Below, piece after piece: positions 1 to 38,932 of a stretch of DNA of 38,932 bases. Position 1 is the first letter of the stretch. Every line of letters begins with the position of its first letter. The stretch comes from SAR116 cluster bacterium MED-G04 (GTDB lineage: Bacteria; Pseudomonadota; Alphaproteobacteria; Puniceispirillales; UBA1172). The stretch spans positions 1-38,932 of the forward strand of contig NTKX01000009.1 in the NCBI GenBank assembly GCA_002457135.1. The letters are read 5' to 3'. The position numbers and the translations under genes are program-made. The notes under the pieces were generated by a model. That model did not search any database. It worked only from the letters and a program-made list of their open reading frames with translations, and was not told the origin of the DNA.

Positions 1-1
1 T

Positions 2-178
2 GACGAAAGCGTGTCCGCAGAGCAACGCCTGATTGAGATTATTGAGCAGAGTGGTGAGGTGGAAGTACTGGATACCGAAGATGCACTGGCGGACCTTGGG
101 CTTGAGGCTGAAGACATCCACCCTGCGGAACCGACATTCTCGGCAACCAACGACAACGAAAGCATGGCTATCGTCTGA
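2..178 (+). CDS. C-terminal end of an unidentified protein (partial)
   Basis: An open frame enters from the left edge and stops at TGA 176-178. It gives 58 residues, beginning DESVSAEQRLIEIIEQSG and ending NDNESMAIV. The segment is acidic, with short predicted helices (EQRLIEIIEQ, TEDALADLGL) and a polar low-complexity end, so it looks like a C-terminal tail rather than a catalytic domain. I do not recognise the family. Acidic codon choice like that of the neighbours and a clean stop support it being real. A 9-bp hairpin follows 50 nt downstream. Confidence 0.6.
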   Translation, partial: DESVSAEQRLIEIIEQSGEVEVLDTEDALADLGLEAEDIHPAEPTFSATNDNESMAIV

Positions 179-228
179 CCGTCAGGCCAGGCCGAAGCAC
201 TGCCCAGAGGATAATGATAAACCGGGAT

Positions 229-254
229 GGCCTGACGCTGGTACCCGTCAGGCC
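229..254 (+). terminator. Hairpin after the first gene, possible terminator
   Basis: GGCCTGACG (229-237) pairs perfectly with CGTCAGGCC (246-254) around an 8-nt loop. An extra GTCAGGCC copy sits at 181-188. There is no T-run after the stem, so an intrinsic terminator is not certain. It could instead be a Rho-associated 3' end hairpin. Confidence 0.4.
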
Positions 255-542
255 CTTCATCCGGCTGTTACACCCCCAAGGCAATCATTAAAGACAGGGA
301 TTTGAGACTGGCAGGATAGGCCGCCTCAAATTCCGTTCCGTTTGATGATGAGGATTGCTTCCCAGGAACCCTTGGCACACCACCCCGTTGATCATCCGTG
401 TTCAGTCACCACGACAGATTAGGGATGGAAGAAACCCAGGGCATGTTGTAAAATGGCGGACCTTGTAACAAGAATGCAATAATGATGCAGGTAGAATGCA
501 ATACTCTAAATTTCTTAGATCATTTTTGCTAAACTGTTCACG
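255..542. other. Intergenic region upstream of the acyltransferase
   Basis: No credible coding sequence is seen here. The minus-strand frame at 402-935 is mostly the shadow of the next gene. The region is AT-rich near the gene and contains a 12-bp direct repeat (472-483 and 494-505). No Shine-Dalgarno sequence is visible just before the ATG at 543. Confidence 0.5.
472..505 (+). repeat. Two GAATGCAATAnT direct repeats 22 bp apart
   Basis: GAATGCAATAAT (472-483) and GAATGCAATACT (494-505) differ at one base. They start 22 bp apart, about two helical turns, and lie 38-71 bp before the acyltransferase start. That geometry fits a paired operator, but no regulator is identified. Confidence 0.4.
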
Positions 543-1379
543 ATGAAACACGCATTTGAACCCGCCGAAAAAGACGATATTCCCATTTTTTCCTTTGCTG
601 ACGGGGAGTTGGGGCCGATTTCCAACGCCTTTATTCGCGGTCTTGAAAAAGTGACTGGCCAGCCGCGCATCAAGCGGCTCTATGTTGATTACGTCAATGA
701 TGACCGGCCCGACAGCCTGTTCTGGCAGGATGCGGTGGACCGTCTGTCGCTCAGCGTCAATGTCATGATGGACAAGGGTGCCTATATCCCCGAAACAGGT
801 CGTTTGCTGGTAATCGCCAACCATCCGTTCGGTGTTATTGACGGGCTGATCCTGTGTTCTGAAATTTCCAAAATCAGGCAGGATTACAAGATCATGACCC
901 ATCAGGTGCTGCGCCAGGCCCCTGCCGTGATGCATCAGATTCTGCCCGTGGATTTCGAAAATACCGAGGCTGCGTTGCGGATCAACATGCAGACCCGCAA
1001 GGATGCTGTTCAGCAGATCAGGAATGACGGTGCGGTGATCCTGTTCCCGTCAGGCGGGATTTCGCTGGCCCCGAAAGTCATCGGCATGGCGGAAGACTAT
1101 GAATGGAAAACCTTTGCCGCCAAACTGGCGCTCATGGAAAACACCACGATCCTGCCAGTGTTCTTCAGTGGCCAGAACAGCCTGATGTACATGGCAGCCC
1201 GCAAGCTCAGCCAGACCCTCGGCTATTCGCTGATGTTCAGGGAAATCGTTCGCCGCATTGGCTCAACCGTTGATGTGACCATCCGGAAGCCGATCCAGAG
1301 CAGCGATCTCAGCCATTTTGAAACCCGCAACGAGGTCACATCCTACCTGCGCTCCCTGACCTATGGGAACAGCAACTGA
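543..1379 (+). CDS. Lysophospholipid/glycerolipid acyltransferase family protein
   Basis: Predicted acyltransferase of the PlsC/LPLAT superfamily, transferring a fatty acyl group to a lipid or lysolipid acceptor at the inner membrane. The 278-residue protein carries NHPFGVIDG at residues 93-101, with the catalytic His94 and Asp100. The spacing is H-x5-D as in the 'NHPxGxxDG' subgroup, rather than the classical H-x4-D. The phosphate-binding FPSGG motif is at 168-172. No membrane segment is obvious, so membrane association is probably peripheral. The acceptor cannot be read from sequence: phospholipid remodelling and ornithine-lipid synthesis are both possible. The ATG at 543 follows CTGTTCACG and lacks a Shine-Dalgarno sequence, so the message may be leaderless or weakly translated. 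Its stop overlaps the convergent thiN-type gene by 19 bp. Confidence 0.85.
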   Translation: MKHAFEPAEKDDIPIFSFADGELGPISNAFIRGLEKVTGQPRIKRLYVDYVNDDRPDSLFWQDAVDRLSLSVNVMMDKGAYIPETGRLLVIANHPFGVIDGLILCSEISKIRQDYKIMTHQVLRQAPAVMHQILPVDFENTEAALRINMQTRKDAVQQIRNDGAVILFPSGGISLAPKVIGMAEDYEWKTFAAKLALMENTTILPVFFSGQNSLMYMAARKLSQTLGYSLMFREIVRRIGSTVDVTIRKPIQSSDLSHFETRNEVTSYLRSLTYGNSN

Positions 1380-2080
1380 GCCGCCTCCCCGGCCCATAGA
1401 GGACATACAGCCCCGATCACCGCTGGCAGGCGTTCAGCCGCCACAATCACCAGATACCCGCTGCCCCCATCCCCCGGGGTGATGGTCACCCCCGCCCCAT
1501 CCACCAGATCAGCCCTGACCCGGTTTGAAGTCCCGATAACAGACCCCGGCTGCATGAAAAGCCCATCCAGCGGCCATTCCAGCCCGGTGGATGCGGTAAA
1601 GCCCTGACCATGAACCGGCCAGATGGAAACCCTGTCCCCCGGCTCAAGGTCCAGCGCAACCGGGGCATCGGCATAAAACACCGCATCATAGCGGTCGAGC
1701 AACACAACCGGGACCGATTGCGATGATGCCAGCGTGCTGGTGGTCGCCAGAGTGTGATCCAGCCTGCGCCCCAGAAAACCCAGCCCGATGATCAGGGGGG
1801 CGTTGATGAGGTCAAGGGCCTTGGCAAAATCGGTCTGATCCTGATCAGGGGTCGGGATAACCGCGCTGTCGGGGAAATTTTCAGGCGATGATATCGAATC
1901 AAAATCACCCGCCACCAATCGGGGGGTGAGGCCAGCCTCAACCACGGTATCAGCCCCGCTATCCGCCGCAACAACAGGAAACTCGGCCCCCAGTGCCTTG
2001 AGCTGGCCGTGATCAACCCTGCCCCCGCCAACGAGGATGACGGGCCGGTCGGATATCAGCATGCTGTCTTTATCGGTCAT
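1361..2080 (-). CDS. Thiamine pyrophosphokinase (thiamine diphosphokinase)
   Basis: Transfers pyrophosphate from ATP to thiamine, giving the cofactor thiamine diphosphate; it allows use of salvaged thiamine. Motifs, numbered from the start chosen here: ADSGAD 39-44, GDFDS 58-62 (metal and nucleotide binding), DQDQTDF 79-85 and GRRLDHT 104-110 (thiamine site). The length, 239 residues, is normal for the family. The open frame extends upstream to 2176, but the extra 32 residues are unlike the family. The ATG at 2080 has TAGGA about 9 nt upstream, so I chose it. ATG 2062 is a further alternative. The gene is monocistronic and convergent with the acyltransferase, overlapping it tail to tail by 19 bp. 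Confidence 0.9.
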   Translation of the reverse strand: MTDKDSMLISDRPVILVGGGRVDHGQLKALGAEFPVVAADSGADTVVEAGLTPRLVAGDFDSISSPENFPDSAVIPTPDQDQTDFAKALDLINAPLIIGLGFLGRRLDHTLATTSTLASSQSVPVVLLDRYDAVFYADAPVALDLEPGDRVSIWPVHGQGFTASTGLEWPLDGLFMQPGSVIGTSNRVRADLVDGAGVTITPGDGGSGYLVIVAAERLPAVIGAVCPLWAGEAAQLLFP

Positions 2081-2200
2081 GGCAGGCATCCTAGCCGTAA
2101 AACCGGCCGTAAAGAAGGGGGGGATCAATACCCTTTGCCAGAAAACCTCCCCGATAGGCTCTTCAGGCCTGCCCATTAACCTTATTTATCACTATGAAAT

Positions 2201-2230
2201 TTGACATTGTTCCAATGCTATCTATATAAA
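2201..2230 (+). promoter_or_regulatory. Sigma-70-type promoter of the putative metal exporter
   Basis: TTGACA at 2201-2206 is a perfect -35. An A/T-rich -10 follows, either TATATA at 2223-2228 (16-bp spacer) or TATAAA at 2225-2230 (18-bp spacer). The exporter ATG is 56 bp further on. This is the best housekeeping promoter match in the window. Confidence 0.65.
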
Positions 2231-2241
2231 GTTGGGTAACG

Positions 2242-2263
2242 AAACTTTGGTGAAGCTAAGTTT
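2242..2263. promoter_or_regulatory. Inverted repeat AAACTT/AAGTTT in the exporter leader
   Basis: AAACTT (2242-2247) and AAGTTT (2258-2263) form a 6-bp inverted repeat separated by 10 bp. It lies just downstream of the predicted transcription start and before the gene at 2286. It could be a metalloregulator operator or a weak hairpin. It does not match a yybP-ykoY manganese riboswitch. Confidence 0.3.
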
Positions 2264-2285
2264 AATTGCAGGATAGAAACAGGCC

Positions 2286-3482
2286 ATGAATACAAGTGTG
2301 CTGACACGAGGCAATATTACCGGGCAGCGGTCTTTCCAGACCGGTGTCATCAGCATGCTTGCGCTGTTTGTTCTGATGCAGTCGCTGTTCTCAAATGATG
2401 AGCTGACGCGCCTTATCCTCGCCACCATCAGTGATGCCTATATCCAGGTCACCAGTTTTGTTGCCGCAACGCTGTTCATTTTCTACGGGCTTGAAAAACT
2501 CGCCGGGATCGATGCTGAAAAAATGCTCGCCAAGGCAACCCCGAATACTCAGGTGGTGCTGGCGGCCCTGCTGGGAGCCTTGCCCGGATGCGGCGGCGCG
2601 ATCATCGTTGTTACGCAATACGCCACCGGGCGGCTATCCTTTGGTGCCGTGCTGTCGGTGCTGACGGCAACCATGGGGGATGCGGCCTTCCTGCTGATCG
2701 CCAGCGAACCTGTCACCGGGATGTTCATGATGGGGCTTGGGTTCAGTGTCGGCTCGGTCACCGGCATCATTGTCAATGCCATCCACGGCCCTGATTTCAT
2801 GCGCCCTGATAAGCCGTTTACCAGTGCTATCCCTGCTGTTGATCGCCCTTCCACGGGCGGCTGGCTCAACCGTATCTGGCTGATCCTGTTTCTGCCCGGG
2901 TTGGCATTCGGCATCATGGCGGCGTTCCAGATTGATATTGACGGCCTCCTCGGGTCGGTGTTCTGGCCTGAACCCAGCCTCACCATTGGCGCGGTTGGCG
3001 GGGTGCTTTCGGTGGCGATGTTCCTGGTGCCGAAAATCCTCAAGACCAGCCCGCACCTTGGCCCGCAACATGGCCAGCCCCATAACAGCGTCATGGGGGA
3101 GCTCAGCCGAAAGGTCATCGGCGATACCAATTTCGTCACTGCCTGGGTGATCCTGGCCTTTCTCAGCTTTGAGCTGTGCGTCTATGTTTTCTCCATTGAT
3201 CTTGTCTCCGCGTTTGAGGGTTACCGGCTGCTGATCCCGATGATCGCTGTTCTGATCGGCTTTATTCCGGGATGCGGGCCTCAGGTGCTGGTGACCAGTC
3301 TTTATCTCACCGGGGTGGTGCCGCTTTCGGCCCAGATCGGCAACACAATCTCAAACGATGGTGATGCGCTGTTCCCGGCGATTGCCATTGCCCCCAAGGC
3401 GGCGGTGCTGGCCACGCTCTATTCGGCGATACCCGCCCTCTTGCTGTCCTATGGCTGGATGGGGTTCGTTGAGGGGTTCTAG
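2286..3482 (+). CDS. Putative 10-TM metal exporter (ArsP_2/putative manganese transporter family)
   Basis: Integral inner-membrane protein of 398 residues with about ten hydrophobic segments. It has two related halves: PGCG occurs at residues 100-103 and again at 328-331. Each copy is followed some 25 residues later by a TMGDA or SNDGDA motif (129-133 and 356-361). This internal duplication is typical of the 'putative 10TM heavy-metal exporter' family, members of which are annotated as manganese transporters. Export of a divalent metal from the cytoplasm is therefore the likely role, with Mn the best guess; the substrate is not readable from sequence. The ATG at 2286 follows CAGGATAGAAACAGGCC. 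It has its own promoter and is followed by a strong hairpin. It is unlinked in function to its neighbours. Confidence 0.8.
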   Translation: MNTSVLTRGNITGQRSFQTGVISMLALFVLMQSLFSNDELTRLILATISDAYIQVTSFVAATLFIFYGLEKLAGIDAEKMLAKATPNTQVVLAALLGALPGCGGAIIVVTQYATGRLSFGAVLSVLTATMGDAAFLLIASEPVTGMFMMGLGFSVGSVTGIIVNAIHGPDFMRPDKPFTSAIPAVDRPSTGGWLNRIWLILFLPGLAFGIMAAFQIDIDGLLGSVFWPEPSLTIGAVGGVLSVAMFLVPKILKTSPHLGPQHGQPHNSVMGELSRKVIGDTNFVTAWVILAFLSFELCVYVFSIDLVSAFEGYRLLIPMIAVLIGFIPGCGPQVLVTSLYLTGVVPLSAQIGNTISNDGDALFPAIAIAPKAAVLATLYSAIPALLLSYGWMGFVEGF

Positions 3483-3520
3483 CGGCTGATGCCGGATTGC
3501 GGGTGAGATCATCCAAAACA

Positions 3521-3546
3521 AAACCCGCCGTTTAAGGCGGGTTTCT
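3521..3546. terminator. Bidirectional rho-independent terminator
   Basis: AAACCCGCC (3521-3529) and GGCGGGTTT (3536-3544) form a 9-bp stem with a 6-nt loop. On the minus strand the stem is followed by a T-rich run (TTTTGTTTT), ending the tRNA-Ala transcript. On the plus strand it lies 38 bp after the exporter stop and ends in TTTCT, so it probably serves both. Confidence 0.8.
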
Positions 3547-3558
3547 GCAAGGTTGGTT

Positions 3559-3634
<76 letters not shown>

Positions 3635-3650
3635 GTAACCAAATCACGGT

Positions 3651-3664
3651 CTGTCCTAGGACAG
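3651..3664. promoter_or_regulatory. 14-bp perfect palindrome at the tRNA transcription start
   Basis: CTGTCCTAGGACAG is a perfect palindrome beginning 6 bp after the predicted -10 of the tRNA promoter, so it spans the expected start site and the tRNA 5' leader. It could be an operator or fold as a leader hairpin processed by RNase P. Confidence 0.45.
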
Positions 3665-3669
3665 GTGAT

Positions 3670-3698
3670 GTATTAACCCCGTGGCCACGGTGGCGCAA
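3670..3698 (-). promoter_or_regulatory. Promoter of tRNA-Ala
   Basis: On the minus strand TTGCGC (3698-3693), a 17-bp spacer and TAATAC (3675-3670) make a good sigma-70-type promoter 36 bp before the tRNA. The tRNA is therefore not solely dependent on read-through from the FYDLN gene. Confidence 0.6.
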
Positions 3699-3722
3699 GC
3701 CAAAAATGGATCCGGGCCGGGA

Positions 3723-4103
3723 TTATTCTTCGCTATCCTCGGCGTCGATCACGTCAAGCTCACCCTCAATGACAACATCATCGGCGGGGGAGATGATTTC
3801 CTCTTCGTCCTGACCGGCAGCAACAGGGATAATGTCGCTTTCATCATCAAGCACGGTGGTTTCGGACTCAATTTCATCATCCACTTCATCGATGTCTTCT
3901 TCGATCTCGGTGGGTTCGGGTTCAGCCACAACCGCTTTTACTGCTGGTTGGGCCACGGGTTTGACGCGGCGGCTTTTCAGCAGAACCTCGGGATCAAACT
4001 CGGTGTTGCAGGACGGGCAAATGATCGGCGTTCGGTTAAGATCGTAGAATTTGGTCCCGCAAGAATGACAATGACGCTTGATACCAAGAGCATTGGTGGA
4101 CAT
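3723..4103 (-). CDS. FYDLN acid domain protein (TIGR02300 family)
   Basis: A 126-residue protein with an N-terminal zinc-ribbon-like module: C12-x2-C15, the signature FYDLN at 19-23, then C29-x2-C32. A long, highly acidic tail rich in Asp and Glu follows. The family is conserved in alphaproteobacteria and of unknown function. Zinc binding is inferred from the four cysteines, and the acidic tail suggests a protein or nucleic-acid-mimic interaction. The open frame reaches 4151, but the ATG at 4103 has GGAG 8 nt upstream and begins right before the family's conserved segment (GIKRHCHSCG), so it is chosen. It is divergent from aroA and lies directly upstream of tRNA-Ala, its usual place in the class. 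Confidence 0.9.
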   Translation of the reverse strand: MSTNALGIKRHCHSCGTKFYDLNRTPIICPSCNTEFDPEVLLKSRRVKPVAQPAVKAVVAEPEPTEIEEDIDEVDDEIESETTVLDDESDIIPVAAGQDEEEIISPADDVVIEGELDVIDAEDSEE

Positions 4104-4142
4104 GGCATGAACTCCAGTAAGGCAGATACTTCGTATTGCTTT

Positions 4143-4172
4143 TCTAAACAAAACCCCCGCAGGTCAAGTCAA
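4143..4172 (-). promoter_or_regulatory. Probable promoter of the FYDLN gene
   Basis: Minus-strand TTGACT (4172-4167), an 18-bp spacer and TTTAGA (4148-4143) lie 39 bp before the ATG at 4103. A second overlapping TTGACC is shifted by 5 bp. Confidence 0.45.
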
Positions 4173-4191
4173 AATCGATGCCATCAAAAAA

Positions 4192-4220
4192 TTGATTTCA
4201 GGATGACGGCAATGCTAGAA
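4192..4220 (+). promoter_or_regulatory. Possible promoter of the aroA operon
   Basis: TTGATT (4192-4197), a 17-bp spacer and CTAGAA (4215-4220) lie 49 bp before aroA. The -10 is only a fair match. AAGGA at 4259-4263 is the aroA ribosome-binding site. Confidence 0.35.
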
Positions 4221-4269
4221 GATTTTAAACCATGAATTTCGCCCCTCAATGCGTCCTGAAGGATAAGCA

Positions 4270-5598
4270 ATGCTAACCCTCCAAGCCCGGAAATCCAAGT
4301 CCCTGTCAGGCAGCCTGACCCTGCCGGGGGACAAATCCATTTCCCACCGGTCCCTGATCCTCGGCACGCTGGCCCGTGGCACCACCAGGGTGAAGGGCCT
4401 GCTCGAAGGCGCGGATGTGATGTCCACCGCCTCTGCCTTAAGGCAACTGGGTGGCCAGATCAGCCGGGAAGAGGACGGGACCTGGCGGGTTGACGGCATC
4501 GGGCTGAACGCCTTTGCCGAACCCGCTGAACCTCTGGACCTCGGCAATTCGGGAACCGGCGCAAGGCTGCTGATGGGGGCCGTGGCCGGTAGCGGGATAA
4601 CCGCGATCTTCACCGGTGATGCCTCACTGTCGGTGCGGCCCATGGCCCGGGTTACCAACCCGCTGGTTGAAATGGGGGCCACCTGCACCGCCCGTGACGG
4701 CACCTATCTGCCCCTGACCATGAGCGGGCTGGCCAGCCCGATGGCTATTGATTACGCAAGCCCGCATGCATCGGCGCAGGTCAAATCGGCGATTCTGCTG
4801 GCCGGGCTGACGGCACGGGGCCAGACCCGGGTGATCGAACCCGCCGCCTCCCGCGATCATACCGAAACCATGCTGCGCCATTTCGGTGTTCCGGTGGAAA
4901 GCGAAACCCTTGATGATGGCCGGCTCAGCATCACCCTCAACGGTGAGGTTGATCTCAACGCCGCTGATATCGTCGTGCCGTCTGATCCGTCTTCGGCTGC
5001 CTTTCTGGCGGTGGCTGCGCTGATCACCGAGGGGTCATCCCTGACGCTCAAGGGCATTGGCACCAATCCCCTCCGCTTCGGGCTGTTTGAAACCCTGATG
5101 GAGATGGGCGGCGATATCAGCCTCACCAACACGAGGGTTGAGGGGGGTGAGACCGTGGCCGATATCGATATCCGCCATTCAGCCCTGAAGGGCGTATCGG
5201 TTCCCGCCAGCCGCGCCGCCAGCATGATTGACGAATACCCGATCCTGTCGGTTGCCGCTGCCTTTGCCGAGGGCGAGACCGTGATGCAGGGGGTGGGTGA
5301 ATTGCGCGTCAAGGAAACCGACCGCATCGCCCTGATGGAAGATGGCCTGAAACGCGCCGGGGTGGAGGTCAGCTCAACCCCGGACAGCATGACCGTAACA
5401 GGGCGCGGTGATGGCACGGTTAATGGCGGGGTCACCGTTGATGCCAACCATGATCACCGAATCGCAATGTCGTTTCTGGTCCTGGGATTGGCCAGTGCCG
5501 ATACCATGACCGTGAAGGGCGCTGAAACGATTGCCACCAGTTTCCCTGATTTCACCCCGCTGATGCGTCAGGCCGGTGCAACAATTGATGAGGCATAG
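4270..5598 (+). CDS. aroA: 3-phosphoshikimate 1-carboxyvinyltransferase (EPSP synthase)
   Basis: Joins shikimate-3-phosphate and phosphoenolpyruvate to give 5-enolpyruvylshikimate-3-phosphate, the sixth step of the chorismate pathway that feeds the trp genes further along this strand. The 442-residue protein has PGDKSISHR at 19-27, LGNSGTGAR at 91-99, SVRPMARV at 121-128, DEYPIL 321-326, KETDRI 348-353 and DHRIAM 395-400: all the expected substrate and catalytic motifs. Gly95 corresponds to E. coli Gly96, where Ala substitutions give glyphosate tolerance, so this copy looks like the ordinary form at that position. The RPMxRV arrangement resembles the class II-like enzymes of alphaproteobacteria. 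ATG 4270 is preceded by GAAGGATAAGCA. It is followed after 2 nt by cmk, so the two are co-transcribed. Confidence 0.97.
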   Translation: MLTLQARKSKSLSGSLTLPGDKSISHRSLILGTLARGTTRVKGLLEGADVMSTASALRQLGGQISREEDGTWRVDGIGLNAFAEPAEPLDLGNSGTGARLLMGAVAGSGITAIFTGDASLSVRPMARVTNPLVEMGATCTARDGTYLPLTMSGLASPMAIDYASPHASAQVKSAILLAGLTARGQTRVIEPAASRDHTETMLRHFGVPVESETLDDGRLSITLNGEVDLNAADIVVPSDPSSAAFLAVAALITEGSSLTLKGIGTNPLRFGLFETLMEMGGDISLTNTRVEGGETVADIDIRHSALKGVSVPASRAASMIDEYPILSVAAAFAEGETVMQGVGELRVKETDRIALMEDGLKRAGVEVSSTPDSMTVTGRGDGTVNGGVTVDANHDHRIAMSFLVLGLASADTMTVKGAETIATSFPDFTPLMRQAGATIDEA

Positions 5599-5600
5599 CC

Positions 5601-6278
5601 ATGATCATTGCGGTTGACGGCACCGCCGCGTCGGGGAAGGGTACGCTGGCCAAGGCACTGGCCGCCGAACTGGGGCTGGCGCATCTTGATACCGGCGCGC
5701 TCTACCGGGCTTGCGGGCTGACGCTGATGCTGGAGGGCGCTGATCCATCCTCCGTTGATGAGCATGCTGCTGAAATAGCCGCCAAAAACCTCGATTTCAG
5801 CTTGACCAAAGATGCCCGGATACGCACCGCTGAGGCTGGCGAGATGGCGTCGGTGGTGGCCGCGATGCCAGAGGTCCGTGCCGCCCTTCTTGAGGGCCAG
5901 CGCCGCTTTGCCTATTCGGTCACCCCGGAATTGAAAGACGGTCTTAGGAAGGGGTTGAGGGGGGCTATCCTCGATGGCCGGGATATCGGCACCGTGGTTC
6001 TGCCTGATGCCGATTACAAATTCTTCGTTGATGCCGATGTCGATATCCGCGCCCACCGCCGATGGAAAGAGTTGATCAATCACGGCAGTGAGGCTATGTT
6101 GCCAGCCATCATGGAAGATCTGGTCAAGCGTGATGAACGTGATCGTTCGCGTCAGCACGCCCCGTTGAAACCCGCTGATAATGCTATTCTTGTTGACACG
6201 ACGGAAAAATCAGTCGAAGAGATGGTACGTTTTGCGCTGAAAGCCATAGGCCGACAGCCTTTGCCGGGCAAATCCTGA
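5601..6278 (+). CDS. cmk: Cytidylate kinase
   Basis: Phosphorylates CMP and dCMP with ATP, supplying CDP/dCDP for nucleic-acid and phospholipid synthesis. The 225-residue protein has a P-loop GTAASGKGT at 7-15, the substrate motif DTGALYRA at 30-37, DGRDIGT at 125-131 (CMP specificity), and the lid arginines RDERDRSR at 177-184. Length and motif order are those of the bacterial Cmk family. The start is 2 nt after the aroA stop, so translation is probably coupled. rpsA follows after a structured 151-nt leader. The aroA-cmk-rpsA order is widely conserved. Confidence 0.97.
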   Translation: MIIAVDGTAASGKGTLAKALAAELGLAHLDTGALYRACGLTLMLEGADPSSVDEHAAEIAAKNLDFSLTKDARIRTAEAGEMASVVAAMPEVRAALLEGQRRFAYSVTPELKDGLRKGLRGAILDGRDIGTVVLPDADYKFFVDADVDIRAHRRWKELINHGSEAMLPAIMEDLVKRDERDRSRQHAPLKPADNAILVDTTEKSVEEMVRFALKAIGRQPLPGKS

Positions 6279-6332
6279 GCCCTTGTCCGGCTTTTTCAAC
6301 CTCTGGATCGCTGGATTGCAGAGCCATAGCAT

Positions 6333-6401
6333 CCGTGATGAAAAGGGCACAGGCATCACGGTTCCCTGAACCAGCCAGGGCAGGCCTCCGGACAGACCGG
6401 A
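6333..6401 (+). promoter_or_regulatory. Structured leader of rpsA with competing hairpins
   Basis: The 151-nt gap before rpsA contains CCGTGATG (6333-6340) pairing with CATCACGG (6354-6361). GGTTC/GAACC lies at 6360-6372, CCCTG/CAGGG at 6364-6380, and TCCGG/CCGGA at 6387-6401. Neighbouring stems share bases, so they exclude each other. S1 represses its own translation in well-studied bacteria, so an autoregulatory leader is a reasonable inference. There is no known motif match. Confidence 0.4.
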
Positions 6402-6429
6402 ACTGAAGCAGGCTAAAACGGAGAAATCT

Positions 6430-8148
6430 TTGTCTGAAACCAACGAGGCGGTGCAAGCCGCCATGAACGAAAACTTTGCTGACCTTCTTGCAGAAAGTTT
6501 TAACGAATCCCTCACCATCGAAGGCAGTGTTGTTCGCGGTATTGTCGTATCGCTCGATAAGGACTCGGTGATGATTGATGTGGGCCTCAAATCCGAAGGC
6601 CGCATCCCCATGAAAGAATTTACCTCCCCCGGCCAGGAGCCAAGCATCACTGTTGGTGACGAGGTTGAGGTGTATGTCGAACGCATGGAAGACCGCAACG
6701 GTCAGGCCATGCTGAGCCGGGAGAAGGCACGCCGTGAGGAAGCCTGGGCCGCGCTCGAGGAAGCCCATGAAAAGCAGGAACGCGTTACCGGCGTTATCTT
6801 TGGCAAGGTCAAGGGCGGCTTTACGGTTGATCTGGATGGCGCAACGGCGTTTCTGCCGGGCAGCCAGGTCGATATCCGCCCGGTGCGTGATCTCGGCCCG
6901 CTGATGAACACCCCGCAGCCGTTCCAGATTCTGAAAATTGACCGCAAGCGGGGCAATATCGTTGTCTCCCGCCGCGCTGTTCTCGAGGAATCCCGTGCCG
7001 AGGCCCGTTCCGAGCTGGTATCCAACCTGCAGGAAGGCCAGGTCCTGACCGGTATCGTGAAGAACATCACCGATTACGGTGCCTTCATTGATCTTGGCGG
7101 TGTTGACGGCCTGCTCCATGTAACGGACATTGCATGGCGCCGCATCAACCATCCGTCCGAAGCACTCCAGGTCGGCCAGTCGGTTGAGGTTCAGGTCATT
7201 CGCTTCAACACTGAAACCCAGCGTATCTCGCTCGGCATGAAGCAGCTGATGGCAGACCCCTGGGAAACCGCCAAGGCCAATTTCGAAATCGGCAGCAAGG
7301 TTACCGGCCGTGTCACCAACATCACCGACTATGGCGCGTTTGTTGAGCTGTCAGACGGTGTTGAAGGCCTCGTCCACGTTTCCGAGATGTCATGGACCAA
7401 GAAAAACGTCCATCCCGGCAAGATCGTTTCCACCAGCCAGGAAGTCGAAGTCATGGTGCTGGATATCGACAGTGCCAAGCGCCGCATTTCACTCGGCCTC
7501 AAGCAGTGCAACGACAACCCCTGGGAAAACTTCAACACCACCAACATGGCTGGTACTGAAATTGAGGGCGAAGTCCGCAACATCACCGAGTTCGGCCTGT
7601 TCGTCGGCCTCACCGATGAAATCGACGGCCTCGTGCATCTGTCCGATATTTCCTGGGATGTCCCGGGTGATGAAGCCATCCAGTCCTTCAAAAAGGGCGA
7701 TATGGTCAAGGCCAAGGTGCTGGAAGTCGACGTTGACAAGGAACGCATCTCGCTCGGCATCAAGCAGCTGACCGAGGATACTGTCGGCGAAACCCTTTCC
7801 AACATCAAGAAGGGCGATATCGTGACCTGCAGCATCACCACGGTTACCGATGGCGGCCTTGAAATTGAGGTTGGTGAAGGCCTGACCGGCTTTATCCGCC
7901 GCAGTGACCTGTCGCGTGACCGTGCGGAACAGCGTCCTGAACGCTTTGCCGTGGGTGAGAAGGTTGACGCCCAGGTCACCAATGTCGATGCCTCGGCCCG
8001 CAAGCTGAGCCTGTCGATCAAGGCCCGTGAAATGACTGAGGAAAAACAGGCCATGGCCGAATACGGTTCGTCCGACTCCGGTGCCAGCCTGGGTGATATC
8101 CTCGGTGCCGCACTGGCCAAGCGTGACGGCTCTGGCGACGACAAATAA
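6430..8148 (+). CDS. rpsA: 30S ribosomal protein S1
   Basis: The RNA-binding ribosomal protein that helps recruit and unfold mRNA on the 30S subunit. The 572-residue protein has six S1 (OB-fold) repeats, starting near residues 31, 117, 203, 288, 374 and 459. The third to fifth carry the clear pattern NITDYGAF or NITEFGLF followed by GLLH/GLVH-(V/L)-(T/S). The first two are the ribosome-anchoring type and the last is more diverged. The chosen start is TTG at 6430, giving SETNEAVQAAM and preceded by CGGAGAAA at good spacing. An ATG 12 codons later (6466) is the alternative but lacks such a site. Downstream is a strong terminator. In many alphaproteobacteria sppA lies between rpsA and ihfB; it is absent here. 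Confidence 0.97.
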   Translation: MSETNEAVQAAMNENFADLLAESFNESLTIEGSVVRGIVVSLDKDSVMIDVGLKSEGRIPMKEFTSPGQEPSITVGDEVEVYVERMEDRNGQAMLSREKARREEAWAALEEAHEKQERVTGVIFGKVKGGFTVDLDGATAFLPGSQVDIRPVRDLGPLMNTPQPFQILKIDRKRGNIVVSRRAVLEESRAEARSELVSNLQEGQVLTGIVKNITDYGAFIDLGGVDGLLHVTDIAWRRINHPSEALQVGQSVEVQVIRFNTETQRISLGMKQLMADPWETAKANFEIGSKVTGRVTNITDYGAFVELSDGVEGLVHVSEMSWTKKNVHPGKIVSTSQEVEVMVLDIDSAKRRISLGLKQCNDNPWENFNTTNMAGTEIEGEVRNITEFGLFVGLTDEIDGLVHLSDISWDVPGDEAIQSFKKGDMVKAKVLEVDVDKERISLGIKQLTEDTVGETLSNIKKGDIVTCSITTVTDGGLEIEVGEGLTGFIRRSDLSRDRAEQRPERFAVGEKVDAQVTNVDASARKLSLSIKAREMTEEKQAMAEYGSSDSGASLGDILGAALAKRDGSGDDK

Positions 8149-8175
8149 ACCGGATTAATTGCCCATATTAATTGC

Positions 8176-8210
8176 ATGGCCGGGGGCTGTTTACGCCCCC
8201 GGCCATTATT
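8176..8210 (+). terminator. rpsA terminator
   Basis: ATGGCCGGGGGC (8176-8187) pairs with GCCCCCGGCCAT (8195-8206) around a 7-nt loop: 12 bp, mostly G-C. It is followed by TATT. Just before it ATTAATTGC occurs twice, 13 bp apart (8154 and 8167). Confidence 0.8.
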
Positions 8211-8265
8211 TCAGGCTGACGGGATTGCTTCCATCAGCTTTTTTTGAATCAACGTTTTGAAACGG

Positions 8266-8294
8266 TTGACAATTTTAAACCCTATGGGCAACAT
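8266..8294 (+). promoter_or_regulatory. Probable ihfB promoter
   Basis: A perfect TTGACA at 8266-8271, a 17-bp spacer and CAACAT at 8289-8294 precede ihfB (8317). The -10 is weak, as is common in this class. It lies beyond the rpsA terminator, so ihfB can be expressed independently. Confidence 0.5.
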
Positions 8295-8316
8295 TGACCC
8301 GTTAGAGGAGTTTTTT

Positions 8317-8595
8317 ATGACCAAATCAGAGTTGATTACGATCCTTTCGGAAAAATACGATAACCTCTATCACCGAGAGGTCGAAAAAATTGTAAACTGC
8401 TTTTTTGAAAGCATTTCAGAGGCGCTGGCCCGTGGCGACCGTGTTGAATTGCGCGGTTTCGGGGCATTTTCCGTCCGTCATCGTGAATCCCGCAGCGGCC
8501 GTAACCCGCGCACCGGTGAAAGCGTTGATGTTGTGGCTAAAAACGTTCCTTTCTTCAAAATGGGCAAAGGCATGCGTGAACGCCTGAACAAGTAG
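8317..8595 (+). CDS. ihfB: Integration host factor beta subunit
   Basis: DNA-bending nucleoid protein that works as a heterodimer with IhfA (not in this window) and often assists sigma-54 promoters. The 92-residue HU/IHF-fold protein begins [12 protein letters not shown] and has the DNA-minor-groove arm GRNPRTGE at 61-68, with Pro64 as the intercalating residue, then [14 protein letters not shown]. The open frame extends 20 codons upstream to 8257, but that extension overlaps the promoter. GAGGAG at 8305-8310 sits 6 nt before ATG 8317, so the short form is chosen. The neighbourhood rpsA-ihfB-lapA is typical of the class. Confidence 0.96.
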
Positions 8596-8673
8596 GCACC
8601 GCACCATTTATTGCCCTCATGGCCCCTCTACGGGCCGCCTTTTGGTGAGCGCTAGCGTGAAGGGATAGTTCCA

Positions 8674-8991
8674 ATGACCCTGATGGGCAGACTGATTGCC
8701 ATGGCTGTTGCGATTGTGCTGATGGCCGCCGCGATTGCGCTGGCGACCGGTAATCCGGGGCTTGTTGCTGTCAGGCTCTGGCCGTTTGAAACAGCCCTTC
8801 AATTGCCGGTATGGCTGCTCATTCTGGGCAGTTTTGCTACCGGGCTGATCCTGGGCGGTCTGGCGATGCTGGCCCCGCTATGGCGTTCCGGTTGGCGTAA
8901 TCGCCAGCTGAAGGGAACGATCAGGAAAATGGAAAAGTCCGCCAGCGCTGATCCAAAAGGGTCAACCCCGCTCTTGCCCAAAGCCCGATAA
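8674..8991 (+). CDS. LapA domain protein (DUF1049)
   Basis: A 105-residue inner-membrane protein with two predicted transmembrane helices (about residues 5-26 and 44-67), followed by a basic cytoplasmic tail that may form a short coiled coil (RNRQLKGTIRKMEKS). The segment NPGLVAVRLWPFE between the helices is the DUF1049/LapA hallmark. In E. coli LapA acts with LapB in regulating lipopolysaccharide synthesis; whether this copy does so is inference, since no lapB is adjacent. It sits between ihfB and trpF as in many alphaproteobacteria and is probably co-transcribed with them. Confidence 0.85.
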   Translation: MTLMGRLIAMAVAIVLMAAAIALATGNPGLVAVRLWPFETALQLPVWLLILGSFATGLILGGLAMLAPLWRSGWRNRQLKGTIRKMEKSASADPKGSTPLLPKAR

Positions 8992-9033
8992 CACACAAAT
9001 TTGATAACGCTAAACCCGATGAAGGATGCCATT

Positions 9034-9672
9034 ATGGCTGAAACCAAGATTTGCGGAATACGAACACCGGCTGATCTGGATTGCGCGCATGCCAGTGGCG
9101 CGCGCTGGATCGGCATGGTGTTCTTTCACAAATCCCCCCGTCATCTGTCGCTTGATGAGGCCAGCACGATTCGCCACCACGCTGAGGTGAATGCCATTAA
9201 AACGGAACGGGTGGCGCTGGTGGTCAACACCGATGATCCCGGGCTTGAGGCCATTATCAACGCCGCCAGCCCCCAGATGATCCAGTGCCATGGCACCGAA
9301 ACACCGGAACGCATTGCCGCGATCCGCACCCGGTTTGGCCTGCCCGTGATGAAGGCAATCAGGGTTGAAAGCGCTGAAACCCTCACCCTTGCTCAAGAAT
9401 ACGATGATGCCGCTGACCGGATGCTGTTTGATTCAGCCCCGCTTGATGCTGTCCTGCCCGGCGGTACCGGCCATGCCTTTGACTGGGGGATCATGCAGCA
9501 ATGGAATGGCCGCAAACCGTGGATGCTGGCAGGCGGGCTGAACGCTGGCAATGTCGCTGATGCAATCACGATCAGCGGGGCGGCCAGTGTTGATGTATCC
9601 TCAGGGGTGGAAAGCGCGCCCGGGATAAAGGATCATGCGGCTATTCGGCACTTTGTTACCGCTGCGCTTTAG
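9034..9672 (+). CDS. trpF: Phosphoribosylanthranilate isomerase
   Basis: Converts N-(5'-phosphoribosyl)anthranilate to the carboxyphenylamino-deoxyribulose phosphate, the third committed step of tryptophan synthesis. It is a TIM barrel of 212 residues. It has KICGIR at 5-10 with the general-base Cys7, GMVFFHKSPRHL at 27-38 (phosphate site), and LFDS at 131-134 with the general-acid Asp133. GGTGHAFDW and ASVDVSSGVES follow, as usual in TrpF. The open frame continues upstream to 9001 through a TTG and an ATG at 9019. ATG 9034 has AAGGA 7 nt upstream and matches the family's N terminus. It is a stand-alone trpF (not fused to trpC) leading a trpF-trpB-trpA cluster. No attenuator peptide with Trp codons was seen before it. 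Confidence 0.96.
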   Translation: MAETKICGIRTPADLDCAHASGARWIGMVFFHKSPRHLSLDEASTIRHHAEVNAIKTERVALVVNTDDPGLEAIINAASPQMIQCHGTETPERIAAIRTRFGLPVMKAIRVESAETLTLAQEYDDAADRMLFDSAPLDAVLPGGTGHAFDWGIMQQWNGRKPWMLAGGLNAGNVADAITISGAASVDVSSGVESAPGIKDHAAIRHFVTAAL

Positions 9673-9717
9673 GCTAGAAGAATACTTCAGGCTTTGTTTT
9701 CAGGAGACTTAGAACCA

Positions 9718-10956
9718 ATGACCGATCAGTCACAACGGGCGCAGGCTCGAAACTCATACCGCAGCATGCCTGATGAGGATGGCCGTTTCGGTATCCATGG
9801 CGGCCGCTTTGTGGCCGAAACCCTGATGCCCCTGATTTTGCAGGTCGAAGCCGCCTGGAAAGAATCCAAAACCGACCCGGAATTTCAGGATGATCTCGCC
9901 TGGTATCACAAGCATTACATTGGCCGCCCCTCGGCGCTCTATTACGCTGATCGCCTGACCCAGCATTTTGGTGGTGCCAAGCTCTACATGAAACGCGATG
10001 AGCTGAACCACACCGGCGCCCATAAAATCAACAACGTGATCGGCCAGGCCTTGCTGGCACGGCGCATGGGCAAGACCCGTATCATCGCTGAAACCGGCGC
10101 CGGCCAGCACGGTGTTGCCACCGCAACCGCCTGTGCGCTGTTCGGCATGGAATGTGAGGTTTTCATGGGGGCCGAGGATGTCGAACGGCAGAAACCCAAT
10201 GTTGACCGCATGCGTCTGCTCGGGGCCGTGGTGCATCCGGTGACCGCCGGAACCGGCACGCTCAAGGATGCCATGAATGAGGCGTTGAGGTACTGGGTCG
10301 CCAATGCCGAAACGCATTTCTATATCATCGGGACTGCGGCCGGGCCGCACCCCTACCCCGCCATGGTGCGTGATTTCCAGTCCATCATCGGAACAGAGGC
10401 GAAAGAGCAGATCATGGAAGCCGAAGGCAAGCTGCCCGATGCCGTGGTCGCCTGTATCGGCGGCGGGTCGAACGCGCTCGGCCTGTTCCATCCCTTCCTC
10501 GATGATGAAGGGGTTGAAATCTACGGTGTTGAAGCCGCGGGCAAGGGGATTGCCACGGGTGATCATGCCGCCTCCCTCACCGGCGGTCGCCCCGGCGTGC
10601 TGCATGGCAACCGCACCTATCTGCTCCAGGATGATGACGGCCAGATCAAGGATGCGTTTTCGATTTCCGCCGGGCTGGATTACCCCGGGATCGGGCCTGA
10701 ACACGCCTGGTTGCATGAAACCGGCCGGGTCAATTATGTCAGCGCCACCGATGAGGAAGCCCTGGAATATTTCCAGATCTGCTCCCGGCTTGAGGGCATC
10801 ATTCCGGCGCTCGAACCGGCCCATGCGCTTGCCTTCATTTCCACGATGATCGGCGCTATGGACAAGGATCAGGTGGTCATCATGAACATGTGTGGTCGCG
10901 GCGACAAGGACCTTGGTGCCGTGCTGCCGATGCTTGAGGCCAGGGGAAAGCTGTGA
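9718..10956 (+). CDS. trpB: Tryptophan synthase beta subunit
   Basis: PLP enzyme that condenses indole with L-serine to give tryptophan; it forms an alpha2-beta2 complex with TrpA. The 412-residue protein has [16 protein letters not shown] near the start, the PLP lysine Lys103 in HTGAHKINN (98-106), the gate motif [10 protein letters not shown] at 125-134, the phosphate-binding GGGSNA at 248-253, and the C-terminal MCGRGDKD. These are the features of the canonical TrpB1 type. The open frame starts earlier at 9694, but ATG 9718 fits the family. An AGGAG lies about 12 nt before it, rather distant. The stop overlaps the trpA start (TGATG), indicating translational coupling and matched subunit production. 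Confidence 0.97.
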
Positions 10957-11768
10957 TGCGCATAGCCAACTGTTTTACAAAGGCAAAGCAGGAAAACCGC
11001 GCCGCGCTGGGTATTTTCATCTCGGCCGGTGATCCTGACCCGCAGACCTCGCTCCAAATCCTCCTTGGCCTGCCTGATCAGGGGGTCGATTTCGTTGAAC
11101 TGGGAATGCCGTTTTCTGACCCCATGGCCGATGGCCCGGTGATCCAGGCTTCATCCCTGCGCGCCCTCAAGGCTGGCATGAAACTCGATCGCGTTATCGA
11201 TATGGCAAAGGCGTTTCGTGACCGTCACCCCGAAACACCGCTGATCCTGATGGGGTATTACAACCCGATCTATATTTATGGCGTTGACCGGTTTCTGGCC
11301 CGTGCTGTTGAGGCCGGGGTCGATGGCATGATCATGGTGGACCTGCCCCCCGAAGAGGATGAGGAATTCTGCGTCCCGGCCATGAAAACCGGGATTGAGA
11401 TGATCAGGCTGGTGACCCCGACAACCGATACCGAACGCATGCCGCTGGTGCTGGAACGCGCGGGCGGGTTTGTCTATTACGTTTCGATCACCGGCATTAC
11501 CGGGACCCGATCAGCCTCCGAAGACAGCATCAAATCCGCCATGGAACGGATTCGCGCTGTCAGCGATCTGCCCGCCGTGGTCGGCTTTGGCATCCGCACC
11601 CCCGATCAGGTCAGGGAGGCTGCGCGTCACGCTGATGGTGTCGTTGTTGGCTCTGCCGTGGTGGGGGCGATTGCAGGGAGTCTTGATGCTGACGGCAAAG
11701 CAGGCGATAATACCATCCTGGTGGTGTTGCAACAGGCGAATGAGCTGGCCCAGGGCCGGTATCGCTGA
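10956..11768 (+). CDS. trpA: Tryptophan synthase alpha subunit
   Basis: Cleaves indole-3-glycerol phosphate to indole and glyceraldehyde-3-phosphate; the indole is channelled to TrpB. It is a TIM barrel of 270 residues. The signature FVELGMPFSDPMADGP contains the catalytic Glu48 and Asp59. YYVSITGITG and GFGIRTPDQV correspond to the substrate phosphate loops. The ATG at 10956 shares one base with the trpB stop. GTG at 10953 would add one residue and is possible. The next gene, accD, follows 47 nt later. Confidence 0.97.
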   Translation: MRIANCFTKAKQENRAALGIFISAGDPDPQTSLQILLGLPDQGVDFVELGMPFSDPMADGPVIQASSLRALKAGMKLDRVIDMAKAFRDRHPETPLILMGYYNPIYIYGVDRFLARAVEAGVDGMIMVDLPPEEDEEFCVPAMKTGIEMIRLVTPTTDTERMPLVLERAGGFVYYVSITGITGTRSASEDSIKSAMERIRAVSDLPAVVGFGIRTPDQVREAARHADGVVVGSAVVGAIAGSLDADGKAGDNTILVVLQQANELAQGRYR

Positions 11769-11815
11769 GAGCAGGCTGGATAAAGGTTAGGATTGGAACA
11801 GGGTAAGGATTAGCA

Positions 11816-12685
11816 ATGAACTGGCTGTCAAAAACCGTGCTACCAAAGATCAAGGCGCTTGTCTCACAGGACAGCGTGCAGGAAACGCTATGGATCAAGT
11901 GTTCATCCTGCAACCAGATGATCTTTCATCGTGAATTCGAAGAACAGTTCAACACCTGTTCGGCCTGCGGCAATCACATGCCGCTTGGAACCGCCAAACG
12001 CCTCGCCATGCTGTTTGATCAGGGTGAGGCTGAGGTCATCCCGCTTGAAGGCAACAAGGATGACCCGCTCCAGTTCCGTGATCTCAAACGCTATACCGAC
12101 CGGCTCAAGGATGCCCGCAACAAGAACGGGGTCAAGGACGCGATCATGGTGGGGCGTGGCCGCATCAAGGGCGTTGAAACGGTTGTCGCCGCCTTTGATT
12201 TCAAATTCATGGGCGGGTCCATGGGACGCGCTGTTGGTGACGGTATCCTGAAGGCGGCCGAAACCGCGCTTGAACATCGTGCCGCGCTGATCATTGTGCC
12301 ATCCACCGGCGGTGCCCGCATGCAGGAAGGCATCCTTTCCCTGATGCAGTTGCCGCGCACAATCATTGCGGTTCGCCGCATGAAAGAGGCTGGCTTGCCC
12401 TACATCGTCCTCCTGGCGCATCCCACCACCGGCGGGGTCACGGCATCCTTTGCCATGCTGGGTGATATTCATATTGCCGAACCCGGCGCGATCATCGGTT
12501 TTGCCGGTCGCCGGGTGATTGAGGAAACCGTTCGGGAAAAACTGCCCCAGGATTTCCAGACCGCCGAATACCTCCAGGAACATGGCATGGTTGACATGGT
12601 TGTCTCCCGCGCTGACCAGCCTGATGTCATTGGCCGTATCCTCACCATGCTGATGGATAAGGCGCCGCGCCGCGCCGCTGAATAG
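11816..12685 (+). CDS. accD: Acetyl-CoA carboxylase carboxyltransferase subunit beta
   Basis: Beta half of the carboxyltransferase that moves CO2 from biotin to acetyl-CoA, giving malonyl-CoA for fatty-acid synthesis. The 289-residue protein has the zinc ribbon C29-x2-C32 and C48-x2-C51, followed by the crotonase-like carboxyltransferase domain with MGGSMGRAVG, STGGARMQEG and HPTTGGVTASFA, all characteristic of AccD. It needs AccA, AccB and AccC, which are not in this window. ATG 11816 follows AAGGATTAGCA. folC starts 4 nt after its stop, so trpFBA-accD-folC is likely one operon, as in many alphaproteobacteria. Confidence 0.97.
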   Translation: MNWLSKTVLPKIKALVSQDSVQETLWIKCSSCNQMIFHREFEEQFNTCSACGNHMPLGTAKRLAMLFDQGEAEVIPLEGNKDDPLQFRDLKRYTDRLKDARNKNGVKDAIMVGRGRIKGVETVVAAFDFKFMGGSMGRAVGDGILKAAETALEHRAALIIVPSTGGARMQEGILSLMQLPRTIIAVRRMKEAGLPYIVLLAHPTTGGVTASFAMLGDIHIAEPGAIIGFAGRRVIEETVREKLPQDFQTAEYLQEHGMVDMVVSRADQPDVIGRILTMLMDKAPRRAAE

Positions 12686-12689
12686 GCCG

Positions 12690-14033
12690 ATGCCCGGCGC
12701 CGCCTCCGCCCGCGCTCATGAAGCGCTGGAACGCCTCGCCCGGCTGCACCCGAAACTGATTGATCTCGGCCTTGGGCGGAGCCTTGAGCTGCTTGAAAAG
12801 CTGGGCCAGCCGCAGCATCACCTGCCGCCGGTGATCCATCTGGCTGGCACCAACGGCAAAGGGTCAACCCTGTCGTTTCTGCGGGCGATGCTGGAGGCAG
12901 AGGGTAAAAGCATCCATGCCTATACCTCGCCTCACCTGGTCCGGTTCCATGAACGCATCCGCCTGGCCGGAACGCTGATCGATGATCAGAGGCTCGCTGA
13001 CCTGCTTGAAGAGGTTGAGACGGTCAACGGTGATGAACCCATGACTTTTTTTGAGGTCACTACAGCGGCGGCGATGCTGGCCTTCACCCGGGTTGAGGCG
13101 GATTACACCCTGCTTGAAACCGGCCTTGGCGGGCGCATGGATTCCACCAACGTGGTTGATCAGCCCCTGGCCACGGTCATCACCCCCATTGCCCGTGATC
13201 ATGAGCATTTTCTGGGCAACACGCTGACCGCCATCGCCCGGGAAAAAGCCGGGATCATGCGGGCTGGTGTGCCGGTGTTCTGCGCCCGTCAGCCTCATGC
13301 CGAGGCGATGGAGGAGCTGGCATCACAGGCTGAGAAGATCGGTGCCAACCTTCTGCTGTCCGGGCGTGATTTCATGATCAGCCGTGATGACAGGGGGGTT
13401 ACCGTTCAGCGCGGGGGGCGCGAAATCCTGATCCCCCGAACCGGCCTCAACGGCCCGCATCAGGGTGACAATGCCGGGCTTGCGGCAGCGGTGTTGATGG
13501 AGGTTGCCCCCAATATCTCCGATGCCGCCATCATCCGGGGGGCTGAGGCGGCCTACTGGCCAGCCCGGGTTCAGCACCTGACCGAAGGCAGGCTGGTTGA
13601 GATTGCCAATACCGGGAACCCTGATGCTAGCAACCCCGGGGCAGGTACCCCGATCTGGCTGGATGGTGCGCATAATGCCCATGGTGCTGAGGCATTGGCG
13701 CGAAGCCTGGACGGCATGGGCAAGGCCCCATGGGTTATTGTCTGCGGCGCGCTCAACACCCGCCCGCCTGAAGAATTCCTCAAACCGCTTTCGCCCTTGC
13801 TGTGCCACGCCGTCACGCTTGCCATCCCGGGCAATGAGGCCAGCCTGAGCGCACAGACCATGGCCGATGCGGCAAGGGCCAATGGCCTCACGGCCGAAAC
13901 CGCAACCGATATTCTGGATGCTGTGGAAAAGGCAGCGGCCACGGCTGAACGCCATGGCGGCGGCATCATTATCAGCGGGTCGCTCTATCTCGGCGGCTAT
14001 GCGCTTGATGCAAACGGCACACTTCCCGTATAG
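12690..14033 (+). CDS. folC: Bifunctional folylpolyglutamate/dihydrofolate synthase
   Basis: ATP-dependent ligase of the Mur ligase fold. It adds glutamate to dihydropteroate and further glutamates to tetrahydrofolate, retaining folates in the cell. The 447-residue protein has the P-loop HLAGTNGKGST at 50-60, SPHLVRFHERIR (folate loop), ETGLGGRMDSTN and the ligase-specific LDGAHNAHGAEAL. Family length is usually 420-450, so it is full length. The ATG at 12690 is chosen because it lies 4 nt after the accD stop; no strong Shine-Dalgarno sequence is visible, which suits translational coupling. It is convergent with trxA. Confidence 0.94.
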   Translation: MPGAASARAHEALERLARLHPKLIDLGLGRSLELLEKLGQPQHHLPPVIHLAGTNGKGSTLSFLRAMLEAEGKSIHAYTSPHLVRFHERIRLAGTLIDDQRLADLLEEVETVNGDEPMTFFEVTTAAAMLAFTRVEADYTLLETGLGGRMDSTNVVDQPLATVITPIARDHEHFLGNTLTAIAREKAGIMRAGVPVFCARQPHAEAMEELASQAEKIGANLLLSGRDFMISRDDRGVTVQRGGREILIPRTGLNGPHQGDNAGLAAAVLMEVAPNISDAAIIRGAEAAYWPARVQHLTEGRLVEIANTGNPDASNPGAGTPIWLDGAHNAHGAEALARSLDGMGKAPWVIVCGALNTRPPEEFLKPLSPLLCHAVTLAIPGNEASLSAQTMADAARANGLTAETATDILDAVEKAAATAERHGGGIIISGSLYLGGYALDANGTLPV

Positions 14034-14045
14034 CCCTCAAAACAG

Positions 14046-14071
14046 GGTAACGGGCGATGGTCCGGGTTACC
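14046..14071. terminator. Possible terminator between folC and trxA
   Basis: GGTAAC (14046-14051) and GTTACC (14066-14071) form a 6-bp stem with some extra G-C pairing inside. On the minus strand it is followed by CTGTTTTG, making it a modest terminator for the trxA transcript between the convergent genes. Confidence 0.4.
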
Positions 14072-14087
14072 GCCAGAATAGAGTAGT

Positions 14088-14408
14088 CTAGATGGATTCT
14101 TCGATCCATTCGCTGAGCTTGCTTTTCGGCAGGGCGCCGATTTTCTCAGCCTTGATCTCACCACCATTGAAAATCAGCATGGTCGGGATCCCGCGGACAC
14201 CGAATTGCTGCGGGGTGGCGGGGTTTTCATCAATGTTGATCTTGACGATCTTGACCCGATCACCCATTTCGTCCGAAATCTCTTCGAGCGCGGGGCCAAT
14301 AGCCTTACAGGGTCCGCACCATTCGGCCCAGAAATCAACAAGAACAGGCATATCAGACTGAAGAACCTCAGTGGTGAAATCAGCGTCAGTAGTCTTGATC
14401 GTTGGCAT
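14088..14408 (-). CDS. trxA: Thioredoxin
   Basis: Small cytoplasmic disulfide reductase, kept reduced by thioredoxin reductase. The 106-residue protein has the classical active site WCGPCK at 30-35 (Cys31, Cys34), the buried Asp25, the cis-proline loop GIPT and the glycine pair near GGEIKAEKIG. All are standard for TrxA. ATG 14408 has CGGAG 8 nt upstream. It is the last gene of the addB-addA-trxA run, 54 nt after addA. Confidence 0.97.
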   Translation of the reverse strand: MPTIKTTDADFTTEVLQSDMPVLVDFWAEWCGPCKAIGPALEEISDEMGDRVKIVKINIDENPATPQQFGVRGIPTMLIFNGGEIKAEKIGALPKSKLSEWIEESI

Positions 14409-14462
14409 GTTATCTACTCCGAAAATTCTATGATGACAGGTTAAAAGCCTCAGCCGCCAGCG

Positions 14463-17400
14463 TCAAGACGGATCAGCCATTCCAGCAAGAACAGTATCCA
14501 TATCGGCACGGTCGGCCCAGTGGATTGAGGCATCCTCGGTGAAGACAACCCCGGCTTCAACGGCCCTCCCCGGCCAGATCTGCTGCATCAACCCGCTGTA
14601 GAGCGCAAGCTGGCGGGTATACGCCTCTGGCAGGGGCTGTCCCGGTCCGGGCGGGGTGCCGGTTTTGAAATCCACGATGGTGATCTTATCATCCGTTACC
14701 AGCAGCCGGTCAATCACCCCGCTGATGACAATGCCGCCCACCATCCCCGAAACAGGAACCTCCGCCCGTCCCGCCTCGCCAAAGAGGGGGGCAAGCGCCG
14801 GGGTTTCCATCAGCGTTTCCACCTCACCAAGCACCGCACGGGCAGTATCCTCATCAAGCGGGTAAGAATACGCGCTCGCCACCAGCCGTTCAGCGGCACG
14901 CCTGCGGGCATCGCCCTCCAGTCCCGGCAGGATTTCCAGCATCCGGTGGGCGAGGCTGCCGCGCTGCATGGCATCCCGCCTGTCCTGACCGACAGGGGAC
15001 GATACAGCCGGTACGGCACCAAACCGTGATGGGCTGAGCGGGCGTGGCGGGGTTTTTTCCTGTGCGGCCATGGTGTTGACCCATTCCGGCAGGTCTACCG
15101 GTTGCACCCCTGCTGATCGGGGCTTTTCATCCTCGGGTTCAGCGGTCTGCTTGTTTTCCAGCCTGCGGAAAGGGTGACCATCATCATCCTTCAGGCTGAC
15201 AGCACCCAGCTGGTTCATGGCGGTGCTGACCTTTTCATACCAGCTGCCGGCCATGCTGCGCTGATACCGTGCCTCAAAGCCCGCCACCAGCAGGCCATCC
15301 TCGGCGCGTGTCAGGGCAACGTAGAAAAGCCTGTCTTCCTCCTCGGCATCACGCTGCCGCCTGTCATCCAGCGCGGCCCTGAAAACGGGGTGGCGAACCG
15401 GATGGTTGCCGGCCGGAAATACCGGCAGGCCAACCCCGTCAGGGTCAAGGTCGATCAGGCTGTCCTGACCGGTGCGGGCCTTCAGCGTGTCGGGCAGGAT
15501 GACGATGGGGGCTTCCAGCCCCTTGGCACCATGCACCGTCATGATGCGGATTTCATCATCACCACGATTGCTGCTTTCGCGGGTCACCTCGGCATCGGAT
15601 TCTTCCATGAAATGCAGAAACCCGGTCATGGTGGCGGGAAAAAGGCTCTCATGCTGGCGCGCCACTTCGAGGAATTCAGCCAGCGCATCCCGGACATGGT
15701 TGCCAAGCCGATGGGCAAAGGCCTTGCGCACGTCACCATCCAGCACCCTGCGAAAGAACGCATAAGGGGTCAGTGCTTCTGCCAGGCCAAGCCATTGCAC
15801 AAACCGGTCATGCGCCGCCCCGATCATGGCATCATCCCCGGCCATCTGGCTGAGCCGACTGAACAGGCTGGCCTTGCCGCGATCATGGGCAAGCCGGAAG
15901 AGATGATCCTCATCCAGCCCGAAGAGCGGCGATTTCAGCACCGTGGCGAGGGTGAGGTCATCATCAGGCAACAGCATCACCCGGCCAAGCGCCAGCAGGT
16001 CCATGATCGCGATATCATCATTGAGCTTGATCCGGTCCGCCCCTGCCACCGGCAGACCCGCCAGCCTGAGTTCACGATCAAGGATGGTTTTGAACCCGGC
16101 ACGTTTCCTGATGAGGATCAGGATATCACCGGCACGCACTCTGCGCCCCCGGGCGGGGAGCCACCTGCTACCAATCCAGGACTGGATGGTGGCAACGATT
16201 TTGCGGGCCAGCGCAAGGGATGGATCACCGCTGTCCATATCCATTCGCGCTGATACAAACGCATCCGGCTTGCTGGCGGGGTCACCCTTGATGTGACCCA
16301 GGATTTCAACAAAACCGCCCTGCCCCTGACGGCTGATGGCGTGGCTGGTGGCATCACCGATCCCTTTCAGGTCATCCGCCGCAATCGCGTCCACCAGCCC
16401 CAGCACAGGTTCGGCACTGCGGAAGGATGCGTTCAGGTCAACGCGCTCAAATTCCTTATGGGCAATGCTGGCGCGGTTTGAGAAATTCTCCTCCTTTTCA
16501 AGGAACAGTTCAGGGTCGGCCCCCTGAAACCGGTAGATCGACTGCTTGAAATCACCCACGGAAAAAAGACTGCGCGGCGGGGCGTTGTCATCGGCTTCCT
16601 CATCACCGCTGAAAAACTCATCCGCCAGACTGGAAAGGATTTTCCACTGCTGGGGGCTGGTGTCCTGAGCCTCATCAATGAGCAGGTAATTGATTCCTCG
16701 ATCCAGCTTGTAGCGAACCCATGAAACCCCGCCTTCAGCATTGAGGAGCATGATGGTTCGATCAATCAGGTCATCATATTCGAGCAGGCCAGCGTTGGTT
16801 TTTGCCTGCCCGTATTCCCTTGCCATGGCCTCGGCCACCACCATCAGCGGGTATTGCAACGCCGCCGTATCTAGCCCGTGGAGCTGCTGGGCAATCGCCC
16901 TGACCTTATCGGCCTCCCTGCGCAGGATTTCATCGGCATCAGGGCAGTCTTTGAGGGTTGCGACACTGGCGAGATTATCGGCAATCGTGCCTTTCCCGGT
17001 GATGTAGGCTGAGCAGTAATCCTCCCACCCGGTTGATCGTCTGTCATCATCGGCATCAAGCCAGTCGAGGATTTTCCGCGCCCTTTTTTTATCATTGGTG
17101 CCGCCCCCGGTCAGCGCGGCGGCAACCCGGCGGAGATCAGCCTGATCATCCGGCATCGCCGAGCCTGTCAGCCGGATACGGGCAGCGTCAGGATCATCAG
17201 CATCATCACCGGCGCCAAACGCATCGAAAAGCCGCCGTTTGAAAGCCGCCGGGTTTTCGCGCAAGGCGGCCAGCGCTTGCGGGTAGCGGATCAGTTTGTT
17301 GATCTTGTCCATCAGGACACGCTCACCGAAATGCCGCGCCAGTTCCGCCAGCGCATCCACCACCAGCGCATCACGCGAATGCAGCACAGCGGCGACGGTT

Positions 17401-17891
17401 TCCTTTTTGATCCCGGCGGCCTGGGCATTGGTGGCGATTTCAAACCAGGGCTGCAATCCGGCCTCAATCGGGAAACGGCGCAGCACCGACTGGGCAAACG
17501 CATGCACGGTTTCGATCCTGATCCCCACCGGCTGGTCGAGCAGGGTCGCAAACAGGCGGCGGGCGCGGTCTCTTTGTTCCAGGCTGGGGCGGTCAATCCC
17601 GATAGCGTTCAGCTCCTGTTCAAGTGCTGAGCCACTCATCACCGTCCAGCGTGCCAGTTTTTCAAACAGCCGGTTGCGCATTTCCGATGCCGCCGCCCTT
17701 GTATAGGTGACCGCCAGAATATCGGTGACTTTCGCACCATCCAGCAGCAGGCGGAGAATCCGGCTGGTCAGCACCCGTGTTTTACCGGTACCGGCATTGG
17801 CCGAAACCCAGATCGACCGCTTCGGGTCAGCGGCACGGTTCTGCGCCTCGGTGGCGGCCCTGATGACAGGGTTGACGGGATGGGTGGTCAT
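14463..17891 (-). CDS. addA: Double-strand break repair helicase AddA
   Basis: Helicase-nuclease subunit of AddAB, the alphaproteobacterial counterpart of RecBCD. It processes double-strand ends and loads RecA for recombination. The 1142-residue protein has the Walker A motif ANAGTGKTR at 31-39, the UvrD-like motif LLIDEAQDTSP, SVGDFKQSIYRFQGA (motif III), and RIMTVHGAKGLEAPIVILPD (motifs IV-V region). A C-terminal PD-(D/E)xK nuclease domain follows with IVDFKTG near 1072-1078 and a later QL-LYS helix. It is intact. Its start codon overlaps the addB stop by 4 nt (ATGA), consistent with equimolar subunits. Confidence 0.95.
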   Translation of the reverse strand: MTTHPVNPVIRAATEAQNRAADPKRSIWVSANAGTGKTRVLTSRILRLLLDGAKVTDILAVTYTRAAASEMRNRLFEKLARWTVMSGSALEQELNAIGIDRPSLEQRDRARRLFATLLDQPVGIRIETVHAFAQSVLRRFPIEAGLQPWFEIATNAQAAGIKKETVAAVLHSRDALVVDALAELARHFGERVLMDKINKLIRYPQALAALRENPAAFKRRLFDAFGAGDDADDPDAARIRLTGSAMPDDQADLRRVAAALTGGGTNDKKRARKILDWLDADDDRRSTGWEDYCSAYITGKGTIADNLASVATLKDCPDADEILRREADKVRAIAQQLHGLDTAALQYPLMVVAEAMAREYGQAKTNAGLLEYDDLIDRTIMLLNAEGGVSWVRYKLDRGINYLLIDEAQDTSPQQWKILSSLADEFFSGDEEADDNAPPRSLFSVGDFKQSIYRFQGADPELFLEKEENFSNRASIAHKEFERVDLNASFRSAEPVLGLVDAIAADDLKGIGDATSHAISRQGQGGFVEILGHIKGDPASKPDAFVSARMDMDSGDPSLALARKIVATIQSWIGSRWLPARGRRVRAGDILILIRKRAGFKTILDRELRLAGLPVAGADRIKLNDDIAIMDLLALGRVMLLPDDDLTLATVLKSPLFGLDEDHLFRLAHDRGKASLFSRLSQMAGDDAMIGAAHDRFVQWLGLAEALTPYAFFRRVLDGDVRKAFAHRLGNHVRDALAEFLEVARQHESLFPATMTGFLHFMEESDAEVTRESSNRGDDEIRIMTVHGAKGLEAPIVILPDTLKARTGQDSLIDLDPDGVGLPVFPAGNHPVRHPVFRAALDDRRQRDAEEEDRLFYVALTRAEDGLLVAGFEARYQRSMAGSWYEKVSTAMNQLGAVSLKDDDGHPFRRLENKQTAEPEDEKPRSAGVQPVDLPEWVNTMAAQEKTPPRPLSPSRFGAVPAVSSPVGQDRRDAMQRGSLAHRMLEILPGLEGDARRRAAERLVASAYSYPLDEDTARAVLGEVETLMETPALAPLFGEAGRAEVPVSGMVGGIVISGVIDRLLVTDDKITIVDFKTGTPPGPGQPLPEAYTRQLALYSGLMQQIWPGRAVEAGVVFTEDASIHWADRADMDTVLAGMADPS

Positions 17892-20866
17892 TCCTCACCC
17901 TCCCCTTCGTTCAGCCGCCATTCACCCACCCGCGCCAGATGACGATAGTCACTATAGGGGTTCGCCTCACTGGCAAAAGGTTCAGGCGGGTACGGTTCGG
18001 TATCCTGATCAAACTGATGCAGCAATCGGGTGAGGCCATCCCCGGCATCCGCCAGCATGGCCTGATCAGGGGTGCGATCCTCCGGCTTGCCGGGTTCCCT
18101 GTCCTTGCCGGTCAGTTTCCAGTATTCGAGGGCGGCGATGTTGAGCGCATCATCAATGCCGTTGAAATGCCCGCCCTGGGCCAGCACAGCCTCAACAATC
18201 AGCTGCAGGGCACGGCCGCCGTTAACCGCGCTCCTCCCCGGCACCAGCCCTGTCTTGTAATCAATGATCCGCGCATAGCCGCCAGGCAGAACATCAATGC
18301 GGTCAGCGCGGGCGGTCAGCGTGTAGGGTGCGGTCAGCCCGGGCAGTTCCATCTCCCCCCTGATTTCGGCGTGGCGTTCGATGATGCCGTCTTCGCGTGA
18401 CTTTTCCATGGCAACAAACCAGCGGGCAATAGCCTCAAACTGGGGCCACCAGAATTTCTCCACCCAGGGGTTGCGGGGCAGCTTTTCCAGCTCATCACGG
18501 CCGTCTGCAAGTAATTGCTGGAGCGCATTTTCCGGCATCGGGCCATCGGGAAACCGCTGGGTAAAAACCTTGAGGGCATCATGGATGAAACTGCCGCGAT
18601 CAGCCGCCGATGGGGGCTGGTCAAGAGGGTCAAGCGCCTTCAGCCCCAGCACCTTTCTGGCATAAATGGCGTAAGGGTCTTTCTGGAGCGTATCGAGTTC
18701 GGTTGCGGAAAACCGCCTCGGCCGGGTTGCCTGATCCAGCACCGGTTCCGGGCATGGGGCCGGGCAGACAGGCCCTGTGGCGGCGTTCATGGTTCTGGCA
18801 ATACGCTGATAGCGGGCGGCATCAGGCCGGTCGAGCCTGGCCACATCCAGCACCGCATCAAGCCGCCTGAGCCAGCGAGACATTTCGGTTGGCGCACCAT
18901 CGAGGCGGGCCGAACGCGTGATCAGCACATCAGGCATCGCCATGACCATATAGGCATCATGGGCCGCAGGACCTACCCGCCAATGCGCTGGCGGCAGGCC
19001 AAATTCAACCCGCATGGCGTTGCTCATCCACGGGTCACCCGGGGCATGCGGCGGTGATGTTCCCTCATTCATACCGCCCATGATCATCAGGTCGGCGGTG
19101 TGCATCCGTGCCTCAACCATCCCCATGATCGCCAGCCTGGGGTGATCAATCCGGTCAGGATAGATCGTCTCCCCCCGCATCAGGGCGGTGATCGCGGCGG
19201 GCATCTCGGTCAGTGTTACCTCAACCCCCGCAGCATCCCCGCCGGTCGCAAGATGTTGCAGAAACCGCGCCACTCGCATCCCTGATTGACCCTGCCAGGC
19301 GGCAAGCGGGTTATCCGGCAGGGCGGCAAGGTTTTCCGCCGACTTGCCAAGGGCATCCGCGCATCTGGCCAATCCAATGGGGGCCAATCCGATTGTTTCA
19401 TGATCCTCAAGTTCAGTGAGGGGGCGCAGCGGGTCAATGACATGCATCCGGACAAAGCGGGCAAGATCACCATCGAGCGCTTTTGCCTTTTCCAGCAGCC
19501 CATCCAGCCCTCCTTCGGGGCGAGGCCCGCGCAGCAGCAGCCGGTCAATCTGCCGGACCTTCTGCCTGAAATCAGGCTTTGCCATCCCTGATGCGGCGAG
19601 CGGATGCTGCAACAGGGCGAGCAGTGGGCGCGGCGAAAACCCCTCCATCCAGGCATCGAGGATAAGCCGCAGGAACTGCGCCGCCCCGGTATCGGCGAGG
19701 CTGGTTCCCGCGCTGTCATCAACCAGCACCCCCCAGCGTGACAGCTCGCCTGAAACCATCCGCGCCAGCACCCGGTCAGCCGTCACCAGCGCGGCTGTTC
19801 GCCCCGGGGTTTCCAGCGCCTCCCGCATGGCAAGGGCGATGACTTCAGCCTCTTCACGGTGATCATAGCAATCCAGGAGAGCCATGCCGCTCAGCCCCTT
19901 GCGGCTGATCACACCACGATCGGGGATTTTCTGCCATTCGCCTGTCTGGCTGGCTGGCCTGAACACTTCCCTCAGGAGATCAAGCCGGGGTTTAACCCCG
20001 GTATCAGGACCATCCCTGACCGACGCTGGCCAGGGCGGGATGGCATCATGGCTGATCCCGATGGCATCCAGCAGTTGCGCCAGCTGGTATTGGGGATGGC
20101 AGATCGCGGTTTCGTCCTTGCCGCCGGTTAGGCCCCCCCAATCATCATCAGGCATGCCGCTATCAAGCCCGGGCAGGACGATATGGCCACGTTCCAGTTG
20201 CAGCACCGATTGCATCAGCACCCGCGTTGCCGGGAGTGAGCCTGTTGACCCGGCAATAATCACCAGGCCTTTCGGGGGCTGATCACCCCATGCCTCGGCC
20301 CGCGCCCTGATTGCCGCATCACGCCACAGCACCGGGTCACTCTTGCCGATCCTTTGCAGCTCAAGCGGCCACCATTGCATCAACAGGCCGAGGAGGCTGA
20401 GCAGTTTCTGCCAATGGCTGGCGAGGTCGGCCTCCTGCACCAGATCAGCAAGCCTGCTCATATCACATCCCGCTGTCTGGGCCTGATCGAGGAAATCCGA
20501 CAAAGCCCCTGCCAGCGACAGGGTTTCGGCCATGCTCCGTGACGGGTCAGCCAGTTTCCGGGCCAGCATCAGCTTGCGTTCAAGCGACGGGATCACCGGC
20601 GGCAGGTCATCCCTGTCCCATCCGGCGATGGCGAGTTCGGCGGCATCTTCCTCAAGGTCGCCAATGGGTGCCATGGTGGGGAGCAGCTCTGCCCGCCCGC
20701 CACCATCACGCAGAAAGGCCACGCGCAAAGCCTGGGCCAAACGCCTGCTGGGCAGCAGAATGATGGCATCGGCAAGGTCTTCGGGGCTGGTCACCAGCCC
20801 CCTGATCCCTGATGCGAGATCACTGGCAAACGGCCTGCCCGCCGGAATATGGTGAAGTTGCCCCAT
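17888..20866 (-). CDS. addB: Double-strand break repair protein AddB
   Basis: Second subunit of AddAB. The 992-residue protein has an N-terminal helicase-like fold, used mainly in recognising Chi and not in ATP-driven motion. This agrees with the absence of a proper Walker A lysine: ILLPSRRLAQALRVAF stands where a P-loop would follow. At the C terminus is a PD-(D/E)xK nuclease with RIIDYKTG and QLIVEAVLAQGG. The iron-sulfur cysteine pattern of Firmicutes AddB is not evident, as expected for alphaproteobacterial members. The start lies 176 nt after the tsaE stop. In many relatives amgK and murU-type genes fill that position. Confidence 0.93.
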   Translation of the reverse strand: MGQLHHIPAGRPFASDLASGIRGLVTSPEDLADAIILLPSRRLAQALRVAFLRDGGGRAELLPTMAPIGDLEEDAAELAIAGWDRDDLPPVIPSLERKLMLARKLADPSRSMAETLSLAGALSDFLDQAQTAGCDMSRLADLVQEADLASHWQKLLSLLGLLMQWWPLELQRIGKSDPVLWRDAAIRARAEAWGDQPPKGLVIIAGSTGSLPATRVLMQSVLQLERGHIVLPGLDSGMPDDDWGGLTGGKDETAICHPQYQLAQLLDAIGISHDAIPPWPASVRDGPDTGVKPRLDLLREVFRPASQTGEWQKIPDRGVISRKGLSGMALLDCYDHREEAEVIALAMREALETPGRTAALVTADRVLARMVSGELSRWGVLVDDSAGTSLADTGAAQFLRLILDAWMEGFSPRPLLALLQHPLAASGMAKPDFRQKVRQIDRLLLRGPRPEGGLDGLLEKAKALDGDLARFVRMHVIDPLRPLTELEDHETIGLAPIGLARCADALGKSAENLAALPDNPLAAWQGQSGMRVARFLQHLATGGDAAGVEVTLTEMPAAITALMRGETIYPDRIDHPRLAIMGMVEARMHTADLMIMGGMNEGTSPPHAPGDPWMSNAMRVEFGLPPAHWRVGPAAHDAYMVMAMPDVLITRSARLDGAPTEMSRWLRRLDAVLDVARLDRPDAARYQRIARTMNAATGPVCPAPCPEPVLDQATRPRRFSATELDTLQKDPYAIYARKVLGLKALDPLDQPPSAADRGSFIHDALKVFTQRFPDGPMPENALQQLLADGRDELEKLPRNPWVEKFWWPQFEAIARWFVAMEKSREDGIIERHAEIRGEMELPGLTAPYTLTARADRIDVLPGGYARIIDYKTGLVPGRSAVNGGRALQLIVEAVLAQGGHFNGIDDALNIAALEYWKLTGKDREPGKPEDRTPDQAMLADAGDGLTRLLHQFDQDTEPYPPEPFASEANPYSDYRHLARVGEWRLNEGEGEE

Positions 20867-21000
20867 GATGGTCTTTATGCTGGATGAATGATCATCGTTG
20901 TTGTCTGAAACAGGCCAATTCCAAATGTTACGAATGAAGGATATGGGAATTGCCGATCAAGGGCAAAACAATCCTAAAGCATCAGGCCAGCCTGTTAAGT

Positions 21001-21041
21001 TATCCCCCGAGGTATCCCCCGAGGTATCCCCCGGGGTATCC
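21001..21041. repeat. 12-bp tandem repeat, 3.4 copies
   Basis: TATCCCCCGAGG occurs at 21001-21012 and 21013-21024, then TATCCCCCGGGG at 21025-21036 and a partial TATCC. The array ends at the base adjoining the tsaE stop codon (21042-21044), in the tsaE-addB gap. It is a clean microsatellite-like duplication. Confidence 0.9.
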
Positions 21042-21557
21042 TTAAAGGCACCCGTCAAGGCGTTCAGACCAGGCGGCGGCCCCATCCACCGATGCCCCCG
21101 ATAGCGTGATCAGGCGGGTATCATCATCGCGCTGTTTGATGCCGAGCCACAATGCCCTGGCCGGGAGCAGCCCGCCGAGGCGTTCAGGCCATTCGATCAC
21201 GCTGATATGGCGGCTGATCGCCTCCTCAAAGCCGAGTTCGTGGATTTCATCGGGGCTTTCCAGTCGCCACAGGTCCATGTGCCAGATGGAGCGGCCCGGG
21301 TCATCAGCCGCCGCGAAAGGATACTGCTGGACGAGGGTAAAGGTCGGGCTGGGGATATCCTCATCAGGCTGGCCCGATGCCTTGAGGGCAGCACGGATCA
21401 TGCCGCGCGCAAGGGTCGATTTCCCTGCCCCCAGTTCACCGCTGAGGGCGATGATATCGCCTTCTTTCAGGAGGGTTGAAAGGGAGCCGCCAAAGGCTTC
21501 CATTGCCTCCGGCGTCGGGATCGTAATCTGGGCGAAAGCGTCGTTCAGGTGATCCAT
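21042..21557 (-). CDS. tsaE: tRNA threonylcarbamoyladenosine biosynthesis ATPase TsaE
   Basis: ATPase that drives the TsaBD complex in making N6-threonylcarbamoyladenosine at position 37 of ANN-decoding tRNAs; essential in many bacteria. The 171-residue protein has the P-loop GELGAGKST at 40-48, SPTFTLVQ at 70-77, HMDLWRL 93-99 and EWPERLG 122-128, all of which are family signatures. The open frame extends to 21617, into the ahcY end. ATG 21557 with GGGAG just upstream (3 nt, rather tight) matches the family N terminus. The C terminus ends right at a 12-bp tandem repeat. It follows ahcY after 13 nt. Confidence 0.93.
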   Translation of the reverse strand: MDHLNDAFAQITIPTPEAMEAFGGSLSTLLKEGDIIALSGELGAGKSTLARGMIRAALKASGQPDEDIPSPTFTLVQQYPFAAADDPGRSIWHMDLWRLESPDEIHELGFEEAISRHISVIEWPERLGGLLPARALWLGIKQRDDDTRLITLSGASVDGAAAWSERLDGCL

Positions 21558-21570
21558 AAGCTCCCGATAA

Positions 21571-22959
21571 CTAGTAGCGATACTGTTCGGATTTGAACGG
21601 ACCGGCCTGACCGACACCGATGTAATCGGCCTGGCTCTGTGACAATTCGGTCAGCTTGGCACCGACTTTTTCAAGATGCAGCATGGCGACTTTTTCATCG
21701 AGGTGACGCGGCAGGGTGTAAACCTTGTTGTCGTAACTCGCCGCGCTCTGCCAGAGTTCGATCTGGGCCAGCACCTGATTGGTGAACGATGCCGACATGA
21801 CAAAGGATGGATGCCCGGTGGCGCAACCAAGGTTCACCAGCCTGCCCTTGGCCAGCAGGATCATCTTTTTGCCATCGGGAAATTCGATTTCGTCAACCTG
21901 CGGCTTGACCTCGTTCCAGTTCATGTTGGCGAGGGCTTCAACCTGAATTTCGTTATCGAAGTGACCGATGTTGCAGACAATGGCGCGGTCTTTCATGGAA
22001 CGCATGTGATCAAGGGTGATGACATCATGGTTACCCGTGGCGGTGACGAAAATGTCGGCCTTGGTGGCCGCGTCTTCCATGGTGACGACTTCATAGCCTT
22101 CCATGGCGGCTTGCAGGGCGCAGATCGGGTCAATCTCGGTGACCATGACACGGGCGCCGCCCTGACGCAGGGAGGCAGCAGACCCTTTACCGACATCGCC
22201 GAACCCGCAGACAACGGCGACCTTGCCAGCCAGCATAACGTCGGTGGCGCGGCGGATACCGTCAACCAGGCTTTCACGGCAACCGTAGAGGTTATCGAAC
22301 TTGGATTTGGTGACGCTGTCATTGACGTTGATCGCCGGGAACGGCAGATCGCCCTTTTCAGCCAGTTGGTAGAGCCTCAGCACACCGGTGGTGGTTTCCT
22401 CGGAAACACCGCGGATGGCATCACGCTGGCGGGTGAACCAGCCCGGGCTGGTGGCCAGACGCTTTTCAAGCTGGGCCTTGAGGAAGGTTTCTTCTTCAGA
22501 GGATGGATGCTCCAGCACGGTTTCGCCAGCCTCGGCACGCGCACCCAGCAGGATATACATGGTGGCATCACCGCCATCATCGAGGATCATGTTGGATGGC
22601 TCACCATCAGACCAGTCAAAGGTCTTGTCAACAAAGGCCCAGTATTCTTCGAGGGTTTCGCCCTTATGGGCAAAAACAGGAATACCGGCATCAGCAATCG
22701 CGGCGGCGGCATGATCCTGGGTGGAGAAAATATTGCATGATGACCATCGGATATCCGCGCCCAGTTCAGCCAGGGTTTCGATCAGAACCGCTGTCTGGAT
22801 GGTCATATGCAGGCAGCCGGTGATGCGTGCGCCCTTGAGTGGATACTTTCCCTGATACTCTTCCCTGAGGGCAACAAGACCGGGCATTTCAACCTCGGCA
22901 ATAGCAATTTCCTTACGACCCCAATCAGCCAGGCTGATATCGGCAATTTGATAATCCAT
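21571..22959 (-). CDS. ahcY: Adenosylhomocysteinase (S-adenosylhomocysteine hydrolase)
   Basis: Reversibly hydrolyses S-adenosylhomocysteine to adenosine and homocysteine, relieving product inhibition of methyltransferases. The 462-residue protein has [13 protein letters not shown] near 55, [35 protein letters not shown] (substrate domain), and the NAD-binding Rossmann motif GFGDVGKG. The C-terminal end is KSEQYRY, the conserved Lys-Tyr pair that reaches into the partner subunit's cofactor site. The frame is open to 23034, but that codon lies inside the predicted promoter. ATG 22959 (or the adjacent ATG 22962) has GGAG at good spacing. No SAH or SAM riboswitch was recognised in the leader. 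Confidence 0.96.
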
Positions 22960-23005
22960 CATAATGACTCCATAGAGAAGGGTGGGCGTATCCCCTGAAG
23001 CCATT

Positions 23006-23034
23006 GCTATAGCAAAATCTGCATAGTCATGCAA
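23006..23034 (-). promoter_or_regulatory. ahcY promoter
   Basis: Minus-strand TTGCAT (23034-23029), a 17-bp spacer and TATAGC (23011-23006) lie 47 bp before the ahcY start. This also argues against the upstream ahcY start at 23034. Confidence 0.55.
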
Positions 23035-23052
23035 ACAGGCTTAACCAAATTT

Positions 23053-23943
23053 TCACTTAATATCGCGATGATCCAGCCGCACAGGATAGCCCATCTCTTC
23101 AAGCATGGATTTGAGGATGACCGCCGCGAAAACCGACCGGTGGCGACCCCCGGTGCATCCGGTGGCAATCGAAAAGCGGGGCCGGCCTTCATCGGAAAAC
23201 CGGGGCAGGATTCCGCCCAGGTATGAACGCAGGTGTTCCATGCTGCTGTCAAAAGCCGGATCGTTGCGGATATAATCCTGCACATCAGCATCCAGCCCTG
23301 TTTTTTCAGCCAGCCCGGGGGCCCAGTGCGGGTTTTCCAGAAACCGCATATCCAGCACCATATCGGCGTTGGCGGGAACCCCCTTGCGATACGAAAAGCT
23401 CTGCACAATGAGCGGGATAGGGCGTGACGATGCCTCATCCAGACAGGTCAGGAGCGCTTTCCTGAAATCGGAGGGCGCGGTGTCGGTTGTATCAATCGTG
23501 GCATCGGCGACCTGAACCAGCGGGTTCATGGTCTGCCAGTCCAGTTCCAGCGCATCCATCAGCCCTTCGGCCTGGCCACTGGTATTGAGCGGGTGATGAC
23601 GGCGGGTGGCGTTATAGCGGCGAAACAGCTCATCCCGGCTTGCGGTCAGAAAGATCATGCTGACCCGGCCATGCAGCCGTTTGCGGATATCAATCACCAG
23701 GGACTGGAGCCGGTCTGCATCAAAACCCGAGGTACGGCCATCAATCGACACCGCCAGTTTTTTTCCGGCGGTTTCAACCTCAATGCTGACCAGCTGGCTG
23801 ATCAGGGCCATGGGCAGGTTATCAACCGACAGGTAGCCCATATCCTCAAGCGTGTTGAGCGCGGTCGAATAGCCTGCCCCGGCGAGACCGGTAATCAGCA
23901 CCAGCCTGCCGTCCTGCGCATCGGGTGTGATGGTATCTTCCAT
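23053..23943 (-). CDS. rapZ: RapZ family nucleotide-binding protein (YvcJ/YhbJ)
   Basis: Member of the RapZ family, known in enterobacteria as an RNase adaptor controlling glucosamine-6-phosphate synthase; the role in alphaproteobacteria is less clear. The 296-residue protein has the N-terminal P-loop-like GLAGAGYST at 19-27, then TLEDMGYLSVDNLP at 31-44, and the C-terminal ATGCTGGRHRSV that is the RapZ RNA/ligand-binding signature. The Walker A lysine position is Tyr25, an unusual replacement likely to weaken ATP or GTP binding. In many relatives hprK and PTS EIIA/HPr genes flank rapZ. Here it lies directly between chvG and ahcY. Confidence 0.9.
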   Translation of the reverse strand: MEDTITPDAQDGRLVLITGLAGAGYSTALNTLEDMGYLSVDNLPMALISQLVSIEVETAGKKLAVSIDGRTSGFDADRLQSLVIDIRKRLHGRVSMIFLTASRDELFRRYNATRRHHPLNTSGQAEGLMDALELDWQTMNPLVQVADATIDTTDTAPSDFRKALLTCLDEASSRPIPLIVQSFSYRKGVPANADMVLDMRFLENPHWAPGLAEKTGLDADVQDYIRNDPAFDSSMEHLRSYLGGILPRFSDEGRPRFSIATGCTGGRHRSVFAAVILKSMLEEMGYPVRLDHRDIK

Positions 23944-23991
23944 TGGAAACCGCCCCTGGATGACTGTTTCTACGATGGTACAATAGTGTAA

Positions 23992-25683
23992 CTATGGCAC
24001 AATCGGGGGCATGGGGGTACCGTTAATCGGCAGGTTCATGCGCAGAACAGCGCCGGTTTTCCCGCTATCGGCCGAGTCGATATTCGATGCTGTCAACGTC
24101 CCGCCATGGGCCTCAACAATCTTGCGGGAAATGGAAAGCCCCAGCCCCGAATGCTGGCCAAAACGTTCCGATTTCGGGCGTTCACTGTAGAAGCGGGAGA
24201 ATATGGCATCGGTCTTGGCCTTGGGGATACCGATGCCTTCATCCTCCATGACCAGCAATGCATTCTGCCCCTCCACCAAGAGGCTGAGGCGGATCACCCC
24301 GGCATCAGGACTGAAGGAAACAGCATTGCCAAGCAGGTTATCAAGCACCTGCACAATCCGGTCGGTGATGGCATGAACCATGACCGCCTCATCAGGTGTT
24401 TCCACCTCCAGCCGGATACCGCGTTCCATCCCGCCATGGCTGCGGGCATCAGCAAAACTGCGCACCAGCCCGGCCAGATCGACCACCGAAAACGCCGATG
24501 CGTTGAGGTCGGCATCAAGGCGGCTGGCGGCCGATATATCAGAGATAAGACGGTCAAGCCGCTGCACATCAGCCAGGATGATATCCATCAGTTTCTGCTG
24601 CTGTTCCTTGTCATCAACCCGGGCAATGGTCTCAACCGCGCTGCGGAGGGAGGTCAGCGGGTTCTTGATCTCATGGGCGACATCCGCCGCGAATGAGGCC
24701 GTTGCCTGCATCCGCATCTGCAATTCATCGGTCATGGCGGCGAGGTCACGCGCCAGATCACCGATTTCATCCTTGCGGTCCATCATCTTTGGCAGGGATA
24801 CGGCATTGCCCTTGGACAGGCGCACCGCATCAGCGGCACGGGCCAGCCTGCTGACTGGGCCGATAATCGACCGCGCCAGATAATGACCGAGGGCTATCGT
24901 GACCATGAGCGTGCCGATGAAGATGATGAAGAAAGTCATCTGCACCGACCGGATATCGCGTTCAGCTGCCTCACCCGATGCGGTCACCAGCAAGGCCCCG
25001 CGCACCACCCGCAGGTGCCGGACAGGCACCGCTACCCCGAGAATGAGCTTGCCCTTGCGATCACGCATGATCAGGCTCCCCGCCTCACCGGAGAGCGCCT
25101 GAATGACCGACGGGAAATCGCCCGCGGACTGGTCAGGGTTTTCACGGTAAAGGGGGTAATCGCCGCCGGAGGAAAGACCATCCGCCAGGGTCGTCACCAT
25201 CGATTGCAGCATATCCTCAACCGTCTGGCGTGAGGATTGCTGCCCCGGGTTGAGCGTGATCCGGGGTGAGGTCAGCAACCCCGAAAGGGCGCTGTCACTG
25301 ATCAGGCGGCCATCGGGCTGAAAAATCCTGATCCGGGCATCGGGAATACTGGCAATCAGCTGGGTTGCCCGTTCCATGGTCAGTTGCGATAGCCGCCGCC
25401 GCGCCAGCTCGGAATACTCGGCATCCGTCATGCCGATGCTGCGGGCCAGGGTATCACCCTGCCGATAAAGCGCATCAAGCTGGGAGTTGATGACCGTCAG
25501 CCGGTACTGGTCAAGATGGATCAGGCCGATATAAAACATCGCCAGCGGAAAGATCACAATGACCCAAATACGCAACGTCAAAAGAGAGAACCATTTGCGC
25601 GATCGGGTTTTACCGGTCCTGATATTACCAGACCGGTTTTTACTGGTTCCGGGCGGGGCCGACATTGGCCTGATACCTTTCAT
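23992..25683 (-). CDS. chvG: Sensor histidine kinase, ChvG type
   Basis: Membrane sensor kinase of the ChvG/ChvI system, which in rhizobia and Caulobacter responds to acid and envelope stress. The 563-residue protein has TM1 at about 35-56, a periplasmic sensor domain of roughly 190 residues, TM2 at 249-271 and a HAMP domain at about 270-325. The dimerisation helix AHEIKNPLTSLRS has the phospho-acceptor His337. The HATPase domain has N-box DNLLGNAVSFSPD, G1 DEGIGIP and G2 GLGLSISRKIVEAHGG. The ATG at 25683 is adjacent to a tandem repeat and has a poor Shine-Dalgarno sequence. ATG 25665 (AAAGG upstream) is a real alternative. It lies downstream of chvI and is normally co-transcribed with it. 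Confidence 0.92.
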   Translation of the reverse strand: MKGIRPMSAPPGTSKNRSGNIRTGKTRSRKWFSLLTLRIWVIVIFPLAMFYIGLIHLDQYRLTVINSQLDALYRQGDTLARSIGMTDAEYSELARRRLSQLTMERATQLIASIPDARIRIFQPDGRLISDSALSGLLTSPRITLNPGQQSSRQTVEDMLQSMVTTLADGLSSGGDYPLYRENPDQSAGDFPSVIQALSGEAGSLIMRDRKGKLILGVAVPVRHLRVVRGALLVTASGEAAERDIRSVQMTFFIIFIGTLMVTIALGHYLARSIIGPVSRLARAADAVRLSKGNAVSLPKMMDRKDEIGDLARDLAAMTDELQMRMQATASFAADVAHEIKNPLTSLRSAVETIARVDDKEQQQKLMDIILADVQRLDRLISDISAASRLDADLNASAFSVVDLAGLVRSFADARSHGGMERGIRLEVETPDEAVMVHAITDRIVQVLDNLLGNAVSFSPDAGVIRLSLLVEGQNALLVMEDEGIGIPKAKTDAIFSRFYSERPKSERFGQHSGLGLSISRKIVEAHGGTLTASNIDSADSGKTGAVLRMNLPINGTPMPPIVP

Positions 25684-25686
25684 TTT

Positions 25687-25764
25687 CTGATCAGGGTCAT
25701 TTTCTGATCAGGGTCATCTACTGATCAGGGTCATCTACTGATCAGGGTCATTTACTGATCAAGG
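25687..25764. repeat. 17-bp tandem repeat between chvI and chvG
   Basis: Four full units CTGATCAGGGTCATnTn start at 25687, 25704, 25721 and 25738, and a partial unit follows to 25764. The last unit overlaps the chvI end (Asp-Gln-stop). On the minus strand each unit reads GATCAG-TAA/TAG-ATGA, a copy of a stop-start junction. The array fills the whole chvI-chvG gap. Confidence 0.93.
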
Positions 25765-26441
25765 TATTTATACCCTACGCCGTAGAGTGTCTCAATCGCA
25801 TCGAACTCAGGGTCGGTATCACGGAATTTGCGGCGCAGGCGTTTGATATGGCTGTCGATGGTGCGATCATCCAGATAGGCCGCCTCACCATAAGCCGCAT
25901 CCAGCAACTGATCACGGTTCTTGACCACACCCGGGCGCCGCGCCAGTGCCGCAAGGATGAGGAATTCCGTCACCGTCAGTTTAACGTCCCTGCCCTTCCA
26001 GGTGCAGGAATGGCGATCGGGTTCCATGACAAGGTTGCCAAGGGTGATCATGCTCTCACTCGCGGGGGCATCAGCCAGCTCCCCCCGGCGCAGCACGGCC
26101 CGCACACGTTCCAGCAACAGACGCTGGGAAAACGGTTTGGTGATATAGTCATCTGCCCCCATGCGCAGCCCCAGCGCCTCATCCAGCTCATCATCCTTGC
26201 TGGTCAGGAAAACCACCGGAATAGCACTGATGGCGCGAATTTTCTGGAGCAGTTCCATACCATCCATGCGCGGCATCTTGATATCCAGCACGGCGAGGGA
26301 TGCTGGCCGCCGCCGCAGGCCGATCAGGGCCTGTTCACCATCGGCATAGGTATCCACCTCGAACCCCTCGCTCTCAAGAAGCAGCGAGACCGAGGTCAGA
26401 ATGTTCTGATCATCGTCAACTAGGGCAATACGCTGGGGCAT
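25752..26441 (-). CDS. chvI: Response regulator, ChvI type (OmpR/PhoB family)
   Basis: DNA-binding partner of ChvG. The 229-residue protein has a receiver domain at 1-118, with acidic pocket DDD 9-11, phospho-acceptor Asp53 in [10 protein letters not shown], the Thr80 switch residue in VFLTSKDD and the conserved Lys in DYITKPF. A winged-helix DNA-binding domain follows, about 130-229, with the transactivation-loop region [12 protein letters not shown]. It is full length. It is upstream of chvG on the same strand, as usual. In rhizobial genomes pckA lies on the other side; here a HugZ-like gene is divergent. Confidence 0.94.
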
Positions 26442-26524
26442 GATAATCTCTCCGACTGCTTGGCTAATCGTTCCAGCATACCATATTTATGGGCAAGAAC
26501 ATGGCAAGCGCGTGGCGAGAGCTG

Positions 26525-26556
26525 CCGCAATTGAAGAGGGCCGCAATTGAAGGGGG
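26525..26556 (+). repeat. 16-bp tandem duplication in the HugZ-like leader
   Basis: CCGCAATTGAAGAGGG (26525-26540) is followed at once by CCGCAATTGAAGGGGG (26541-26556), one mismatch in 16. It lies 15 bp before the ATG at 26571. Confidence 0.9.
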
Positions 26557-26570
26557 CCTCACTTCCTCAG

Positions 26571-27353
26571 ATGGAGATTGGATTGACCGAACAAACACCA
26601 TTATCCTCTCCGGTGGCACCCTCCCCGGCCACCTTAACACCGGCAATACTATCGCGGCATCTGATGCGGCGGATGGGTAAAGCCGCGCTGGCCACGATTG
26701 ACCGGGATGATGGCAAACCCTATGCCAGCCTGGTTGTCTACGCCGCGCTGGCTGATGCCAGCCCGGTGATGCTGCTGTCCGATCTGGCCGATCATTCCAA
26801 GAATATCATGCAGGAAAGCGCCTGCTCCCTGATGATTGACGGGGCATCCGGGGAAGGGGCCACAGGGTCTGAGAGCCTGTCCGGCAGCAGGCTGACCGTG
26901 CAGGGCCGGATCACCACGGTTGAGGATGATGCAGCCTTAAAGCAGCGGATCATCACGCGCCACCCAGAGGCCGCCATCTATGCTGATTTCACCGATTTCA
27001 AAACCTATCACATCACGCCTGAACGGATGCATCTGATCGGCGGGTTCGGGATGATCCACTGGATTGACGCGGCTGATGTTCTGGCTGATGCCCCTGACCT
27101 CGATGCCGCCGCAACGGACATTATCGACCACATGAATGATGATCACGCTGACGCGGTGGCGATCTATGCCGTTCAGGCTGGCATGGCCAGTGATACAGCG
27201 GATGCCGACGGGTGGCGCATGACCGGGATTGATACTGATGGCATTGATCTGTCGGATGGCAATCATTTCTGCCGGATCAACACCGATCAGCGCATGCATA
27301 CCCCGGGTGATGCCCGCCGTGTCCTTGCCGCGCTTTCAAAACAAGGCGTCTGA
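26571..27353 (+). CDS. HugZ/pyridoxamine 5'-phosphate oxidase-like protein with DUF2470 domain
   Basis: A 260-residue protein. It has an N-terminal split-barrel flavin-reductase/PNPOx-like domain (about 30-165; MGKAALATID and PYASLVVYAALADASPVMLLSDLADHSKNI are typical) and a C-terminal DUF2470/heme-iron-utilisation domain with IIDHMNDDHADAVAIYA. The family includes heme-degrading HugZ, but many members have no proven substrate, so heme binding is inference. Three starts are possible: TTG 26547 inside a 16-bp duplication; ATG 26571 (chosen, poor ribosome-binding site); TTG 26583 with GGAG 6 nt upstream, which may be the true one. The gene is divergent from chvI with no clear functional link. 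Confidence 0.85.
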   Translation: MEIGLTEQTPLSSPVAPSPATLTPAILSRHLMRRMGKAALATIDRDDGKPYASLVVYAALADASPVMLLSDLADHSKNIMQESACSLMIDGASGEGATGSESLSGSRLTVQGRITTVEDDAALKQRIITRHPEAAIYADFTDFKTYHITPERMHLIGGFGMIHWIDAADVLADAPDLDAAATDIIDHMNDDHADAVAIYAVQAGMASDTADADGWRMTGIDTDGIDLSDGNHFCRINTDQRMHTPGDARRVLAALSKQGV

Positions 27354-27386
27354 AAAACAAGGCCCCTGAAAAAGGCATGGGCCTGA

Positions 27387-30197
27387 TTAATGCGCTTCAT
27401 CCCATGATGCGCCGATATTCGCCTCAGCGATCAGCGGAACCGACAGATTGAGCACCGGGCTGGCTGCCTCTTCCATCACACGGCGGATCAGGGTAACGGC
27501 ATCACCGGCTGCCTCCTCAGGGCATTCAAAGACCAGTTCATCATGCACCTGCAACAGCATCCGGGCCGGTGACTTTGCCTCGGCCAGGGTTTTCGGCATC
27601 TGCACCATGGCCAGCTTGATGATATCAGCCGCTGTCCCCTGGATCGGCGCGTTGATCGCCTGACGTTCGGCAAACCCGCGTTGCGCCGGGTTGGAGGCCG
27701 TAATGCCCGTGATATAGAGCCTGCGGCCAAACAGCGTTTCAACAAACCCGTCCTCACGGGCTTTCAGTTTCATGTCATCCATGTAGCCACGAATACCCGG
27801 GAAACGTTCAAAATAGGCGCGGATGTAATCGCGGGCCTCACCCTGGGGGATGGCCAGCTGTCGGGCCAGACCGAACCCCGAAATCCCGTAGATAATGCCA
27901 AAATTGATGGCCTTGGCGCGGCGGCGGGTTTCGGGTGTCATGGCATCCAGCGGCACACCGAACACTTCCGATGCGGTCTGGGCGTGAATATCCATGCCTT
28001 CCTGGAAAGCGCGGATCATGCTGTCCTCACCGGCAACATGCGCCACCAGCCGCAATTCGATCTGTGAGTAGTCAGCGGAAATCAGGACAGAACCGGGTTC
28101 AGGCACAAACGCCGTGCGGATCTGCCTGCCCTCAGGGGTGCGGATGGGGATATTCTGCAAATTGGGGTCGCTCGATGACAGCCTGCCGGTGGAGGCCCCC
28201 ACCATCGAAAAGGAGGTATGGACCCGGCCGCTATCGGGATGGATCGATTCCACCAGCGCATCGGCATAGGTTGACTTGAGCTTGGATATCTGCCGCCACT
28301 CCAGTATTTTTTCAGCGATTTCAACGCCCTCAGCCACCAGATCATCCAGCACATCGGCACTGGTTGACCATGCCCCTGTTTTGGATTTCTTGCCGCCCCT
28401 CAGCCCCATTTTATCAAACAGGATTTCGCCCAGCTGTTTGGGGGAGCCGATATTGAAACTCTCCCCCGCCAGTCCATGGATCAGGGTTTCGAGTTCGGCC
28501 ATGCGGGTGGCGAATTGGCCGCTCATGCTGGCCAGCGCCTGCCGGTTCACCTTGATGCCTTCGCCTTCCATGGCGGCAATCACGGCGATCAGCGGGCGTT
28601 CGAGGCGTTCATAGACCGATGATTTGGCCTCACTGGCGAGGCGCGGTTTCAGCATGCGCCACAGCCTCAGGGTATAATCCGCATCCTCGGCGGCGTAATC
28701 GAGCGCTTCATCAGGCTTGAGTTCACCAAACCCGATCTGCTTAGCGCCCTTGCCGCAGACATCCGCATACTTGATCATGGAATGGCCGAGGTGAATTTCA
28801 GCCAGATCATCCAGCTTGTGCGATGATTGCCGCCCGGCATCCAGCACATAGGAAAGGCACATCGTGTCATCCACCGGCGTAATGGAAAAACCGCCATTGA
28901 TGGCCCGCGCCATGACATGGGCATCGTATTTGAGGTTATGGCCAACCTTCAGCACCGCAGGGTCAGCCAGCAATGGTTTCAGGATAGCCACGGCTTCATC
29001 GAAATCGATCTGGACAGGGCGGTCACCACTGAAATCAAAGCCGCCCTGATCATCACCGGCATTGCCATGGCGCAGCGGGATATAACACGACCGGCCGGGG
29101 GCCACCGCCATGGATATCCCCACCATCAGTGCCGCCGATGCCGTCAGGGACGTGGTTTCGCTGTCGATGGCCACCACGCCCGCGCTTCGGGCCTCATCAA
29201 CCCATGCCCTCAGCGTGTCGGCATCGGTGATGAGGTGATAATCCGCCTCGGCTTCATCAGGGACAGGGGCCGAAGGGGCCGGTGTGTCGCCTGACGCGAC
29301 CGATCCTGCCGACCCACCCAAAGCTGATGATCCGGATGGGGCCGCCCCGTCAAGCCTTGACAGCAGGCGGCGGAAATCCTGTTCCTCGAGGAAGGCACGC
29401 AGGGTGGTTGCCTCAGGCGGGTTGAACCTGGTTTCACCCAGCTCAACCGGCAGCGGCGCATCATCCCGCAACTGCACCAGCTGGAGCGACAGCCTGGCCA
29501 TATCAGCATGATTGATCAGGTTTTCGCGGCGTTTCGGCTGCTTGATCTCACCGGCACGGGCCAGCAGGTCTTCAAGGCTGCCATAGGCGTTGATCAGCTC
29601 GGCCGCTGTCTTGACCCCGATCCCCGGCACCCCGGGGACGTTATCGGTTGAATCCCCCGCCAGTGCCTGCACATCCACCACCTTTTCGGGCGGCACGAAA
29701 AACCGCTCCAGCACTTCATCACGGGCAATGCGTTTCTGTTTCATGGGGTCCAGCATGGTGACGCCGGGACGGACCAGCTGCATCAAATCCTTGTCGGAGG
29801 ATACGATCACCACCTCCATGCCCTGCTCTGCCCCCAGCCTGGCGTAGGTTGCGATCAGGTCATCCGCTTCAAACCCCTCCATCTCAGCAACCGGCAGGTT
29901 GAGGGCGCGGGTGGCCTCACGGATCAGGGCAAATTGCGGGATCAGCTCTTCGGGCGGCTCGCTTCGGTTGGCCTTGTATTCGGGGTAGATATCGTTGCGG
30001 AAGGTAAGCCGGGCCTGATCCAGCACCACGATGGCGTAATCCGGTGCCAAATCCTCCATCAGTTTCATCACCATGCTGGTAAAACCGAAAACGGCGTTTA
30101 CCGGCGTGCCGTCCTTTCGGTTCATGGGCGGCAGGGCATGAAAGGCACGGAAGATATAGGCCGAACCATCAACAAGGATCAGGCGGGGTGATGCCAT
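27387..30197 (-). CDS. polA: DNA polymerase I
   Basis: Replaces RNA primers and fills gaps in repair. The 936-residue protein has all three domains. The 5'-3' exonuclease is at about 1-300 (LVDGSAYIFRAFHALPP, SSDKDLMQLV, GDSTDNVPGVPGIGVKTA). The 3'-5' proofreading domain is at about 320-520, with the DxE motif AIDSETTSL and YAAEDADYTLRLW, both intact, so proofreading looks active. The polymerase domain has DYSQIELRLVAHVAGED, RRRAKAINFGIIYG (O helix) and the catalytic QVHDELVFE. Pro/Ala/Ser-rich residues at about 290-315 link the first two. ATG 30197 overlaps the stop of the upstream zinc-finger gene by one base, so the two are translationally coupled. Confidence 0.97.
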   Translation of the reverse strand: MASPRLILVDGSAYIFRAFHALPPMNRKDGTPVNAVFGFTSMVMKLMEDLAPDYAIVVLDQARLTFRNDIYPEYKANRSEPPEELIPQFALIREATRALNLPVAEMEGFEADDLIATYARLGAEQGMEVVIVSSDKDLMQLVRPGVTMLDPMKQKRIARDEVLERFFVPPEKVVDVQALAGDSTDNVPGVPGIGVKTAAELINAYGSLEDLLARAGEIKQPKRRENLINHADMARLSLQLVQLRDDAPLPVELGETRFNPPEATTLRAFLEEQDFRRLLSRLDGAAPSGSSALGGSAGSVASGDTPAPSAPVPDEAEADYHLITDADTLRAWVDEARSAGVVAIDSETTSLTASAALMVGISMAVAPGRSCYIPLRHGNAGDDQGGFDFSGDRPVQIDFDEAVAILKPLLADPAVLKVGHNLKYDAHVMARAINGGFSITPVDDTMCLSYVLDAGRQSSHKLDDLAEIHLGHSMIKYADVCGKGAKQIGFGELKPDEALDYAAEDADYTLRLWRMLKPRLASEAKSSVYERLERPLIAVIAAMEGEGIKVNRQALASMSGQFATRMAELETLIHGLAGESFNIGSPKQLGEILFDKMGLRGGKKSKTGAWSTSADVLDDLVAEGVEIAEKILEWRQISKLKSTYADALVESIHPDSGRVHTSFSMVGASTGRLSSSDPNLQNIPIRTPEGRQIRTAFVPEPGSVLISADYSQIELRLVAHVAGEDSMIRAFQEGMDIHAQTASEVFGVPLDAMTPETRRRAKAINFGIIYGISGFGLARQLAIPQGEARDYIRAYFERFPGIRGYMDDMKLKAREDGFVETLFGRRLYITGITASNPAQRGFAERQAINAPIQGTAADIIKLAMVQMPKTLAEAKSPARMLLQVHDELVFECPEEAAGDAVTLIRRVMEEAASPVLNLSVPLIAEANIGASWDEAH

Positions 30198-30502
30198 CAG
30201 CCCTCACCACCCTGATCATCAACACCCTGTTCAACCTCACCCTGATCATTCCCACCCTGATCATCCATGGCTTTATCATGGGCGGAGCCTGCGAGGATGT
30301 ATTCACGGGAACAATAGGGGCAGGTGACATGATCATCATCACCAAGATTGAGCCAGACCCGGGGATGGCCCATCGCCCCGCCGCCGCCATCACAGGCCAC
30401 GCGGCGGCCGGTCACGCGGATCACCTCAGGCGACAGTTCAGCCGGTGCGGTATGCAGGGGGGTATCCGGGTTGGCATTGGCGGGTAGATTTCCTGACGGC
30501 AT
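30197..30502 (-). CDS. CHCC-type zinc-finger domain protein
   Basis: A 101-residue protein with the zf-CHCC fold seen in the NDUFS6 subunit of complex I: Cys37 in RVACDGGGGAMGHPRVWLNLG, His46, and Cys61-x2-Cys64 in CPYCSREYIL. Stand-alone bacterial members are common in alphaproteobacteria and of unknown role; zinc binding is inferred from the intact CHCC set. The acidic tail (about 78-101) is built of 5-residue repeats of the xDQGx type, encoded by a 15-bp tandem array, and looks like a recent expansion. ATG 30502 (chosen) precedes the family domain. The frame is open to 30541. It leads a two-gene operon with polA. Confidence 0.87.
   Translation of the reverse strand: MPSGNLPANANPDTPLHTAPAELSPEVIRVTGRRVACDGGGGAMGHPRVWLNLGDDDHVTCPYCSREYILAGSAHDKAMDDQGGNDQGEVEQGVDDQGGEG
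30208..30267. repeat. 15-bp tandem repeat inside the zinc-finger gene
   Basis: Four 15-bp units (30208, 30223, 30238, 30253) of type CACCCTGATCATCnn encode four 5-residue repeats in the acidic tail. Because 15 is a multiple of three, copy number can change without a frameshift. Confidence 0.85.
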
Positions 30503-30585
30503 GACGGCGTATCCCTGAATTGATCTGGCGGTTGTTCGCAAGGCCCATCATCCCCAATCCCGAATGCTTTTGCAAGCCTCCCCCA

Positions 30586-30614
30586 TTGGAAATGCCCTCG
30601 AATGAAACTATATA
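30586..30614 (+). promoter_or_regulatory. Promoter of the ABC ATPase gene
   Basis: TTGGAA (30586-30591), a 17-bp spacer and TATATA (30609-30614) precede the gene at 30678. In the leader, GCAGT and ACTGC around CTTGA form a small inverted repeat. Confidence 0.55.
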
Positions 30615-30677
30615 AACAACACGATATGAAATACTTGCAGTCTTGAACTGCGCAACCGATTTTCTTCAGCGATCTGC

Positions 30678-31703
30678 ATGAACATTATGCCACCGCAATC
30701 AGGCCGTGCCGCCCCTCAGCATCATGAGAATGCATCCGATGATGCGCTCCAGAATGCGCCCGAGAATGCGCCCGAAAACGCTGTCGAGTTGCGGGGGCTT
30801 TGCAAGACGTACCGCGCCCAGGGCAATACCCCATCGAAAGAGGTTCTCAGCAACATGACGCTGGCGGTGCCACGGGGCAGTATCTACGGCTTGCTCGGCC
30901 CGAACGGGGCAGGCAAATCAACCCTTATCAACATTCTGGCAGGGACTGTCATCAAATCCTCCGGTCAGGCGAAGGTCTGGGGGGTGGATATTGATGATCA
31001 CCCGCGTCAGGCCCGCGCCAATATCGGCATCGTCCCGCAGGAGCTGAACATCGATGCGTTCTTTACCCCCCGGGAAACGCTGGACTTCATGGCCGGGATG
31101 TTTGCCGTACCCCGGCATGAACGCCGCACCGATGCGCTGCTTGAGGAAATCGGCCTGACGGACAAGGCCGGGGCCTATACCCGCACGCTTTCCGGCGGGA
31201 TGCGGCGTCGCCTGATGGTGGGCAAGGCCATGGTCCATCAACCGCCCGTGCTGGTTCTGGATGAGCCGACCGCCGGGGTTGATGTCGGGTTGCGCCAGAA
31301 ACTCTGGGCGCTGATCCGGCGGCTCAACGACAATGGCGTGACGATTATCCTGACAACGCATTACCTCGAAGAGGCTGAAACGCTCTGTGACCGGATCGCC
31401 ATCATGAACCATGGCCGTCTGCTCAAGGAAGCCCGCACCGAGGATCTGCTGGCCGGGGCTGGCAACAAGGATATCATCCTGCGCCTTGAAAATGCCCCGC
31501 AACAGCTGCCTGCCGCGCTGGCTGATCTGAATGCATCAATTAAAGACAACAGCCTCAGGATCAATTTCTCCCCGGCGCAGACCAGCGCTGTCTCCCTGCT
31601 TGAAAGGGTTAGCGCGGCCGGGCTGATCATCACGGATGTCAGCACCGAGGAACCCGACCTTGAGGATGTGTTCATGGAAATCACCAGCCTCAAGCAGGAC
31701 TAG
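30678..31703 (+). CDS. ABC-2 type transporter ATP-binding protein
   Basis: ATPase component of an ABC-2 exporter (DrrA/CcmA-like). The 341-residue protein has Walker A GPNGAGKST at 74-82, Q-loop VPQELN at 119-124, signature LSGGM at 171-175, Walker B VLVLDEP at 191-197 and the switch His in TTHYLEE. A C-terminal extension of about 85 residues is typical of DrrA-like ATPases. The N-terminal 38 residues are an unusual Asn/Ala/Pro/Glu-rich stretch (QNAPENAPENA) encoded by a 12-bp tandem repeat. No permease gene is adjacent: the next gene is convergent. The partner must be elsewhere, and its substrate is unknown. Confidence 0.9.
   Translation: MNIMPPQSGRAAPQHHENASDDALQNAPENAPENAVELRGLCKTYRAQGNTPSKEVLSNMTLAVPRGSIYGLLGPNGAGKSTLINILAGTVIKSSGQAKVWGVDIDDHPRQARANIGIVPQELNIDAFFTPRETLDFMAGMFAVPRHERRTDALLEEIGLTDKAGAYTRTLSGGMRRRLMVGKAMVHQPPVLVLDEPTAGVDVGLRQKLWALIRRLNDNGVTIILTTHYLEEAETLCDRIAIMNHGRLLKEARTEDLLAGAGNKDIILRLENAPQQLPAALADLNASIKDNSLRINFSPAQTSAVSLLERVSAAGLIITDVSTEEPDLEDVFMEITSLKQD
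30741..30788 (+). repeat. 12-bp tandem repeat in the ABC ATPase N terminus
   Basis: Four 12-bp units (30741, 30753, 30765, 30777), the middle two almost identical (AATGCGCCCGAG/AATGCGCCCGAA), encode the repeated Asn-Ala-Pro-Glu tract. It is in frame and length-neutral for reading. Confidence 0.85.
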
Positions 31704-31718
31704 CCGGATGAACCCCGC

Positions 31719-32093
31719 CTAGGCCGGGTTGTCCATCAATGCCTGGAGATAATCCTGATGACTGTCGGGCAGGCTGTTCAGCGTCTGCATCAGGCATTCT
31801 TTCGGGAAACAGGTAATCACCGTGCGCATGCCGGCATACGCCGTGAAGGGCCAGTTGCCGCCGGCAAGAACCTCGGCAAGGCCAAAGATATCACCCTCGG
31901 TATAGGCCTTCAAAATCGTCTTGTTCGGAACATCGACAATCAGCACCGTTCCGCTGTCAATCAGGTAGAAATGGCTGGCCGGGCTGCCGGGCTGGAAAAT
32001 CACCTCATTGGCAAACAGGCTGATCCTCTGCCGTTGCCCCGCCGGGTCTGGGCTGGCCCCGTGCTTAACCGCTGTTATCTGTCTCGCCGTCAT
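31719..32093 (-). CDS. Stand-alone cyclic-nucleotide-binding-fold protein (second copy)
   Basis: A 124-residue protein consisting of little more than one CNB beta-barrel: NEVIFQPGSPASHFYLIDSGTVLIV, then KAYTEGDIFGLAEVLAGGNWPF. No helix-turn-helix, kinase or channel domain is attached. At the phosphate-binding cassette the usual FGEL...R-S/T-A pattern reads FGLAEVL...NWPFTAYA, so the canonical Arg is missing. It may bind another ligand, or act as a protein-protein module. The start overlaps the upstream CNB gene by 4 nt (ATGA). It is the last gene of a four-gene operon and convergent with the ABC ATPase gene. Confidence 0.8.
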   Translation of the reverse strand: MTARQITAVKHGASPDPAGQRQRISLFANEVIFQPGSPASHFYLIDSGTVLIVDVPNKTILKAYTEGDIFGLAEVLAGGNWPFTAYAGMRTVITCFPKECLMQTLNSLPDSHQDYLQALMDNPA

Positions 32094-32443
32094 GACGCAA
32101 TCACGGCGGTTGCCGCGCTGGCGAGGCAGACCGACAGCGGCCAGGTCATCCTGTTTTCACGATCACTGGCCATCCGGAACAGCGACCGCTGGATCAGCAC
32201 CGTGGTGGTGTCTGCCACGGCCTCAATATCATGAATGTATTCTTCGAGCGCCAGAAAGCCTGTCAGGCTGACCACCTCACCGGCCTTCCAGACCTGCCTG
32301 GTGCTGACATTGATCAGGCTGCCTTTCGATACCAGATAGGCGCGGTCGGTGGGCTGGCCGCACAGGATCACCCTGTCGCCTGCCTGAAAGGACTGGCGGG
32401 GGGCATCGCGGAGAATTTCTGTTGTCAGAAAGGGCGCACGCAT
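32090..32443 (-). CDS. Stand-alone cyclic-nucleotide-binding-fold protein (first copy)
   Basis: A 117-residue protein with a single CNB-like barrel: QSFQAGDRVILCGQPTDRAYLVSKGSLINVSTRQ, then WKAGEVVSLTGFLALEEYIHDIEAVADTTTVLI. The cassette again lacks the canonical Glu/Arg pair of cAMP-binding sites. The C terminus ends in a hydrophobic helix (LSVCLASAATAVIA) in place of a DNA-binding domain. The open frame extends upstream into the previous gene. ATG 32443, 4 nt after that gene's stop, is chosen. It is paralogous in fold to, but diverged from, the CNB gene that follows with a 4-nt overlap; a heterodimer is a reasonable guess. Confidence 0.78.
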   Translation of the reverse strand: MRAPFLTTEILRDAPRQSFQAGDRVILCGQPTDRAYLVSKGSLINVSTRQVWKAGEVVSLTGFLALEEYIHDIEAVADTTTVLIQRSLFRMASDRENRMTWPLSVCLASAATAVIAS

Positions 32444-32447
32444 CAGT

Positions 32448-32750
32448 CTATTTTCCCTGAATATCTTCAGCGATTTCAGCGGTTTCGATGCAGCGCGAGA
32501 TAAAAGCCATTGTCCTGGCCCTGCCCTGGAGCTGATAAAGCCGCATGGAGCCATAACGGCTGGCCGCCAGGGCAACCGTTTCAGGGTCGCGGTGAACGGC
32601 CGAAATCATGTCCATGATCTCTTCGATATGGTCACGGATGATGACGCATTTTTCAACGTCCCTGTCAGGCTCAGGGCCGCTCACCTCAATGGCGGGGGCT
32701 TGCCCTCCCTGTTCAGGGGAAAAATTGTTCAGGTAGATCACGTCACCCAT
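32448..32750 (-). CDS. Small helical protein of unknown function
   Basis: A 100-residue protein I do not recognise. The first 30 residues are Pro/Gly-rich and probably unstructured. The rest (EKCVIIRDHIEEIMDMISAVHRDPETVALAASRYGSMRLYQ..RTMAFISRCIETAEIAEDI) is predicted almost wholly helical. No catalytic motif or signal peptide is seen. ATG 32750 overlaps the lipoprotein stop by 8 nt, and the first CNB gene follows after 4 nt. This tight packing indicates a single operon and a shared function with the CNB proteins. Confidence 0.65.
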   Translation of the reverse strand: MGDVIYLNNFSPEQGGQAPAIEVSGPEPDRDVEKCVIIRDHIEEIMDMISAVHRDPETVALAASRYGSMRLYQLQGRARTMAFISRCIETAEIAEDIQGK

Positions 32751-33177
32751 TGTCCAGCCCACCCGGAGAGCTAGAGGACGGGTTGATGGCGGTCGACTCT
32801 TTTGATGTGTTTTTCCGGCACCGAACCAGATCAACGATAAAGAGATGGTTTTCAGGATGCTTGTATGATCCCTTTTCCTTGATCATGACCGGGATCATCA
32901 TGTTGGCATTGAGGATATGGGCGCGGTTGCGCAATTCGACCACGGCCTCCTCAAAAGGACGGCTTGTGGTCAGCCTGAGCCTGCTGAGCTGGCGGCATCC
33001 GTTGAGCTGTGATGATGCCTGATCAATAAACCCGATGGCTTCGCTGCCCTCAATAGCAACGACCTTGGTTGGTGCGATGGTGGTGGATTTGACCACAGGG
33101 CCTACCCGATCTTCGAGCAGGATGACCTGACAGCCGGTCAAAAGACCGAACAGCAATCCGGCCAGCACGATACGCAT
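32743..33177 (-). CDS. Predicted outer-membrane lipoprotein, possibly DUF4156-like
   Basis: A 144-residue protein with an N-terminal signal MRIVLAGLLFGLLTGC, in which LLTGC is a good lipobox placing the lipidated Cys at position 16. The mature part has a conserved-looking pattern of a cysteine (NGCRQLSRLRLTTS), then EEAVVELRNRAHILNANMMIPV. This resembles the small DUF4156/RcsF-like lipoprotein fold, but that is a weak similarity. ATG 33177 has AAGGAG 7 nt upstream. The longer frame to 33240 would lie in the leader hairpin. First gene of the operon with the helical and two CNB proteins. Confidence 0.75.
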   Translation of the reverse strand: MRIVLAGLLFGLLTGCQVILLEDRVGPVVKSTTIAPTKVVAIEGSEAIGFIDQASSQLNGCRQLSRLRLTTSRPFEEAVVELRNRAHILNANMMIPVMIKEKGSYKHPENHLFIVDLVRCRKNTSKESTAINPSSSSPGGLDNG

Positions 33178-33200
33178 TTCCAACTCCTTCAGGTTTAAAT

Positions 33201-33226
33201 GGCCGGGCAGGTATCCATGCCCGGCC
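33201..33226 (-). terminator. Strong hairpin in the lipoprotein-operon leader
   Basis: GGCCGGGCA and TGCCCGGCC form a perfect 9-bp stem with an 8-nt loop; on the minus strand ATTTAAA follows. It lies 24 nt before the lipoprotein ATG and could be an attenuator or a block to transcription entering from upstream. The U-run is weak. Confidence 0.5.
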
Positions 33227-33349
33227 GGATTGTGTTGCAAGACTCATTTTGCGCAGGTTCAATTTTCGGGTCTCAGACATATCAACGGCGCAAGGCCCGA
33301 TCTCTTTAGCCGGAAATGGCATCAAAAGTCCCTTTTCACCCCAGATTTT

Positions 33350-33365
33350 TGGCACGGGAAATGCA
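33350..33365 (+). promoter_or_regulatory. Sigma-54 promoter of the small gene at 33397
   Basis: TGGCACG (33350-33356), 4 bp, then ATGCA (33361-33365) matches TGGCACG-N4-TTGCA with one mismatch. The invariant GG and GC are exactly 10 bp apart. It lies 31 bp before the ATG. rpoN is the next gene on the opposite strand. Confidence 0.75.
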
Positions 33366-33396
33366 TTGGAGTAACATCAATTTGCAGGAGATCACG

Positions 33397-33633
33397 ATGA
33401 ACAGCCTTCACAAGACGACCACTGTTACCACCGCCGAATGGGGTTCAGACTTCACGGCGAGCTTCACGGCGGAAGACCTGCCGAAGATCAGCCTTGAGAT
33501 GGTTGCTTTTGATGAAAACGGCCATGAGGAGCAGATCAGCTCGGTTCCGCTTCTGCGCTATGTTGATGATCTGAAAGTGGCAAACGGCACCGACCGCTTT
33601 GTCTCCCGCCTGCCGAATGGCAACGCCAAATAG
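33397..33633 (+). CDS. Small protein of unknown function, sigma-54 dependent
   Basis: A 78-residue protein beginning MNSLHKTTTVTTAEWGSDF and containing EDLPKISLEMVAFDENGHEE and LLRYVDDLKVANGTDRF. It is soluble and mixed alpha/beta by appearance, with no signal peptide, cysteine or known motif. I do not recognise it. ATG 33397 has AGGAG at 33386-33390 with good spacing. The frame upstream to 33316 would run through the sigma-54 promoter and is rejected. It is a single gene, divergent from the lipoprotein operon and convergent with rpoN. The clear promoter and ribosome-binding site argue it is genuinely expressed. Confidence 0.7.
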   Translation: MNSLHKTTTVTTAEWGSDFTASFTAEDLPKISLEMVAFDENGHEEQISSVPLLRYVDDLKVANGTDRFVSRLPNGNAK

Positions 33634-33719
33634 GCTCGATTCCATACAGGTCCAAAGAGAATTTACAGCAATACCAGCCTGATAAGGCTCGGCCGGATAT
33701 TCCTGAACGGGATAAGGTT

Positions 33720-35261
33720 CTAGCTGGAAAGGGCGAGTTTGCCGCGACGCCTGCGTTCGCTTGACGAAGGGATACGCAGGATTTCACGATATTTCGCCAC
33801 GGTACGGCGCGCCAGCCTGATGCCTTTTTTGCTGATCAGCCTGGCAATCAGCTCATCGCTCATCGGCCGACCCGGGTCTTCCTTTGAAATGATTTCCTTG
33901 ACCATCCCGCGAACCGCGGCGGCGGCCTTGGCCTCACCATCATCGGTGGCGGCAATGGAAACGCTGAAGAAGGATTTCATCGGCAGCGTTCCCTTGGGGG
34001 TAGCAATCAGCAACCCGCTCGTCACCCGGCTGATGGTGCTTTCATGCATCCCGATCGCCTCGGCCACATCACGCAGTGCCATCGGCTGCAACCCTTCAAG
34101 ACCGTTCCTGAAAAACGACTGCTGACGACGCACCAGTTCAGCCGCGATCTTGAGCGTAGTTGTGTTGCGCTGCTCCAGCGTTCGTTTCAGCCATTTGGCG
34201 GAACCCATGGACTGCTGAACGTATTCCTTGGTGGTGTCTTTCTGGCTGCCCCTGGCCCTGTCACCGACAGATTTTGCAAAATCTTCCTTGATTTCGAGGG
34301 TAGGCAGGGTGGAACGGTTGAGGTCTATTGACCAGCCCGAAGCTGTCTTGCGCAGGATCACATCAGGCGAATGATTACCGACCATGGTGTGACTGAAACC
34401 CTCGGCAGGTTTCGGGTTGAACGACCGGATTCGGTGCAGGCAGGCAATGATATCATCTTCATCGGCCTTGGCCTTGCGCGCCAGTGCCTTGATCTCGCCA
34501 GCCGCCAGTTGATCGATATTATCCAGCACGGTCTGCATCACATTATCGAGGCAATCGGCCTCATGGGCCTGGAGGGAGAGGCATTCCGCCAGCGAGCGGG
34601 CAAAAATACCGGTGGGTTCGAATTTCTGCATGCGCTTGAGCACGCTTTCCACCTGTTCGGTGGTGCATTGGCAGCTCTCGGCGATGCTGTCGATTGAGGC
34701 ATCGAGCCAGCCTGAAGGGGCCAGCCCGTCCAGCAGCGCAACCGCGATAAACCGGTCCCTGCTTTCGGTGATGGCGAAATCGATCTGCCCCATGACGTGA
34801 CGGTTCAGGCTGTCCTCACGGTTCGGGATGATGGTTGCGATCATATCCCAGTCGGTGGCAGCACCGCCTGCGGAGGCCGGGCCGCCAAGTTGCAATTCAT
34901 CGGAAGAAAACCGGTTTTCAAAATCATTGTGCTGGGTCGGGTCATCGGACAGCGCCTGACTGGCGTTCATGCCATCAAGGGCGGCCGGAGTATCTTGCAG
35001 GGTATCTTGCGGGGTATCTTGGGGGGTGTCTGATGATGCGGCAGGGGAGGCATCACCGGGCTGGGCATTATCACTGGTCGATGGAGCGGCACTATCGGCT
35101 CCGGCACTGACGTCAATAAAGGGATTTTCCAGTGCCTGTTCCTCAAGGTAATCCTTGAGTTCGATATTGGTCATCTGCAACAGCCTGATCGCCTGTTGCA
35201 ACTGCGGTGTCATGACCAGCGACTGTTTCTGTTTTAACCGGACGGACGGTGATAACTGCAT
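33720..35261 (-). CDS. rpoN: RNA polymerase sigma-54 factor
   Basis: Alternative sigma factor recognising -24/-12 promoters and needing AAA+ activators. The 513-residue protein has Region I at about 1-48 (QLSPSVRLKQKQSLVMTPQLQQAI..LENPF), an acidic, repeat-containing Region II (about 50-130), the core-binding domain, a helix-turn-helix near AEAIGMHESTISRVTSG, and the RpoN box ARRTVAKYRE at 484-493, which contacts the -24 element. The open frame starts at 35279, but ATG 35261 has GGGAGAA upstream and matches the family N terminus. The usual neighbours lptB, hpf/raiA and ptsN are absent. Here rpoN sits beside two probable sigma-54 targets. Confidence 0.96.
   Translation of the reverse strand: MQLSPSVRLKQKQSLVMTPQLQQAIRLLQMTNIELKDYLEEQALENPFIDVSAGADSAAPSTSDNAQPGDASPAASSDTPQDTPQDTLQDTPAALDGMNASQALSDDPTQHNDFENRFSSDELQLGGPASAGGAATDWDMIATIIPNREDSLNRHVMGQIDFAITESRDRFIAVALLDGLAPSGWLDASIDSIAESCQCTTEQVESVLKRMQKFEPTGIFARSLAECLSLQAHEADCLDNVMQTVLDNIDQLAAGEIKALARKAKADEDDIIACLHRIRSFNPKPAEGFSHTMVGNHSPDVILRKTASGWSIDLNRSTLPTLEIKEDFAKSVGDRARGSQKDTTKEYVQQSMGSAKWLKRTLEQRNTTTLKIAAELVRRQQSFFRNGLEGLQPMALRDVAEAIGMHESTISRVTSGLLIATPKGTLPMKSFFSVSIAATDDGEAKAAAAVRGMVKEIISKEDPGRPMSDELIARLISKKGIRLARRTVAKYREILRIPSSSERRRRGKLALSS
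34991..35026. repeat. 12-bp tandem repeat in rpoN Region II
   Basis: Three 12-bp units (TATCTTGCAGGG, TATCTTGCGGGG, TATCTTGGGGGG) encode a repeated Asp-Thr-Pro/Leu-Gln tract (DTPQDTPQDTLQDTP) in the acidic linker of sigma-54, a region that tolerates length change. Confidence 0.88.
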
Positions 35262-35349
35262 ATCAATTTCTCCCTGCATCTAGAAAATTCAGTGATCAAC
35301 TTGTCTTCTGACCAGCTCATGCAGGAAATCATGGGGATCATCCTAAATA

Positions 35350-35364
35350 TTAACAAATTCTTAA
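35350..35364. promoter_or_regulatory. CtrA-like box, left arm
   Basis: TTAA-CAAATTC-TTAA matches the full CtrA consensus TTAA-N7-TTAA. It lies 86 bp upstream of the rpoN start. CtrA is the cell-cycle/motility regulator of alphaproteobacteria, but no ctrA gene is in this window. Confidence 0.55.
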
Positions 35365-35478
35365 TTTGACGTGCGTCTTTGTCGATTTCTTGACAAAAAA
35401 ACGATTAAAATTGAGGGGGTAGGGCAGCGCGTGATGAAACGCGACTTGGCCCTGTCAAAGTTCAGACAGGCATGATAA

Positions 35479-35493
35479 TTTAGAATTTGTTAA
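35479..35493. promoter_or_regulatory. CtrA-like box, right arm
   Basis: TTTA-GAATTTG-TTAA is the inverted copy with one mismatch to TTAA-N7-TTAA. It lies 62 bp before the small membrane-protein gene at 35555. Confidence 0.45.
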
Positions 35494-35554
35494 TATTTGA
35501 ACCACCCGGAATACAGGCACACTGCTCGATCAAGGGGAAAAAGCGAGACCGTTC

Positions 35555-35827
35555 ATGATCACTCTTTTCCGAAAAAGACCGGCACGCGGCGGCGAATGCA
35601 CGCAATGCCGCATCATCCGGTCTTTCATGGCGGCGGCGTTCATGCTGGTCGTCCTGGCCCTGGTGGCCGCCGACCGGATGCATTACATCAAGGGGATCAC
35701 CACCGATCATATCGCGGCGGCGATGATGGCCGGGGGCGTGTTGCTTTTCATCGTCAAATTCGTGCTATGGCAGCGCGAAAAAAAATCCCGGCGTTCCGCA
35801 GATGAGCAATTTTCATCCGATGAATAG
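35555..35827 (+). CDS. Small membrane protein of unknown function
   Basis: A 90-residue protein with a Cys-x2-Cys motif near the start (GGECTQCRIIR, about 13-23), then two predicted transmembrane helices (about 24-40 and 51-69), a short loop, and a basic tail (WQREKKSRRS). I do not recognise the family. The ATG at 35555 has only a weak ribosome-binding site (AGCGAGA). It is divergent from rpoN and convergent with the DUF1566-like gene, 36 bp away. Codon use and the hydrophobic pattern support coding, but a random frame cannot be excluded. Confidence 0.55.
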   Translation: MITLFRKRPARGGECTQCRIIRSFMAAAFMLVVLALVAADRMHYIKGITTDHIAAAMMAGGVLLFIVKFVLWQREKKSRRSADEQFSSDE

Positions 35828-35863
35828 CCTGATTTGACTTCAGCATAATCAGGCATTGGCGGG

Positions 35864-36406
35864 CTAGTTCGACAGTGCCTTGGTGCGATCGCGCACCAGC
35901 CTCACCGCAAGGCGCTGATTGGGAAAGAAGCGGCCATAGGTATGCCCGGTGAAGAAATTCACGCTCCAGACATGCCGCTTGGCGTAGGCGTTGACCTCAC
36001 CCGTCCAGTACGGCGCGTTGTCGGTATTCGGGAAAACCTTGGTGTCGATCTTGACCCCCGGGCAAGCCTCACAGACCAGGGCTTCAAGTTCTTTCCGGGA
36101 TGGCAATCGCCACTTCCCGCCCAGCTGCTCATCAGCCATGGTGATGGCCTGCTTGATCTCATCATGATTGAGTTCCCGGATATCACCATGACAGGCCTCA
36201 CCATCCCAGACCTGGCCAACACTGCACCGCAGCCATTCAACCCCGAACCTGAGATCAATGACCAGATGATCCCTGATGATGTAATCCCTGGCGTGAGCTG
36301 GATGCCCGATCATTGCCATTGCCACTGCTGTGACCGTGGCAACAGCCAGCAATCCTTTTTTCAGCAACAGGATCATTTTCGGCACCATCATCACACTTCT
36401 TTTCAT
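35864..36406 (-). CDS. Secreted DUF1566 (Lcl) domain protein
   Basis: A 180-residue protein with an N-terminal signal peptide (basic start, hydrophobic GLLAVATVTAVAMAMIG, cleavage probably after AHA at about 37-39). A small DUF1566/Lcl-like domain follows: VEWLRCSVGQVWDGEACHG, KWRLPSRKELEALVC, PYWTGEV, HVWSVNFFTGHTYGRFFPNQRLAVRLVRD. These WRLPS, YWT and VRLVR motifs are the family hallmarks. Cysteines at about 61, 71, 112 and 115 may form disulfides. The domain is found in surface and adhesion-type proteins with no known catalysis. A TACAAT -10-like hexamer lies upstream. Several ATGs in the first 11 codons make the exact start uncertain. Confidence 0.8.
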   Translation of the reverse strand: MKRSVMMVPKMILLLKKGLLAVATVTAVAMAMIGHPAHARDYIIRDHLVIDLRFGVEWLRCSVGQVWDGEACHGDIRELNHDEIKQAITMADEQLGGKWRLPSRKELEALVCEACPGVKIDTKVFPNTDNAPYWTGEVNAYAKRHVWSVNFFTGHTYGRFFPNQRLAVRLVRDRTKALSN

Positions 36407-36503
36407 TCGGATAAAATTGTAACATAATTTTAACGGTGAAGTTTTAATTTTATATGAACACTATACCGCCGATCCCCTTCGCAATTCAGGTAAAAAGGGG
36501 TTT

Positions 36504-36519
36504 TGGTATACTTATTGCA
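36504..36519 (+). promoter_or_regulatory. Sigma-54-like promoter of pomAB
   Basis: TGGTATA (36504-36510), CTTA, then TTGCA (36515-36519): the GG and GC are exactly 10 bp apart and the -12 element is perfect. The -24 element differs from TGGCACG at three bases. The stator genes start 57 bp downstream. Confidence 0.6.
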
Positions 36520-36575
36520 ACATTGCTTTCTGCTGCAATTCCGGCGCAGTTTTATGTTTTTAAAAGGTGACAACA

Positions 36576-37337
36576 ATGGATTTGGCCTCTCTTATTGGTT
36601 TTCTTGGTGCCATGGGGATGATTTTGGGAGCAATGATTTCGGGCGGTGGATTGAGTCCGTTCGTTGACACTGCCTCCATCCTGATTGTGTTTGGTGGTAC
36701 TTTCTTTTCCGTGATGTACACCACACCGCTCGGGACTTTCCTGACCAGTTTCGGGGTTATGATCAAGGCGTTCCTGCCCCCGGTCAAAAAGCAGGACGAG
36801 CTGGTTGAACGGATGGTCGAGCTGGCCAGCATCGCCCGTAAGGATGGTATGATGGCCCTCGAAGGCCAGGATGTGCCTGACCCGTTTTTCGCCAAGGGCA
36901 TGCAAATGCTGGTTGATGGCGCTGACGAAGCCAAGCTGATGGATCAGCTGAAACAGGAAATCAAATCCATGAAAACCCGGCATGAGACCAATCAGGCCGT
37001 GATCAAGGCATGGGTTGACCTTGCGCCTGCCATGGGCATGATCGGTACCCTTATCGGTCTGGTGCTGATGCTGGGTAACATGGCCGACCCGAAATCCATT
37101 GGTCCGGCCATGGCTGTTGCGCTCTTGACCACGATGTATGGTGCGATCATCGCAAACATCATTTTTGCGCCGATGCTGGCCAAGCTGGAAGGCTATACAG
37201 CGTATGAGGTGGTCTACCGTGAGATGGTCGTTCTCGGGCTGAAAAACATTGCCAGGGGCGAATCCCCCCGCAATATTCAGGATCAGATGGTGGCCAACCT
37301 GCCACCGAAGCTGCAAGCCAAGATGGAGGCAACCTGA
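36576..37337 (+). CDS. pomA: Flagellar motor stator protein, PomA/MotA type
   Basis: Membrane subunit of the ion-driven flagellar stator. The 253-residue protein begins MDLASLIGFLGAMGMI and has four predicted transmembrane segments, two at the N terminus (about 5-22 and 31-50) and two at 148-168 and 179-200. A cytoplasmic loop between holds the charged residues that contact the rotor (ELVERMVELASIARKDG). The motifs DLAPAMGMIGTLIGLVLMLGNM and DPKSIGPAMAVALLTTMYGAI match PomA closely, pointing to sodium coupling (inference). ATG 36576 has AAAGGTGA upstream. The GTG at 36567 is a less likely start. pomB follows after 39 nt. Confidence 0.9.
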   Translation: MDLASLIGFLGAMGMILGAMISGGGLSPFVDTASILIVFGGTFFSVMYTTPLGTFLTSFGVMIKAFLPPVKKQDELVERMVELASIARKDGMMALEGQDVPDPFFAKGMQMLVDGADEAKLMDQLKQEIKSMKTRHETNQAVIKAWVDLAPAMGMIGTLIGLVLMLGNMADPKSIGPAMAVALLTTMYGAIIANIIFAPMLAKLEGYTAYEVVYREMVVLGLKNIARGESPRNIQDQMVANLPPKLQAKMEAT

Positions 37338-37376
37338 ACCGGGTAACCGGCCAGGTTTGCAACGGAGGAACCCGAT

Positions 37377-38522
37377 ATGGCAGAAGCAGCTGAAGAAGAA
37401 ATCGAAAAGGAAGAAGAGGAACAGGAAGAGTGTCCCAAATGCCCGCCTGTTGGTGCGCCGGCATGGATGGCCACTTTCGCCGACATGGCAACCCTTCTGA
37501 TGGCGTTCTTCGTCCTCATCCTGTCTTTCGCCGAGTTCAACGTTCCCAAGTTCAAGCAGATTTCAGGTTCCCTCAAGAACGCCTTTGGTGTTCAGCGGGT
37601 GGTCCCTATTGTTGAACAGCCCAAAGGCACGACAGTTCTTACGCTTAATTTCAGCCCCTCCCCTTCGCCCTCCGTCAGCCAGGACATGACCCAGCAGACG
37701 ACCGATACCACCAAGCCTGATCTTGAGGTCAAGACCCGGGATAATGATGGCCAGGGTAATGAGAGCAAGGATACAGGCGAGCTGGTCCGGGCGCTCAAGG
37801 ATGCGGTTGCCCGCGGCGATATCCAGGTTGAAACCCTGGGCGAGGACGTGGTGGTGAATTTCTCCGCAACCGAAGCCACTGAAAAAGAACTGCCCAACCT
37901 TCTGACCGAAACACTGGAAGCCATCGACAAGGCCAAGAAGGCCGCTGGCAAATCAGAACAGGATGTTCTCTTTGGCGGGCTGGAACAGAAACTGGCCCAA
38001 CTGGCCGCTGCCGCCCAGGATGCGCTCGAAAGCAAGGCGGATACAGATAGCCAGCCAAGCGAGAGTGAAGTCGAAAATGCCGCCATCGCCGAAGATGAGC
38101 TGAAGGTCGCCCTCAAGCAGGAGATCGGCGAAGGGCTGGTTGAAATCGAACGCGACAAGGACAAGGTCATCATCACCGTGGGTGCAGGCGGGGCGTTCAG
38201 TTCCGGTTCAGCCAGGCTGACTGAAAAGGCCAAGGGGATCATGGACCAGATCGCCAGCGTCAATATTGACGGCAACAGCGAAATCGTGGTTTCGGGTCAC
38301 ACCGATAACGTGCCGCTCATCTTCGGGTCCGAATACAGGGATAACTGGGATCTGGCGGCGGCCCGTTCAGCCAGTGTTGTCCAGGCGTTCGAGTCCACAG
38401 GACTGATCACCGCGGACCGGATGAAGGCCATCAGCTTTGGTGAAGCCAAGCCGCTTGAAAGCAACGACAATGCCGAAGGCCGCGCCCGTAACCGCCGCAT
38501 CGAGATCGAAATCAACTATTAG
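37377..38522 (+). CDS. pomB: Flagellar motor stator protein, PomB/MotB type
   Basis: Partner of PomA that anchors the stator to peptidoglycan. The 381-residue protein begins with an unusually acidic tail (EAAEEEIEKEEEEQEE, about 3-18) and CPKCPP (19-24). One transmembrane helix at about 33-52 carries the ion-binding Asp36 in FADMATLLMAFFVL. A long Ser/Asp-rich linker (about 95-235) follows, then the OmpA-type peptidoglycan-binding domain (about 250-381: GHTDNVP, NWDLAAARSASVV, NRRIEI). The segment KFKQISGSLKNAFGVQ after the helix is PomB-like. The start has GGAGGA 7 nt upstream. The linker is longer than in short MotB proteins. Confidence 0.9.
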   Translation: MAEAAEEEIEKEEEEQEECPKCPPVGAPAWMATFADMATLLMAFFVLILSFAEFNVPKFKQISGSLKNAFGVQRVVPIVEQPKGTTVLTLNFSPSPSPSVSQDMTQQTTDTTKPDLEVKTRDNDGQGNESKDTGELVRALKDAVARGDIQVETLGEDVVVNFSATEATEKELPNLLTETLEAIDKAKKAAGKSEQDVLFGGLEQKLAQLAAAAQDALESKADTDSQPSESEVENAAIAEDELKVALKQEIGEGLVEIERDKDKVIITVGAGGAFSSGSARLTEKAKGIMDQIASVNIDGNSEIVVSGHTDNVPLIFGSEYRDNWDLAAARSASVVQAFESTGLITADRMKAISFGEAKPLESNDNAEGRARNRRIEIEINY

Positions 38523-38652
38523 AACCAGCCGGTCATCAACCCGGACAGGATAAGTCCAGGGCAGATGGACCGGCCATCATCCCGGGCACGGCTGGTGCAT
38601 GCGGGATGAGCCAGCCTGTAACCGAGGCAGGGTTCATGCGGGGAAGATCAAT

Positions 38653-38697
38653 CCATGCTGGATCAGTCCGTGTTGGATCAGTCCGTGTTGGATCAGC
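38653..38697. repeat. 15-bp tandem repeat, three copies
   Basis: CCATGCTGGATCAGT (38653), CCGTGTTGGATCAGT (38668) and CCGTGTTGGATCAGC (38683) form a clean array with 1-3 differences between copies. Confidence 0.92.
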
Positions 38698-38715
38698 CCC
38701 GGGCATAATAAGTCT

Positions 38716-38753
38716 GGGCAGGACTAATCCATGCAGGACTAATTCATGCAGGG
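38716..38753. repeat. 15-bp tandem repeat, two and a half copies
   Basis: GGGCAGGACTAATCC (38716), ATGCAGGACTAATTC (38731) and a partial ATGCAGGG (38746) make a second, different array 19 bp after the first. Confidence 0.85.
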
Positions 38754-38790
38754 AGAACCTCTCATAAACATTAGCAGAATAATCCGGTAA

Positions 38791-38932
38791 TCAGCCCGGG
38801 ACTGAAGAACGCCGCCGCTTTTTGCGGGGCTTTTCTTCGTCTTCCTTGGGCGGGCCTACCTGTGAGCCTTTGAAATCGCATTTCGGGTCAAAGTGACGGC
38901 AGAACAGCTGCACTTCCTTTTCCGATGTCGCC
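38791..38932 (-). CDS. C-terminal end of an unidentified protein (partial)
   Basis: A minus-strand frame runs in from the right edge and stops at TGA (38793-38791). It encodes 46 visible residues: ATSEKEVQLFCRHFDPKCDF, then KGSQVGPPKEDEEKPRKKRRRSS. Two cysteines spaced by six (C-x6-C, in CRHFDPKC) are followed by a strongly basic tail, as in nucleic-acid-binding proteins. I do not recognise the family. It faces pomB. Confidence 0.6.
   Translation of the reverse strand, partial: ATSEKEVQLFCRHFDPKCDFKGSQVGPPKEDEEKPRKKRRRSSVPG

Follow-up and report, generated by a model that had tools for sequence, protein, structure and literature searches.

Between the sigma-54 gene rpoN and a divergent gene for a small membrane protein, two TGTC-N8-GACA palindromes and an rpoN-specific promoter box form a core that is conserved in relatives. 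We consider this core, with a probability of roughly 0.6, to be a divergent control region in which the palindrome pair would be under one dimeric flagellar regulator. The inverted repeat around this core is real and lineage-specific, and is of little importance on its own. The conserved part, inside the repeat, is probably regulatory and ordinary in kind. The window, that is, the whole stretch of 38,932 nucleotides analyzed, belongs to a MAG of 1.56 Mb with an estimated completeness of 77%. The features under study, in positions of the window, are the following.

33720-35261, minus strand: rpoN (sigma-54), starting at M7 of the long ORF
35345-35366, minus strand: left arm of the inverted repeat, TTAACAAATTCTTAA, overlying part of the rpoN promoter box and a TTAA-N7-TTAA (35350-35364)
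35354-35370, minus strand: rpoN promoter box, GTCAAATTAAGAATTTG (consensus in the order GTCAAATnnnnnTTTTG), rpoN-specific
35357-35385, minus strand: putative rpoN promoter of the sigma-70 type, TCGACA-N17-AAGAAT, at the position of the relatives' conserved TTGACA-N17 arrangement
35380-35395, no strand assigned: proximal operator-like palindrome TGTC-N8-GACA, perfect
35452-35479, plus strand: putative sigma-70 type promoter of the divergent gene, CTGTCA-N16-GATAAT, a weak match to the consensus
35453-35468, no strand assigned: distal operator-like palindrome TGTC-N8-GACA, perfect, starting 73 bp from the proximal one
35468-35483, plus strand: AGGCATGATAATTTAG, a degenerate remnant of a sigma-54 -24/-12 site or a false match; many relatives have such a site before the divergent gene
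35477-35498, plus strand: right arm of the inverted repeat, TTAACAAATTCTAAA, in the place taken in relatives by the sigma-54 promoter region of the divergent gene
35555-35827, plus strand: divergent gene for a 90-aa membrane protein with a CxxCR motif, adjoining rpoN in many relatives

Conservation of the palindrome pair and the rpoN box

Using an alignment as the query against the contig collection, we obtained SAR116, HIMB59 and other alphaproteobacterial rpoN loci; a single protein of the window gave none. The rpoN upstream regions of 28 relatives were read, one of them shortened by a contig end and only one coming from family f4. Here f1 is the window's own family, and f2, f3 and f4 are families of the same order (SAR116/Puniceispirillales-like). 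Comparison with relatives places the rpoN start at base 35261 and not at 35279.

The window contains only the two TGTC-N8-GACA sites listed. The spacing of 73 bp between them is 73–75 bp in relatives. In the f1/f3 upstreams, the proximal palindrome lies 25 bp before the rpoN box, frequently imperfect by one or more mismatches (above all in the f1 genus g3), and the distal one lies 98–100 bp before it. As a module of two palindromes and the rpoN box, the window shows 1 mismatch, and the best of 2,000 shuffles of its own sequence shows 9. The same module was found with 0–5 mismatches in 23 f1/f3 relatives, which, like all relatives counted here, are not independent samples. The spacer length turned out to be specific: TGTC-Nk-GACA occurs at k = 8 in 17 of 27 rpoN upstreams and is nearly absent at the other k from 2 to 15. 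The form TGAC-N10-GTCA occurs in 24 of the 27. In f2 and f4, the distal palindrome was missing from its position, and the left half of the proximal one is eroded in g3 and G001. Thus, the palindrome pair is a feature of f1 and f3. The rpoN box is essentially specific to rpoN and is kept in f1, f3, f2 and f4. Several SAR116 and HIMB59 records show it before rpoN; among the remaining alphaproteobacterial rpoN upstreams that we fetched, it was not observed.

The same palindrome at flhA

A perfect TGTC-N8-GACA is located at most 120 bp from the flhA start in 13 of 30 loci, belonging to f1, f2, f3 and f4. No TGTC-Nk-GACA with k = 3–7 or 9–14 was found in these 30 flhA upstreams, and the remainder of these loci, 130 kb of flanking DNA, contains no TGTC-N8-GACA. 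Since the palindrome occurs at flhA only with k = 8 and is missing from the flanks, it probably serves as operator for a flagellar regulator, which, judging from the consensus, would be CRP/CooA-like or NifA-like. The stricter form TGTCNNAANTCNGACA, searched in 61 genomes, is found mostly in the rpoN region, and also at flhA in three genomes and at a few scattered sites. In f3 and f4, the flhA palindrome is 29 bp from the start codon or overlaps it, which fits a repressor better than an activator. In f4 (among L190-L219), it overlaps an ATG (TGTCATGAATTTGACA). We did not find flhA in this incomplete MAG, and the link to flhA therefore rests on relatives.

Promoters and the proposed control region

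The first hexamer of the putative rpoN promoter overlaps the proximal palindrome, and its second hexamer is within the left arm. Besides the likely -10, the left arm overlies the rpoN box in its 3' half. Transcription would be expected to start near 35350 (minus strand) for rpoN and near 35486 (plus strand) for the divergent gene. On the other side, the divergent gene for the small CxxCR membrane protein is called in 15 of the 28 relatives' rpoN upstreams, and its 90-aa product in the window matched no Pfam or NCBIfam family. In several f1/f3 genomes, the sigma-54 promoter of this gene scores 9.4–9.6 of 10; the window reaches at most 7.6. The preliminary description had spoken of two apparent sigma-54 targets beside rpoN. 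We found no TGGCAC-N5-TTGC, with up to 1 mismatch, before the neighboring genes, and this remark is not supported.

From the conservation, spacing and uniqueness of the palindromes, and from the same palindrome at flhA, we infer that a single protein binds both sites. The region would then serve as a divergent control region of rpoN and the small membrane-protein gene, with one dimeric flagellar regulator occupying both candidate operators. The operator starts are 73 bp apart, which corresponds to about seven helical turns and thus places them on the same face of the DNA. Cooperation or looping between them may perhaps occur. The rpoN-specific box would act as a promoter element just downstream of the proximal candidate operator. 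Since this operator overlaps the likely rpoN -35, a bound protein would either repress rpoN or position RNA polymerase. A flagellar regulator thus probably controls the sigma-54 gene. Sigma-54 autoregulation at the rpoN box was rejected, as the spacing of GTCAAATnnnnnTTTTGC is wrong for a -24/-12 site. Some f3 genera have a sigma-54-like site that overlaps the rpoN box on the opposite strand, and this is not general. In genus g9 (L022-L026), a sigma-54-like site (e.g., CGGCACGCAATTTGCA), again oriented opposite to rpoN, is found immediately downstream of the box and overlaps with it, which suggests that sigma-54 may occupy its own promoter there.

The inverted repeat is rare and lineage-specific

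The inverted repeat had been described as having 22-bp arms with one mismatch, an interior of 110 bp, and a location between rpoN and the divergent 90-aa ORF. All of this proved exact: the arms at 35345-35366 and 35477-35498 are 22 nt each, lie 110 nt apart and match at 21 of 22 positions (95% complementary). The inverted repeat scores 18; dinucleotide-preserving shuffling of the 293-bp intergenic region, run 300 and 1,500 times, never gave a score above 12. Such a match is better than shuffled sequence would give by chance, and so a function of the arms is possible. With N runs set aside, only 3 other spaced inverted repeats scoring at least 17 were found in 1.03 Mb of fetched loci. Comparable repeats thus occur at roughly 4 per Mb; they are rare, yet one genome may hold a few of them.

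The repeat was present in none of the 28 relatives' rpoN upstreams. Aligning these upstreams, the check named in the preliminary description, went against the arms: they are not kept in relatives, and the conserved part is mainly the interior. In the proposed control region, the arms would overlie the -10/start regions of both divergent promoters. The repeat would be a lineage-specific inverted duplication, or a convergence, on top of the operator core. The region folds well (z -3.7) owing to the arms. An RNA element was rejected: there was no Rfam match, 84 and 57 nt separate the arms from the two start codons, and the repeat lacks conservation.

Possible origins or roles of the arms

The arms may be a functionless product of mutation, and we give this not quite an even chance. 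The AT-rich start region of the rpoN promoter would have been pasted in inverted orientation by template switching, replacing the divergent sigma-54 promoter. Among the box variants, GTCAAATTAAGA-TTTTG of f2, f4 and g16 resembles the left arm, which is therefore the native copy. The right arm stands where relatives keep TGGYAY-N5-TTG, which the window is without, and the repeat occurs in no other genome examined. However, the most similar RpoN shares only about 55% identity, which hides the order of events within the genus, and the right-arm region is AT-rich in relatives as well. This origin is compatible with the palindrome pair and the rpoN box being the functional core, a reading that leaves the origin of the arms open.

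Less probably, the left arm is a binding site of CtrA, with weaker binding at the right arm. An ancestral box between the operators would have been lost, and a new site over the -10/start would repress rpoN. CtrA-like boxes had been noted before, a perfect TTAA-N7-TTAA in the left arm and a version with one mismatch in the right arm, and both are there. The TTAA-N7-TTAA at 35350-35364 is the only one in the window, and only 0.7% of the intergenic shuffles contain one. A box of the same spacing is found in 14 of 23 f1/f3 rpoN upstreams (shuffle mean 0.9; other spacings 0–5), 12 of them with the longer TTAAC form. Its distance from the rpoN box, on the upstream side, is 78 bp, or 53 bp in g10. 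In L010-L016 and others, a conserved TTAA-N7-TTAAC is located between the operators, and in f1 it lies inside a TTGACA-N17-TAACYA-like distal promoter. The window has no TTAA-N7-TTAA either 78 or 53 bp upstream of its rpoN box. In this order, rpoN likely does have a CtrA-type box nearby; the window has lost it or never had it there.

Most members of the window's family have a CtrA ortholog, 48–52% identical to that of Caulobacter. In this MAG, ctrA was not found; dksA and recA, its neighbors in family members, are also absent. Apparently, the MAG is gapped there. With recA missing too, the absence of ctrA was dropped as an argument against CtrA. In Caulobacter, CtrA is already known to control rpoN, by activation, and CtrA repressor sites overlap the -10 (PMC6180460).

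Against binding at the arms, the first TTAA of the left arm recurs in f2, f4 and g16 as part of their rpoN box (GTCAAATTAAGATTTTG and variants). In f2 and f4, no protein near Caulobacter CtrA was found, the best matches being at the level of other OmpR-type regulators. The left arm is therefore weak evidence for CtrA. Moreover, TTAA-N7-TTAA is not enriched in the genome (19 versus 20 in the control; 4 versus 5–6 with a final C), and no flagellar or cell-cycle gene stands behind the 15 genomic sites inspected. In relatives, the pattern is lost at the arm positions while the rpoN promoter is intact, an outcome that the preliminary description itself had named as refuting. Its proposal thus survives in part. 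Control by CtrA through the arms is unlikely, since the arms are not kept and the TTAA belongs to an older box; a link between CtrA and rpoN in the order is supported, by boxes that lie elsewhere. Our literature search yielded nothing on CtrA in SAR116-type bacteria.

A reading of the arms as IHF-type bending sites on either side of the operators is quite improbable. By inspection, the left arm sequence TAACAAATTCTTA matches 12 of 13 positions of WATCAANNNNTTR, which we take to be the IHF consensus. At the corresponding place of their rpoN boxes, L009 and L031 match it perfectly (AATCAAAACCTTA, AATCAAAGTCTTA). However, the right arm matches worse, with two mismatches, the motif is not kept in most relatives (box variants GTTTA, AGATG and GAATA), and the consensus is weak and AT-rich.

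A MITE-like mobile element with 22-bp ends, the alternative offered earlier on the strength of inverted terminal arms around a 110-bp interior, can be set aside: the 154-bp unit is single copy in the 77% of the genome searched, the arms do not recur in the MAG with up to 3 mismatches allowed, and the conserved interior, an ancestral promoter module, is not of foreign origin. The earlier preference for regulation over a mobile element was thus borne out.

Candidate regulators and comparison with known systems

A phased TGTC-N8-GACA pair at rpoN and a single site at flhA may point to an undescribed flagellar master regulator in marine bacteria of the Puniceispirillales type, acting above or beside CtrA and also in lineages without CtrA; we hold this tentatively, at somewhat below even odds. 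We know of no account of flagellar switching in the abundant, mostly uncultured SAR116-type bacteria. The palindrome pair at rpoN together with the same site at flhA is a concrete handle for finding their flagellar regulator. Downstream of rpoN (31719-32575, minus strand), two adjacent ORFs match the cyclic-nucleotide-binding domain, the second weakly. No HTH domain was found in these ORFs as called (124 and 161 aa).

CooA is a member of the CRP/FNR family. The CooA consensus is TGTC-N8-GACA (PMC7306483), and the palindrome that a CooA-like operator calls for is present in the window. The consensus is identical and the length of 16 bp is the same. Unlike CooA operators, the sites described here have rpoN and flhA as targets, and not CO oxidation genes.

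The consensus of NifA-type upstream activators is TGT-N10-ACA (PMC4999443), and TGTC-N8-GACA is a subset of it. In many relatives, the sigma-54 -24/-12 site of the divergent gene is about 18–37 bp from the distal palindrome. This site downstream of the palindrome is strong in many relatives; the window has only AGGCATGATAATTTAG. In contrast to NifA-type sites, the palindrome also occurs at the rpoN -35 and at flhA starts, with no sigma-54 promoter shown there.

The class II flagellar promoters controlled by CtrA in Caulobacter (rpoN, flbD; PMC6180460) are similar in that rpoN is a regulated alphaproteobacterial flagellar gene, and the TTAA-N7-TTAA boxes of the f1/f3 relatives resemble them. 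Unlike the Caulobacter promoters, the window has its only full box on the rpoN -10/start and not at the relatives' position. The deeper conserved signal here is the palindrome, which at flhA extends to families that yielded no CtrA.
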